64,000 bases of DNA from Anaerolineae bacterium (GTDB taxonomy: Bacteria > Chloroflexota > Anaerolineae > Anaerolineales > Villigracilaceae), in contig JAKLPV010000007.1 in assembly GCA_022013685.1 (NCBI GenBank), forward strand, positions 17,356 through 81,355, in the 5' to 3' direction. Made by a program: the position numbers and the translations under genes. The notes under the pieces are model-generated. The model had not been told where the DNA came from. It did no database searches and saw only the letters and a program-made list of their open reading frames with translations. This document shows, piece after piece, positions 1 to 64,000 of this stretch; the first letter of the stretch is position 1, and each line of letters starts with the position of its first letter.

Positions 1-2
1 TT

Positions 3-1205
3 TTTAGCGAGCAGGATGAACTCTTTGGCATTCGTATTTTATTGCTTGATTCCGGGCGAAATTTGTTGGTCGATTCGCGCCAGGGACAAAGCCCTGAACT
101 ACTGTATTCCCGGCTGATTTGGGTGGCGCGCCTGACGCAGATCGTCGAAGATGCTGAAGGTGAGCGTTGGTTTTCGATGGCGCGCAGGCTGCCGGATGGC
201 AATTACCTGGTTGCAGCTGTTCCTCGTCCAAAGGTTTCGGCAGTTTCGATCCTGAGTGATGAGTTCATGCCGCCGATTTTATTTGCGGGTTTTGTCGCCT
301 TATTTTTAGCGCTGGTTCTGGCTTTTGGGGTGGCGCGCTGGGTTGCAGACCCGCTCCAGCGCCTGGTCAATGCTGCTGGTCAGTTTCCGGCGCAGGGGGC
401 GAAGCCGCTTCCGCTCGCGGGGCCGCAAGAAGTTCAGGAACTGGTCAATGCCTACAATCGGATGACGGCCAGGGTACAGTCCAGCCAACAATCTCAAAAA
501 GATTTTGTTGCCAATGTTTCTCATGAGCTGAAAACCCCGTTGACTTCGGTGCAGGGTTTTGCCCAAGCGCTTTTGGATGGCACAGCGGAAACACCAGAAG
601 CGCAAAGGTCTGCGGCACAAATTATTTACGACGAGTCTGGGCGAATGCACCGCATGGTGCTTGATTTGCTCGACCTGGTGCGCCTGGATGCCGGAACGCT
701 GGATTTGAAGCGCGGCATGGTTGATATTTCGGCTTTGCTGCAGAGCATGGTCGAAAAATTTTCTCCGCAAGCCGGGCGGGCGCAGGTAACGCTAGCGTTC
801 TCGGGGCAGGTTTTGCCGCCCGTGCCGGGCGATGGCGACCGGCTGGCGCAGGTTTTTACCAACCTGGTTGAGAACGCGCTCAAGTTTACGCCCGCCGGCG
901 GCCGGGTTATGCTGGATGCCGCGTTGGCGGCTGAATTTTTGGAAATCAAAGTTTCTGACACGGGGGTGGGCATTACGCCGCAGGCCCTGGCGCATATTTT
1001 TGAGCGTTTTTACCAGGCTGATTCATCGCGCCGGGGCGGGCCGGGGCGTGGGGCCGGGCTGGGGCTGGCGATCGCCGCTGAAATCGTGCGGGCGCATGGT
1101 GGTAAAATAAGCGTTCAGAGTTCACCGGGGCAGGGAAGTGTCTTTTTGATTTCCCTGCCGTTTGTTTCGCCTGATGCTTCGACCCTCGTGCGTAAGAAAA
1201 AATAA
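3..1205 (+). CDS. sensor histidine kinase (HAMP + HisKA + HATPase_c), 5' end outside window
   Basis: Frame is open to window start; H-box VSHELKTPLTSV, N-box NLVENALKF, DTGVGI, GAGLGLAI motifs. Confidence 0.93.
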   Translation, partial: FSEQDELFGIRILLLDSGRNLLVDSRQGQSPELLYSRLIWVARLTQIVEDAEGERWFSMARRLPDGNYLVAAVPRPKVSAVSILSDEFMPPILFAGFVALFLALVLAFGVARWVADPLQRLVNAAGQFPAQGAKPLPLAGPQEVQELVNAYNRMTARVQSSQQSQKDFVANVSHELKTPLTSVQGFAQALLDGTAETPEAQRSAAQIIYDESGRMHRMVLDLLDLVRLDAGTLDLKRGMVDISALLQSMVEKFSPQAGRAQVTLAFSGQVLPPVPGDGDRLAQVFTNLVENALKFTPAGGRVMLDAALAAEFLEIKVSDTGVGITPQALAHIFERFYQADSSRRGGPGRGAGLGLAIAAEIVRAHGGKISVQSSPGQGSVFLISLPFVSPDASTLVRKKK

Positions 1206-2204
1206 ATGCTCCCTACTGTTTCATTGATTATCCCCTGTTATAACGAGGAGAAACGCATCCGCAGCCTGCTGGATGCCCTCCTGGCGCAGACTTACCCATG
1301 GGGGCAGATGGACGTTACGATTGCGGACGGCTTGTCGCAGGATCGAACCCGTGAATTGATCGCAGATTTTCAGCGTGAACATCCACAACTGGCGATCAGA
1401 GTGGTAGATAACAACGCCAAAACCATTCCGGCAGCAGTGAATCGGGCAATCGAAACCTCGACCGGAGAATTTATCGTCCGGCTTGATGCGCACTCGGCGC
1501 CGCACCCGCAATATGTCGAGAAATCGGTCGAGGCCCTGCTGGCGGATACTGCCGAGAATGTCGGCGGGGTCTGGGAGATACAACCCGGTGCTGAAGGCTG
1601 GGTGGCGGCGGCGATTGCCATCGCTGCGGCCCATCCGCTAGGGGTGGGGGATGCGCTTTATCGCCACGCCAGAGAAGCAGCGTATGTGGATACCGTCCCG
1701 TTTGGGGCTTTTCGGCGCAGCCTGGTGGAAAAAATCGGCGGGTTCGATGAATCCTTGCTGACCAACGAAGATTACGAGTTCAATGCCCGTATCCGCCAAT
1801 CTGGCGGGCGGGTCTGGCTTAATCCGCAAATTCGCTCGGTCTATTTTGCGCGCGCTACCTTGGGCGCACTGGCGCGCCAATATTGGCGCTACGGTCTGTG
1901 GAAGTGGCAAATGTTGCGCCGCTACCCGGCGACCGTCCGCTGGCGGCAAGCTTTGCCGCCGCTTTTTGTGCTTTCTGTGCTGGCAAGCCTGTTGTTGGGA
2001 TTCTTTTTCCCTGTTTTTTGGGGTTTGCTTGCACTCGAACTTGGGCTTTATTTTGGCATTCTCTTTTTTGCGGGTATCAAAAAAGCAATCCACCTGAAAC
2101 AAATATTTCCACTTCCTGGTTTACCATTGGCAATAGCGACCATGCACTTTGCCTGGGGAAGTGGTTTTTTATGGAGTATTTTGTTTGGAGCAAAGCAAAA
2201 ATAA
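1206..2204 (+). CDS. glycosyltransferase family 2 (succinoglycan ExoA-like)
   Basis: N-terminal VSLIIPCYNEEKRIRSLLDALLAQTYP, C-terminal TM segments; start abuts stop of previous gene. Confidence 0.88.
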   Translation: MLPTVSLIIPCYNEEKRIRSLLDALLAQTYPWGQMDVTIADGLSQDRTRELIADFQREHPQLAIRVVDNNAKTIPAAVNRAIETSTGEFIVRLDAHSAPHPQYVEKSVEALLADTAENVGGVWEIQPGAEGWVAAAIAIAAAHPLGVGDALYRHAREAAYVDTVPFGAFRRSLVEKIGGFDESLLTNEDYEFNARIRQSGGRVWLNPQIRSVYFARATLGALARQYWRYGLWKWQMLRRYPATVRWRQALPPLFVLSVLASLLLGFFFPVFWGLLALELGLYFGILFFAGIKKAIHLKQIFPLPGLPLAIATMHFAWGSGFLWSILFGAKQK

Positions 2205-3647
2205 ATGGCGTCTGAAAACCTGAAACAACCTGCTTTACGTCTTAGCCCGGGGGAGCAACGCCTTCTTCTCTTGTTTGGCGACTTTTTGCTGGGCAGCATT
2301 TCGCTGATTGCCGGCGTTTATTATTGGTACATATCCACCGAAGATGAGTGGATTAGAACCAATATTGATTTTTCCCTGGATTTTTTCCAGCGTTATGTAG
2401 ATTTTTGGTTCTACCTGCTGCCCTTCGCGTGGATATTGTTGATGGTGGAATTTTATGATCCTCATCGTGCTGCAAACTGGCGGCGTACCTCACGGGGGAT
2501 TCTTGCGGCGGCGGCTGTAGGCGGAATTGCCTACATGTTTATATTTTTTACCGCAGATGAACCCAGCAGAGTCAACCGCCGTACCGTTGCGATGTTTTTA
2601 ATTCTGGTTACCCTGCTGACCCTGGGCTGGCGCTGGATGTATATTCGTTTTTATACATCGCAAGGCAACCAGCGTCGTGTCTTGGCTATTGGTGCGGGAG
2701 ATAATGGTCGCAGTCTGGCGCTAATTTACAAAGATATCAACCCGCCGCCGTTTCAGTTGCTCGGTTTCATTGATGATGACCCGAATAAAATTGCTACAAC
2801 GCTGGAAGGTTTCCGGGTTTTTGCTGGAAGTGAGCGCTTGTTGGAATTAACCGAACAGTTGGCAATCTCTGACCTGGTCGTTTCCATTACCGGTGAAATG
2901 CGTGGACAGACTTTTCAGACTTTGCTGGATGCCCAGGAACATGGCATTGAAGTGACTCGCATGAGCACCATTTACGAGGAATTGCTTGGGCGGGTGCCCA
3001 TTCACCACCTTGAAGCCGACTGGGTCATTCGCTCCTTTGTCGATGAGGCGCGAGTCAGTGGTTTTTATCAACTGACCTCGCGCGCGTTGGATATTCTTTC
3101 TGCATTGGTGGGTTTGCTTGTCTTTTTGGTGATGCTGCCGTTTTTATCCCTGGCAATTCTGCTCGATGATGGCTGGCCGATCTTTTACACCCAGACCAGG
3201 CTTGGGAAAGGCGCGCGTATCTTTGAGATGCTCAAGCTGCGTACCATGATCAAGAATGCCGAAGTTGATGGCAAAGCCCAGGTTGCCGAAGAACACGATC
3301 CCCGCGTCACTCGCGTTGGCAACTTCCTGCGTCGTTCCCGTCTGGATGAATTCCCCCAGTTTTGGAATGTGCTGCGCGGCGAAATGGCCATGGTCGGCCC
3401 ACGCGCTGAGCGCGCCGAGCTGGTGAATAAATATCAAAAGCAAATCCCCTTTTACCGCGCCCGGCTGATGGTCAAGCCAGGGCTGACAGGTTGGGCCCAG
3501 GTCAACTATGGCTATGCGGCCACTGTCGAAGACACCGAGATCAAGCTCGAATACGATCTGTACTACATCAAGCATCGCTCCATCTGGATGGATATTCTCA
3601 TTATTTTGCGAACCGTCACCACCGTTTTGGGGCGGCGCGGGAGGTAA
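2205..3647 (+). CDS. polyprenyl glycosylphosphotransferase / sugar transferase (WcaJ/CpsE-like)
   Basis: TM N-terminus, KLRTM, RRSRLDEFPQFWNVLRGEMAMVGPRAE, KPGLTGWAQVNYGY motifs. Confidence 0.93.
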   Translation: MASENLKQPALRLSPGEQRLLLLFGDFLLGSISLIAGVYYWYISTEDEWIRTNIDFSLDFFQRYVDFWFYLLPFAWILLMVEFYDPHRAANWRRTSRGILAAAAVGGIAYMFIFFTADEPSRVNRRTVAMFLILVTLLTLGWRWMYIRFYTSQGNQRRVLAIGAGDNGRSLALIYKDINPPPFQLLGFIDDDPNKIATTLEGFRVFAGSERLLELTEQLAISDLVVSITGEMRGQTFQTLLDAQEHGIEVTRMSTIYEELLGRVPIHHLEADWVIRSFVDEARVSGFYQLTSRALDILSALVGLLVFLVMLPFLSLAILLDDGWPIFYTQTRLGKGARIFEMLKLRTMIKNAEVDGKAQVAEEHDPRVTRVGNFLRRSRLDEFPQFWNVLRGEMAMVGPRAERAELVNKYQKQIPFYRARLMVKPGLTGWAQVNYGYAATVEDTEIKLEYDLYYIKHRSIWMDILIILRTVTTVLGRRGR

Positions 3648-3650
3648 TTT

Positions 3651-4571
3651 ATGAAAAAATATTTGGTGACCGGTGGCGCCGGTTTTATTGGCTCACACAT
3701 CGTCCGCGCCCTGCTTGAGCAGGGCGATTTTGTGCGCATTCTGGATAATTTTTCCACCGGCAAGCGCGAAAATATTGCCGGTTTGAATATCGAAATTATC
3801 GAGGGCGATCTGCTAGACAAGGCCAAGATAGCCGAAGCCGTGCAGGGCATGGACATTATTTTTCACGAGGCAGCCTTCGTTTCCGTTCCGCAGTCGATGG
3901 AAGATCCGCTGCCGTGCTTCGAGATCAACCAGCGCGGCACTGAGTTCCTGCTTGAAGCGGCGCGCAAGGCGGATATTAAACGGGTTGTTTTGGCCTCCTC
4001 TGCGGCAGTCTATGGAGATTCGAATGTGCGTTGCGACGAAGAAACTCCACTCAGGCCGCTCTCCCCTTATGCTGTTTCCAAAATCGTGGACGAACTCTAC
4101 GCTGAGATGTATACCCGCTCCTTTGGCCTGGACGTGGTTGCCCTGCGCTATTTCAACGTTTACGGGCCGCGCCAGCGCCCCGATAGCATGTACGCTGCCG
4201 CCGTGCCGATCTTTACCCGGCGCTTGATCGACGGCAAACCCGTCACCATCTACGGCGACGGCGGCCAGACCCGCGACCTGGTTTATGTTGGCGATATTGT
4301 TCGTGCCAACCTGGTGGCAAGTGAACATCCCGCCGCACCGGGCCAGGTTTTTAATATTTGCAGCGGCGATGAAATCCGTGTGATTGACATCATCGAAAAT
4401 CTGATGGATTTCTTCTCTAATGCGCCTGCGCCCGAATTTTCTCCCGCGCGCGCCGGTGACATTTACCGTTCTGTCGGTAGTCCGGCTAAGGCGCAGAAAA
4501 TGCTGGGTTTCGAAACCCAAACCTCGCTCGAGACTGGCCTGAAGGCTGTGGTGGATTGGATGAAAGGATAA
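3651..4571 (+). CDS. NAD-dependent epimerase/dehydratase (UDP-glucose 4-epimerase-like)
   Basis: VTGGAGFIGSHIVRALL, SSAAVYGD, YAVSK, RYFNVYGPRQ. Confidence 0.93.
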   Translation: MKKYLVTGGAGFIGSHIVRALLEQGDFVRILDNFSTGKRENIAGLNIEIIEGDLLDKAKIAEAVQGMDIIFHEAAFVSVPQSMEDPLPCFEINQRGTEFLLEAARKADIKRVVLASSAAVYGDSNVRCDEETPLRPLSPYAVSKIVDELYAEMYTRSFGLDVVALRYFNVYGPRQRPDSMYAAAVPIFTRRLIDGKPVTIYGDGGQTRDLVYVGDIVRANLVASEHPAAPGQVFNICSGDEIRVIDIIENLMDFFSNAPAPEFSPARAGDIYRSVGSPAKAQKMLGFETQTSLETGLKAVVDWMKG

Positions 4572-4572
4572 C

Positions 4573-4631
4573 GGAGTCCGAAATCTCCTGATTTCGGTTT
4601 TCCAGAATCGGGAGACTTTGGAAAACTCCGG
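4573..4631. repeat. MITE-like double palindrome GGAGTCCGAAATCTCCTGATTTCGG ... AGAATCGGGAGACTTTGGAAAACTCCGG
   Basis: Halves are inverted copies; related copy 7009-7068 and half copy 23105-23134. Confidence 0.8.
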
Positions 4632-4639
4632 GCTTGAAC

Positions 4640-6517
4640 ATGCGTTTTCGTAACCGTTATGTCCTCCTGACCGATATTTTGCTCATCATCGTTGCAGTGA
4701 TGGGGAGTTATGTTTTGCGTCTCGAACTGCTCGAAGACTTCCTGCGCTATTATTGGCAGGGAGCTTTGTGGTGGATGGGGATTGCCTTGATCGTCAAGCC
4801 GCTGGTCTATTACTTTTTCGGCTTGTATCGCCGTCTGTGGGTTTATGCCAGCATCAGCGAGTTGAAATTGATCGCTGCCGCGGTGACGACTTCATCCCTG
4901 CTGGTGGCGGCAATTACCTTGAGTCTGTATTCGTTCCAGGTTTTTGGGCCGGGTTTTTCACGCTCGGCGCTGGCGATCGACTGGCTGCTTTCACTGGTGC
5001 TGGTTGGTGGCGCGCGCCTGGCGCTGCGGATCGTGGCCGAATCGGCCGTTCCGCGCGCGGACGGCAAACGCCGCGATGTGTTGGTCATCGGCGCGGGCGA
5101 TGCCGGGGCGCTGGTGGTGCGCGAAATGCAGAAAAGCCGCCAGATGAACATGAACCCGGTCGGCTTCCTCGATGATGACCCGGCCAAACGCGGACAAATC
5201 CTGCTCGGCGTTCCAGTCATTGGCGCGCTGCAAGATCTTTCACATGTGCTTGATATTACCCACGTGGACGAGGTCATTATCGCCATCCCGACCGCGCCAG
5301 GCAAAGTCGTGCGCCTGGTTTCGGACGTCTGCCGCCTGAAAGGCATTCCTTTCCGCACCATGCCGGGGATTTATGAACTGCTGGGCGGCAAGGTCAGCGT
5401 CAGCCGCCTGCGCGAAGTTGATATTACCGACTTGCTGCGCCGCGAACCGGCGCGCATTCACGAAGAATGGATCGGCCAGGCGCTCAAAGACAAACGCGTT
5501 CTGGTGACCGGCGCGGGCGGCTCGATCGGCCGCGAGTTGTGCCGCCAGATTGCACGTTGGAATCCTGCCAGCCTGGTCTTGCTCGGCCACGGTGAAAACT
5601 CCATTTTCGAGGCCTTGCTCGAACTCAAAGCCGATTATCCGTACCTGAAACTTGACCCAGTCATCGCCGATGTCCGTGACCATCAGCGCCTGGATGCCGT
5701 TTTTGCGGAGCACCGGCCCCAGGTGGTGTTCCATGCTGCTGCCCACAAACATGTCCCGTTGATGGAGATTAACGTTGAGGAAGCGGTGGCGAACAATATC
5801 CTCGGCACCCAGAACGTTGTCGAAACAGCAGACAGGCACAGGGTCGAACGCCTGGTGCTGATCTCGACCGACAAAGCCGTCCACCCGGCCAACGTCTACG
5901 GCGCAACCAAGCGCATGGCCGAGATGATCGTCCTGGATGCTGCCCGGCGCACGGGCAATGCTTTTTCGGTAGTCCGCTTTGGGAATGTGTTGGGCAGCCG
6001 CGGCAGTGTTGTGCCGCTCTTCAAGCGCATGATCGCCGCTGGCGGTCCGCTGACGATCACCCACCCCGATATGGAACGCTTTTTTATGACCATCCCCGAG
6101 GCCGTTCACCTGGTTTTGCAGGCTGCGGCGATGGGCGAGGGCGGCGAGGCCTTTTTGCTCAACATGGGCGAGCAGGTGCGGATTTTGAACCTGGCCGAGG
6201 ATCTGATTCGGCTTTCGGGCCTGGAGCCGGGCCGCGATATTGAGATCGTTTTTACCGGCATCCGGCCCGGCGAAAAGCTGCGTGAGGAACTGTGGGAGGG
6301 CGGCAAAACCTACGACAAGACCGCGCACCCGGATGTTTTCTGCTCGATGAGCGAGGATATGGCCGACGAGGAGACGGTGTGCACTGCGCTGGAGCGTTTT
6401 TCTGTGCTGGTGGCCTCCAGCCAGCCCGAGGCGATCATCGACCTGCTCGATGAAGTTGTTCCCGGTTCGGCGATTCGCGCCAATATCCGCCCAAAAGATG
6501 TAATGGATGTGGTGTAG
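4640..6517 (+). CDS. polysaccharide biosynthesis NDP-sugar epimerase/4,6-dehydratase (FlaA1/CapD-like, membrane N-terminus)
   Basis: N-terminal TM domain, VTGAGGSIGRELCRQI, STDKAVHPANVYGATKRMAE; alternative TTG start at 4634. Confidence 0.92.
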   Translation: MRFRNRYVLLTDILLIIVAVMGSYVLRLELLEDFLRYYWQGALWWMGIALIVKPLVYYFFGLYRRLWVYASISELKLIAAAVTTSSLLVAAITLSLYSFQVFGPGFSRSALAIDWLLSLVLVGGARLALRIVAESAVPRADGKRRDVLVIGAGDAGALVVREMQKSRQMNMNPVGFLDDDPAKRGQILLGVPVIGALQDLSHVLDITHVDEVIIAIPTAPGKVVRLVSDVCRLKGIPFRTMPGIYELLGGKVSVSRLREVDITDLLRREPARIHEEWIGQALKDKRVLVTGAGGSIGRELCRQIARWNPASLVLLGHGENSIFEALLELKADYPYLKLDPVIADVRDHQRLDAVFAEHRPQVVFHAAAHKHVPLMEINVEEAVANNILGTQNVVETADRHRVERLVLISTDKAVHPANVYGATKRMAEMIVLDAARRTGNAFSVVRFGNVLGSRGSVVPLFKRMIAAGGPLTITHPDMERFFMTIPEAVHLVLQAAAMGEGGEAFLLNMGEQVRILNLAEDLIRLSGLEPGRDIEIVFTGIRPGEKLREELWEGGKTYDKTAHPDVFCSMSEDMADEETVCTALERFSVLVASSQPEAIIDLLDEVVPGSAIRANIRPKDVMDVV

Positions 6518-6606
6518 CCGGTTGAATGTTGAACGAAGGTCGAGTGGCGTGGATGCTCTTCCCGCGCATATCGAGACCGTATAGAAGTGATCAGAAAGTT
6601 ATACAA

Positions 6607-7716
6607 ATGCCCCAAGTAGCCTTTGAAACATGGAAAGAATTTATCGCCAGACAGCCCAGCCCTCACATTTTGCAGACCGCGGAATGGGGAGAATTAAAGA
6701 GGGCTTTTGGCTGGGATGTGGAACGGATTATCTCGGGCGATTTTGGCGTTCAGATTCTCTTTCGCAAATTGCCGCTCGGGTTTACGGTAGCGTACGCGCC
6801 AAAACCAGTGTTCAGTAGCCAGTATTCAGTAACCAGTAATCAGGCCCTGAGCGGAGCGGAGCGTAGTCGAAGGGCAGTAACCAATAATCAGTATCCGGTA
6901 TCTAGTGGTCAGTTGCCAGGAATCATTGATGAGTTGTTGAGTGAAATTGATGCGGTCTGCCACAAGAAACGCGCCGTTTTCTTGAAAATCGAACCCGATG
7001 CCTGGGAGTCCGAAGTCTCCCGACTTCGGAGTGATGTAGTCAGTCCAAAATCGGGAGATTTTGGACTCCGAATCAGTCCCCACAACATCCAGCCGCCGCG
7101 CACGGTCATTGTCTCGCTCGAAGGCTCGGAGGATGAGATTCTTGGTCGCATGAAACAGAAGTGCCGTTATAACGTGCGCCTGGCCGAGAAAAAGGAAGTC
7201 ACTGTCCGCGCCTGGGACGATCTGGACGGATTCCACCGTTTGATGGAAGTCACCGGCGGGCGGGACGGGTTTGGTGTCCACTCTTTGGCATATTACAAAA
7301 AAGCCTACGAACTGTTCCGCCCGAGCGGGGTGGCCGAGATCCTGGTGGCGGAGTTCGACTGCAGGCCGCTGGCTGCGCTGATGGTTTTTGCGCTCGGCGG
7401 GCGCGCTTACTACCTGTACGGCGCTTCGACCGACGAGGAGCGCAACCGCATGCCGACCTACCTGCTCCAGTGGCGGGCGATGCAGTGGGCCAAAGAACGC
7501 GGCTGCACCGAGTATGATCTGTGGGGCCTGCCCGACGAAGACGAAGAAACTCTCGAGGCTCAGTTTGAGTCCCGCTCCGATGGCCTGTGGGGCGTCTACC
7601 GCTTCAAGCGCGGCTTTGGCGGCCAGGTCAAGAGAGCGGCCCAGGCCTTGGATCGGGTGTATATGCCGTTGTTGTATTGGATATATTTGTGGCGGATGGG
7701 GAAAAATGTGGAATAA
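6607..7716 (+). CDS. FemAB-like aminoacyltransferase (peptidoglycan bridge formation / GNAT fold) with in-frame repeat inserts
   Basis: LQTAEWGELKRAFGW, RMKQKCRYNVRLAEKK, AYYLYGASTDEERNRMPTYLLQWRAMQWAKERGCTEYDLWG; ATG 6607 favoured over 6526. Confidence 0.88.
   Translation: MPQVAFETWKEFIARQPSPHILQTAEWGELKRAFGWDVERIISGDFGVQILFRKLPLGFTVAYAPKPVFSSQYSVTSNQALSGAERSRRAVTNNQYPVSSGQLPGIIDELLSEIDAVCHKKRAVFLKIEPDAWESEVSRLRSDVVSPKSGDFGLRISPHNIQPPRTVIVSLEGSEDEILGRMKQKCRYNVRLAEKKEVTVRAWDDLDGFHRLMEVTGGRDGFGVHSLAYYKKAYELFRPSGVAEILVAEFDCRPLAALMVFALGGRAYYLYGASTDEERNRMPTYLLQWRAMQWAKERGCTEYDLWGLPDEDEETLEAQFESRSDGLWGVYRFKRGFGGQVKRAAQALDRVYMPLLYWIYLWRMGKNVE
6811..6920. repeat. CAGTxxxCAGTAxCCAGTA tract plus CCCTGAGCGGAGCGGAGCGTAGTCGAAGGGC, inside a CDS
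   Basis: In-frame in FemAB-like gene, encodes SSQYSVTSNQALSGAERSRRAVTNNQYPVSSGQ. Confidence 0.85.
7009..7070. repeat. MITE-like double palindrome inside a CDS
   Basis: GGAGTCCGAAGTCTCCCGACTTCGGA ... TCCAAAATCGGGAGATTTTGGACTCCG; encodes SEVSRLRSDVVSPKSGDFGLRIS. Confidence 0.85.
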
Positions 7717-8194
7717 TTTCCCAGTTTTTTGGGCGGAATTAGTATGGCCATTGCTGGTTCTTTTTGGAACGGTTAGTTTGGCATTGGTGATAAGTATTAA
7801 AGCTCAATTTGAAACCTACAAAATGCGCCAGAACATGTGGTTTGAACAAAGAAAAGCCCTGGAATATCAATTCCGGGTTGGTATCTTTTTCTTGGTTGTC
7901 GTTTTGATTATTCTTGTGCTTGCTTGGGGAATCCTTGGATTGGAATATTATTTCCCTGGTTCGACAAGTAAATTTCCTAATCTAATGCGATTTTTGTATT
8001 GGCCTGTATTTTTGGTTATTGGATTGACATTGGTTTCCATTAGCGCTATTCAAAAGCGCATCAGTCTTTTTCGTAGCAAATGGAAAAGAGATTATCCAAC
8101 CGGTAGTAGGGCTATCTTGATTGGTATTATTGGGATTATAGTTTCCATTTTTATTCTGGCGGGAGTTTTGCTAGAACGGTGGATGGAGCAATGA
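7706..8194 (+). CDS. hypothetical membrane protein
   Basis: MWNNFPVFW... with several hydrophobic segments; overlaps end of FemAB gene; the longer ORF from 7388 is out-of-frame FemAB sequence. Confidence 0.6.
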   Translation: MWNNFPVFWAELVWPLLVLFGTVSLALVISIKAQFETYKMRQNMWFEQRKALEYQFRVGIFFLVVVLIILVLAWGILGLEYYFPGSTSKFPNLMRFLYWPVFLVIGLTLVSISAIQKRISLFRSKWKRDYPTGSRAILIGIIGIIVSIFILAGVLLERWMEQ

Positions 8195-8221
8195 GAAAAA
8201 CGAAAGAAACCATGAGAGCCA

Positions 8222-8254
8222 AAGGCCGGAAAGTCACCCAGACTTTCCGGCCTT
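8222..8254. terminator. inverted repeat between convergent genes
   Basis: AAGGCCGGAAAGT-cacccag-ACTTTCCGGCCTT, perfect 13-bp arms. Confidence 0.65.
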
Positions 8255-8264
8255 CAACTTTAAA

Positions 8265-8283
8265 CCCTTCGACAGGCTCAGGG
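8265..8283. repeat. CCCTTCGACAGGCTCAGGG palindromic repeat
   Basis: Same motif class as 6841-6880 and 45049-45075. Confidence 0.6.
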
Positions 8284-8300
8284 CAAGCCTTCAACATTTC

Positions 8301-9557
8301 TTACGGACGCACGTTGTATTGCCCCTCCGCCACCCACTTGTAGGTGGTCAGCTCGGGCAGACCCATCGGACCGCGGGCGTGCAGACGCTGAGTCGAGATG
8401 GCGACCTCCGCGCCCAGGCCGAACTGGCTGCCGTCGGTGAAACGGGTGCTGGCGTTGACGTAGACTGCCGCCGAATCAACCTCGGCGATGAAGCGCGCGG
8501 CGTGCGCGCTGTTTTCGGTCAGGATGCCGTCCGAGTGGGCGGTGCTGTGGGCCGCGATATGCTCCATCGCTGCATCCAGCCCATCGACGACTTTTAGCCC
8601 AAGCACAAGTGACAGCCACTCGGTGTCGAAATCGTCCGGGCCGGCAGGCTGGACAAGGGTTGAATCAAAGCCGGTTAAGTGGGATGCAGCAGCCGGGTCG
8701 GCGCGAAAGGTTACCCAGGCCGGGGCAAGATGCTCAACGATGCGCGGCAGCATTTCGGCGGCGACGGTTTTATCGACCAGGACCGTGTCCAGCGAGTTGC
8801 ACACGCTCGGACGCTGGACTTTGGCGTTGTAGATGACCGGCAGCGAGGCCTCGAGATCGGCGCTCTCATCGACAAACAGGTGACAAATGCCGATGCCGCC
8901 GGTGATGACCGGGATCTGGCTGTTTTCGCGGCAGAAGGCATGCAATTTGGCCCCGCCGCGCGGGATGATGATGTCGACATATTCGTGCAGTTTGAGCAGC
9001 TCAAGGATCAAGGCCCGGTCGGGGCTGTCGATCAATTGGATCGCGTCGGCTGGCAGGCCTTGCGCGGTCAGCGTCTGGCGGATGATCTGCACCAGAGCGC
9101 GGTTGCTGTGGATGGTTTCCTTGCCGCCGCGCAGGATGGCCGCATTGCCGGTCTTGATCGCCAGCCCGGCCACATCCATGGTCACGTTGGGGCGCGACTC
9201 GTAGATGACGCCCAACACCCCGAGCGGCACGCGCTGTTTGCGCAGATGGATGCCGTTGGGCAGGGTGGTCTCATCGAAGTGCGCGCCAACCGGGTCTGAC
9301 AGCTCGACCAAATGGCGCAAGTCGGCGCACAGGCCATCGACGCGCTGCTCGTTGAGCAGCAGCCGGTCGATCAGTGCCTCGCTCAGGCCGTTGGCGCGCC
9401 CTTCGGCCACGTCAAGCGCATTGGCCGTCAGCACCTCGGCGCGCGCGCCATTTAAGGCTTCAGCCAGGGCCAGCAGTGCGGTATTTTTCAGGTCTGTGGG
9501 GATACGGGCCAGTATTTTAGATGCCGTTTTGGCGCGGCGGCCGGTTTCGATGAGCAT
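8301..9557 (-). CDS. proA: gamma-glutamyl phosphate reductase
   Basis: PLGVLGVIYESRPNVTMDVAGLAIKTGNAAILRGGKE, IPVITGGIGICHLFVDE; paired with proB. Confidence 0.96.
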   Translation of the reverse strand: MLIETGRRAKTASKILARIPTDLKNTALLALAEALNGARAEVLTANALDVAEGRANGLSEALIDRLLLNEQRVDGLCADLRHLVELSDPVGAHFDETTLPNGIHLRKQRVPLGVLGVIYESRPNVTMDVAGLAIKTGNAAILRGGKETIHSNRALVQIIRQTLTAQGLPADAIQLIDSPDRALILELLKLHEYVDIIIPRGGAKLHAFCRENSQIPVITGGIGICHLFVDESADLEASLPVIYNAKVQRPSVCNSLDTVLVDKTVAAEMLPRIVEHLAPAWVTFRADPAAASHLTGFDSTLVQPAGPDDFDTEWLSLVLGLKVVDGLDAAMEHIAAHSTAHSDGILTENSAHAARFIAEVDSAAVYVNASTRFTDGSQFGLGAEVAISTQRLHARGPMGLPELTTYKWVAEGQYNVRP

Positions 9558-9571
9558 GATTTCTTCTTTCT

Positions 9572-9620
9572 CCTCCCCCAAATTCCGGTTTTTGGAATTT
9601 GGGGGAGGCCGGGTGGGGGT
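9572..9620. repeat. CCTCCCCCAAATTCC-ggttttt-GGAATTTGGGGGAGG palindrome plus CCGGGTGGGGG tail
   Basis: 15-bp arms; related copy at 35996-36048. Confidence 0.8.
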
Positions 9621-9632
9621 TGCGTGTTCCGT

Positions 9633-10730
<1,098 letters not shown>

Positions 10731-10810
10731 CATGGGGCAGGAGGATACCCCGGAAAGGGCCATTGTCAAGGTGTATGCTATAATTTTTGTGTAAAGAAAA
10801 GGAGACCGCA

Positions 10811-11026
10811 ATGGCTGTGGTAACTTACGAAGGTGTTGTTGAAAAGGGAAAAATTCGTTTGAATGTAAACGTAAAATTGCCCGAAAATACCCGGGTATAT
10901 GTCATTGTGCCTGACGAACCGGCCCAGACTGTGTCCTATGTGCGTACACCGCGTTTGAAATACCCGAAGCAGGCCAAAGATTTTGCATTGCAGGTTAGCG
11001 AGGACGCGCCCGATGCCAGTCTATGA
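10811..11026 (+). CDS. small AF2212/DUF104-like (antitoxin-like) protein
   Basis: MAVVTYEGVVEKGKIRLNVNVKLPENTRVYVIVPDE; AGGAG upstream and TATAAT at 10779. Confidence 0.65.
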   Translation: MAVVTYEGVVEKGKIRLNVNVKLPENTRVYVIVPDEPAQTVSYVRTPRLKYPKQAKDFALQVSEDAPDASL

Positions 11027-11399
11027 TACTGAAAATTTCACTCCGCCTGCGCCAGTTGCCAGCGTGACCCTTCGTCACCCCGCAACTGGCGCATCGTTGT
11101 CTGGGGTTCTCCTGCTCATGGATAGCGGCGCGGATGTAACCTTGTTGCCACGCAAGGTTATTGAATCTCTTGAAATCACCCCAATCGCTGAAATTGGATA
11201 TGAATTACAAGGTTTCGATGGCAGCACGCAGGTTGCCCAAGCCGTTTCGCTCGAATTACTTTTTCGGGGTAAAAAATTTAGCGGTCAATTTCTTTTGATT
11301 GATGAGCCAATTGGAATATTGGGGCGAAATGTAATGAATGCTCTTCAACTCGTTTTTGATGGGCCGCGGCAAACCTGGGAAGAACTGAAAAGTGTCTAA
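11013..11399 (+). CDS. retropepsin-like (clan AA) aspartic protease family protein
   Basis: LLLMDSGADVTLLPRKV active-site motif, GILGRNVMN; overlaps upstream gene by 14 nt. Confidence 0.8.
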   Translation: MPVYDTENFTPPAPVASVTLRHPATGASLSGVLLLMDSGADVTLLPRKVIESLEITPIAEIGYELQGFDGSTQVAQAVSLELLFRGKKFSGQFLLIDEPIGILGRNVMNALQLVFDGPRQTWEELKSV

Positions 11400-12525
11400 T
11401 CCTTGGAACGAGATTATCGCCGCCTTGCCCAACCCGCACTTCCTGCAAACGTATGAGTGGGGACAGGTCAAGGCCCGGTATGGCTGGGAACCGATTTATC
11501 TGATCTGGGATTCAGAAGGAAAAATGAGAGAAGAAAAGGAAAAAAATCTTTCATCTTTCATCTTTCCCGCCAGAGCAGCCGCTTTGGTACTCAAAAAGAA
11601 GATTGTCAGCGGCGGCCTGGCTGCCCGTTTGTGTATCCTGTACGCCCCGAAAGGTCCGCTGCTCGATTGGGGCGATGATGCGCTTCGGACGCGGGTCCTC
11701 GACGATTTGCAGCGTTTTGCCCGTCAGCAGGGAGCGATCTTCCTGAAACTCGACCCGGACGTGGTGCTGGGAACCGGCATCCCTGGGGCAGAAACCGATC
11801 GCGCGGAACCGGGCGGCGAGGCCGTTCGCGCAGATCTGGTCCGCCGCGGCTGGCGATTCTCTGAAGATCAGATTCAGTTCCGAAATACGGTATTGGTCGA
11901 GGTTGGGACATCCACAGAAGAAGAAATTTTAGCCCGCATGAAGCAGAAAACGCGCTATAACGTGCGCCTTGGCCCGAAGAAGGATGTTGCAGTGCGCGTA
12001 GGCAACGAGAGCGACTGGCCGATGCTCTACAAGATGTACGCCGAAACCTCGGTGCGTGATGGCTTTGTCATCCGCGACCAGGGCTATTATCAAACGGTCT
12101 GGGGCTTGTTCAAAGGCATGGCCGAGCCGTTGATTGCCGAAGTCGATGGCGAGCCGGTTGCGTCGGTCTTCCTGTTTGCGTTTGGCGGGCGGGCTTATTA
12201 TGTCTATGGAATGAGCCGTGAAGCCCACCGCGAGAAAATGCCGACTTATTTACTGCAATGGGAGGCGATGAAATGGGCCAAGGCGCGCGGGTGCTCCACC
12301 TATGATCTGTGGGGCGCACCGGATGTGTTCGATGAAAGCGACAGCATGTGGGGGGTGTTCCGCTTCAAGGAAGGCCTGGGCGGGCAGGTGCTGCGCACGC
12401 TTGGCGCCTGGGATTATGCGCCAAACCCGCTGTGGTATGCGATATACACAAAAGTCGTCCCGATGCTGCTGGATGTGATGCGCTCGCGCGGCAAGGCGCG
12501 GGTCAGGCAGGGTTTGGGCGGATAA
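11392..12525 (+). CDS. FemAB-like aminoacyltransferase, second paralogue
   Basis: LQTYEWGQVKARYGW, RMKQKTRYNVRLGPKK, MPTYLLQWEAMKWAKARGCSTYDLWGAPD; GTG start overlapping upstream stop. Confidence 0.9.
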   Translation: MSNPWNEIIAALPNPHFLQTYEWGQVKARYGWEPIYLIWDSEGKMREEKEKNLSSFIFPARAAALVLKKKIVSGGLAARLCILYAPKGPLLDWGDDALRTRVLDDLQRFARQQGAIFLKLDPDVVLGTGIPGAETDRAEPGGEAVRADLVRRGWRFSEDQIQFRNTVLVEVGTSTEEEILARMKQKTRYNVRLGPKKDVAVRVGNESDWPMLYKMYAETSVRDGFVIRDQGYYQTVWGLFKGMAEPLIAEVDGEPVASVFLFAFGGRAYYVYGMSREAHREKMPTYLLQWEAMKWAKARGCSTYDLWGAPDVFDESDSMWGVFRFKEGLGGQVLRTLGAWDYAPNPLWYAIYTKVVPMLLDVMRSRGKARVRQGLGG

Positions 12526-12580
12526 ATTTGTGTCTGTTATGTTTGATGCTATACTAATTTAACCAAATTCCTGGAGGTTT

Positions 12581-13453
12581 GTGATGCAAATTGTAACAGA
12601 TACTGGTATGGATATGTATTTACCGCCCGAACTGGTTCCTGATGTGGACATCCATATTGTGCGGCATACAATTACGTTGGATGGTCAGACTTACACTAGC
12701 GGCGGTACAATCAGTGCGGCTGAGCTGCAAGAAAAGTTGCTGAAGACGACGAGTTTTCCCATCACTTCGCAGCCTGCTGCTGGCGATTTTGCGGCCATGT
12801 ATCGTGAGTTGGCCAAAACCGACCCTGATATTTTATCGATTCAGATGTCTTCGGGCTTGAGCGGCACGTTAAATGCGGCCAAAGCCGGGGCTGAGATGGT
12901 CCCAGAAGCGAATGTGACAATTGTCGATACCAAAACCCTGTGCGCGGCGCTTGGTTGGCAAGTGGCAGCGGCAGGACGTGCTTTGAAAGCTGGTTGGCCC
13001 AAAGAAAAGATTATTGAGCTGGTTCACCGCATTGGCGATGCCACCGAGAGTGTTTATACTCTCGATGATTTGAAATACCTGATCCATGGTGGCCGCATCA
13101 GCCACATGCGCGGACTGATTGCCTCGATGCTCCGAATCCGTCCATTGATTGGCGTCGAGAAGGTTGGCGGGACATACGCCCAGATGGGCATGGCACGCAC
13201 CTTCGATCGGGCCTTGCAAGGGTTGGTGGATATCATGCTCAAAAAGCATGCCCCTGGCACGGCGCTGCGGGTACAGGTTTTGCACTCTTATCATCCCGAG
13301 GCCGCTGAACGGTTGGTGTCATTGATCGAGCCGGTTTTCAAATGCACCTGGATGCCCGTTCATTTGATGTCGGCGGCGCTGGCAGCGCACACCGGTTCGA
13401 CAATGGTGGGCGTGGCCTTTGCGCCGCAAGCCGTTTTTGATGGCCTGCCGTAA
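12581..13453 (+). CDS. DegV family (fatty-acid-binding) protein
   Basis: IVTDTGMDMYLPPEL, TSQPAAGDFAAMYREL, SIQMSSGLSGTLNAA, YLIHGGRIS. Confidence 0.93.
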   Translation: MMQIVTDTGMDMYLPPELVPDVDIHIVRHTITLDGQTYTSGGTISAAELQEKLLKTTSFPITSQPAAGDFAAMYRELAKTDPDILSIQMSSGLSGTLNAAKAGAEMVPEANVTIVDTKTLCAALGWQVAAAGRALKAGWPKEKIIELVHRIGDATESVYTLDDLKYLIHGGRISHMRGLIASMLRIRPLIGVEKVGGTYAQMGMARTFDRALQGLVDIMLKKHAPGTALRVQVLHSYHPEAAERLVSLIEPVFKCTWMPVHLMSAALAAHTGSTMVGVAFAPQAVFDGLP

Positions 13454-13489
13454 GTTAGAACTTGTAAAGAACAGCGGATAATACGAATT

Positions 13490-13524
13490 GCGCGGGGCCT
13501 GTCAGGCCCCGCGCAATAATTTTT
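13490..13524 (+). terminator. rho-independent terminator
   Basis: GCGCGGGGCCT-gtc-AGGCCCCGCGC followed by aataattttt. Confidence 0.85.
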
Positions 13525-13548
13525 AAGCTTTTGGAACCATGGAATGGC

Positions 13549-14613
13549 TTACTCGCGCACGTAAATCGGATTACTGAAAATCCAGCCGCGCCGCCTGCCA
13601 AGAAAGTTCAGGTAAGTTTCGACGCGGTACACCCCTGGTTGGGTGGTGATGTGTGAAATTGCCTCCTGGCTGTTCCACTGACGGATGACTTTGCCGTCTT
13701 TGAGCAAGCGCCCCTCGGCGTTTTGCGGCAGGCGCACCTGCAAGGTGAGACTGCCCTCGGCGCTGATCTCATCGCCCATCATGGCGCTTTTTTCGCGCCC
13801 CTGAGCCGAAAAGCGGAATCCGCGCGTGCTGGCGGGCAGGTCGTAGGCCACGAAGCAGTGTCCGGCAGCCAGGGACTCGTAAACCATGCGGGTATCTTCT
13901 TCCAGTTGGCCGGTCAGTGGGTTGGGGGTAAAAATGTGGGTGTTCACCGTCTGGAAGTGCCATTCATAAGGGAAAACTGTCCGCTTGAGTGGCCCCTTGG
14001 AGATATGCAGGGCGTGTGCGTCTGAACCGCCGATGGCGACCAGGCGGCGGCCCTGATTGAGCAGTGAGTCCCAGCGCTCGAGCAGGGACGAGTCCGGGCC
14101 GTGCCCGATAAACTGTGGAAAGAAGAGATAAAACAGAGCGTGGAAAATTGTCAGGCTGCGGGTCTTGAGTTCGCTAAACCCGTTCCACAGCTCGATGCCG
14201 TTGTAGCCTTGAACCTGCCAATCGACCCAATCGATGGCGGTTTCGCCGATCGGTGGGCAGGCGGCGTCGGTCGGGTGGGCCAGGAAGGACAGGCCTCCCG
14301 CGCGCCGCACGTTGTCTATCAAAATCTGAGGCTCATCGGCGAAGGTTGCCAGCTCACGTTGGGCGTTGAAGACCAGCAGGTGGTTCTTTTGCGGCTGGCG
14401 CGCCTGATCGTGGATTTCTTCGCCGACCAGCAGCAGGCAGCGCTGTTTCCCGTCACGGAAATATCTCTGGGCTTCTTCGACCAGCACATTATGGTCGGTG
14501 ACGATGACCACATCCACCCCGGCGCGCATGGCGGCCTGGCCAATATCGCTGTGACTGCCGGTCCCGTCTGAGTAGCGTGTGTGCATATGTAAGTTGACGA
14601 TAAGTTCGTGCAT
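13549..14613 (-). CDS. PHP-domain metal-dependent phosphoesterase
   Basis: NLHMHTRYSDGTGSHSDIGQAAMRAGVDVVIVTDHNVLVE. Confidence 0.85.
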   Translation of the reverse strand: MHELIVNLHMHTRYSDGTGSHSDIGQAAMRAGVDVVIVTDHNVLVEEAQRYFRDGKQRCLLLVGEEIHDQARQPQKNHLLVFNAQRELATFADEPQILIDNVRRAGGLSFLAHPTDAACPPIGETAIDWVDWQVQGYNGIELWNGFSELKTRSLTIFHALFYLFFPQFIGHGPDSSLLERWDSLLNQGRRLVAIGGSDAHALHISKGPLKRTVFPYEWHFQTVNTHIFTPNPLTGQLEEDTRMVYESLAAGHCFVAYDLPASTRGFRFSAQGREKSAMMGDEISAEGSLTLQVRLPQNAEGRLLKDGKVIRQWNSQEAISHITTQPGVYRVETYLNFLGRRRGWIFSNPIYVRE

Positions 14614-14700
14614 GGGTCCCTTTCCCTGCCTTTTCAGGGCGTGATTATCCCACAGATTTTATCAATTTTTTTTGGTCTCTAGGATTTTGCGTGAAGGGCG

Positions 14701-14748
14701 CCGCACTTTGGAGTGCGTGCATGCATACGCACGCACTCCAAAGTGCGG
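14701..14748. repeat. long perfect inverted repeat (20-bp arms, 8-nt loop)
   Basis: CCGCACTTTGGAGTGCGTGC-atgcatac-GCACGCACTCCAAAGTGCGG. Confidence 0.95.
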
Positions 14749-14780
14749 GGTCTTACCACGGATATTCCCAAAGAGCTTTT

Positions 14781-14809
14781 TTGTTGTATGTCTTAAAAGG
14801 CAGTATAAT
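14781..14809 (+). promoter_or_regulatory. sigma70-like promoter candidate
   Basis: TTGTTG-N17-TATAAT upstream of ATG 14831. Confidence 0.5.
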
Positions 14810-14830
14810 CCCCATTCCGAGGACCCATTT

Positions 14831-15934
14831 ATGCCAACTATTTACCCTTTTACTGCCATCGTCGGCCAGGAGCGCATGAAGCGCGCCCTGATTTTAAATG
14901 CTGTTGATACCCGCATCGGCGGGGTGTTGATCCGCGGCGAGCGCGGAACGGGCAAATCGACCGCGGCGCGCGCGCTGGCCGCTTTGCTGCCCAAAGTCAA
15001 GGCAGTCAAGGATTGCCGTTTTGGCTGCGATCCAGACCAGCCAAATGCCTGGTGTACCGAGTGCAAGGAGCGCGCCTCTGATGGTCGCGACCTGCCCTAT
15101 AATATTCGCCCGATCCCGTTTGTCAACCTGCCGGTATCGGCCACTGAAGACCGGGTGGTCGGCACACTTGACATCGAAAAAGCCATCCAAAAAGGGGAAC
15201 GGCACTTCGAGCCGGGCGTCCTGGCCAACGCCAACGGCGGCTTGCTCTACATCGACGAAGTCAACCTGCTCGACGATCACGTTGTGGACCTGCTGCTTGA
15301 TTCTGCCGCGATGGGCATGAACATCGTCGAACGCGAGGGAATCTCCTTCTCGCACCCGGCCCGTTTCATCCTGGTCGGGACGATGAATCCCGAAGAAGGC
15401 GATCTGCGTCCGCAGTTGCTCGACCGTTTTGCTTTTTCGGTGGATATTACCGGTATTCGCGATACCCGCGAGCGTGTAACCATTATGGAACGCAATATCG
15501 GCTATGAGGCTGATGCCAATATCTTTCGCAAAGCCTTTATAGAAAAAGAAGAAGAGATCTCGCACCAGATCGAACTGGCCCGCAAGCTGGTCGGTCAGGT
15601 GACCTATACCAAACGAGATATGCTCTCGATTGCCGCCCTGACCTCGTCCCTGAACGTGGATGGCCACCGCGCCGACCTGGTTATTCTCAAGGCTGCCCGC
15701 GCCCAGGCCGCTTTTGAGGGCCGCACCAATATTACCGACCACGACATTGCCCTGGCCGCCGAACTGGCCCTGCCACACCGCATCCGGCGCGGCCCGTTCC
15801 ATCAGGCTGAGATCACCAGCCAGCAGTTGCAGGAACGCATCGAGCAACTGGCCGGGCAGGCCATTCCTGATGACGATTCGGAGCAGGAACCCGGCCAGCC
15901 CGAAGACGCGCAGGAAAAAAAAAGTCGATCCTAG
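14831..15934 (+). CDS. chlD: Mg/Co-chelatase AAA+ ATPase (ChlI/BchI-like; short product of chlD-type locus)
   Basis: FTAIVGQERMKRALILNAVD, RGERGTGKSTAARALAALLP, YIDEVNLLDDHVVDLLLDSAAMG, MNPEEGDLRPQLLDRF; ends just after A9 run. Confidence 0.92.
   Translation: MPTIYPFTAIVGQERMKRALILNAVDTRIGGVLIRGERGTGKSTAARALAALLPKVKAVKDCRFGCDPDQPNAWCTECKERASDGRDLPYNIRPIPFVNLPVSATEDRVVGTLDIEKAIQKGERHFEPGVLANANGGLLYIDEVNLLDDHVVDLLLDSAAMGMNIVEREGISFSHPARFILVGTMNPEEGDLRPQLLDRFAFSVDITGIRDTRERVTIMERNIGYEADANIFRKAFIEKEEEISHQIELARKLVGQVTYTKRDMLSIAALTSSLNVDGHRADLVILKAARAQAAFEGRTNITDHDIALAAELALPHRIRRGPFHQAEITSQQLQERIEQLAGQAIPDDDSEQEPGQPEDAQEKKSRS
15915..15923 (+). other. A9 homopolymer; candidate -1 ribosomal frameshift (slippery) site
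   Basis: Zero frame cag-gaa-AAA-AAA-Agt-cga-tcc-TAG; the -1 frame is open through to the VWA domain stop at 16893. Confidence 0.75.
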
Positions 15935-16893
15935 AAAATTCGATTGAAGATGACTCGTCTGATGCGGGTACGCCCGAACCTGCCCCACAGGATGTTTTTG
16001 CCAATAACAATGCCAATTGGTGGGATGGCGGCAAAAAGGTAAAAACAGGCGAGACTTTTTCTCCGCGCAAGCTGGATACCCCTCTCGATAAATTAACCCG
16101 TAAAAATGCCGGCCGTCGCTCGCGGACTCGTACAGACCGCAAGCGGGGCCGGTACATCATGTCGCGGCCGGCCAATGGCAACACAACCGACATTGCCTTC
16201 GACGCCACCATCCGCGCTGCCGCGCCCTTCCAAAAACGACGCGAAGAACAACGCAAGCACATGGCCTTTGCCATCCTGCCGGGAGACTTGCAGCGCAAGA
16301 TCCGGGTCAAACGCATGGCCAACTTGGTTTTGTTCCTGGTGGATGCCTCCTGGTCGATGGCCGTGGCCGAGCGCATGAACGCCACCAAGGGCGCGATCCT
16401 GTCCCTGCTGACGGATGCCTACCAGCGCCGCGACCGGGTTGGGTTGATCGTCTTCCAGAAGGACCGCGCTACGCTTGTTCTGCAGCCGACCAATTCTGTC
16501 CAACTGGCCCAGCGCGCGCTGATGGAAATTCCCGTTGGCGGCAAGACCCCGCTTTCGGCGGGCCTGCTGATGGCATATGACGTTCTCCAGCGCGAAAAAC
16601 GCCTGCATCCCGATGTCCAGCCACTTTTGCTGGTCATGACTGACGGTGCAGGCAATGTCTCGGTTGGGACGATGGCGCCGCAGGAAGAATCTTTCCGCTT
16701 TGCCGAAGCGATCGCCGACCAGCATGTCCGCTCAGTGGTGGTCAACATGGAGCATGCCGCCTTCGATCAGGGCCTGGCCCAGCAACTGGCGGACCACCTC
16801 GAAGCGCCCTGCTACAGCCTGGGTGAGATCAAGGCTGAAAATCTTTACCATACCGTGCGCGAACAAATGAACAGCGCCGGAACAAAACGTTAG
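15922..16893 (+). CDS. chlD: chelatase D-subunit linker + VWA (integrin-I-like) domain, in -1 frame relative to 14831-15934
   Basis: KRMANLVLFLVDASWSMAVAERMNATKGAILSLLTDAYQRRDRVGLIVF, GGKTPLSAGL, VMTDGAGNVS; no in-frame ATG/GTG/TTG seen between 15922 and 16159. Confidence 0.85.
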   Translation, partial: KSILENSIEDDSSDAGTPEPAPQDVFANNNANWWDGGKKVKTGETFSPRKLDTPLDKLTRKNAGRRSRTRTDRKRGRYIMSRPANGNTTDIAFDATIRAAAPFQKRREEQRKHMAFAILPGDLQRKIRVKRMANLVLFLVDASWSMAVAERMNATKGAILSLLTDAYQRRDRVGLIVFQKDRATLVLQPTNSVQLAQRALMEIPVGGKTPLSAGLLMAYDVLQREKRLHPDVQPLLLVMTDGAGNVSVGTMAPQEESFRFAEAIADQHVRSVVVNMEHAAFDQGLAQQLADHLEAPCYSLGEIKAENLYHTVREQMNSAGTKR

Positions 16894-16900
16894 GAAAACA

Positions 16901-17803
16901 ATGATCCGCTCATCACTGACAAAATACGCCTGGCTGTCGATCGCTGCCGCTATTGCAACCATTGCGCTCAAGGCCGGGGCTTATTGGCTGACCGGCTCGG
17001 TTGGTTTGCTTTCGGACGCTCTTGAATCCGTCATCAATCTGGTGGCGGCGGTTATGGCGCTTGCCATGCTGACAATCGCTGCCCGTCCGCCGGATGAAAG
17101 CCACGTCTACGGGCACGGCAAGGCCGAGTATTTTTCCAGCACGGTCGAGGGGGTCTTGATTTTCGTGGCCGCTGGCGGGATCATGTACACCGCCATCGAA
17201 CGGCTTTTTAATCCGCGCCCGCTTGAACAGCTTGGGCTGGGTCTGGCTGTTTCCCTGGTTGCCTCGCTGATCAACCTGACTGTCTCCCGTGTGCTGCTCT
17301 CAGCGGGCAAGCGCCATCGCTCGATCACCCTTGAAGCCGATGCCCACCACCTGATGACCGATGTTTGGACATCCGTTGCCGTATTTGGAGGCGTGGGCGC
17401 AGTCTGGCTGACGGGCTGGCTGTGGCTGGATGCCGTGGTTGCGATTGGCGTGGCCTTTAATATCACCTGGACGGCCTATCAACTCATTCGCCGTTCGGTT
17501 GAAGGCCTGATGGATGCTTCTTTATCCGAAGCTGAACTGAAGCAGATTGAAACGGTTCTCGACCAATACCGTCAGAAGGGTATTCAGTTCCATGCCTTGC
17601 TCACCCGTCAGGGCGCTTCACGTCGTTTTATCTCAGTGCATGTGCTTGTGCCTGGTGAGATGAGCGTCCACGATGCCCACCATGTCGCCGAAGATATTGA
17701 AGCTGACATTCGTCAGGCTGTCGCGGATGCGTTTGTGATCACCCATCTTGAACCTGTTGACGATGAAATCTCCCAGCACGATATTTCCATAGACCGTCCA
17801 TGA
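16901..17803 (+). CDS. cation diffusion facilitator (CDF) family transporter
   Basis: TGSVGLLSDALESVINLVAA, HVYGHGKAEYFSS, DAHHLMTDVWTS. Confidence 0.95.
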   Translation: MIRSSLTKYAWLSIAAAIATIALKAGAYWLTGSVGLLSDALESVINLVAAVMALAMLTIAARPPDESHVYGHGKAEYFSSTVEGVLIFVAAGGIMYTAIERLFNPRPLEQLGLGLAVSLVASLINLTVSRVLLSAGKRHRSITLEADAHHLMTDVWTSVAVFGGVGAVWLTGWLWLDAVVAIGVAFNITWTAYQLIRRSVEGLMDASLSEAELKQIETVLDQYRQKGIQFHALLTRQGASRRFISVHVLVPGEMSVHDAHHVAEDIEADIRQAVADAFVITHLEPVDDEISQHDISIDRP

Positions 17804-17813
17804 TCTTCTTGTT

Positions 17814-17857
17814 TTAAAAAGTGACAGCCACCTTCAAGGTGACTGTCACTTTTTAAT
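17814..17857. terminator. bidirectional terminator
   Basis: AAAAAGTGACAGCCACCTTcAAGGTGACTGTCACTTTTT between convergent genes. Confidence 0.85.
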
Positions 17858-17863
17858 TTTTGC

Positions 17864-19273
17864 TTATTCTACAAACTTATAGCCCTGCGCTTCGAGGTAC
17901 TTGCGTTCTTTCTCCTTATGGATTTCAGCCAGCTTGGCCTTGATCCCGAGCCATTCCGGCCCATCCAGCGGATACCAGTGCAGCGCTACAAATGATATGA
18001 GCAGCAAAATCCCTGGAACCAACACCCAGCCCATCAAAATGCCGGTTTCGGCGCTGGCCGATTGCAGCCCTTTGCCCAGGGTTTGGTCGTAGCCCCAGGC
18101 CGTCATGATGGTCAGCATGACCCATTGGGCAATGCTGATGGCCGGTTTGGTGATGAAACTGTTGACGCCCGCGTACATACCCTCGCGGCGCAGGCCGGTG
18201 CGGTGCTCATCCATATCGACCACATCGCCGTTCATCATCGGGATCAGGTACATGCCGCCTGCAAAACCCAGGCCGAAGAGTAAAAACCCGAGGGTGGCAG
18301 CGATGGTATTTTGTCCCAAAATGACAACGATGAAACAGCCGATCGCAAAGAGCAGGCTGAACAGGCGCGTGCTCAGTTTGACTCCCCACGGTTCGCGGCG
18401 ATTGATCCACAGGAAAACGCCGCCGATGATGCCGCCGGCCAGGGCCGCATAGAGCGGGGTGCGGGCCACGTCGATCTCGTCGAAGTAGTACCACAGGCCC
18501 TGCATGAGGGATGTCTGCACGAACATGATGCTGAAGCTGATGACTTCGAAGATGACGAAGGAACGGTTGGTGAAGCACTCTTTGAAGGCCCGGAAGAAAT
18601 CAAACTGTTCATCTTCTTGTGTGTAATGCTTTTCTTTGTAGAAGAAGGTGCTGGCGTAGATGATGACGCCCATCACGACGGCAAACAAAACCATGAACCA
18701 GCGGAAAAAGCTGATCCCGGCCAGGTCGCCGACCTCGGGTTTGATCGTGCCTTCGATCGCCAGCGGCACAACGATGGTGAAAACCATGAACAAAATTTTC
18801 CAGACAAAGATGCTCGAACGGGCCTTGTTTGAGATGGCCACTTCGTAGGGCATGATGTACAGGCTGGTGGCGATGGCGGTATAGAGCGTATCAAAGACGA
18901 ACAAAACCAGCAGCATTTGCAGGAACAATCCCACCTGGCTGTTGACGCCGGGCACATCCAGCCAGAACAAGGCGAAGGCCAGGATGAAGATCGGAGTCCC
19001 GTAGCGGATGTAGGGGATGCGCCGCCCAAGCTTGCTTTTGGTGCGGTCGCTGATGTAGCCGAAGAGCGGATCGTTGACCGCGTTCCAGATGCCCAACAGC
19101 AGCCAGACGATGCCGGTATAGCCTGTGGACAGGCCGCGAATGTTGACGAAGTAATACGTCAAGGCTCCGGCGGCGACCAATCCTTGCAGGATGGCGACCG
19201 AGGCGTCGGCCAGCGAGATCCAGATCCGACTGGCGAGGGGGACACGTTCTTCTTGCAGGGCAGAAATGCTCAT
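17864..19273 (-). CDS. MFS / GPH-type sugar:cation symporter
   Basis: Multi-TM protein; NAVNDPLFGYISDRTKSKLGRRIPYIRYG; MNGDVVDMDEHRTGLRREGMYAG. Confidence 0.9.
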   Translation of the reverse strand: MSISALQEERVPLASRIWISLADASVAILQGLVAAGALTYYFVNIRGLSTGYTGIVWLLLGIWNAVNDPLFGYISDRTKSKLGRRIPYIRYGTPIFILAFALFWLDVPGVNSQVGLFLQMLLVLFVFDTLYTAIATSLYIMPYEVAISNKARSSIFVWKILFMVFTIVVPLAIEGTIKPEVGDLAGISFFRWFMVLFAVVMGVIIYASTFFYKEKHYTQEDEQFDFFRAFKECFTNRSFVIFEVISFSIMFVQTSLMQGLWYYFDEIDVARTPLYAALAGGIIGGVFLWINRREPWGVKLSTRLFSLLFAIGCFIVVILGQNTIAATLGFLLFGLGFAGGMYLIPMMNGDVVDMDEHRTGLRREGMYAGVNSFITKPAISIAQWVMLTIMTAWGYDQTLGKGLQSASAETGILMGWVLVPGILLLISFVALHWYPLDGPEWLGIKAKLAEIHKEKERKYLEAQGYKFVE

Positions 19274-19409
19274 GGACGGGGTTCTCCGGGGTGGGGAAAG
19301 GGTGGATGATTATTTTCCATTTTACACCCTTTTGTGACCGGTAACATTGCGAGTTTTCAAGAGCATTAGCTTTCGGCGTTATGGCTTTGGCTGGGTTATA
19401 ATACGCGGC

Positions 19410-19580
19410 GTGAAAGCCTTGCGCCTGACCCTTGCGCTGATCTTCCTCGTGGCCTCGCTGGCCCTATTGGCCTGGGGGTTTGCCCCCAATTGGCGCGAGG
19501 TGCGTCGTCAGCCGATTGAGCCGACCCAGATGCAATTGCCCGCGCCGGAAGGATACATCCCCGCGCCTGCTGAGTGCTGA
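19410..19580 (+). CDS. small single-TM hypothetical protein
   Basis: GTG start 8 nt downstream of TATAAT; hydrophobic LRLTLALIFLVASLALLAWGF. Confidence 0.5.
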   Translation: MKALRLTLALIFLVASLALLAWGFAPNWREVRRQPIEPTQMQLPAPEGYIPAPAEC

Positions 19581-19595
19581 CGCTCATCTTGAAAA

Positions 19596-19632
19596 CCAAC
19601 AGACCGCAAAGATTGCGGCCTGTTTTGTCTTA
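19596..19632 (+). terminator. terminator-like hairpin
   Basis: AACAGaCCGCAA-aga-TTGCGGcCTGTT then ttgtctt. Confidence 0.6.
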
Positions 19633-19656
19633 ATTTTATAAAGGAGCTCTGCCAGA

Positions 19657-20598
19657 GTGACCACATTATTCTTCGCGACCGATATTCATGGTTCAGATAT
19701 TTGCTGGAAGAAGTTTCTGAATGCCGGCAAATTCTACGGGGCAGATGTGCTCATTCTGGGTGGGGATATGACCGGCAAGGCGATTGTGCCTGTTGTGTTC
19801 CTGGGAGCCGAAAAATATAAAGTTACACTTTTACAGCAGGATTTTGAGATCAACAGCGCAGACGAGTTGGCCGAGATGACCAGGCGCATCCGTAGCCGCG
19901 GCTATTACCCGTATTTGACTAACCCGGACGAGTTGGTCGAACTGGAAAAGAATCCTGAGCGGATCCACGCGATTTTCATCGCTGAAGTTTTGCGCGTTGT
20001 GGCTGAATGGCTAGAGATTGCCGAGACCAGGCTGGCCGGCAGCGGGATGCGCGTTTATGTCGCGCCCGGCAACGATGACCAGTTCGAGATCGATGAGCTG
20101 GTGCGGGCTTCGAAGCACCTCACCCTGGCCGAGGGCCAAATCGTCGCGCTGGATGGGCAGCACGAGATGATCTCCTCCGGCTGGTCGAACCGCACTCCCT
20201 GGAACACCTATCGCGAAGAAGATGAGCCTGATCTGGCCAGGCGCTACGCTGCCATGATCGCCAACCTGAAAGACCCACGCAACGCCATTTTTAACATCCA
20301 CGTCCCGCCGCATAAATCCAATCTTGATGAAGCTCCTGATCTGGACGAAAACCTGCGTCCCAGGTACGCCGGGAACGCTCTCAAACCGGTCGGTTCAACC
20401 GCCCTGCGCGCCGCGATCGAAAAATATCAGCCGCTGCTTGGCCTGCATGGACACATTCACGAGGGGCGCGGACATAGTCGCATCGGCAAGACCCTGTGCA
20501 TCAATCCCGGTTCGCTCTATGAGCAGGGTGTCTTGCAGGGCGCGCTGGTCCAGTTGGGCAGGAACAAAATCGAAAGTTTTGTGTTGACTCAAGGCTGA
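19657..20598 (+). CDS. metallophosphoesterase
   Basis: FFATDIHGSDICWKKF, LILGGDMTGK, GLHGHIHEGRG, NPGSLYEQG. Confidence 0.9.
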   Translation: MTTLFFATDIHGSDICWKKFLNAGKFYGADVLILGGDMTGKAIVPVVFLGAEKYKVTLLQQDFEINSADELAEMTRRIRSRGYYPYLTNPDELVELEKNPERIHAIFIAEVLRVVAEWLEIAETRLAGSGMRVYVAPGNDDQFEIDELVRASKHLTLAEGQIVALDGQHEMISSGWSNRTPWNTYREEDEPDLARRYAAMIANLKDPRNAIFNIHVPPHKSNLDEAPDLDENLRPRYAGNALKPVGSTALRAAIEKYQPLLGLHGHIHEGRGHSRIGKTLCINPGSLYEQGVLQGALVQLGRNKIESFVLTQG

Positions 20599-20600
20599 AC

Positions 20601-20690
20601 ATTGTGTGACTGTAGTAATTGAGTGATTTTGTGATTTTCTATGACGAAATCGTTCAATCGCCAAATCACTAAATCACCAAATCAGGAGTT
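20601..20690. repeat. low-complexity AATCAC(C/T)AAATC repeat array
   Basis: gagtgattttgtgatttt ... caatcgccaaatcactaaatcaccaaatcagg; related arrays at 46692, 47121, 49728. Confidence 0.85.
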
Positions 20691-20694
20691 ACTT

Positions 20695-22341
20695 ATGTCT
20701 GACCTGTTTATCCGTAAAGCCACCGGCCTGGTGCGTTCCTGGTCTGTGTTCGACGCCTTTGTTTATGCGTTCTTCTCGATCAATCTGGTGACGCTTGGCT
20801 TGTATAGCTTCAGCCAGATGTATTCCTTCCAGGGCGGACTGATCTGGACGCTTTTGGTGAGCGCCTTCTTCATCCTGTTTGAAGTCGTTATCTACGCTTC
20901 GTTGATCGCGGTTATGCCACGCTCCGGCGGCGATTATGTCTGGCAGAGCCGCATCCTCGGCGGCGGGATCGGTTTCGTGCTGGCGATCACCGGCTGGTGG
21001 TTCATCCTGTGGCTGTGGGTGCCGCTCTATGCCGACATGCTGCGCCACATTGTCATCACGCCCATTCTGGGCCTGCTTGGCGCGAAGGATGTTGCCCTGT
21101 GGTTTGGTCAGACCTCGCTTGGGTTGTTCACCACCGCCCTGATCACACTCGCCATCGTTACTTTTTATATTGTGCTGGGCATGAAGAAATATGCCCGCAT
21201 CCAGAAATGGTGTTTTTACGGCGGCATCCTGGGCTTGGTGATCGTGCTCGGTTTGCTGCTCTCCTCCTCACCAGAATCTTTCAAAGCCGGCTTTGAATCC
21301 AACGCCACAGCCCTTTTCGGCGCGGCCCCGGGTGTTTACGATGCCACCGTCGCCGCCGGGCAGGAAGCCGGAGCGGCCCTGCCGCTGACGGGCGGCACGT
21401 TCAACCTGGTTCTGCTGACCCTGCCTTATATCGTCTTCTTTAACTTGTGGCCGAACTGGGGCGCAACCCTCTATGGTGAAGTGCGCGGCGCGACCGATTT
21501 CAAGCGCAATTTTGCAGGCATGGCTTCTGCCCTGCTGGTGACCACTCTGCTGGGGATTGCTGTCCTGCTTGCCATCTCCAAAACCATCGGCTGGGACTTT
21601 TACGTGCAGGCCAACGGCGCCTGGTGGAACCATGCCTGGGGTCTTAGCGAACAACTGCCGCCCCTGCCGATCTGGCCTTACCCGGCCCTGTTGGCCGCTT
21701 TCCTGACCGATAATCGTTTGATCCAATTGCTGGTGGTCGGGCTGATGAGCCTGTGGTGGTTCGGCTGGAGCGGTACCGTCTTTCTTTCCTCGACCCGCGT
21801 CGTCTTTGCGGCTGCCTTTGACCGCCTGCTGCCCGAAAAGGTGGCCGAAGTGGATGAACGCACCGGCACACCGGTCATCGCCCTGCTGTTGATGGTTGTC
21901 CCCTCGATTGTGGTTTCTTTCCTGTTTGCTTACAATATCTTTGACTTCCGTTCCCTGACCCTGGCTTCGACCCTGGTGATTGCCGTAACTTACTTTGGCA
22001 CGACCATTGCCGCGATTGTCCTGCCCTATCGCAAGCCCGAGCTTTACAACGCCTCGCCGATTGCCAAATTTAAGATTTTGGGCATCCCGTTGATCTCGGT
22101 GGCGGGCGTTATCTTCGGCGCTTTCCTGGGCTACCTGCTCTTCCAGTGGTTGTTCGACCCGAACGCCCTGTATGGCATTGGCTACAGCATCAACGAAAAT
22201 GGATATAAAAACGGCACTTCGCTGATCTTCATGGGCGCACTCTATGCTGTTGCGACCGCCATTTACTTCGGATTCAAAGCCTATCGCAAGCGCAGCGGGC
22301 TTGACCTCGATAAAGTTCACGCCGAAATCCCGGTGGAGTAG
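20695..22341 (+). CDS. APC-superfamily amino acid permease
   Basis: 12-TM-like protein, SVFDAFVYAFFSINLV, MPRSGGDYVWQSRIL. Confidence 0.88.
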   Translation: MSDLFIRKATGLVRSWSVFDAFVYAFFSINLVTLGLYSFSQMYSFQGGLIWTLLVSAFFILFEVVIYASLIAVMPRSGGDYVWQSRILGGGIGFVLAITGWWFILWLWVPLYADMLRHIVITPILGLLGAKDVALWFGQTSLGLFTTALITLAIVTFYIVLGMKKYARIQKWCFYGGILGLVIVLGLLLSSSPESFKAGFESNATALFGAAPGVYDATVAAGQEAGAALPLTGGTFNLVLLTLPYIVFFNLWPNWGATLYGEVRGATDFKRNFAGMASALLVTTLLGIAVLLAISKTIGWDFYVQANGAWWNHAWGLSEQLPPLPIWPYPALLAAFLTDNRLIQLLVVGLMSLWWFGWSGTVFLSSTRVVFAAAFDRLLPEKVAEVDERTGTPVIALLLMVVPSIVVSFLFAYNIFDFRSLTLASTLVIAVTYFGTTIAAIVLPYRKPELYNASPIAKFKILGIPLISVAGVIFGAFLGYLLFQWLFDPNALYGIGYSINENGYKNGTSLIFMGALYAVATAIYFGFKAYRKRSGLDLDKVHAEIPVE

Positions 22342-22348
22342 CCTGCAC

Positions 22349-23101
22349 ATGGAACATGCTGAAATTGTTGCTGAAATGGATCGTATCGTCAGCGCCGCCC
22401 GCGCGGAACAGATTCACCTGCGCGTTATCGGAGGCCTGGCTGTTCATTATCATAGCCAGCGCGTGCGCGGGCACGAGTTTGGCCGCGATTATGCCGATAT
22501 CGATTTCGTCGTCCGCAAGCACGACCGCCGCAAGCTGGAGCTTTTCTTCAAAAACTTTGGCTATGTCGGCGACCGCAACTTTAACCTGGTCAACGGCGAC
22601 CGCCGCCTGCTCTACATCCATCCGCTGACCGGACGGCACATCGATATTTTTGTTGGCGATTTCGAAATGTGCCACAAACTGCCCCTGCGCGACCGCCTCG
22701 ACGCGCATCCCGTCACCGTTCCCCTGGCAGAGCTGCTGCTCTCCAAGACCCAGATCATCCAGTTGAATCGCAAAGATGCCCTCGATCTGATCGCCCTCCT
22801 GCTGGACAACGAACTCAGCTTTCACGATGAAACCAGGATCAACCTTGATCGCATCCTGCGCCTGTGCAAACGCGACTGGGGCCTGTATAAGACCACCAGC
22901 ATTAATCTGAAGCGTCTCGAAGACATCCTGCTTCACGACAATCCGGGTCTGTCTGAAGAAGACACCAAAATCGTGCTAAGTCGTATCGGCCACCTGCGCA
23001 AAGCCCTGCAATCCATGCCGACCGGCATCTTGTGGAAAGCGCGCGACCGCGTCGGCACCCGTTTGCGCTGGTATACCGAAGTCGAGGAAATCGAGCGTTA
23101 G
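22349..23101 (+). CDS. nucleotidyltransferase-like (AbiEii/MNT-type fold) protein
   Basis: LRVIGGLAVHYHS ... RDYADIDFVVRKHDRRKLELFFKNFGY; conserved G-G-x-A / D-x-D pattern. Confidence 0.65.
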   Translation: MEHAEIVAEMDRIVSAARAEQIHLRVIGGLAVHYHSQRVRGHEFGRDYADIDFVVRKHDRRKLELFFKNFGYVGDRNFNLVNGDRRLLYIHPLTGRHIDIFVGDFEMCHKLPLRDRLDAHPVTVPLAELLLSKTQIIQLNRKDALDLIALLLDNELSFHDETRINLDRILRLCKRDWGLYKTTSINLKRLEDILLHDNPGLSEEDTKIVLSRIGHLRKALQSMPTGILWKARDRVGTRLRWYTEVEEIER

Positions 23102-23104
23102 CTT

Positions 23105-23134
23105 TACTGGACTCCAACGTCTCCTGACGTTGGA
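23105..23134. repeat. half-unit of GGACTCCAAxxTCTCCxGAxxTTGGA repeat
   Basis: tggactccaacgtctcctgacgttgga; compare 4573-4631 and 7009-7068. Confidence 0.65.
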
Positions 23135-23149
23135 AACGATCGGTGTTGG

Positions 23150-23887
23150 ATGCTAAAAATGAAACCACTCTTTCGTTTTTTCTGGATATTGCTTGTTTTG
23201 GCCCTGGCCCAACTGGCCTGTGGACTTAATAATCCCGCCTCGACCCCGGACTCGCCAGCCGCCGAAGCGCTCCCAACCATGCCTGCCCTCACGCAGGAAG
23301 CCATCTTCCCGACTGAGACCGGCTTGCCCCCGCAGCCCGCTGTTGCCGAATCGCGCATGCTGACGGTGGAATTCCCCCCGCAGATTCGCGCTGGCGATTC
23401 GGATTTGATCCGTTTGACCCTCGAAGTGGATGAACTCGGTAACCTGACCGCCACCGCCGAAACTGCCGGGAACGTCACCCAGGGCGAAGTGGTTCAGATC
23501 CCGAATATTTACGAGACACATAATATTGTTGCCGAAGCCCGTTTCGATATGGCCGGGGTGCAAATCAACCCGTCTGGCGCAATCAGCGAACCCCTGCGAC
23601 CGGGCCAGACGGTGACCTATTACTGGAGCGTGCGCGCCGAGGATGTCGGTATTTATCGCGGCACACTCTGGTTTTACTTGCGCTTTGTCCCGCTGGATGG
23701 CGGCGCGGAGCAGCGCCAGGCGCTTTCGGCGCAGAAGATCGAGATCGAAGCGGTCAATTTCTTCGGGCTGAAGGCCCAGCCTGCCCGCTTTTTGGGAGCC
23801 GCCGGGACAGTTGTCAGCGCCATCTTGGGTATGCCTTTCCTGGAGGGGATTCTTAAATGGCTGTGGCGCAAGGTGCGCAAAGCGTAG
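23150..23887 (+). CDS. putative lipoprotein with C-terminal TM segment
   Basis: Lipobox ALAQLACGLN; Pro/Thr-rich linker. Confidence 0.6.
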   Translation: MLKMKPLFRFFWILLVLALAQLACGLNNPASTPDSPAAEALPTMPALTQEAIFPTETGLPPQPAVAESRMLTVEFPPQIRAGDSDLIRLTLEVDELGNLTATAETAGNVTQGEVVQIPNIYETHNIVAEARFDMAGVQINPSGAISEPLRPGQTVTYYWSVRAEDVGIYRGTLWFYLRFVPLDGGAEQRQALSAQKIEIEAVNFFGLKAQPARFLGAAGTVVSAILGMPFLEGILKWLWRKVRKA

Positions 23888-24159
23888 TGGGTTGTCTCCG
23901 CTTACCATAACGGTGGGCAAGCAGCGGGTGGCGCGCCAGAATTTCTTTAAGCGAGACCAAATTACGGTCTGACTAACCCGATTAAACGGTCACTTTCATA
24001 ATTATTCAACATAATCCAGGTCTTTTTTTATAAGTTTTTCAAATACATGACAAATATCACCTTGAAATAATACAAGCGTAAATTCCCTTGGTTTTGCGCT
24101 TGTGATAAAATTCTAACGTTCGTTTGTGACGAAAAACCCAATCTGCGCGAGGAGAATTT

Positions 24160-24516
24160 ATGGAAAATCCGTGGGTTTATCTTGGTCTTTTCCTGATCGT
24201 GGGGACGCTGATCCCGGTTGCCGCAATTGTCATGTCTGCAATTTTGGCCCCTAAAAAGCCCAACCCGATCAAGATGAGTACCTATGAATGCGGCATGGAA
24301 ACGGTGGGTGATAACTGGGTTCAGTTCAAGGCGCAATATTATGTGTTTGCGCTGGCCTTCTTGATTTTCGACGTAGAGACAGTCTTCCTGTTCCCCTGGG
24401 CGATGTCGCTGAACGTGATGCCGCTTTTTGTGGCTGTGGAAGGCGTTGTTTTTATTCTCATCCTGATTGCCGGGCTTTATTACATTTGGCAAAAAGGGAT
24501 GCTGGATTGGGTTTAA
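24160..24516 (+). CDS. nuoA: NADH-quinone oxidoreductase subunit A
   Basis: KMSTYECGMETVGDNWVQFKAQYYVFALAFLIFDVETVFLFPWA. Confidence 0.95.
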   Translation: MENPWVYLGLFLIVGTLIPVAAIVMSAILAPKKPNPIKMSTYECGMETVGDNWVQFKAQYYVFALAFLIFDVETVFLFPWAMSLNVMPLFVAVEGVVFILILIAGLYYIWQKGMLDWV

Positions 24517-24531
24517 TATCCATTTGACAAG

Positions 24532-24566
24532 AAAGGCTGATAGGAATTTCTTATCAGCCTTTTCGT
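24532..24566 (+). terminator. hairpin between nuoA and nuoH (terminator/attenuator candidate)
   Basis: AAGGCTGATAggaatttcTTATCAGCCTTTTcgttg. Confidence 0.6.
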
Positions 24567-24585
24567 TGTTATATAGGAGCATTCA

Positions 24586-25821
24586 ATGGAATTTCTGACA
24601 GATCCAATCAAAGTAATTTATGAGTGGTTGATGCTGACCTTTACCGGCTGGGGTTGGGCCGGGTGGGTCTCTTCGCTGGTTATCAACCTTCTGGCCATCG
24701 TTGTCTTCATCATGGCAATCATGGTGCTCGACATCTTGCTGGTCTGGGTCGAGCGCAAGGTTGTGGCGCGCTTCCAGGACCGCCTCGGTCCGAACCGGGT
24801 CGGCCCGTTTGGTATTTTCCAGCCTTTCCCGGATATTATCAAACTGATCCTGAAGGAAGACATCACCCCCGAAGGCGCAGATCGCGTGCCCTTTAACCTG
24901 GCTCCGATCCTTTCGCTGGCTTCGGTGCTCTTCCTGTGGGCGGTGGTGCCGCTGGCTTCGCGCATTTATGGCGTGGACCTGAACGTGGCCCTGCTCTACC
25001 TGGTGGCGGCGGGTTCGATCGGCACACTTTCGATCATCATGGCGGGCTGGGCTTCGAATAATAAATATGCCCTGCTCGGCGCGTATCGCATGGTCGCCAA
25101 CATGATTTCGTATGAAATCCCGATGGTGGTGGCCCTGCTGATCCCGACCGTGCTGGCCGGTTCGATGAGCCTGAAGGTGATCACCGAAGCCCAGTCTACA
25201 AATGGCGGCGTCTGGTTTGTGCTGATTTCGCCGCTGGGCGCGCTGATCTTCCTGATCGCGGCCATTGCCGAATTGGGACGCTCGCCCTTCGATTTGAACG
25301 AAGGCGAATCGGAGATCGTTTCCGGGTACCACATTGAGTATTCAGGCATGAAATTCGGCCTGTTTTACGCCGGTGAGCTGCTGCACGCTTTTACCTTTGG
25401 CGGCTTCGTGGCTGCGCTCTTTTTCGGCGGCTGGCACGGCCCGTGGGCGGAGCAATATCCGCTTTTGGGCGCGTTTTATTTCGTTGCCAAGGCCATGTTT
25501 GGCTATTGGGTCATCATGTGGGTCAAATACACTGTGCCGCGTATCCGTATCGACCACATGCTGGCTTTCAACTGGAAATTCCTGACCCCGCTGGCTTTTG
25601 TTCTCCTGATGGTGACAGCGGTAATGCACCGCATCCTGACCGATGTGCGTGGTTTGCTTGATGCGTCGACCGGGGCCGACGGACTCGGCCTTTTGGCCTA
25701 TGTCGCGGGTATGTTCCTGTCGAATGTCATCCTGGTCTGGATCACAGTCGAAGTGCTGCGGGCGCAGGCGCGTCGTGAGCGCCAGGCGAAAGTCTCGGCC
25801 CGGCTTGCTGCCGCGGATTAG
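24586..25821 (+). CDS. nuoH: NADH-quinone oxidoreductase subunit H
   Basis: WVERKVVARFQDRLGPNRVGPFGIFQPFPDIIKLILKED, SPFDLNEGESEIVSGYHIEYSG. Confidence 0.96.
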   Translation: MEFLTDPIKVIYEWLMLTFTGWGWAGWVSSLVINLLAIVVFIMAIMVLDILLVWVERKVVARFQDRLGPNRVGPFGIFQPFPDIIKLILKEDITPEGADRVPFNLAPILSLASVLFLWAVVPLASRIYGVDLNVALLYLVAAGSIGTLSIIMAGWASNNKYALLGAYRMVANMISYEIPMVVALLIPTVLAGSMSLKVITEAQSTNGGVWFVLISPLGALIFLIAAIAELGRSPFDLNEGESEIVSGYHIEYSGMKFGLFYAGELLHAFTFGGFVAALFFGGWHGPWAEQYPLLGAFYFVAKAMFGYWVIMWVKYTVPRIRIDHMLAFNWKFLTPLAFVLLMVTAVMHRILTDVRGLLDASTGADGLGLLAYVAGMFLSNVILVWITVEVLRAQARRERQAKVSARLAAAD

Positions 25822-25841
25822 GATGAAAAGGACTGGAGATT

Positions 25842-26342
25842 ATGACTGCTGAACAAATCATCTTTTTCCTGACCGCTGCGCTGATCCTTATTTCAGCGCT
25901 GATGGTCGTCACGACCCGCAACCTGGTTCATGCGGCCCTGTGGCTGGTTTCAACCCTGTTTGGGGTGGCGGTACTGTTCGCTTCGCTCGATGCCACCTTT
26001 CTGGCGGTGGTACAGGTGGTGGTCTATATCGGCGCGATCGCGATCCTGTTCATTTTCGCTGTCATGCTGACCAATCGCAAACTGCTCGATAAAGTCTCGC
26101 AGACCAACACGGGCTGGCCTTGGGCGGCGCTGATCGCAATTGCTGCGTTTGCCGGGCTGGTTTTCCTGGTTGGAAAGATGCCCAATGCCGGCGCGCAAAG
26201 ATCTGAACTTTTCGGCGACCCGCTTGTGGCCCTTTCGCAAGCGCTGGTCTCACCGGATGCCTACGTGCTGGCCTTTGAAGTGGCGTCGATCATGCTGTTG
26301 GCGGCGCTGGTTGGCGCGGTCTACATCGCGAATCGCAAATAG
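25842..26342 (+). CDS. nuoJ: NADH-quinone oxidoreductase subunit J
   Basis: RNLVHAALWLVSTLFGVAVLFASLDATFLAVVQVVVYIGAIAILFIFAVMLT. Confidence 0.95.
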   Translation: MTAEQIIFFLTAALILISALMVVTTRNLVHAALWLVSTLFGVAVLFASLDATFLAVVQVVVYIGAIAILFIFAVMLTNRKLLDKVSQTNTGWPWAALIAIAAFAGLVFLVGKMPNAGAQRSELFGDPLVALSQALVSPDAYVLAFEVASIMLLAALVGAVYIANRK

Positions 26343-26355
26343 GAGACGCACAGAT

Positions 26356-26664
26356 ATGGTTCACTTATCCTGGTATATCTTCCTTTCGGCGGCGCTCTTC
26401 AGCATTGGCCTGTATGGCGTGCTGGCGCGCAAAAACGCGATTGCGATTTTGCTCGGCGTCGAACTGATGCTGAATGCTGCCAATATCAACCTGGTTTCGT
26501 TCTGGCGCTATGGCAACAACGCGCTGATGGGCGGGCAGGTTTTCTCGATTATCGTCTTTGCCGTTGCCGCCGCCGAAGTTGCGGTGGGACTGGCCCTGGT
26601 CATTGCCGTCTACCGCAGTCGCAACACGATTGTGGCCGATGAACTCGACCTTTTGAAGTGGTAG
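26356..26664 (+). CDS. nuoK: NADH-quinone oxidoreductase subunit K
   Basis: LFSIGLYGVLARKNAIAILLGVELMLNAANINLV. Confidence 0.95.
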   Translation: MVHLSWYIFLSAALFSIGLYGVLARKNAIAILLGVELMLNAANINLVSFWRYGNNALMGGQVFSIIVFAVAAAEVAVGLALVIAVYRSRNTIVADELDLLKW

Positions 26665-26673
26665 GAGCGAACG

Positions 26674-28854
<2,181 letters not shown>

Positions 28855-28866
28855 AGGGAGTGGACA

Positions 28867-30387
28867 ATGGACTTCATTAGCACTCACCTGTTGACAACCA
28901 TCCTGTTCTTCCCCGTCCTGGCGGGGCTGGCCATCCTGTTCATCCCCAATGACCAGGCCAAGGCCATCCGCTGGACGGCTTTCCTTGCCAGCCTGGTTCC
29001 TTTGGGCCTGTCGGTCTGGTTGTGGACAAGTTTCAACTCGACCCTGCCAGGTTTCCAGTTCGAAGAGCAATATGAATGGTATGCCGCCATCAACTCGACC
29101 TTCCACCTCGGTGTGGACGGGCTTTCGCTCTCGATGGTTCTGTTGACCACTCTCCTGACCCCTCTGGCGATTTTGGCTTCCTTCAATATCAGTGATAGGG
29201 TCAAGGCTTACATGATCCTGTTCCTGTTGCTCGAGACGGGCATGCTGGGCGTTTTCATGGCTCTCGACCTGCTGATTTTCTTCGTCTTCTGGGAAATTGG
29301 CCTCGTGCCCATGTACTTCCTGATCAACCAGTGGGGTTCGGCCAATCGCAACTATGCTTCACTCAAGTTCTTCATCTATACCATGGCCGGGTCGCTTGGC
29401 CTGCTGCTGGCGATCCAGATGCTGGGTGTTCTCTTCCAGACTTATGACATTGTCGCCCTGGCTGAACGCTGGACAACGCTCGAGACGGCCACCCTGCTTG
29501 GGCTTTCGACCGGCACGGTCAAAACGGTTGCTTTCTGGGCCTTTGTGATTGCCTTTGCCATCAAGGTTCCGGTCTGGCCCTTCCACACCTGGCTGCCGGA
29601 TGCGCATACCGAGGCCCCGACAGCCGGTTCGATGATCCTGGCGGGCGTGCTGCTCAAACTCGGTGCCTACGGTTTCCTGCGCCTGGTGCTGCCGTTCTAT
29701 CCGGCGGAATCGGCCCAGTTTGCCGGAGTTCTGGCTTTCCTGGCGGTGATGGCGATCATCTTCGGCGCGTTCGGCGCTTACGGTCAGACGGATTTCAAAC
29801 GCCTGGTGGCCTACTCGTCCATCAACCACATGGGATTTGTCCTGCTCGGCATCGCCGCCGCTGCCAAAGCGGTTGGCACGCTCGATGCGACCATTGCCTT
29901 GAACGGCGCGGTCTTGCAAATGTTCAATCACGGCCTTTCGGCGGCAGGCATGTTCTTCCTGGTCGGTGTGATTTACGAGCGCACCCACACCCGCGACCTG
30001 CGCCAGTTTGGCGGTTTGTTCCCGCTCATGCCGGTCTACGGCACCATCCTGATTTTTGTCAGCATGGCTTCGCTTGGCTTGCCTGGCTTGAACGGCTTTG
30101 TCTCCGAGTTTATGATCGTGCGGGGCGCATGGGCCATCCTGCCCGTTTTCACCGCCCTTGCCATGCTCGGCCTGTTGATGACCGGCGCTTATATCCTGAA
30201 AGGGATCAAGGACGTCTTGCACGGGCCGCTCAATGAGCATTGGGCCCACGGCGAACATCGCCTGACTGAAATTAATATCCGCGAAATCCTTGTTATGGCT
30301 CCGCTGATGATTCTTATCCTGGTGATCGGCATCTGGCCGATGTGGATTTTGGATGTCATCAACAGAGCCATGATGATGTTGTTCTAG
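28867..30387 (+). CDS. nuoM: NADH-quinone oxidoreductase subunit M (copy 1)
   Basis: FFVFWEIGLVPMYFLINQWG, VWPFHTWLPDAHTEAPTAGSMILAGVLLKLGAYG. Confidence 0.95.
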   Translation: MDFISTHLLTTILFFPVLAGLAILFIPNDQAKAIRWTAFLASLVPLGLSVWLWTSFNSTLPGFQFEEQYEWYAAINSTFHLGVDGLSLSMVLLTTLLTPLAILASFNISDRVKAYMILFLLLETGMLGVFMALDLLIFFVFWEIGLVPMYFLINQWGSANRNYASLKFFIYTMAGSLGLLLAIQMLGVLFQTYDIVALAERWTTLETATLLGLSTGTVKTVAFWAFVIAFAIKVPVWPFHTWLPDAHTEAPTAGSMILAGVLLKLGAYGFLRLVLPFYPAESAQFAGVLAFLAVMAIIFGAFGAYGQTDFKRLVAYSSINHMGFVLLGIAAAAKAVGTLDATIALNGAVLQMFNHGLSAAGMFFLVGVIYERTHTRDLRQFGGLFPLMPVYGTILIFVSMASLGLPGLNGFVSEFMIVRGAWAILPVFTALAMLGLLMTGAYILKGIKDVLHGPLNEHWAHGEHRLTEINIREILVMAPLMILILVIGIWPMWILDVINRAMMMLF

Positions 30388-30399
30388 CCGAGGTGCGCG

Positions 30400-31914
30400 A
30401 TGCAATTTCCAATTCTTAGTGTCATTGTCTTTACCCCACTGGTCGCCGCGCTGATCATCTTCCTGATGAATGGCGAGCGCAAAAATGAGATCCGCGTCAC
30501 GGCCCTGGCCGCTGCGGTCTTTGCGCTCATCCTGTCGGTCTGGGTCTACTTTTCTTACGACCATGCCGCAGCGGGCTACCAGTTCATCGAAAAAGTGGAC
30601 TGGCTGCCGGTGCTGGGTATTTCCTACCACGTCGGCGTGGACGGGATCAGCACCCCGCTCGTCCTGCTGACCGGTTTGGTCATGTTCACCGGCGTGCTGA
30701 TTTCGTGGGGCATCGATGATCGCCCGCGCGAATTCTTCGCCTTCCTGTTCCTGCTTGCGGGCGGCGTCTTCGGCGTTTTCGTGGCGCTCGACCTGTTCAT
30801 GTTGTTCTTCTTCTATGAGATCGCTGTCTTCCCGATGTATTTGTTGATCGCCATCTGGGGCTGGAAACAGACCCGCGAGTATGCGGCCATGAAACTGACT
30901 CTGTACCTGTTCCTGGGCTCGGTTTTTGCCCTGGTCGGTGCGCTGGCCATGTACTGGCAGGTTGGCCTGAACACCGGCGTCTACAGCTTCGACATGCTTA
31001 TGATGGAAAAAGCCGGTGCGATGGCGGGCATGGTCACCATCTTTGGTTACTCGATCCCTTTCCAGGTTTTCTGGTTCCTGCCGGTCTTTCTCGGCTTTGC
31101 CATCCTGGGCGGTATCTTCCCTTTCCACAATTGGTCGCCTGACGGTCACGTGGCCGCTCCGACCGCGGTTTCGATGTTCCACGCTGGTGTGCTGATGAAG
31201 CTGGGCGCGTTTGCCGCCCTGCGCGTCGGTATCATGCTTTTGCCTGAAGGCGCACAATACTGGCAGTGGCTGATCATGGGCCTGGCGCTGGTCAACGTGG
31301 TTTATGGCGCCTTTATCGCCATGATCCAGACCGACTTCAAGTACATCATCGGCTTCTCCTCCGTTTCACATATGGGCCTGGTCATGCTCGGCTTCGCCAC
31401 CCTCAATCGCGAGGGCATGGTCGGCGCGGGCTTGCAGATGTTCTCACACGGCGTAATGACGGCGCTCTTCTTTGCTGCCGTCGGCATGGTTTATGACCGC
31501 GCCCATACCCGCCAGCTCCCCGACCTGGGTGGCATGGTCAAGCCGTTGCCCTGGGTGGCGATTTCCTTCATCATCGGCGGCCTGGTTTCGATGGGTATGC
31601 CCGGCCTGTCCGGTTTTGTGGCTGAATTTCCCATTTTTATGGGCGTTTGGAAAACACAGTGGGTGGTGGCTGTGATCGCCTCGCTTTCGATTGTTATCAC
31701 AGCGGCCTACGTTTTGATCGCCATCCGGCGCGTTTTCTTCGGTGATATGCCTGCCCAGTTTGAAGGCCACATCACCCCAATTTCTGTTCTCGATAAAATA
31801 GCTCTGGGGACGCTGTGTGTGGTCATGTTTGCCCTGGGTATGTTCCCCGCGCTGATGGCTCCATTGGTCGAATTGGGCGTCCAAAACGTGCTGCGACTTT
31901 TGGGAGGTGCATAA
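30400..31914 (+). CDS. nuoM: NADH-quinone oxidoreductase subunit M (copy 2)
   Basis: FFFYEIAVFPMYLLIAIWG, FPFHNWSPDGHVAAPTAVSMFHAGVLMKLGAFA; second, divergent paralogue in tandem. Confidence 0.93.
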   Translation: MQFPILSVIVFTPLVAALIIFLMNGERKNEIRVTALAAAVFALILSVWVYFSYDHAAAGYQFIEKVDWLPVLGISYHVGVDGISTPLVLLTGLVMFTGVLISWGIDDRPREFFAFLFLLAGGVFGVFVALDLFMLFFFYEIAVFPMYLLIAIWGWKQTREYAAMKLTLYLFLGSVFALVGALAMYWQVGLNTGVYSFDMLMMEKAGAMAGMVTIFGYSIPFQVFWFLPVFLGFAILGGIFPFHNWSPDGHVAAPTAVSMFHAGVLMKLGAFAALRVGIMLLPEGAQYWQWLIMGLALVNVVYGAFIAMIQTDFKYIIGFSSVSHMGLVMLGFATLNREGMVGAGLQMFSHGVMTALFFAAVGMVYDRAHTRQLPDLGGMVKPLPWVAISFIIGGLVSMGMPGLSGFVAEFPIFMGVWKTQWVVAVIASLSIVITAAYVLIAIRRVFFGDMPAQFEGHITPISVLDKIALGTLCVVMFALGMFPALMAPLVELGVQNVLRLLGGA

Positions 31915-33360
31915 ATGAGTGTCAATTTACTGGCAATCCTGCCTGAAGTCTTGATGCTGGTGCTCGGCATCCTCATCCTTGTGCTTGATCCTTTGTGGAA
32001 GGATGAGAAGCGCCGCCTGAACCTCGGTTGGCTGACCGCAGGCGGCTTGTTTGCCGTCCTGGCGATCAGCGTTTTTCTTGGTCGCCCTGGCGCGGAGGGC
32101 GTTTTGGCCTGGGGCGGTATGATCCGCTTTGACATGCTGGCCTACGCCTTCAAGCTGTTCTTCATCTTTGCCGCCGCCATCTCTGCCCTGTTTATGATGG
32201 ATGTGGAAGGCGTCTCCCGCCGGGCCGAAGCCTTTGTGCTCTTGCTGGCATCGACGATTGGTATGAGCCTGATGGCCTCTGCCTCGGACCTGGTCATGCT
32301 TTACCTGGCGATTGAGACCACCTCCATTCCGCTCTATGTTTTGGCCGGGTTCCTGCTCGATGACAAAAAATCCGTCGAAGCCGGTTTCAAGTACCTGCTC
32401 TTTGGCGCGATGACTTCTGCCATCCTGCTTTATGGCCTGACCCTGGTTTACGGTTTCGGTGGCGCGACCTCCTTCGATGAGCTTGGCAAGCAATTCGCCT
32501 CGCCGACACCCTTCTCGATTGGTGTTCTGCTCCTCTTGGTGGTTGGCCTGGGCTTCAAGCTCTCCCTGGCTCCTTTCCACTTTTGGGCACCCGATACCTA
32601 CGAAGGCGCGCCGACCCCGGTGGCCGGTTTCCTTTCGACGGCCTCCAAGGCCGCTGGTTTTGCCGTCCTGGCCCGCCTGTTCCTGACGACTTTTGGCTCT
32701 ACTGCTGAGCAATGGCAGATGATCCTAGCGATTTTGGCTGCCGTAACCATGATCCTTGGTAACCTGGTGGCCCTGGCCCAAAAGAACCTCAAACGCCTGC
32801 TGGCTTACTCATCGATTGCCCATGCAGGTTATGCCCTGCTGGGCGTGATCGCCGCTTCGTCATTGGGCGTTGCTTCGGCAGTTTACTACCTGTTGGCTTA
32901 CATCCTGACCAACCTGGCCGCCTTTGGCATTGTTGCCATCGTTGGGCGCACGATTGGTTCGGATGATGTTCGCGCCTATGATGGCCTCAGTCGCCGCTCG
33001 CCCTACCTGGCCCTGGCCATGCTGGTGGCTTTCCTGTCGCTTTCGGGCATGCCGCCTTTCGGTGGTTTTGTCGGAAAATTCCTGGTCTTCTTTGCCGCCA
33101 TCCAGGCCGGTTGGACATGGCTGGTTGTGATTGGTATCGTCACTTCCATCGTGGGTGTTTACTACTACCTGACGGTCATGAAATACGTTTACCTGTATCG
33201 CATGGAAGGTGAGGATGAAGAATCACACCCTATTGCGATTTCGCGCCCGCACCTAGTTGCGATCGGCGTGCTAACGCTGGGCATCATCCTGGTCGGGACG
33301 ATTCTCATTCCTTGGTTTGGTCTCTCCACCGACGCCGCGGCCATCCTGTTTGTCAAGTAA
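31915..33360 (+). CDS. nuoN: NADH-quinone oxidoreductase subunit N
   Basis: SIPLYVLAGF, APFHFWAPDTYEGAPTPVAGFLSTASKAAGFA, KNLKRLLAYSSIAHAGYAL. Confidence 0.95.
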   Translation: MSVNLLAILPEVLMLVLGILILVLDPLWKDEKRRLNLGWLTAGGLFAVLAISVFLGRPGAEGVLAWGGMIRFDMLAYAFKLFFIFAAAISALFMMDVEGVSRRAEAFVLLLASTIGMSLMASASDLVMLYLAIETTSIPLYVLAGFLLDDKKSVEAGFKYLLFGAMTSAILLYGLTLVYGFGGATSFDELGKQFASPTPFSIGVLLLLVVGLGFKLSLAPFHFWAPDTYEGAPTPVAGFLSTASKAAGFAVLARLFLTTFGSTAEQWQMILAILAAVTMILGNLVALAQKNLKRLLAYSSIAHAGYALLGVIAASSLGVASAVYYLLAYILTNLAAFGIVAIVGRTIGSDDVRAYDGLSRRSPYLALAMLVAFLSLSGMPPFGGFVGKFLVFFAAIQAGWTWLVVIGIVTSIVGVYYYLTVMKYVYLYRMEGEDEESHPIAISRPHLVAIGVLTLGIILVGTILIPWFGLSTDAAAILFVK

Positions 33361-33375
33361 GGACTGATTTGCGAG

Positions 33376-33417
33376 CGCCACCCTCCGCCAAAATGGGGAG
33401 GGTGGCCTGGTTTTTAT
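33376..33417 (+). terminator. rho-independent terminator after nuoN
   Basis: GCCACCCTCCgccaaaatgGGGAGGGTGGC ctggttttta. Confidence 0.8.
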
Positions 33418-33532
33418 CCACAAAAGCCCTGAACGGAGCGCCAATACAGTCGATGAATCAGCCAAAAGCTATTCGCCCTTTTCTACTCTACTTTGTGTAC
33501 TTCTGTACTGGACTTCATAAAAGTCCTTGTGA

Positions 33533-33538
33533 TATAAT
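33533..33538 (+). promoter_or_regulatory. -10 element (TATAAT) of atp operon
   Basis: TATAAT 9 nt before ATG 33548. Confidence 0.5.
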
Positions 33539-33547
33539 CCGCAACGC

Positions 33548-33838
33548 ATGAGCCAGCCAACCAATCAGAACAATAACGCCTTTAATATGACCCTGGCCAC
33601 GGTCGTCGGCCAGGTCGGTTGCCTGACACCCATCATCCTTATCGGTGCGCTGTTTGCGGGGTTGTGGTTGGATAAGGTTCTTGAAACCAGGCCTTTATTT
33701 ACAATTATTTTTATTGTTGTCAGTGCTCCGGTTGCGGTGCTTGTGCTGGTTTTTATTGTGCGCAAGGCTACCAACCGCTTGAAACCTGTCTCTACGAACG
33801 AAGCCAAATCTCTTGAGGAGGAAGTAAATCGTGAGTGA
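33548..33838 (+). CDS. AtpZ/AtpI-like F0F1 ATPase accessory subunit
   Basis: Two-TM small protein at head of atp operon: TPIILIGALFAGLWLDKVLETRPLFTIIFIVVSAPVAVLVL. Confidence 0.75.
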   Translation: MSQPTNQNNNAFNMTLATVVGQVGCLTPIILIGALFAGLWLDKVLETRPLFTIIFIVVSAPVAVLVLVFIVRKATNRLKPVSTNEAKSLEEEVNRE

Positions 33839-34826
33839 AAAACCCAAGAAACGAGTGTGGGCGCGCTGGGTCGTGCTTGCGGCCATTATTCTGGGCTTAT
33901 TCTTGTTTACCGGTTTCTTTGGAATCGGTCTCGGGATCAAGCCCATTATGCCGCATGTCTACCTGCCCGGCGAAAAATTGAGTGAGACCCCGTTGTTTGG
34001 CGGCTTCTACATTACCAACACTTTTGTGGGCCTTATTCTGGCCGACATCGTTGTAATTTTGCTTGCCATTGGTGTTTCCCGTGGGGTTAAAAATGGCAAA
34101 ATGGTGCTGACCGGCATCTCTGGCGCTGTCGAAGCCCTGATGGAAATGCTTTATGGCATTACCGAAGGCACAGCCGGAAAATGGGCCAAGCAGATTTTTC
34201 CCTGGTTTGCCACGATCACCCTGTTGGTGCTGGCTGCCAACTGGTCTGGCTTGATCCCCGGCAACGAAACCATTGGACTGGTACACCACTATGACGGCCA
34301 CGGATACGACCTCAAACAGGTTGGGCCGTTTACCACCATCTGGGACGAATCTACGGCTGGCGATGAACATCATGGCGACTACGCCATTATCCCATTCCTG
34401 CGTCCCGTTTCGACCGACTTGAACTTCACCTTTGCCCTGGCTGTGGTGGCGGTGGTGATGATCCAGTACTTCGGTTTTAAAGCGCAAGGCGTGAATTATC
34501 TGACCAAGTTCTGGAACACCAAGACCCTGTTCAGCAAGCCGATTTTTGGCGTGATCGACTTCGGCGTCGGCTTGCTCGAACTGGTTTCCGAATTTTCGAA
34601 AGTGCTCTCGTTTGCCTTCCGTCTTTTCGGTAACATGTTCGCAGGCGCAGTACTGTTGTTTGTTATTGGTTCTCTGGTGCCGGTTTTTGCCCAGTCCATG
34701 TTCTATTTGTTGGAATTCTTTGTCGGTCTCATCCAGGCGATCGTGTTCGGTATGTTGACCATGGTATTCATGGCACAGGCCACGCAGGGTCACGGCGACG
34801 AACACCACGAAGAAGCGCACGCGTAA
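33831..34826 (+). CDS. atpB: F0F1 ATP synthase subunit a
   Basis: ELVSEFSKVLSFAFRLFGNMFAGAVLL; LVGLIQAIVFGMLTMVF-like C-terminus. Confidence 0.94.
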   Translation: MSEKPKKRVWARWVVLAAIILGLFLFTGFFGIGLGIKPIMPHVYLPGEKLSETPLFGGFYITNTFVGLILADIVVILLAIGVSRGVKNGKMVLTGISGAVEALMEMLYGITEGTAGKWAKQIFPWFATITLLVLAANWSGLIPGNETIGLVHHYDGHGYDLKQVGPFTTIWDESTAGDEHHGDYAIIPFLRPVSTDLNFTFALAVVAVVMIQYFGFKAQGVNYLTKFWNTKTLFSKPIFGVIDFGVGLLELVSEFSKVLSFAFRLFGNMFAGAVLLFVIGSLVPVFAQSMFYLLEFFVGLIQAIVFGMLTMVFMAQATQGHGDEHHEEAHA

Positions 34827-34928
34827 TTTTCGGGCGAGGTTTGCCCGGGTAAACACTATCTCACTGTGGCGCGATTTGTTCTAGCAAATCGTCCCGCCCG
34901 GAAACGACTAAACGGAGGATTATCTACT

Positions 34929-35156
34929 ATGGAAGCTGAAGCCGCAAAATTGATTGGCGCCGGTCTGGCGATGATTGGCGCGATTGGCGCGGGTGCTGGT
35001 ATCGGAATTGTAACTGGCGGCGCTGTGCAGGCCATGGGCCGCAATCCCGATGCCACCGGCACCATCCAGACCAACATGATTTTGGGAATTGCCTTTGCTG
35101 AAGCCGTTGCCATCTATTGCCTGGTGGTGGCGCTCCTGATTTTGTTCGTATTCTAA
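34929..35156 (+). CDS. atpE: F0F1 ATP synthase subunit c
   Basis: GLAMIGAIGAGAGIGIVTGGAVQAMGRNPDATGTIQTNMILGIAFAEAVAIYCLVVALLILF. Confidence 0.96.
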   Translation: MEAEAAKLIGAGLAMIGAIGAGAGIGIVTGGAVQAMGRNPDATGTIQTNMILGIAFAEAVAIYCLVVALLILFVF

Positions 35157-35171
35157 AACTAGGAGGTTGCT

Positions 35172-35906
35172 TTGGATGCATTAGGTCTTAATTTACCCTT
35201 TTTCCTGGTTCAGGTTGTCAACCTGATCATTGTCTATGTGGTGGTCGCCAAGTGGATTGTTGGCCCGATTTCCGGCCTGCTTGAAAAACGCCGCGCTACG
35301 ATCTCCCAGGGTCTTGAAGATGCCCGTGAAGCTGCCGATGCCCGCGCCAACGCCGAAAAAGAAGCTGAAAAGATCCTGGCCGAAGCCCAGGCCAAGGCCG
35401 CCAGTTTGGTGCGTGAAGCAACCGAACGCGCCGAAGTTGCTGGCCGCGATGTGAAAGCTGTCGCCGAAGCTGAAGCTGACAAGGCCCGCGAAAAGGCCCT
35501 GGTTGAAGTTGAAGAAGAGCGCAACCGTATCCTGGGTGACTTACGTGGACAGGTTGCCGCCCTTTCGATTGCCGCCACTCAAAAATTGGTTGGCGAAACC
35601 CTTGATGAGAAACGTCAACACACGCTGATCGACGAATTCTTCTCGGGTGTCAAATCTGGCAAGGTGCTTGTCATGGAAGGCGCAAGTGTCGCCGGGCAGT
35701 CTGCTGAAATCACCAGCGCCCTGCCGCTGACGCCCGCCGAGCAGGAAGTGGTCAAGAAAGATGTGCTTGCCAAGTCTGGCGCGGCAGCGGTCACTTTCCG
35801 CGTTGACACGTCCATCCTGGGCGGTCTGGTCATTCGCGTTGGCGACAAAGTGCTGGATGGTTCGGTTGCGGGCAAGCTCGAAGGCCTGCGCGCCAACCTG
35901 CGCTAA
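35172..35906 (+). CDS. atpF: F0F1 ATP synthase subunit b fused to C-terminal part of delta subunit
   Basis: N-term b subunit (FFLVQVVNLIIVYVVVAKWIVGPI, coiled coil) then ITSALPLTPAEQEVVKKDVL...TFRVDTSILGGLVIRVGDKVLDGSVAGKLEGLRANL (delta/OSCP C-term); TTG start. Confidence 0.9.
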   Translation: MDALGLNLPFFLVQVVNLIIVYVVVAKWIVGPISGLLEKRRATISQGLEDAREAADARANAEKEAEKILAEAQAKAASLVREATERAEVAGRDVKAVAEAEADKAREKALVEVEEERNRILGDLRGQVAALSIAATQKLVGETLDEKRQHTLIDEFFSGVKSGKVLVMEGASVAGQSAEITSALPLTPAEQEVVKKDVLAKSGAAAVTFRVDTSILGGLVIRVGDKVLDGSVAGKLEGLRANLR

Positions 35907-35927
35907 ATTTCTATCGAAACGAACTCT

Positions 35928-35963
35928 AACAGGTCGGGAAACTCTCCCGGCCTGTTTTTTTTG
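35928..35963 (+). terminator. rho-independent terminator
   Basis: AACAGGTCGGGAaactcTCCCGGCCTGTTTTTTTT. Confidence 0.9.
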
Positions 35964-35995
35964 TTGAGTAGATGCTGAAATTATAGCGGGAACAT

Positions 35996-36048
35996 GCCCC
36001 TCCCCTAAATTCCCGGTTTTGGAATTTGGGGGAAGCCGGGAGGGGGCT
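35996..36048. repeat. copy of CCCC(T/A)AAATTCCCGGTTTTGGAATTTGGGG-type palindrome with GCCGGGAGGGGG tail
   Basis: Matches 9572-9620 in arms, loop and tail. Confidence 0.8.
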
Positions 36049-36067
36049 TTTATGGTAAAACATCCCC

Positions 36068-37657
36068 ATGACCACACAAAAACTTCTCTCAGACCTGTTT
36101 GCTGAATTTCCTTTGGCTTATTCCGGCGATTTTGGCGGCGACCCACCTGTCGGCGGGGTGGTGATCGATTCGCGCAAAATTCGGCCGGGGGACCTGTTCA
36201 TCGCCATGCCGGGTGGCAGCGCGGATGGGCACAAGTTCATCCCGGCGGCCATCGCACAGGGCGCAGCGGCGATCGTCGGACAGGAGCAAATCGACGGGTT
36301 GGCTGTGCCCTACATCCGCGTGGAAAATGCCCGCCGGGCGGTGACTTATCTCGCGTCGGCCTTTCGCGATTATCCCGGCAAAAAGCTGACCGTGATCGGC
36401 GTGACCGGCACGGACGGCAAAACCACCACCAGCAACCTGCTTTATCACATCCTGATTGCCGCCGGGATCAAGGCCGGGATCATTTCGACGGTCAATGCGG
36501 TCATTGGCGGCGAGGAGCTGGATACCGGCTTTCATGTCACCACCCCAGACGCCCCGGACGTGCAGTTGTATCTCGCCAAAATGGTCGCCGCCGGGCTGAC
36601 GCATGTTGTGCTCGAGACGACCTCTCACGGCCTGTCCCAGTTCCGGGCGGACGCTTCACAGTATGACATTGCAGTTGTGACCAACATCACGCATGAACAC
36701 CTCGACGAGCATGGTTCGTATGAGAATTACCGCGCCGCTAAGGGCCGCCTGTTCGAACTGCTGGCTGAAACGCTTGAGAAAGTGCAGGGCAACCCGCGTT
36801 TGGCTGTTCTCAACCGCGATGATATTTCTTATCCATTCCTGGATGCGCTCGTCCAATCGAATGCCAGAACTCGGCAACCCGGCATAGAGCGGGTTTGCTA
36901 TGGCCTAAGCTCCGATGCCGATATTTATGCCGGGAACATACGTTACGAGCCTTCAGGGCTGGTTTTTGACATCTGTGGGCGTGATTTTGAAGTGCGCGCC
37001 GCCCGTTCGAACCTGGTCGGGGCTTATAACGTCTCGAACTGTCTGGCGGCTTTTTCGGCGGCGGTGGTGGGCCTGGGCATCGACCCGCAAGTTGCTGCCC
37101 GGGGAATTGCGGCCCTGCCTGGCATCCCTGGTCGCATGGAACGTATCGACCTGGGCCAAAACTTTAGCGCCATCGTCGATTTTGCCCACACCCCCAACGC
37201 TCTGAAAGTGACCCTCGAAACCGCCCGCCAGATGACCTCTGGCAGGGTGATTGCGGTTTTTGGCTCGGCGGGCCTGCGCGACCGCGAAAAACGGCGCATG
37301 ATGGCCGAAACCGCCGCCCAACTGGCAGACATCTCGGTGCTAACGGCGGAAGACCCGCGCACCGAATCCCTTGATGGGATTCTGGACGAGATGGCGACGG
37401 GCGCCAAAAGTCAGGGTGGGCGCGAGGGAAAGAGCTTTTACTGCGTCCCTGACCGCGGCGAAGCCATCCGCTTTGCCCTGCGACTGGCTCGCCCCGGCGA
37501 CTTGCTGGTTTCCTGCGGCAAAGGCCATGAGCAATCGATGTGCTTTGGTACAACCGAATACTTGTGGGATGACCGCACTGCTATGCGCGCCGCGCTGGCT
37601 GAATTTCTGGGGGTCGAAGGGCCGCAGATGCCCTATTTGCCAACCCAGGGAAAGTGA
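36068..37657 (+). CDS. murE: UDP-N-acetylmuramyl-tripeptide synthetase (MurE-like)
   Basis: VIGVTGTDGKTTTSNLLYHIL, TTSHGLSQFRADASQYDIAVVTNITHEHLDEHGSYENYRAAK, IVDFAHTPNAL. Confidence 0.9.
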   Translation: MTTQKLLSDLFAEFPLAYSGDFGGDPPVGGVVIDSRKIRPGDLFIAMPGGSADGHKFIPAAIAQGAAAIVGQEQIDGLAVPYIRVENARRAVTYLASAFRDYPGKKLTVIGVTGTDGKTTTSNLLYHILIAAGIKAGIISTVNAVIGGEELDTGFHVTTPDAPDVQLYLAKMVAAGLTHVVLETTSHGLSQFRADASQYDIAVVTNITHEHLDEHGSYENYRAAKGRLFELLAETLEKVQGNPRLAVLNRDDISYPFLDALVQSNARTRQPGIERVCYGLSSDADIYAGNIRYEPSGLVFDICGRDFEVRAARSNLVGAYNVSNCLAAFSAAVVGLGIDPQVAARGIAALPGIPGRMERIDLGQNFSAIVDFAHTPNALKVTLETARQMTSGRVIAVFGSAGLRDREKRRMMAETAAQLADISVLTAEDPRTESLDGILDEMATGAKSQGGREGKSFYCVPDRGEAIRFALRLARPGDLLVSCGKGHEQSMCFGTTEYLWDDRTAMRAALAEFLGVEGPQMPYLPTQGK

Positions 37658-37674
37658 TTTCCTTTGTATCGTCC

Positions 37675-37712
37675 AAAAAGCCTTGCAGTTTTCGCTGCAA
37701 GGCTTTTTGCAT
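37675..37712. terminator. bidirectional terminator
   Basis: AAAAAGCCTTGCAGttttcgCTGCAAGGCTTTTT. Confidence 0.9.
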
Positions 37713-37713
37713 C

Positions 37714-38205
37714 TTATTCGATTGTAAATCGCGTTGGGTCATCCATGAAATTTGTCCAGGTCAGCACTTTTTTGGGCGTAAACACGAACAACCCGCCCTC
37801 GTTCCACTGATCGGGCTGCGGGCTGTAGCCGAACGGGGTGTACTTGGCGCAGTAAGCGCCAGCGATTTTGGTGGCCAGTTCTTCGGATGGCTTTCCCGCT
37901 TCTTTGGCTGTCCCGTCTATGATCAGAGCCTGGTCGCCGCTTTCGAGGTGCAGGGCCACGCGCGGATTTTGGGCAATATTCCGGGCATGCCGGGTTTCAG
38001 GGCTGCCATCGTAGTAGATTTTGTCATCTACGTAGACCGCCCAACGCGGGACAACATGCGGCCGTCCATCGGAGTGGACCGAGCACAGCCAGTAGTTTTT
38101 GGCTTCGGCCAGGCGTTGTTCGACCATTTCCCACGGAACGGTTTTGGTCGGGTTTTCAACATATCCGGGCGGGAATTGTGGACGTGAGATTTTGGGAGTT
38201 GACAT
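37714..38205 (-). CDS. pyridoxamine 5'-phosphate oxidase-family (split-barrel flavin/F420) protein
   Basis: YWLCSVHSDGRPHVVPRWAVYVDDKIYYDGSPETRHARNIAQNPRVALHLESGD. Confidence 0.85.
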   Translation of the reverse strand: MSTPKISRPQFPPGYVENPTKTVPWEMVEQRLAEAKNYWLCSVHSDGRPHVVPRWAVYVDDKIYYDGSPETRHARNIAQNPRVALHLESGDQALIIDGTAKEAGKPSEELATKIAGAYCAKYTPFGYSPQPDQWNEGGLFVFTPKKVLTWTNFMDDPTRFTIE

Positions 38206-38229
38206 ACTTTCTCCTCCGAATTTTTTAGC

Positions 38230-39717
38230 TTAATTGGTAAGCTGTAAAAGCAATGCTAAACTATCCAGAATATATAGACCTATAAGCACTATATTACTGA
38301 TAATGAAGATATAGAATATCCAAGGAAATCGCCGAGTTTGTTGGTATAAGATTTGGGCACCCGCCAAGTAGAAAAAGAGCATGGCCGGCCAAGCTGGGTA
38401 GATAAAAATGGCCTTGATAACCGTATAAATACGATATTGGAGAGCGTATAGGATTTGGAATCCGAGATAGCCGAGTGTTAGTGCAAAAAATAACCCGGCT
38501 CCATTGAAAGCATTCAGGTTGAGGCGAAAGGCAGAGAATAATGATGGTGGGGTAGGTTGTAAATCTCTTTTGTTGTCTGGCTGAGGCTTAAAGAGCAAGA
38601 ACTTAAATAAAATTAAAAATTCACTGCTTAGCCCGATTATAAATGCCAGGCTAGGGAGTAGGGCAAACAAATAAATTAATCGGCCAAGTTGTTGAATGAT
38701 TGTGGATGTTGTTATCCAGGATTGCGGCCACTGATTGTATTGGATGAAATGTGTTCGTCCGTACAGGACTGCCCAGAAAGATGTGCGGTGGATGGGATAA
38801 TTTTTGTTACTACGATTGATTTGGGGATCCCGAATGAGCTCGATAATTCGAAAAGTAAAGAATCCATCCTGAATTGACAGGATACCAGGTCGGTGTGTCT
38901 CGGTTTTTTCAAAGATATGTGGCAGGGGCTGTTTGGGAATGTTGATGGTCAGGGTGATCGGCGTTCCGAATGTTTGATAATTTACGATGTATTGACTAAG
39001 GGGGTTGAATATCACCAAGCAAGAAGTAGCCAGTAAAAACAAAAGACTTCGCCGGTAGAAAATTGCTGATTGATGGGAAAAAGCTTTGACTAAGAACGCA
39101 ATCAGGATGGCCGCTGCTGTGACGATGGCATTGGTTTTTGCTAGAATTGCCAACACTGTAAATAAAATTACCAAAATAAAATCAAGCTTATTTTGTCGCG
39201 ATGTTGCGAGTTTCGTTGTAGATGTAACCAGGCGAAAAGCATAATAAATAGCGATAAATGAAAAGCTGATGGCGAAAGTGTCGTTCGTGGCTTGTACATT
39301 AATCCCCACCAGTCCTGGATTAAGTGTAATCAGGCCAAAGGCCAACAACTTATTTATATGCTCAAACGGCAGAAGCTGGATAAGAAAATATGCATATCCC
39401 AGCATTACAATTCCCAGCAAACTGTTCAGAAGTTGGGCAATGATGATTTGGGTGTCAGGATTGTTGATTGAAAAAAAATGCAGAAAAACGGCCGTTGTAA
39501 AATAGTAAAGCTTGGGTTGAAAACATTCCCAACAATTATCGTCGGTTTGGATGGGTAGATCGTTATGGGTCAGAATCCATTGAACGACTTCCATATGTGG
39601 ATCATTGGCTTCGCGATTGACAAATGCCAGACTGATGCGTGAAATGACCCCTATTAGAAAAATTGCAATATAGATAGCTCTTTCCCATTGTTTGGCTGAG
39701 ATGTTAAGTGTTTTCAT
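38230..39717 (-). CDS. multi-TM glycosyltransferase-like (PMT/ArnT-type) membrane protein
   Basis: Many hydrophobic segments, N-terminal REANDPHMEVVQWI acidic motif; AT-richer than neighbours. Confidence 0.6.
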   Translation of the reverse strand: MKTLNISAKQWERAIYIAIFLIGVISRISLAFVNREANDPHMEVVQWILTHNDLPIQTDDNCWECFQPKLYYFTTAVFLHFFSINNPDTQIIIAQLLNSLLGIVMLGYAYFLIQLLPFEHINKLLAFGLITLNPGLVGINVQATNDTFAISFSFIAIYYAFRLVTSTTKLATSRQNKLDFILVILFTVLAILAKTNAIVTAAAILIAFLVKAFSHQSAIFYRRSLLFLLATSCLVIFNPLSQYIVNYQTFGTPITLTINIPKQPLPHIFEKTETHRPGILSIQDGFFTFRIIELIRDPQINRSNKNYPIHRTSFWAVLYGRTHFIQYNQWPQSWITTSTIIQQLGRLIYLFALLPSLAFIIGLSSEFLILFKFLLFKPQPDNKRDLQPTPPSLFSAFRLNLNAFNGAGLFFALTLGYLGFQILYALQYRIYTVIKAIFIYPAWPAMLFFYLAGAQILYQQTRRFPWIFYIFIISNIVLIGLYILDSLALLLQLTN

Positions 39718-39736
39718 GTGAAGGTTCTTGGTGTGA

Positions 39737-40810
39737 TTATCCTGGCGAGAATTGCTCCAGGTTGAGCTTGCCTGAGACTCTAGTTTTTTCTAGACAGGCT
39801 TCAAGCGGACGAGATTGCATAAGTGAAGGTTCAGCGTAGCATTGTTGGAAACAGGAGTTGCAGGCTACTGGGGCCTCACCATAGCGCTGGCGGGCAGCTG
39901 CCCAGGCTTCTTTCCAGGAAGCAAAATCGAGCAGGTTGATCTCGCGTCCGCCCTGTTCGTTGCCCGCTTTGGCAATCGGTCGGCAGGGGTATTCCAACTC
40001 GCCACCGGGCAGGATGCGCGGGATCAGGGTTGGGTAGCAGTCGTAAGGTTCGAGAGTGGCAAGCGTTCTTAGATAGGCCAGGCTTCCCATGATGGGTGTA
40101 CCGTCCCGTTTGAGTTGGATCAGTTTTTGAATGAAAGCCTGGTAGGTGGGCGAAACTGTCAGCTCGTAGCGCGGCCAGTTGTTAACGGATTGGGGCGAGA
40201 AAGAGATCCAGATTTTGTTTTGGACACAGAAATCGATCAGGGCATCGAGAGCGGAAAACGGGCTATCCGGTTTTTCACTTTCCAGATTTTCAGGGGTGAT
40301 GACCGCGTTTAGAATTAACTTGAAATTGTGTTTTTTCTGCTCTTTTGCTGTATCACGCACGATCTCGAGAATCGATTCGGCGTAGGTTTTTGGCATATTT
40401 AGCGCTTCCCAGGCTGCCGGGTCAAGAGTATCGAGGCTGATGACCAGCCGGTCGAGCAAGGGTAAAATTTGCGGGTGGGAAGGCAGCAGAGTCCCGTTGC
40501 TGATGACGGTCAGGGAGCGGAAGCGGAGTTCCCGTTTGGCAAATCCCATTAAATCCAGTAAATGCGGGGCGAGCAGTGGCTCTCCGCCGGTCAGCCAGAG
40601 AGCATCTGTGCCGCCGCGGATAACGCGCAGGATGTGCTGGGTGTGCTCAAGCGGTTGGTGTGTGCTCTGGGCCGGGTTGCGGCGTGCGCCGAAATCTTCA
40701 CAGTAGGCGCAGTTTAAGTTGCATTGGGCTGTGACGTAGTAAATTGCCATGCGCGGGTCGAGATTGCGCTGGCCGGTGGCGATTCTGGCAAGGTTGCGAA
40801 AATAGGACAT
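39737..40810 (-). CDS. radical SAM protein (SPASM-like C-terminus)
   Basis: YYVTAQCNLNCAYCEDFGAR, LWLTGGEPLLAPHL, C-terminal Cys cluster VACNSCFQQCYAEPS; upstream ORF extension rejected. Confidence 0.88.
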   Translation of the reverse strand: MSYFRNLARIATGQRNLDPRMAIYYVTAQCNLNCAYCEDFGARRNPAQSTHQPLEHTQHILRVIRGGTDALWLTGGEPLLAPHLLDLMGFAKRELRFRSLTVISNGTLLPSHPQILPLLDRLVISLDTLDPAAWEALNMPKTYAESILEIVRDTAKEQKKHNFKLILNAVITPENLESEKPDSPFSALDALIDFCVQNKIWISFSPQSVNNWPRYELTVSPTYQAFIQKLIQLKRDGTPIMGSLAYLRTLATLEPYDCYPTLIPRILPGGELEYPCRPIAKAGNEQGGREINLLDFASWKEAWAAARQRYGEAPVACNSCFQQCYAEPSLMQSRPLEACLEKTRVSGKLNLEQFSPG

Positions 40811-40812
40811 GT

Positions 40813-40850
40813 GAAAAAGCCCGGCAAGTTGTGCCGGGCGGGATTTTTCC
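40813..40850. terminator. terminator-like hairpin
   Basis: AAAAGCCCGGCAagttgTGCCGGGCgggattttt. Confidence 0.7.
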
Positions 40851-40853
40851 TGA

Positions 40854-41645
40854 TTATTTCTTTTTATTTGCGTTTCGGGCGGTGTGAGAGCGACCTGCGG
40901 GAGCCTGTGCATAGGCGCTGTGCAACTGGACGGGGTCGCTTTTGGCGCGCATGCGCAGGTTGAGCATTTCGACGAAGACCGAGAAGCCCATGGCGAAGTA
41001 GACGTAGCCTTTTTCGATGTGCTGGTGGAAGCCTTCTGCAATCAAGGCGGTGCCAATCAACAACAGGAAGGAGAGCGCCAGGATTTTGACAGTTGGGTGG
41101 CGGCTGACAAAGTCGCTGATCGGGCCGGAAGCAAAGAGCATGATAACGATGGCGATTATCACAGCCACAATCATAACGATGATCTCGTCAACCATGCCGA
41201 CAGCGGTGATGACTGAATCGAGCGAGAAGACAATATCGAGCAGGCCGATCTGAATGATGGTGGCGAGGAAGGTTGGGGCTATTTTGGCGCTGGCTTCGCC
41301 GTGTTTGCCTTCCAGCTTGTCGTGGATCTCGTGGGTGGCTTTGGCGATCAGGAATAAGCCGCCGCCGAGCAGGATCAAATCACGTCCTGATATGCCGATT
41401 TCGAAAATGGGCAGGGTAAAAAGTGGAGTTTCTAGTTTGATGATCCAACTCAGCGAGAGCAGGAGCAGGATACGGGTGATGAGCGCGACTCCCAGGCCTA
41501 GTTGGCGAGCCTTGGCGCGCTGGTTTTCTGGCAATTTTTCAGCCAGGATGGAGATAAAGATGATGTTGTCGATGCCGAGCACGATTTCGAGCACGGCCAG
41601 GGTAATGAGGGCAATACCGTTTTCAGGAGTAAAGAGAGTTTCCAC
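40854..41645 (-). CDS. TerC family integral membrane protein
   Basis: LEIVLGIDNIIFISILAEKLP, LLDIVFSLDSVITAVGMVDE. Confidence 0.93.
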   Translation of the reverse strand: METLFTPENGIALITLAVLEIVLGIDNIIFISILAEKLPENQRAKARQLGLGVALITRILLLLSLSWIIKLETPLFTLPIFEIGISGRDLILLGGGLFLIAKATHEIHDKLEGKHGEASAKIAPTFLATIIQIGLLDIVFSLDSVITAVGMVDEIIVMIVAVIIAIVIMLFASGPISDFVSRHPTVKILALSFLLLIGTALIAEGFHQHIEKGYVYFAMGFSVFVEMLNLRMRAKSDPVQLHSAYAQAPAGRSHTARNANKKK

Positions 41646-41781
41646 GGGCAGGTTTCCTTATGGGAGATGAAAATAATGCAGTATTCTACATCTTTTTTGG
41701 GAAATTAAGGAGTCTGCTTCGTGTAGATTTGCAAAACAAAGTTGATGTTTCTCTTGCAGCAATATATTTCACGCCATGGTT

Positions 41782-42468
41782 TTATGGTTCCAGAGAAATG
41801 TACCATTTTGGCGTGGCTTCACTGAATATTGTCGTGTTGTTCTCATATGAAACGTAGGGCCAAACCACCAGCATGATTCCCGATTCATTCTTCCCAACCT
41901 GAATTGCGACCCAGCCTTCGGTTTCGCCGCCAGGCGAAAGGTTGGCTTCCAGTTCGGGGTCGGGAACTTCCACGTCAATGAATGAAACGCTTTTGTAGAT
42001 CTCATTGGCGCTGCCCACGCTGCGGAAAATCTTGCCGTATACGTAGGCTGTCTCTGCCGCGCCAACATATTTAACACCAAGATTTACAAGCATGTATTCC
42101 ATGTCCGAATCTTCATGCTGCCCATTGAAGGCCGAGACCTGTTTCAACATCGCCATGGCCTCGTCGCCGCGCAGAACTTCCAGCACTCGGATCTCCCAGT
42201 CAATCGTGACCAGCGTTTCCGCGCGTGAGATGGGGTTATTCGGGTTGCTGCCTGGCTCTTGAGCAGGCGCTGTCTGGGTTGGGGAAATTTCGGTTGCCGC
42301 TGCTGTTGGCGAATCCGAAGCCGGAACAGAGGTTGGTTCAGAAGGAAGCGGCTCAGAAATAGTCGGTTTGGGAGCAGGCGGTTGTGGCGCGGGAAGTCTA
42401 CACGCCATTACCAGTAATAATACAAGACCAAGCAAAAACACAACTGCGCGATTGGTGAGTGGTTTCAT
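41782..42468 (-). CDS. lipoprotein with DUF4352-like domain
   Basis: Lipobox LLLVMACRL; Pro/Thr/Ser linker then beta-rich domain. Confidence 0.6.
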   Translation of the reverse strand: MKPLTNRAVVFLLGLVLLLVMACRLPAPQPPAPKPTISEPLPSEPTSVPASDSPTAAATEISPTQTAPAQEPGSNPNNPISRAETLVTIDWEIRVLEVLRGDEAMAMLKQVSAFNGQHEDSDMEYMLVNLGVKYVGAAETAYVYGKIFRSVGSANEIYKSVSFIDVEVPDPELEANLSPGGETEGWVAIQVGKNESGIMLVVWPYVSYENNTTIFSEATPKWYISLEP

Positions 42469-42565
42469 GCCTATTCTCCTCATTAACTTATAAAATGGAT
42501 GTATTGGTTCGCAAATCACAAGCGGCCAAAGACAGTCGATATTTCAACAGATTACTATAGCGTTT

Positions 42566-44168
42566 GGTCTAGCCCCAATTGGTTCGGGATAACTACCCGG
42601 GAGAGGAAAACATGGTAGGATAGGCGCTTTGCGAACCCCAGTAGAAGGAAAAGCACCTTGAATATCAGAGAAATTGTCTTGCTCCTGTTGCTGGCTGCGC
42701 TTTTGCTGCGCGAACTATTGCAGTTTCGGCGGAAAAAGTGGTTTATCCAGTGGCTATCATCCATCTTGCCCAAGCCAAAGACGCTCGAATCCCCGAAAAT
42801 CCGGCAGATGAAGCCCAAGAGCGAAAAAGATTGCCCACTCTGTCAAAAAGAACGGGCAATCGAGATAGAACCACAGACCTGCCCACACTCCATGATCCCC
42901 TGGAGCGCGATGAAAAAGGGCAAAGGGGGGCGTCCGAAGCAAAGCCTCACCGATGGGCATGCCTGTCTGGATCCAGATTGTTACTACTTTGGGATCACTG
43001 ACCAGGCCATTCACGCCCTGGTGGCCAATGGGTCGCATGGGACGAGAGAAAAGATCGGGGATCTGACTTGCCAGGCGGGTTTTTCCCGTCGCCGCAATAC
43101 CCCGCTCTATCGGCTCAAAACTCCATCCGAAGTTGTGGAAAAAGTCATGCTGCTGGAAGCCCACGGCGTGGAGACTGCGGTGCTGCAAGAAGTCTATCGA
43201 GTTCGTGAGAGCACCATCCGCACCTGGCTAACCCGAGCTGGTGAGCATGGGCGCAAACTCCATGATCATTTCTTCCGCGATTTGCTCCTGGAGCATGTCC
43301 AGTTGGATGAGTTATGGGGAAAGGTGAAGCGCAGCGCTGCGGAAGTGTGGGTGTGGACGGCTACAGAAGCCAAAACCAAGATCATTCCAGTCATTCAGGT
43401 GGGCGAACGCAGCCAGGCGATGGCCTACTCTGTGCTGCATGAACTCAAATCCAGACTCGCAGATGGCTGTCTGCCCATTTTCAGTTCCGACGGCTTGAAA
43501 CACTATTTCTACGCCATCACGGCCCACTTCGGTTTCTGGCATCAGGCTGAAGGGGCAAAAAAGCCCATCTGGATGGTCTGGCCTTCATTATTGTATGGGC
43601 AGGTGATCAAACACCACCAGCGCCGAAAGCTAGTCAAGGTCGAACAGCGGGTACTCTGCGGGGAGAAAACCGATTTTGTTTCCCGCTTGAAGGCGCTCGG
43701 GCTGACGGGGCTCATCAACACATCCTTCGTCGAGCGCCTGAACCTGACCATTCGTGAAGGGGTTTCAAAGCTGGCTCGTCGCACCTGGGGCCTGGCTCAA
43801 TACACCCCTGAATTGGTTGAGCATCTGTTTTGGTGGCTGGCGGTGTATCATTTTGTCCGCTATCACGAGGAGTTGAGAGAGACCCTGTCTGCACCGCTGA
43901 TGAGAAAGGGCAGGCAAACTCCACGAAAATATCGCCAACGAACCCCGGCAATGGCCGCCGGGGTAATTAATCGTCGCTGGACGGTAAGAGAGTTGCTCAG
44001 TTACCCACTTTTGTAGGGAGTGGAGCGAGCAACAGGGGGCAAAACAATTGAAAAACGCCTGCCTGCCCGCGACTCCGGGGCGGTTCAGGCACGCCCAACG
44101 CGATTTTTTACAAAAAACGCGCCGAAATTGGTGCGTTTGAGTTATCCCGAACCAATTGTGGCTGTACC
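42566..44168 (+). mobile_element. IS1-like insertion sequence, intact
   Basis: TIRs 42566-42594 GGTCTAGCCCCAATTGGTTCGGGATAACT and 44140-44168 (reverse complement GGTACAGCCACAATTGGTTCGGGATAACT, 26/29 identical); 8-bp direct repeat TAGCGTTT at 42558-42565 and 44169-44176. Confidence 0.92.
42658..44016 (+). CDS. IS1-like DDE transposase with N-terminal Zn-ribbon and hydrophobic segment
   Basis: CPLCQKERAIEIEPQTC, HVQLDELWGKVKRS...VWVWTATEAKTKIIPV, PIFSSDGLKHY; lies between the TIRs. Confidence 0.85.
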   Translation: MNIREIVLLLLLAALLLRELLQFRRKKWFIQWLSSILPKPKTLESPKIRQMKPKSEKDCPLCQKERAIEIEPQTCPHSMIPWSAMKKGKGGRPKQSLTDGHACLDPDCYYFGITDQAIHALVANGSHGTREKIGDLTCQAGFSRRRNTPLYRLKTPSEVVEKVMLLEAHGVETAVLQEVYRVRESTIRTWLTRAGEHGRKLHDHFFRDLLLEHVQLDELWGKVKRSAAEVWVWTATEAKTKIIPVIQVGERSQAMAYSVLHELKSRLADGCLPIFSSDGLKHYFYAITAHFGFWHQAEGAKKPIWMVWPSLLYGQVIKHHQRRKLVKVEQRVLCGEKTDFVSRLKALGLTGLINTSFVERLNLTIREGVSKLARRTWGLAQYTPELVEHLFWWLAVYHFVRYHEELRETLSAPLMRKGRQTPRKYRQRTPAMAAGVINRRWTVRELLSYPLL

Positions 44169-44316
44169 TAGCGTTTCTTCTTTTCATATCCCCAATTTGG
44201 TGGGTTTGAAAAATTCCACTACGCTGGCGCCAATACTGTAACTGCGTCACCTGGTTTTGGCATTTTGCCGGCGCGGATTTTGGCTTATTCACACCATCAG
44301 GCTTTTACGGACAACC

Positions 44317-44345
44317 TTGACAATAAATATTAACTCGTTTATTAT
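44317..44345 (+). promoter_or_regulatory. strong sigma70-like promoter for padR
   Basis: TTGACA-N17-TATTAT. Confidence 0.65.
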
Positions 44346-44373
44346 ATTGAAATAATAAATACTAACTCGTATA
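44322..44373. promoter_or_regulatory. two 20-bp direct repeats (putative PadR operators)
   Basis: AATAAATATTAACTCGTTTA (44322-44341) and AATAAATACTAACTCGTATA (44354-44373), 32 bp apart, overlapping the promoter. Confidence 0.6.
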
Positions 44374-44403
44374 TCAATTATTTTTTCAACCATCACACTA
44401 ACT

Positions 44404-45030
44404 ATGTCCATTCGACACGCCCTGCTCGGATTACTTGCCCAAAAGCCACGCCATGGCTATGAACTGCGCGCTGCCTTTGAGGCGGTGGTCGGCGGTGCGG
44501 AAGCCTGGGATGTTAAACCTGCCCAGATCTACACCACGCTTGACCGCCTGGATGAAGCTGGTTTGGTCGAACGCCAATCTGACCTGGGGCAGGGCAGTGA
44601 ACCCGCTCGTCGGGTTTACGCCCTGACCGATGCCGGGCGGACCGCTCTGCACGAGTGGTTTGCCTGTGCGGTGGATAACCAGCACCAGCGCGACGAGTTT
44701 TTTGTGAAGCTGATGGTGGCGCTTTTTTCAGGCGAGGGCAACCTGGAAAAAATCATGCAAACCCAGCGCAGTCATCTGTATAAAGAAATGCACGCCATGA
44801 CGGCGCTGCGCGATGGTTACGATGTGCGCACAGGCATGGCCCAAATCCTGTTACTGGACAAAGCCATCATGCACCTCGAAGCTGACCTGCGCTGGATGGA
44901 GATCACCGAAATGCGCCTCGAAGCCATCAAAGGCCAGCCTTTCCCCGAACCGGAGATCCGCCCGAGGGGCCGGCCGCGCAAAGGCGACAAAGGTTCGACC
45001 TATCCGCCGCCGGTTTCCGGTAATCAGTGA
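44404..45030 (+). CDS. PadR family transcriptional regulator
   Basis: HALLGLLAQKPRHGYELRAAFE, WDVKPAQIYTTLDRLDEAGLVERQ, YALTDAGRTAL. Confidence 0.93.
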   Translation: MSIRHALLGLLAQKPRHGYELRAAFEAVVGGAEAWDVKPAQIYTTLDRLDEAGLVERQSDLGQGSEPARRVYALTDAGRTALHEWFACAVDNQHQRDEFFVKLMVALFSGEGNLEKIMQTQRSHLYKEMHAMTALRDGYDVRTGMAQILLLDKAIMHLEADLRWMEITEMRLEAIKGQPFPEPEIRPRGRPRKGDKGSTYPPPVSGNQ

Positions 45031-45076
45031 GCAGTGTCCAGTTCCAGGCCCTGAGCGAAGTACGAAATCGAAGGAC
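45014..45076. repeat. composite repeat: (N)ATCAGTx(A/G)xCAGT tract + CCCTGAGCG...TCGAAGGA
   Basis: Same two-part order as 6811-6915. Confidence 0.65.
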
Positions 45077-45106
45077 GGTTTTTGAACCTTCCACATTCAA
45101 CCCATA

Positions 45107-45985
45107 ATGAAAATGACCAACCTGACCGATAAAACTATCATCATCACCGGCGCGAATTCTGGGATTGGAAAAGCCGCCGCGATTCAACTTGCCCGATTGG
45201 GCGCAACCGTCATCATGGCCTGCCGCTCGGCCGAGCGCGGCGCACAGGCGCTGGAAGATGTCCGTAAAACGGCGAACAGTGAGCGGGTGGAACTGCTGCG
45301 CGTGGACATGGCCTCGCAGGCCTCCGTGCGCGATTTCGTGGCTGAATTCTCCAGCCGCCACCCACGCCTGGATGTCCTGATCCACAATGCCGCCAATTTC
45401 GATCACTCGCAAACTAAACCTGTTCTGACCGAAGACGGCGTGGAAACGGTTTTTGCCACCAATCACGTCAATATTTTCCTGATGACGCAGCTTTTGCTCG
45501 ATACGCTTAAGGCCAGCGCCCCCAGCCGCATTATCACGGTTGCCAGCCAGGGCTTGATGACGTACCCTTTCCTGGATATTGAGTTTGATAACCTGAACGG
45601 CCAGAAAAAGTTTTCGATGCAGCATGCTTATTACCATGCCAAGCAGGCCCAGGTTATGTTCACTTTTGACCTTGCCGAGCGGCTGAAGGGAACGGGCGTG
45701 ACCGTCAATTGTGTGCGCGTAGGCAACGTTGCCATCCCTGATGAACGCCTGACACACCTGCCCAAATTCCTGCTCAAGCTGTATGAAATGAAGCGCAAAT
45801 TTGCGCTGACCCCCGAAAAGATGGCTGAGACTTATACCTGGCTCTCGACTGACCCTGCGCTGGAAACCGTCACCGGCGGCTACTGGGATGCACCGGACAA
45901 ACCTGCCAAAGCCAACAAGAATGCCTGCAATCTCGAAACCCAGCAACGCTTATGGGATGTCACCGAACAGTTGATTAGAAAGTAG
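45107..45985 (+). CDS. short-chain dehydrogenase/reductase
   Basis: IITGANSGIGKAAAIQLARLGA, HNAANF, YYHAKQA. Confidence 0.92.
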   Translation: MKMTNLTDKTIIITGANSGIGKAAAIQLARLGATVIMACRSAERGAQALEDVRKTANSERVELLRVDMASQASVRDFVAEFSSRHPRLDVLIHNAANFDHSQTKPVLTEDGVETVFATNHVNIFLMTQLLLDTLKASAPSRIITVASQGLMTYPFLDIEFDNLNGQKKFSMQHAYYHAKQAQVMFTFDLAERLKGTGVTVNCVRVGNVAIPDERLTHLPKFLLKLYEMKRKFALTPEKMAETYTWLSTDPALETVTGGYWDAPDKPAKANKNACNLETQQRLWDVTEQLIRK

Positions 45986-45992
45986 CAATGCC

Positions 45993-46694
45993 ATGACCAT
46001 CATCACGACTTCCAACCTGACAAAAATCTACGGCTCCGGCGCAACCGCCGTGACCGCGCTCGATCACGTTTCCTTGAAAATCGACCTGGGCGAGTTTGTT
46101 GCCATCATGGGGCCTTCCGGCTGTGGAAAATCGACCCTCCTGCATCTCATCGGCGGGTTGGACAAGGCCAGCGACGGCAGTGTTGCCGTCGCCGGGCACA
46201 ACTTGAACGACCTGAATGACGATTCCCTGACCGAACTGCGCCGCCGCAAAATGGGTTTTGTCTTCCAGTTCTACAATCTCATCCCGGTGCTGACAGCGCT
46301 CGAAAATGCCGCCCTGCCGGTTACGCTCGACGGGCTAAAACCTGCCGAAGCGCACAAAAAAGCCGCCGAATGGCTTAGTCGCTTCGGGTTGGGCGACCGT
46401 CTCAGCCACCGGCCAGACCAGTTAAGCGGCGGACAGCAGCAACGGGTTGCCATTGCCCGCGCCTTGGTGGCCGAACCGCAGCTGATCCTGGCCGATGAGC
46501 CGACCGGCAATCTCGATACCAAATCCAGCGACGAAATCGCCAGCTTGCTGCGCCAGGTTTCCAAGCAATATGGCCGCGCTGTGGTCATGGTCACCCACGA
46601 CCCGCGGATTGCCGCCTACGCCGATCGCATCATCTTCCTCAAAGACGGCAAAGTCGCTGAGGAAACGATTTTAGAGCGCAAGAAAACCATTTAG
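45993..46694 (+). CDS. ABC transporter ATP-binding protein (LolD/MacB-type)
   Basis: [51 protein letters not shown]. Confidence 0.96.
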
Positions 46695-46763
46695 TGATTT
46701 GGTGATTTAGAGATTGAGTGATTAAAAATCACCAAATCACTAAATCAAAAAATCACTCAATTC
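46692..46763. repeat. AATCAC(C/T)AAATC repeat array with inverted arms
   Basis: TTAGTGATTTGGTGATTT ... AAATCACCAAATCACTAA plus ATTGAGTGATT ... AATCACTCAAT. Confidence 0.9.
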
Positions 46764-47122
46764 CTTGCGGTTTTTCGTGAGGATGCCATGATTTTTAGAA
46801 TTTGCTCGGCTTCGTCAATCAGTTCAGCCAGCAATTCTGGTTTCACCAAACTGGCATCGCGGATGAGTTCCAACCAATATACGGTTTCGTCAGCCTCCTC
46901 CACTACGATGGATAGCTTTGCAATGAACATTGCCCCGCTTTGTGCCCGGCAAGCCGCCCGATAATTGGCACCCACTGAGGTTGCGCAGCGTAAAACCTGT
47001 TTGCCGAGAACGTCTGCAATCATGTTTTTGGGCAAAGTTTGAACCAACTTTACCACCCGTAATGAAAACGCTCGTGTTCTGGCTCGTAGCTCATCTGGAT
47101 TCATAAGACCTCCATAATTCAT
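46757..47122 (-). CDS. four-helix bundle (23S rRNA IVS-encoded/S23-like) protein
   Basis: LRVVKLVQTLPKN...DVLGKQVLRCATSVGANYRAACRAQSGAMFIAKLSIVVEEADETVYWLELI. Confidence 0.88.
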   Translation of the reverse strand: MNYGGLMNPDELRARTRAFSLRVVKLVQTLPKNMIADVLGKQVLRCATSVGANYRAACRAQSGAMFIAKLSIVVEEADETVYWLELIRDASLVKPELLAELIDEAEQILKIMASSRKTARN

Positions 47123-47177
47123 TTAGTGATTACGTGAATTATACAATCACCAAATCACTAAATCAGGAAATCACAAA
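47121..47177. repeat. AATCACCAAATCACTAAATC repeat array
   Basis: tttagtgattacgtgaattatacaatcaccaaatcactaaatcaggaaatcacaaa. Confidence 0.88.
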
Positions 47178-49730
47178 ATGTCCATTCAACTGACTCTCGC
47201 AACTCGCTATCTCCTCGGGCGCAAACTGCGCACCGTGCTAACCACCATCGCCATCATTTTTGGCGTGCTGCTGATCTTCGGCATGAACACCATCCTGCCG
47301 ACCATGATCGCTGCGCTCCAGGCCAACGTCCAGGGGGCGGAAGGCAATGTCGATTTCAGCATCGCCAGCGCCGCAGGCGGATCTTTCGACCCTGCCGCCG
47401 CCGAAAAACTGCGCGATCTGGATGGTGTGCGCGCCGTTTCGGCCTCGCTCCAGCGCAGCATCAACTTACCCGCTGATTTTGTGGATGGAAACCCCGCCCG
47501 CCTCGACACGCTGACCGCCGTCAATTTGATGGGGATTACCCCGGAAGTTGCCCGCTCGATTCGCGCCTTCCCGATTGTCTCGGGCCGTTATCTGGATGAT
47601 TCTGACACTGCGGCAGCGGTCATCACCCAAACCCTGGCGGATTCTTTCTCGATCCGGTTGGGTGACACGCTGACGCTCCCCTCTGCGGCTGGAAGCGCCC
47701 AACTGACCATCGTCGGTCTGCTGCCCGGACGCCTGGCCTCCGGTAACGAGGAAGTCTTCGTTACATTGGCCCAGGCCCAGAAAATGACCGGCGAAACCGG
47801 CAAAGTCAACCTGATTGAACTGAACGTTGAAGCCATGGCCGGCCAGGAACGCCGCGACGCCATCCAGGCAAACATCGAAGCCACGCTCGGGGACAGTTTC
47901 CGGGTTGGGACGCTGGTGGCAGGCGATGAACTCTTCGCCACCATGGAAATGGCCCAGGTCGGGCTGAGCATTTTCGGTATGTTGGCTTTGTTCATGGGCG
48001 GGTTTATTATCTTCAATACCTTCCGCACCGTGGTCAGTGAGCGCCGCCGCGATATTGGCATGCTGCGCGCCCTCGGCGCCACCCGCCGCACCATCCTCGG
48101 CATGATTTTGGCTGAGGGCCTGATCCAGGGCCTGCTCGGTTCGGGACTCGGCTTGTTCTTTGGCTACTGGCTGGCGGTGGGCACCATGCGCCTGGCCCAG
48201 GGGCCGATGAGCGCCTTTATCAATATCCAACTTGGCTGGCCGGTCATCTCGCTCGAACTTATTCTCATTTCGATACTGGCGGGTGTCGGTGTGACAGTAC
48301 TGGCCGGGCTGATTCCGGCCTTCGCAGCCAGCCACGTCACCCCGCTCGAGGCCCTGCGTCCATCAACGGCAGAATCGACCGTCAAACGGGATGCTGGCAG
48401 GGGGGCGATTGCCGGCCTGGCTATCGCCATCCTCTCCGTTGCAGCGATTTTTTCCGGTCAAGCCGCGCTGATCATGCCTGGCGGTCTGTTCTTCCTGTTG
48501 GGGTTGATCCTGATTGCCCCGGCACTGGTGCGCCCGTTTGCGCTGCTCTTTGGGCGGCTGACGGCGGTCATCTTTGCCCGACAAGGCATCGGCGGCCTGG
48601 CGCAAAGCAACCTGACCCGCCAGCCGACCCGCGTAGCGGTGACGGCTTCGGCCAGTATGCTCGGCCTGGCGGTGATTGTGGCTGCGGGCGGAGTGGTTTC
48701 GAGTATGACCGGGATGTTGGGCGGGATGATTAAGAGCAGTCTGGGCAGTGATTACCTGCTGGTGCCGCCAGCGATCGGCGTATGGGGCACCAACGTCGGC
48801 GCGATCCCTGAGTTTGCCGACCGCCTGCGTGACTTGGACGATGTGAATGCCGTCAGCACCTTCCGCTACGGCACCTCGAACGCCAACGGGCTGGCCGTTT
48901 CGCTAATTGGGATTGAGCCGGAAGCGTTTCAGCAGGTTAGCGGGTTGGTTTTCAGCGATGGAAACGAGTCAATCTATGACAAACTGGATGATGACCGCGT
49001 GCTGATTGTCAACGGTCCCTTCCTGGTTGCCACCCAGGCCAAAGTTGGTGACACCATCGAGCTGCTGACTCCCACCGGGCGCGTCACCTATCAGATTGCG
49101 GCCTCCGCCACCGACCTGCTGAACGCCAAATTGACCACGGCTTATCTCTCGCAGGCCAACCTGCAAGCTGATTTTGGCGCCACTGAGGATGTTTTCCTGC
49201 AAATTGACCTGCGCGACGGCGCCGATCACGAGGCTGTTGGGACGCAAATCAAGACCCTGGCGGCGGATTACCCGCAGTTCAAGGTCATCTCTGGCGCAGA
49301 TTACTATGCCTCGCTGATGGGTTTGATGGATGCCGCGTTTTACGCAGTCTATATCTTATTCGCCATCCTGGCCTTCCCCTCGCTGATTGCCATGCTCAAC
49401 ACATTGACGATTAACGTCATCGAGCGCACCCGCGAAATTGGCATGTTGCGGGCAGTCGGCAGCACGCGCAAGCAAATCCGCTCATTGGTGGTAGCCGAGG
49501 CTTTGCTGCTGGCCGCGCTCGGCACAGTCTTCGGCATCTTGGGCGGGCTGTACCTGGGCTACGTTTTCGTCACCGCAATTGACGTGATGTTCCCGATGGG
49601 CTACTACTTCCCCTTGAGCGGGATCCTGGCCGCGATTGCGATCGGCCTGCTCTTTGGCGCTATAGCAGCGATCATTCCCGCCCGCCAGGCCGCCGGGATG
49701 AATGTGGTCGAGGCGCTCAGGTACGAGTGA
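47178..49730 (+). CDS. ABC transporter permease (two FtsX domains, MacB-like core)
   Basis: MLRALGATRRTILGMILAEGLIQGLLGSGLG and MLRAVGSTRKQIRSLVVAEALLLAALGTVFG. Confidence 0.94.
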   Translation: MSIQLTLATRYLLGRKLRTVLTTIAIIFGVLLIFGMNTILPTMIAALQANVQGAEGNVDFSIASAAGGSFDPAAAEKLRDLDGVRAVSASLQRSINLPADFVDGNPARLDTLTAVNLMGITPEVARSIRAFPIVSGRYLDDSDTAAAVITQTLADSFSIRLGDTLTLPSAAGSAQLTIVGLLPGRLASGNEEVFVTLAQAQKMTGETGKVNLIELNVEAMAGQERRDAIQANIEATLGDSFRVGTLVAGDELFATMEMAQVGLSIFGMLALFMGGFIIFNTFRTVVSERRRDIGMLRALGATRRTILGMILAEGLIQGLLGSGLGLFFGYWLAVGTMRLAQGPMSAFINIQLGWPVISLELILISILAGVGVTVLAGLIPAFAASHVTPLEALRPSTAESTVKRDAGRGAIAGLAIAILSVAAIFSGQAALIMPGGLFFLLGLILIAPALVRPFALLFGRLTAVIFARQGIGGLAQSNLTRQPTRVAVTASASMLGLAVIVAAGGVVSSMTGMLGGMIKSSLGSDYLLVPPAIGVWGTNVGAIPEFADRLRDLDDVNAVSTFRYGTSNANGLAVSLIGIEPEAFQQVSGLVFSDGNESIYDKLDDDRVLIVNGPFLVATQAKVGDTIELLTPTGRVTYQIAASATDLLNAKLTTAYLSQANLQADFGATEDVFLQIDLRDGADHEAVGTQIKTLAADYPQFKVISGADYYASLMGLMDAAFYAVYILFAILAFPSLIAMLNTLTINVIERTREIGMLRAVGSTRKQIRSLVVAEALLLAALGTVFGILGGLYLGYVFVTAIDVMFPMGYYFPLSGILAAIAIGLLFGAIAAIIPARQAAGMNVVEALRYE

Positions 49731-49768
49731 TTGGGTGATTTGTTGATTGAAATCACCCAATAAATAAA
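49728..49768. repeat. short TGATTGGGTGATT/AATCACCCAATAAA repeat
   Basis: Inverted arms TTGGGTGATTT ... AAATCACCCAA; immediately after permease stop. Confidence 0.75.
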
Positions 49769-49780
49769 AGGACACACAGA

Positions 49781-50665
49781 ATGTCTATCTATAGAACTCC
49801 TGAAGGTCAGGCTACTATCCATGCCATCTATGACCGACAATTAGCACAGCTTGGCATTGAAACCGAAAGCCGGGTGGTTTCCACCCGCTTTGGCGAGACG
49901 CATGTTCTGGTCGCTGGCCCGCAAGATGGGCCGCCGCTGGTGCTTTTGCACGGCGGCAACACCACGAATCCAATAACCCTGGGCTGGGTGCGCCCGCTGA
50001 TGGAAAAATACCGTGTCTATGCCCCGGATACCCCTGGGCACCCCGGCAAAAGCGCGCCAGTGCGCCTTTCGCCAACCGAGAACAGCTACGGCGAGTGGGT
50101 CGCCGATACCCTGGATGGGTTGGGACTGCCCCGGGCCGCCTTGATGGCTGTTTCTTACGGTGCGGGAATTTTTCTGCGCGCTGCGGCGGTTATCCCGGAA
50201 CGCATTTCGGCAGCAGTGGTGGTGATTCCTTCTGGGCTGGTCTCCATCCCGCGGCGCACCATGTTCCTGGACTTGTTGATTCCGTTGATGCTTTACCAGC
50301 TTGCCCCCAGCCGCGAACGTCTGATTCGCATCCTGCGCCCGATGTTTGTGGGTGAGCCGATTGCGGAAGATGTGCTGGAAATCACTGACGCCGTTTTCAA
50401 GCATGTGCAGGTTGAAACGGAAATGCCACGCAATGTGACCAAGGAAGAACTCGCCCATTTCACCGCCCCGGTGCTGGTGCTGGCCGCCGAAAACGACCGG
50501 CTTTTCCCGGCTTCGCGGGTGCTGGCGCGCGCCCCACAGATTTTCCAAAACCTGGTCGCAGCGGAGGTAATTTCGGGCAGCCCCCATTTCATCCCGGAGC
50601 GTCATCTCCCGGCGTTGAACGAACGCATTGATCAATTCTTATCCAGTCAGGCCTATATGGTCTAA
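49781..50665 (+). CDS. alpha/beta hydrolase
   Basis: PLVLLHGGNTTNP, MAVSYGAGIFLR, VLAAENDRLFP. Confidence 0.9.
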   Translation: MSIYRTPEGQATIHAIYDRQLAQLGIETESRVVSTRFGETHVLVAGPQDGPPLVLLHGGNTTNPITLGWVRPLMEKYRVYAPDTPGHPGKSAPVRLSPTENSYGEWVADTLDGLGLPRAALMAVSYGAGIFLRAAAVIPERISAAVVVIPSGLVSIPRRTMFLDLLIPLMLYQLAPSRERLIRILRPMFVGEPIAEDVLEITDAVFKHVQVETEMPRNVTKEELAHFTAPVLVLAAENDRLFPASRVLARAPQIFQNLVAAEVISGSPHFIPERHLPALNERIDQFLSSQAYMV

Positions 50666-50676
50666 AGGAAAACAAA

Positions 50677-51375
50677 ATGGAAAACCAAAATCCCAAAAAA
50701 GGCGCGCTGCGCTGGTTGCGGCGCGAGACCATCGGCAATCTGGTATTGATTGCCATCCTATTCGGCTTGGTTGGCCGCTGGGACTGGTGGAATGGCTGGG
50801 CGCTGAGCGCAGTCTACCTGCTCTGGTCGCTGGGGACAATTATTTTCATCCTGCCGGTCAACCCACAAATGCTGGCAGAACGTGCCCGCCCGCAAAAAGG
50901 GTACAAGAACTGGGATTTTATGATGGTCTCGATTATGGGCTTGCTCATTTTTGCGACCTACATCGTCGCCTGCTTGGATGTGCGCTTCGGCTGGGCAACG
51001 CCGTTCCCGCTTTGGGCCCAAATTACGGGACTGGTGGTCGCGGTTCTTGGCTACGATGTCATATTGATGTGGTCTATGGTCTCGAATGCCTATTTCACGG
51101 CCATCGTTCGCATCCAAACTGATCGCCAGCACACGGTTGCAACAGGCGGGCCATACCGCTTTGTGCGCCATCCCGGCTATGTTGGGACGATCCTGTGCTA
51201 CCTGGCAACGCCTTTTTTGCTGGGTTCTCCCTGGGCTTTGATCCCGGCCGTATTGGCTGTCGGCATCCTTGTTGCCCGCACTGGCCGGGAGGATAAAACC
51301 CTTCAGGCTGAACTGCTGGGGTATAAGGAATATACCCAACAGACACGCTATCGGCTGGTTCCGGGAGTTTGGTAA
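50677..51375 (+). CDS. isoprenylcysteine carboxyl methyltransferase (ICMT)-like membrane protein
   Basis: GGPYRFVRHPGYVGTILCYLATPFLLGS, GREDKTLQAELLGYKEYTQQTRYRLVPGVW. Confidence 0.9.
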   Translation: MENQNPKKGALRWLRRETIGNLVLIAILFGLVGRWDWWNGWALSAVYLLWSLGTIIFILPVNPQMLAERARPQKGYKNWDFMMVSIMGLLIFATYIVACLDVRFGWATPFPLWAQITGLVVAVLGYDVILMWSMVSNAYFTAIVRIQTDRQHTVATGGPYRFVRHPGYVGTILCYLATPFLLGSPWALIPAVLAVGILVARTGREDKTLQAELLGYKEYTQQTRYRLVPGVW

Positions 51376-51397
51376 GTGGAACTCGATCTGATAAAGA

Positions 51398-51438
51398 AAA
51401 AGACCTCGCCCAATTCTGAGTGAGGTCTTTTTCTTTGG
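51398..51438. terminator. bidirectional terminator
   Basis: AAAAAGACCTCgcccaattctgaGTGAGGTCTTTTT. Confidence 0.85.
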
Positions 51439-51453
51439 GGAAACAGCAGGAAG

Positions 51454-51600
51454 CTAACCGTTTTTGTTCTTGCGCCAGTTGGCAAACCAGAGCAGGCCCG
51501 CGCCGAGGATCATGGCGATTCCGCCATTGATCGACCACTGCGGATCACCGGTCATGAAGCTGCCGGGCAGGACGCCGATAATATTCAAAACAAGTTTCAT
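51454..51600 (-). CDS. 48-aa small membrane protein
   Basis: MKLVLNIIGVLPGSFMTGDPQWSINGGIAMILGAGLLWFANWRKNKNG; followed by terminator on the same strand; below ORF-track size cutoff. Confidence 0.6.
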   Translation of the reverse strand: MKLVLNIIGVLPGSFMTGDPQWSINGGIAMILGAGLLWFANWRKNKNG

Positions 51601-51681
51601 TTTTTACGCCTTTTCAAATACTCGGAATATAGACGGAAGGCAATGCCCTCCGTTTTGGTAACATTATTGCCAAATTCTCGC

Positions 51682-52344
51682 TCAGGCCAATTGCTCGTCC
51701 AGCACCTGGGTGACCGAGTCGAGCAATACCGGATCGATTTGTAACGAACGGGTGGTCAGCCTTTCATCGGGCTGGATCAGGCTCAGTTTTTGGACAGCCG
51801 ATTCGAGCCAGCCCACAGCCATTTCGGTGGAGATTTTGCCGGTGTCGATGACCAGGTCAAAGGCTGAGGCCGAATCCCAGTACCCGGCGTGGACAGATTC
51901 GACGAAATCCCGGCGCATCTTGTCGCTTTCGCGGACAAATTCCTCGGCGTGGGGCAGGCTGCTGAACACTTGGTTTTCCATCACACGCTGAACACGCAGC
52001 GGAAATGGCCCCTGGATGCGCACGTTCAGCACATCGGCATAACCTTTCAGCAGGGCAAAGCCGCCGCGCCCGAGCAGGATGACGTTGCCATGATAAACCA
52101 TCGTTTCGACGACGCGGTTGATGAAATTGACCATTTCGCTGCGGCGCGGGTCGAACTGCGCCCAGAAACCCGAAGCATCATACGTTTCTTTGAAGTCGGT
52201 AAACCCGAATTGGAGAAAGACTTTCTCGATCGTGTTCTTATCCACCAATTGATAGCCCAACCTCTTGGCGGCTTGTTCTGCAATGCTATCGCCCTTGCTG
52301 CCAATCTCGCGGGAAATGGTGATCGCTGGCATAGGTACCTCCAT
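51682..52344 (-). CDS. cytidylate kinase-like family protein
   Basis: AITISREIGSKGDSIAEQAAKRLGYQLVDK, ILLGRGGFALL. Confidence 0.88.
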   Translation of the reverse strand: MEVPMPAITISREIGSKGDSIAEQAAKRLGYQLVDKNTIEKVFLQFGFTDFKETYDASGFWAQFDPRRSEMVNFINRVVETMVYHGNVILLGRGGFALLKGYADVLNVRIQGPFPLRVQRVMENQVFSSLPHAEEFVRESDKMRRDFVESVHAGYWDSASAFDLVIDTGKISTEMAVGWLESAVQKLSLIQPDERLTTRSLQIDPVLLDSVTQVLDEQLA

Positions 52345-52437
52345 TTCTAATCTTTACTGGCGCAGGTTTTATCAATTTCAGTATAGCACTTTGAGTTACT
52401 GCGTTCAATGAATTTTCAGCCTGCGGGTTGGGTAATA

Positions 52438-52476
52438 AAAACCCCCGTTACGAGCGTAACGGGGGTTTTGGTTGTT
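52438..52476. terminator. terminator of ppdK
   Basis: AAAACCCCCGTTACgagcGTAACGGGGGTTTT. Confidence 0.92.
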
Positions 52477-52485
52477 CTGTGAGTC

Positions 52486-55248
<2,763 letters not shown>

Positions 55249-55462
55249 GTATGGCCTCCTGGAGAAAAAAAGATTATGATTGAGTATTGCCAACGCCTGT
55301 CTAAAAGGCGTGCCGTTGGTTGAATAGACTGTCCGAAAACTGGCAAATCCTAAGAAGTTTACCATAAACCCCAAGCGTAAATATAGGAAAAAGAAGCGTA
55401 TTTTACAGGTTACTTAAGTCACTTTTATCATTTGCATGATTGTAAATAACTTGCAAAGTTAT

Positions 55463-55484
55463 TTATGCCAGAACTCTGGCATAA
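55463..55484. promoter_or_regulatory. operator-like inverted repeat in divergent intergenic region
   Basis: TTATGCCAG-aact-CTGGCATAA, perfect 9-bp arms overlapping cATAAT. Confidence 0.55.
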
Positions 55485-55520
55485 TAGTTTATGGTGCTCT
55501 GATACTTGCTTGAAGAAGGC

Positions 55521-55568
55521 CGCATTTTGGGTCTGAGCGCGCGTACGCGCGCTCAGACCCAAAATGCG
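55521..55568. repeat. 48-bp perfect palindrome (no spacer)
   Basis: CGCATTTTGGGTCTGAGCGCGCGT|ACGCGCGCTCAGACCCAAAATGCG. Confidence 0.97.
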
Positions 55569-55611
55569 CGGGCCTATCTACAAAAAAATAAGAAACAGCA
55601 AAGGTAAATTT

Positions 55612-56070
55612 ATGGCGATAAAAGTACTGATCATCGATGACGATTCGGCCATGACTGATTTACTCAGTCTTTTGCTAAAAAGTTACGGGTTGGAAGTTAT
55701 AGCTACCAATGACAGCCAGGATGGGCTGGAGTTGGCAAAAACAGAATCTGCGGATATTATCCTGCTTGATTTGATGATGCCAGGCAAAACTGGATGGGAC
55801 GTGTGCCGCGAAATCCGCACCTTCAGCCAGGTGCCGATCGCGGTGCTTTCTGCCATAGACGACCCCGTCATGGTGGCGAGCGCATTGGACGTGGGCGCAG
55901 ATGACTATATGGTGAAGCCGATCCCGAGCGGCGAATTATTGGCTCATATTAATAACCTGACCCGGCGCGCCGTTGTCGAAAGAGGCGGCGGCAAAACCAT
56001 GATTCACCAGACCGATGCGCTTGTCAAAAAAAAAGTGATATTTCTTGATCAAAAACCTTTGCAGGCCTAG
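55612..56070 (+). CDS. single-domain response regulator (CheY-like receiver)
   Basis: KVLIIDDDSAMTDLL, DIILLDLMMPGKTGWDVCREIR, DYMVKPIPSGELLAHI. Confidence 0.93.
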   Translation: MAIKVLIIDDDSAMTDLLSLLLKSYGLEVIATNDSQDGLELAKTESADIILLDLMMPGKTGWDVCREIRTFSQVPIAVLSAIDDPVMVASALDVGADDYMVKPIPSGELLAHINNLTRRAVVERGGGKTMIHQTDALVKKKVIFLDQKPLQA

Positions 56071-56110
56071 ACTGGGATAGTACAATAAAAATAAATCCTG
56101 GAGAATTGCC

Positions 56111-56407
56111 GTGCAAACATGCTCAAGATGTAATGCCTCCTCCTCAGATTTGGCTCTCGAATGTGTCAACTGTCATGCCGATTTGAGCCAGCTTTCTGTC
56201 AATGCTCTTGCCCTTAAACAGTATCAACAAAATTCGCGTGTATCTCTCATTCGCATCAATGTGGCTGGCGACGCATGTCCTTTGTGTTATGAATCACGAG
56301 GAACTTTTGAAAAAAACGCTGTGCCCAGGCTGCCCCACGAAGGTTGCTCTCATTCAAGGGGATGCCGCTGTACTTATGAACCTGTGCTCAATGAAATTTT
56401 CCCCTGA
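56111..56407 (+). CDS. small zinc-ribbon-like protein
   Basis: MQTCSRCNASSSDLALECVNCHADL and CPLC...CSHSRGCRC; GTG start with CTGGAG upstream. Confidence 0.65.
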   Translation: MQTCSRCNASSSDLALECVNCHADLSQLSVNALALKQYQQNSRVSLIRINVAGDACPLCYESRGTFEKNAVPRLPHEGCSHSRGCRCTYEPVLNEIFP

Positions 56408-56472
56408 TCTTGGTCTTTGAAACCAAGATGACACAATCCCTGGTCGATAAACCAGGGATTGTGTCATCTTGG
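56407..56472. repeat. triple-arm inverted repeat / large hairpin
   Basis: ATCTTGGT(56407-56414) ... CCAAGATGACACAATCCCTGGT(56423-56444)-cgataa-ACCAGGGATTGTGTCATCTTGG(56451-56472), 22-bp perfect arms. Confidence 0.95.
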
Positions 56473-56583
56473 CGACTCATTCCGTAACGATAGCAATACT
56501 TTACCCTGAAAAGAGGGCGATATAATACAAAGGACTTTCAGCTTGCTAAAAAGATGCCGGGCAAGCATTTTGCAGGAGAAACC

Positions 56584-57807
56584 ATGACTGCTACACTCAA
56601 ACGATTATCCTTACTGATTATGCTGTTCCTGTTCGCAGCCTGCGCGCCGACTGTGACAGAGCCAGGCGTTAATATCCTTCCTGAAGAAACCCTTCTACCG
56701 CAAGATGTTCCGGGTTTTGAGCCAACGGCTACGCTCTCCTCGCTGGAGCGGTATTATGTTCCCCCCTACTATTCCCCGTTCTACGGGCAGGTTGTCGAAG
56801 ACTCAAAATCTGAGAATGGTTTGCTGATTTACTCGACACTGGGCTATGAAAACTGGGAACCGGTTATTCGCGCATTCCAGGAGCACTATCCCTGGGTCAA
56901 TGTCATCTCGCTCGAATTGGAACCCGGTGAAGTTTTCGAGCGGTACAGCGAGGAAAACGAATCAGGTTTGCGCACAGCCGATATCATCGTTTCTTCTGAT
57001 ATTGCCGCCTGGCAGGATTTTACCCAGCAAGGTCAGGTGCTGCCTTATCGGTCGCAGGAAGATTCTTATCTGCCCAGTTGGGTTAAGACTGGCGCAGGAA
57101 TTTATGCCATGTCCAGCGACCCGCTGCTGATTATTTATAACAAGCAGTTGGTAGAAAATCCGCCCGTATCGATGCAAGATGTTGGCATTCTTTCCAGTGC
57201 TTTTACAACCAGATACGCATCCAACATCGCTACCTACGATATTGCCATGTCGCAATCTGGTTTTGCCGTCAATTGGTTTTGGGTGAAAAACCAGGGAGAG
57301 GCAGGCTGGAATATTCTTAAAGCCATTGGCCAGGCCGACCCTGTCTTGGGAACATCCGAGCGCCAAATGGTTGAGGACATCGGCGCAGGCGATCGATTCC
57401 TGGCTTATTTTGTTTCGGCGATTGCAGTTTTACCGCGTTTGCAGGAGTACCCCGATCTGGGCTGGTCTTATATCCAGGATGGGCAGCCGATTGTCCTGCA
57501 AAGCATGGCAATTACCCAGGCCAATTCCAGCCCAAATTCTGCGAAATTAATGTCCGACTTCCTGCTTTCACAGGAAGGCCAACTGACGCTTGCGCAGGGG
57601 GGCTTGACTCCATACCGCGCTGATATTGCGCGGGTTAGTCCATTGCATATCGAAAAAGTCTCTGAAATTGTTGGTCAGGACAAATTAATTTTCCTCGCGT
57701 TTGACCCTCAGCTGGATAACCTCGCCAGCACGGCTGAGTTTATTCAGCGCTGGGACGCCGCCCTGCGCAAGCCGACATCGCTCGAACAAGAAACGCAAAG
57801 CCCTTAA
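56584..57807 (+). CDS. ABC-type extracellular solute-binding lipoprotein (family 1-like)
   Basis: Lipobox LFLFAACAP; LLIYSTLGYENWEPVIRAFQEHYPWVNVISLELEPGE. Confidence 0.85.
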   Translation: MTATLKRLSLLIMLFLFAACAPTVTEPGVNILPEETLLPQDVPGFEPTATLSSLERYYVPPYYSPFYGQVVEDSKSENGLLIYSTLGYENWEPVIRAFQEHYPWVNVISLELEPGEVFERYSEENESGLRTADIIVSSDIAAWQDFTQQGQVLPYRSQEDSYLPSWVKTGAGIYAMSSDPLLIIYNKQLVENPPVSMQDVGILSSAFTTRYASNIATYDIAMSQSGFAVNWFWVKNQGEAGWNILKAIGQADPVLGTSERQMVEDIGAGDRFLAYFVSAIAVLPRLQEYPDLGWSYIQDGQPIVLQSMAITQANSSPNSAKLMSDFLLSQEGQLTLAQGGLTPYRADIARVSPLHIEKVSEIVGQDKLIFLAFDPQLDNLASTAEFIQRWDAALRKPTSLEQETQSP

Positions 57808-57834
57808 ACGAATATCATGGCTGACAACTGAAAA

Positions 57835-57864
57835 ACTGCCCGTCTGCAAGGCGGGCTTGTTGTT
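57835..57864 (+). terminator. terminator-like hairpin
   Basis: TGCCCGtctgcaaggCGGGCttgttgttt. Confidence 0.6.
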
Positions 57865-58033
57865 TAATTTGCATTCAGACTGCTCTTATCGTAAAATTTA
57901 ATCAACCTCGCCCATGTTTATCGGCAGGGTTTCGCCTCCTCGCTTGGCCTGTGTATTATCACTTTCGACCTTGAACACGTATTGGTAAGTTGCGCACCCT
58001 CATTACCCAACCTTAGACTTACAGGAGAGAAAA

Positions 58034-58435
58034 ATGAGCATCAGCAATGAAGATATGGTTACCGTTCGCCCCGGAGAAAGTTTTATCTCGAAACAACAAC
58101 TGGTCAACTTTGAAGGCGTTTCGGCTGAGACCGCCGGATCAAAAGTGCTGTGCATGCACATGGTCGTTTTTCCGGCTGGCGCAAAGGCTGCTTCACATTA
58201 TCATAACGGGTACGAAACGGTTATTTACTTACTAAAGGGTCGAGTCAAGACCCTGTATGGGGTCGGTTTGAAAAAAGAAATGATTCACGAACCCGGCGAC
58301 TTTATTTTTATCCCCGCGAATGTGCCGCACCTGCCGATGAATTTGAGCGATAGCGAAGAAGCCGTTGCGATTGTGGCCCGCAACGACCCTAACGAGCAGG
58401 AAAGTGTAATACTGTACGATCCGGCAGATTCCTAA
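58034..58435 (+). CDS. cupin-domain protein
   Basis: VFPAGAKAASHYHNGYETVIYLLKGRVKTLYG ... EPGDFIFIPANVPHLPMNLS. Confidence 0.9.
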   Translation: MSISNEDMVTVRPGESFISKQQLVNFEGVSAETAGSKVLCMHMVVFPAGAKAASHYHNGYETVIYLLKGRVKTLYGVGLKKEMIHEPGDFIFIPANVPHLPMNLSDSEEAVAIVARNDPNEQESVILYDPADS

Positions 58436-58522
58436 CACGCCGTCAGGGTTTTTGCGTTTCGGGAACATATTCTGCCTGGTCGCGGTCTTGTCTGCGAATC
58501 TTTTTGTATCCAGGAGGATATT

Positions 58523-59410
58523 ATGAAACGCATCAGCATCATCTTTGTATTGCTGCTGGCCACTTTGGCCTGCAATTTTGGTGTACCTGCGCCTGAAATA
58601 ACAGCCACCGAGACGCCGCCGACCTCTGCTCCGCCGGTGGATACGCTTCCGCCTGCGGTGACTGTAGAGGTACCCACGGAATCGCCAACGGCCCTGAGCG
58701 GACTGGCCCGCACCTGCCAGAACGTTAGCCTGATCATCCCGGAGGGGCTGGCCGCTGAGATCGAGTGCCAGGTACTCCCGCCGCTCTCCGGGGAGGAAGT
58801 TGCTCCCTGGGAAGCGAGCCCAGGCCACATTGAAATCGCTTTGTCGGGCTATGCCCTGGCAGATAAATTCCACCGTCCGCGCCTGTATATCTTCCCGGTA
58901 GTGGGCCTGGCGGCGGTCCAGCCCGAAGCGGCAGAGAATATCAGCCGCGTACAAACTATTCTTGCCAACCCAGCCGGGCAGTTCTCGAAGGCGGATTTGC
59001 CAGGCGTCCATCTTTTTAATGCGGGCGCGGTATTTGCTTCCAATATCGATGCGCTCAATTTTCAAAGCGGCGCTGGTGTGCGCGCCCTGACCGTGTTTGG
59101 TCAGTATTACGCTCCAGCCAACAACCACGATCTGTTCTACCACTTTCAGGGGCTGACCGATAACGGCCAGTACTACATCATTGCCATCCTGCCGGTCACA
59201 CATCCGGGTTTGCAGGCCGATTCAAATGAAGGCAGCCTGCCGCCCGCCGGTGAATTCCCGGTATACCCCGGCTTTTCAGCTGCGGAGGCCGATATGGAAA
59301 ATTATTACAAAACCATCACGGACCTGCTTGGCGTGGCTGCATCTGAGACTTTTTCCCCATCCCTGGCCGACCTGGATGCGCTGATCACTTCCATTGCCGT
59401 CACACCTTAA
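58523..59410 (+). CDS. putative lipoprotein
   Basis: Lipobox LLLATLACNFG, Pro/Thr linker; AGGAGGATATT ribosome-binding site. Confidence 0.65.
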   Translation: MKRISIIFVLLLATLACNFGVPAPEITATETPPTSAPPVDTLPPAVTVEVPTESPTALSGLARTCQNVSLIIPEGLAAEIECQVLPPLSGEEVAPWEASPGHIEIALSGYALADKFHRPRLYIFPVVGLAAVQPEAAENISRVQTILANPAGQFSKADLPGVHLFNAGAVFASNIDALNFQSGAGVRALTVFGQYYAPANNHDLFYHFQGLTDNGQYYIIAILPVTHPGLQADSNEGSLPPAGEFPVYPGFSAAEADMENYYKTITDLLGVAASETFSPSLADLDALITSIAVTP

Positions 59411-59443
59411 TACCCGCCATCACAAAACGGAAAGGCCTTCTGA

Positions 59444-60809
59444 TATGTCCAGTGAGCAGAAATTCCAGCAGGTTTGCGAAAAAATTGCAGCCGAGATGAA
59501 GCGGCTCAAAGTGCCGGGCGCAGCCCTGGGCATTTACCATGCCGGGCAGGAATTTAGCGCCGGGTTTGGCAAGACCAGCATCGAGCACCCCTTGCGCGTC
59601 ACGCCCGACACGCTCTTCCAGGTTGGCTCGATCAGCAAGACTTTCACCGGCACGATCCTGATGCGCCTGGTGGAGGCTGGACGCCTGGATTTGGACATCC
59701 CGGTGCGCAAGATTTTGCCCAAATTCAAGATGTCTGACCCGGATGTGGAGAAACGGCTGACCACCCGTCACTTGTTGACCCATACCGGAGGCTGGATCGG
59801 CGACTATTTTGATGATTTCGGCAACGGCGATGAGGCTTTGCAGAAGATGGTCAGGAAGATTCGCAAACTGCCGCAGGCGACGCCGCTTGGCCGGGCCTGG
59901 TCGTACAACAATGCCGGATTCAACATCGCCGGGCGGATCATCGAGGTGTTGACCGATAAGCCCTACGAAAAAGCGGCCCAGGAAATGATCTTCGACCCGC
60001 TTGGGCTGGAGATGACCTTCTTCTACCCGGATGATGTTTTGATCACCCATCGCTTTGCCAGCGGGCACCAGAAAACCGGCAAAAAAGTGCAGGTGGCGCG
60101 TCCGTGGGCAATTGGCCGGGCCGGCAACTGCGTTGGCGGGGTGGTTAGCACCGTGCGAGACTTGTTGACTTATGCCCGTTTTCAGATGGGAGACGGTTCC
60201 ACGCAGGCGGGCGAGCCGCTGATGAAACGGGAAACGCTCGAAGCCATGCGCGCCGAACAAGTCGATGCCGGTGGACGCGGCAAAATGGGGCTGACCTGGT
60301 TTATCCGCCAGGCCGGGGCCTTGAAAATCTTCGGGCACGGCGGCGCAACCCACGGCCAGCAGGCGGTCCTGCATTTCATCCCGCAGGAGAATTTTGCCCT
60401 CGCGCTGCTGACGAACAGCGACGAGGGCGGGATCATCACCGACAGTGTCTTGAAGTGGGCTTTGGAAATTTATTTCGAGACGGCCATCCCTGCCCCTGTG
60501 CCGGGTCGAAAAACGGAGCTGGAACTGGCCGAGTTTAGCGGCCACTACGAACTGCCGCTCTCGTCTTTTGACCTGTTCGCCAGGGACGGTTATCTTGTCC
60601 GCAAAGACTTCCCGCGCGGCGGGTTCCCGACCCCCGATTCGCCCCCCGGCCCGGCCGAGCCGGATGTGCGCCTGGCCTTTTACGGCACCGATCGCGTTGT
60701 CGGCCTGGACGAGCCGCGCAAGGGCGCGCTGTGCGAGTTCCTGCGCGATGCGGATGGCGAGGTCAGCCTGATGCGTATCGGCGGGCGGCTGCACCCGAAG
60801 ACGGGCTGA
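59444..60809 (+). CDS. beta-lactamase/serine hydrolase family protein
   Basis: FQVGSISKTFTGTILMRL (SxxK), SYNNAGFNIAG (YxN), IFGHGGATHGQ; exact start within 59394-59450 region not resolved. Confidence 0.88.
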
Positions 60810-60810
60810 A

Positions 60811-61386
60811 TCAGCCGGTTTTTCCCAGGTAAGATGAAATCAGGGTGTCATACTGCGCGGTGGAGGTAAAACCCTTCACCGCCAGTTTTTTGCGCATCTC
60901 GAAGGGGATCTCACCGGCTTGCAGCGCCGACAGCACTTCGGCGTAGTCGCCGGGGTCGCAGACCAGGGTGACGCGCTCGTGGTTCTTGGCCGCCGCGCGG
61001 ATGAGTGTCACCCCGCCGATGTCGATATTCTCGATGACTTCTTCGTAGCTCACACCCGCTTTGGCGATGGTTTGCTCGAAAGGGTATAAGTTGACGGCCA
61101 CCAAGTCGATGAAGTCCCAGCCCAGGTCGAGCAGTTGTTGGTGGTCGGCCTGGGTCGGGCGGGCCAGCAGGCCGCCGTGGACGGCCGGGTGCAGGGTCTT
61201 GACCCGTCCGCCCAGGATCTCAGGTGATTGAGTGTAATCGGCGACCTCGGTGACCGGCAGACCGTTTTCGCGCAGCAGTTTGGCGGTGCCGCCGGAGGCC
61301 AGCAACTGCCAGCCGAGCGCGGACAGGCCGCGGGCGAAATCGAGAATACCGGTTTTGTCGTGAACGGAAAGAATAGCTTTGGGCAT
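60811..61386 (-). CDS. purH: stand-alone IMP cyclohydrolase domain (PurH N-terminal, MGS-like)
   Basis: [17 protein letters not shown]-type N-terminus, [62 protein letters not shown]; no AICAR transformylase domain follows. Confidence 0.92.
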
Positions 61387-61561
61387 GAGAGAAGCTCCTT
61401 GCGGGTGGGTGTTTTGCAAAATTTCGTGCTAAACTAAATAAGTTTCGCCTGTCATTTTAATCGATAACCGTCTGTAAGCCATTAATCCGCAAAATGGCGG
61501 GTAAAGCAATAGTTGGGCGCTGTCCACTCAAAGTTTGGGTTAGTCTCGAAAAAATTAATCT

Positions 61562-62896
61562 ATGAAATCATTTTGGGGCGTTTGGTTATTTTTTATTTTG
61601 GCGGCATGTTCACCTTTGCCCGCAGTTGTAGTTACGCCAACAGCGACCGCTAAAAATGTGCCTACTGCTACAATAACCGACTCATCCACTCCACAGATTT
61701 CTCTATCCGAAACGCCATCACCCCACCAAGAGATCGTATTAACTCCTACTCCTGTAAAACCAACGGTTAAAGTTTTGTCGCCAGAAATACGCGAAGTGAA
61801 ACTTTCGGATTTAGGATTAAGCAACACAACCAGGCTGATTCTTTACTATAAATCCAGTGATAGCCTAAGGATAATGTCGGGACAAGATGCTAAGCCCCAG
61901 AAAATCCCAAACATTCATTCAGAAGCGAATATTTGGTCTGGTGTTGAAATTAGCCCCAACCAAAAATGGTTTATTTATCCAGTTTTTGCAGAAATGCGAG
62001 ATAACATTGCTCATTACGATTTTTGGATTAGTCCCATAGATGGAAAAGAACAGAAAATCGCTGTTTCTGATGTGCAAGCACCCACGTACGCTAGATGGGT
62101 TACTGATGAGCAATTAGAATTATGGTATTACCCTGGCGGTTCCACCTGTCCCCAACGAGTATTAGTTGTTAACCCATTTACACAAGAAGCGTTGATTTCG
62201 TCCGAAGTACCGCCTTCAACTAGCCCCCAATGTTTTTTTGAACTTAGCACTAATCCAGACCGCTCAAAACTCATTTATCTAAACGAAAGCAATGGATTAT
62301 GGAATATTTACGATTTCAAGACCAAACAAAACGAAATTGTTTTCTCATGGTTATCTGAATCTGACCAATTTCATTTATGGCCGTCAGATATATATTGGTC
62401 AGCAAGTGGCATAACCATTGCTTTACCTCAACAAGAAACTGTAGATTTCATCGTTGGCTTATCTGCTTCAGATGCATCTCAAACAAGCGTCGCTTGGAAT
62501 AAAATCTTTTTACCCGATGGAAAAAAGATTTATAACGAAACATTTTCATGGCGAGCATTGGATAATGGGTTGGTTGGGTTTGATTTAGTTCAATCTGACT
62601 ATAATTACATGGGTGATACAAATAATTCTCCACCATCCAATTTCTTGATTTTAGATTTAGAACATTTTATTTTATACGATTATGGCTTGGATAGAGCAAA
62701 AACAGGCGAAAGGCAAAAAGTGATTTCTTCATTTATCTTTTCTTCGGTCAATAATCGTTTTTTGGCTTGGACTGTTTACGAACCACCCGACATGAGATAT
62801 GCCAGTGAGACAGTAGTTTTAGATAGAGAAACTGGACGAATTGCTCGTATAAAAGGATTTGAGTTTTTTGGTTGGGGAGAAGTAACTCAACCATAA
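61562..62896 (+). CDS. AT-rich putative lipoprotein (beta-propeller-like)
   Basis: Lipobox FFILAACSP, Thr/Pro linker, repeated beta-type motifs. Confidence 0.6.
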   Translation: MKSFWGVWLFFILAACSPLPAVVVTPTATAKNVPTATITDSSTPQISLSETPSPHQEIVLTPTPVKPTVKVLSPEIREVKLSDLGLSNTTRLILYYKSSDSLRIMSGQDAKPQKIPNIHSEANIWSGVEISPNQKWFIYPVFAEMRDNIAHYDFWISPIDGKEQKIAVSDVQAPTYARWVTDEQLELWYYPGGSTCPQRVLVVNPFTQEALISSEVPPSTSPQCFFELSTNPDRSKLIYLNESNGLWNIYDFKTKQNEIVFSWLSESDQFHLWPSDIYWSASGITIALPQQETVDFIVGLSASDASQTSVAWNKIFLPDGKKIYNETFSWRALDNGLVGFDLVQSDYNYMGDTNNSPPSNFLILDLEHFILYDYGLDRAKTGERQKVISSFIFSSVNNRFLAWTVYEPPDMRYASETVVLDRETGRIARIKGFEFFGWGEVTQP

Positions 62897-62984
62897 AACC
62901 GCAAGCCACCGATTAACAGCAGTGTCAAGGGGTGAGCAAAAAAGTGAATGAAAGATGTTGCGGTAGTATCGCAGCGTCACAGGT

Positions 62985-63041
62985 TGGCGGACAAGGAGTC
63001 CGCGCCCTTGGGCGGGTTTTGGTTGTGGCTTTTGTCCGCCA
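62985..63041. repeat. inverted repeat with internal stem
   Basis: TGGCGGACAA ... TTGTCCGCCA. Confidence 0.6.
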
Positions 63042-63087
63042 GGTCTGCTGAGCGCTGGTGAAGCCCGCCGTTTGGTAATTCAATTTA

Positions 63088-63099
63088 GGACTTACGCAG
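63088..63099 (+). mobile_element. possible left end of the second IS
   Basis: AGGACTTACGCA, a terminus-like motif ~55 bp before the transposase start; right end not in window. Confidence 0.4.
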
Positions 63100-63141
63100 G
63101 ACAGAGAATTTGACGATTGAGCGAAAAGCGGTTAGTGTTAG

Positions 63142-64000
63142 ATGATGATACCGAAAAAGGAACGCGTGACCCGTTTGGATTATTGTCAATATTTGTTGGT
63201 GAGCCAAATCAATTACACGCTGACGAATTATGCCGATCACACCGAGAAATTCAGCCATGACATGGCGAACAGATATCTGGCTGATGATGAAGTCCGGCCT
63301 CGGTTGGTTTGGGAAAACATAAAAAATGAAGTTATCCGAACATTCTATGGATTTCTTGTTTTTGATGATACGGTCCTTGATAAGAATTTTTCACACCATA
63401 TCGAACTGGTGAGAAGGCAATATAGTGGCAATGCTCATGGTGTCATCAAGGGTATAGGTGTGGTGACCTGTGTTTATGTTAATCCGCAGATAGATCAATT
63501 TTGGATTATCGACTACCGTATATATGACCCGGAAGGCGATGGAAAGACCAAATTGGATCACATGCAGGACATGCTTCTGAACTGTGTTTATCAAAAGAGC
63601 CTGGATTTTTGGGCTGTTTTGATGGACACGTGGTATGCGACCAAAGAAATCATGCTCCAGATTGAGAAACTTGGCAAAATCTACTACTGTCCGCTCAAAG
63701 ATAATCGGCAAGTGGATGATTCAGGCGGTTCAAAACCTTATCAACGGGTTGATAGCCTGAAATGGGTGAAAGAAGAAGAACAGCAAGGCAAGGTAATCAA
63801 AATCAAAGGTTTTCCTGCTGAACATAAGGTGAAAGTTTTCCGAGTAGTGCTGTCTACCCAGCGCACGGACTATGTCGTTACAAACGAGATGGAGCAAGAC
63901 AACACGGAGGTTGTACATGATTTGTGTGGCTTCCGCTGGAAGGTCGAGCAATTTCACCGAGAAACCAAGCAACTAACCGGCATCGAAGGAAATCAGTGCC
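63142..64000 (+). CDS. DDE transposase (IS701/IS4-like), truncated by window end
   Basis: Frame open to window end (absent from ORF track because no stop): VFDDTVLDKNFSHHIELVRRQYSG, WAVLMDTWYATKEIM, FRWKVEQFHRETKQLTGIEGNQC. Confidence 0.82.
   Translation, partial: MMIPKKERVTRLDYCQYLLVSQINYTLTNYADHTEKFSHDMANRYLADDEVRPRLVWENIKNEVIRTFYGFLVFDDTVLDKNFSHHIELVRRQYSGNAHGVIKGIGVVTCVYVNPQIDQFWIIDYRIYDPEGDGKTKLDHMQDMLLNCVYQKSLDFWAVLMDTWYATKEIMLQIEKLGKIYYCPLKDNRQVDDSGGSKPYQRVDSLKWVKEEEQQGKVIKIKGFPAEHKVKVFRVVLSTQRTDYVVTNEMEQDNTEVVHDLCGFRWKVEQFHRETKQLTGIEGNQC

Follow-up and report, generated by a model that had tools for sequence, protein, structure and literature searches.

Across 95 non-redundant Anaerolineae orthologues of a FemAB/FemX-like aminoacyl transferase, we found that the same two loops have been filled repeatedly and independently, and in frame, by repeats of many kinds. 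One of these genes lies in the 64-kb window (the whole stretch of DNA that was analysed), where the following features were identified.

6607 to 7716, plus strand: FemAB/FemX-like aminoacyl transferase gene, 369 aa (Pfam FemAB, 4.1e-35)
6804 to 6847, plus strand: CAGTNNN heptamer tract (a lag-7 tract), the 5' half of insert 1 (loop 1)
6845 to 6874, plus strand: interspersed element CCCTGAGC-GGAGCGGAGCGTA-GTCGAAGGG (CCCT element) within the heptamer tract, reading ALSGAERSRRA
6875 to 6918, plus strand: degenerate heptamers, the 3' half of insert 1, whose end (~6918) was set by comparison with L012/L013, which lack the insert
7005 to 7069: insert 2 (loop 2), an inverted REP doublet, REPIN-like, reading ESEVSRLRSDVVSPKSGDFGLR
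7005 to 7030, plus strand: REP-like hairpin A, GGAG followed by TCCGAAGTC TCCC GACTTCGGA
7044 to 7069, minus strand: REP-like hairpin B, inverted, GGAG followed by TCCAAAATC TCCC GATTTTGGA
4573 to 4625, plus strand: another, degenerate REP doublet in intergenic DNA, immediately 5' to the gene that begins at 4634
8265 to 8283, minus strand: second CCCTGAGC..GTCGAAGGG copy, short form, in a gap between ORFs
11392 to 12525, plus strand: FemAB paralogue, with no heptamer tract in the window copy
45025 to 45074, plus strand: second composite, in which a degenerate CAGT tract precedes a likewise degenerate CCCTGAGC..TCGAAGG element

Membership of the encoded protein in the FemAB family is supported by both profile match and fold, the top Foldseek match being FemX (6snr; TM 0.73). 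Sequence family and fold are held in common with the FemX/FemA peptidyl transferases (6snr, 1ne9 and 1lrz), from which the window protein differs in possessing repeat-derived loop inserts. This FemX-like identity in Chloroflexota rests on sequence family and fold; substrate, function and tRNA-dependent transfer of amino acids to a peptidoglycan precursor are untested. The reading frame runs open through both inserts, and would extend back to 6526 with use of an upstream ATG. Comparison with L012 gave a dN/dS of 0.08 over 211 C-terminal codons, and values of 0.08-0.12 for the enzyme core show that it is under purifying selection (dN/dS ~0.1). An AlphaFold (AF2) model built with 55 sequences had a mean pLDDT of 88, with values exceeding 90 over most of the core, below 50 for the greater part of insert 1 (residues 77-83 and 88-103) and of ~56 in insert 2 (residues 141-150). 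Based on this low model confidence, both inserts are predicted, with reasonable confidence, to form disordered loops.

In loop 1, the CAGT heptamer tract, which is the sole strong lag-7 (7-nt) tract in the window, leads into CCCTGAGCGGAGCGGAGCGTAGTCGAAGGG (6845-6874), with degenerate heptamers after it. The interspersed element has the structure CCCTGAGC(N13)GTCGAAGGG, and the pattern CCCTGAGC-N2-25-GTCGAAGGG returned 50 matches in the 5.28-Mb genome compared with none for a reversed-pattern control. The count of CAGT(N3) tetrads in the window genome provides only weak evidence, since the reversed control also scores (18 matches vs 29), and the codon phase of CAGT carried no information, because 7 nt cycles through all phases. 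Relative to same-genus orthologues, insert 1 represents a net gain of ~36 residues: the sites of L012 and L013 are empty, their loop 1 sequences being PVSGFEKLLPEID and PVSGFEQLLPEID, compared with PV-(~36 aa)-LPGIIDELLSEID in the window gene. A hairpin interpretation of the window CCCT element was rejected, its folding being no better than that of shuffles. Among the CCCT copies of the window genome (G000), the core between CCCTGAGCGGAG and AGTCGAAGGG was observed to vary from copy to copy and is often a small inverted repeat (CG..CG, GGC..GCC, GGGC..GCCC or CCGC..GCGG), a pattern that looks as if the inner stem had been exchanged. The window also contains period-8 tracts (AAATCACT/AAATCACC; 20603-20692, 46681-46766 and 47135-47186), occurring in both orientations near gene starts and unlike the heptamers in unit length.

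Insert 2 consists of a GGAG-hairpin, a 13-nt spacer and an inverted hairpin-CTCC, with a DNA fold of -21.9 kcal/mol (z = -6.4). Relative to same-genus orthologues it takes the place of a loop of similar length, other material being present at that site. Searches with the hairpin pattern (at most one mismatch) identified 30 genomic matches, with none for the control, and among the 61 genomes searched the pattern was restricted to the same family (18 of 61). The hairpin stems covary: at the three stem pairs left free by the search pattern, 90 of 90 cells across the 30 copies were paired, with compensatory changes among C-G, G-C, A-T and one G-T at one pair, and G-C/A-T at another. Inverted partners were found within 70 nt for 17 of the 30 copies, every one on the 3' side. 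An Rfam scan of the window matched no family. Linkage of the REP doublets to a RAYT was sought and none was found; nor was a RAYT (Y1, HUH) transposase found in the window genome, an absence which is not final in a draft genome. That genome has a single PF01797 (Y1_Tnp) match, a protein of 548 aa with no HUH motif that could be read, and the congeners G001-G003 each have a single PF01797 match (E 1e-13 to 1e-15) of similar ORF length. Insert 2 resembles a REPIN in structure; membership of a RAYT-served class is not shown. As a separate observation, the 548-aa protein (L009 250-1896; G000 C20) carries its Y1 transposase-like domain C-terminally. Comparably long ORFs are matched in the majority of the 61 genomes, suggesting a domesticated transposase domain with a cellular role.

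A preliminary description of the window, made from the letters alone, had claimed that two segments of this gene are dispersed repeat DNA, are inserted in frame, and are extra relative to the paralogue. Dispersal of both repeats held and their identity as repeats is shown by the counts above; their positions and frame also held. The comparison with the paralogue held only in part, as insert 1 alone is extra and, at loop 2, the paralogue has a longer segment than the window gene. The description would have been refuted by a lack of further genomic copies, or by orthologues all sharing the segments at the protein level; many further copies exist, the segments are not common to the orthologues at that level, and the empty loop 1 sites and predicted disorder reported above are the outcomes of two further checks that it proposed. 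Its term "mobile" remains an inference from copy number, doublet structure and sister species without the element, no transposase having been found, and its palindromic-element reading is not apt for the CAGT part, which is a heptamer tandem tract.

Counting copies inside genes, we also identified nine other conserved genes of the window genome with in-frame copies, in which Pfam domains cover or flank the insert. REP copies occur in frame in threonine synthase, an HI0933-like oxidoreductase, an ABC ATPase and aconitase, and CCCT copies in PriA, galactokinase, an aminodeoxychorismate-synthase-like protein, a MinD-like ferredoxin ATPase and DUF2344. This census was limited to fetched copies (47 CCCT and 27 REP), and an ORF was counted as a gene only with Pfam support. 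The aconitase insert spans ~18 aa, with no residues there in the PDB relative 2b3x; in threonine synthase the REP encodes part of the protein with no clear change in length. It was also observed that the CCCT element of PriA (L162) encodes RPSTALSLRSGL, directly ahead of a zinc-binding cysteine motif.

A collection scan yielded 80 named Anaerolineae loci which, together with relatives, comprise the 95 non-redundant orthologues, mostly from uncultured Chloroflexota bacteria. One locus with stop codons was excluded from alignment. Strong heptamer tracts were identified in loop 1 of 36/95 and in loop 2 of 41/95, against null means of 0.02 and 0 for same-length gene-body windows, and other periods accounted for 0-1 tracts in both loops. 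Pooled lag-7 identity was 0.425 in loop 1 and 0.403 in loop 2, compared with 0.254 +/- 0.007 in gene-body windows. Units in loop 1 are mainly CAGTNNN, and those in loop 2 include CAATTAC, ACCTGAA, TTTCATC, ATTCATC, CTTACCA, CTTTCCA, ATTCCGC, AGAATTC and others. REP doublets occupy one site in three genes (the window gene L010, L084 and, tandemly duplicated, L088), and the genomes of L084 and L088 contain additional copies of their REP variant. Heptamer tracts contain CCCT-type elements in loop 1 of L010 and L019 and in loop 2 of L081 and L095, and CCCCTCTCC-type elements were identified in the loops of L035 and L104.

When loop-2 class was mapped on a quick maximum-likelihood tree from which the loops had been left out (support moderate, SH-aLRT only), at least 35 changes were required, a number which overstates replacements because slightly different heptamers were scored as separate classes. 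Recurrence of the REP doublet does not depend on this scoring: L012, with ATTCCGC heptamers, is the sister of the REP-bearing window gene, and L084 and L088, also REP-bearing, fall in another clade. Differently filled sites in sister species and independent recurrence are thus shown and, since sister species differ in loop content, turnover is fast. In many other species the tandem paralogue also possesses heptamer tracts, in loops other than those of the window gene. Such tracts were seen in L019, L024, L067, L074, L080, L088, L127 and others, the L019 paralogue also carrying a PALSEVEG-coding CCCT element.

Lengths of tract-bearing loops were in most cases 16 or 23 aa for loop 1 and 13-14 or 20-21 aa for loop 2, mostly 7 residues (three heptamers) apart. 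These steps fit gain and loss by whole units filtered by frame, with slippage as the length mechanism being inferred. None of the 77 tract-bearing loops contains a stop in its own frame, as required of an open gene; their other two frames contain stops in 39 and 58, and most wrong-frame entries would therefore be lethal to the protein. To relate loop units to their hosts, four units were counted in 61 genomes, with the loop copy itself included. G020, which carries CAATTAC in loop 2, ranked top for that unit (138 tracts; next 19), and the owner of the CTTACCA loop, G027, ranked first for its own (12; next 5). For ACCTGAA the match was partial, G006 ranking second among the 61 genomes (14) and G031 having only 2, and the rule fails for TTCATC, where loop owners G034 and G008 have 2 and 4 matches and G019 has 59. 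A correspondence between the loop unit and units abundant in the host genome is consequently suggestive and not general. Across the loci compared, lag-7 tract density per kb was 1.13 in this FemAB gene, 0.70 in the paralogue, 0.56 in intergenic DNA (a small sample, 14 kb) and 0.14 in other ORFs; the last class takes in a single run of N and a mislabelled FemAB tract, such that the true contrast is slightly larger.

Taken together, these findings are best explained, in our judgement with good probability, by tolerant surface loops that sample the repeats of their own genome, with a filter for frame. A conserved FemX-like enzyme would have two loops that tolerate foreign sequence and so act as a catch-site for short repeats of the host genome. 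Heptamer tandem tracts may arise or arrive in these loops and then lengthen or shorten by whole units, with the reading frame permitting no step smaller than three units (21 nt, 7 residues), and REPIN-like hairpin doublets and CCCTGAGC..GTCGAAGGG elements may insert into or replace a loop or tract. Selection would purge out-of-frame and stop-containing outcomes while preserving the core of the enzyme. For the window species, this would mean that loop 1 acquired a CAGT tract, which a CCCT element interrupts, and that loop 2 acquired a REP doublet. Insertion as the route and near-neutrality of the inserts are inferred, and the mechanism of insertion and any benefit are not shown. Several observations weigh against this explanation. 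The higher tract density of the gene than of adjacent intergenic DNA exceeds what passive tolerance by itself would predict, within the limits of the small intergenic sample, and the match to unit abundance is incomplete. Furthermore, loop-2 units of neighbours differ by few bases, such that drift and homogenisation could mimic replacement, and the REP doublet has no identified transposase.

An alternative, which we consider unlikely, is that loop peptides are selected for a shared property (e.g. amphipathic, flexible, membrane- or lipid II-facing), with repetitive DNA merely the easiest supply of such peptides. In its favour, most tract-bearing species keep loop lengths within narrow bounds (16 aa for loop 1, 13-14 aa for loop 2) and different units often end in an alternating hydrophobic stretch (FIIHHSSFII, PITNYQLLL, TWNLKLET). 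Conversely, loop sequences are unrelated in sister species, REP, CCCT and CCCCTCTCC elements of differing composition and length (up to 45 aa) occupy the same sites, and many orthologues have short non-repeat loops. A bolder reading, also improbable, is that FemAB loops are fed genome repeats faster than neighbouring DNA and that the resulting variety tunes the enzyme (substrate, partner or surface); if true, this would constitute a repeat-driven protein-diversifying process. Less probable still is that FemAB genes represent a targeted hot spot, to which recombination or diversification directs repeats in order to vary an envelope enzyme. Tract density in the gene is about two-fold that of the flanking intergenic sample and about eight-fold that of other coding DNA, the tandem paralogue is also tract-bearing, and REP doublets occur at the same codon position in two clades; however, the same elements occur in many unrelated genes of the window genome, and the density comparison of tract-bearing loci is limited to 2.5-kb flanks. 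An artefact (pseudogene, misassembly or spurious ORF), which might be suspected from a fragmented assembly (239 contigs, 5.33% contamination), is all but excluded by the low dN/dS, by intact profile matches and by 95 orthologues, drawn from many independent assemblies, whose frames are open and whose cores are conserved.

The role of selfish repeats in building proteins is usually argued from single insertions. Here, one enzyme family provides dozens of natural replicates at the same two sites, and closely related empty, heptamer-filled and REP-filled states make rate, frame filter, step size and fitness cost measurable. So-called "junk" repeats keep turning into parts of what appears to be a working protein, the enzyme activity being untested. 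Within the open-licence literature searched, we found nothing combining FemAB, Anaerolineae or Chloroflexi and repeats, and no account of one enzyme family having its same loops refilled by repeats.

Insert 2 shares with known REP/REPIN sequences (PMC3116915) a short imperfect palindrome following a fixed tetranucleotide (here GGAG and a 22-nt hairpin), inverted doublets forming a larger hairpin, and genome dispersal. It departs from the GTAG- or CGTC-tagged REPs, some of them intragenic (PMC3733652), in its GGAG tag, in the lack of a detected HUH/RAYT-type transposase in the window genome, and in same-site acquisition in distant Anaerolineae clades. Intragenic REP dimers or groups encoding 20-30 aa have been described, as have REPs at about the same site in recB of two Xanthomonas species (PMC3733652). 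The heptamers meet the description of bacterial heptamer repeats, being 7-nt tandem units dispersed in the genome, of which TAACTGA direct repeats, intergenic heptamers of Beggiatoaceae and cyanobacteria (PMC4679880), and GGGAATC-type heptamers (PMC4692102) are examples. The reverse TAACTGA repeat, reported in 11 ORFs (PMC4679880), is a CAGT heptamer encoding LSVISYQ, nearly the LSVISDQ found here. TAACTGA and GGGAATC heptamers are mostly intergenic, and in proteins lie mainly near the ends, whereas the Anaerolineae heptamers, with more than 10 unit types across species, occupy two internal loops of a conserved enzyme, and heptamer repeats thereby gain a phylogenetic record inside a conserved gene. 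The preliminary description had likened the inserts to the palindromic elements of Rickettsia protein-coding genes (Ogata et al. 2000, 2002, as described in PMC10969869), which is supported in kind and proved too narrow. As with those elements, dispersed palindromic repeats lie in frame in many unrelated conserved genes (the nine Pfam-supported genes besides FemAB); the likeness is by analogy and concerns the in-frame pattern only, no Rickettsia sequences having been compared. Unlike the rickettsial case, several unrelated repeat classes are involved, including non-palindromic heptamer tracts, and the same two loops of one orthologue family are refilled in many species. The phenomenon is thus confirmed as similar in kind to that of Rickettsia and much wider, extending to several repeat classes, many genes and two repeatedly refilled loops.
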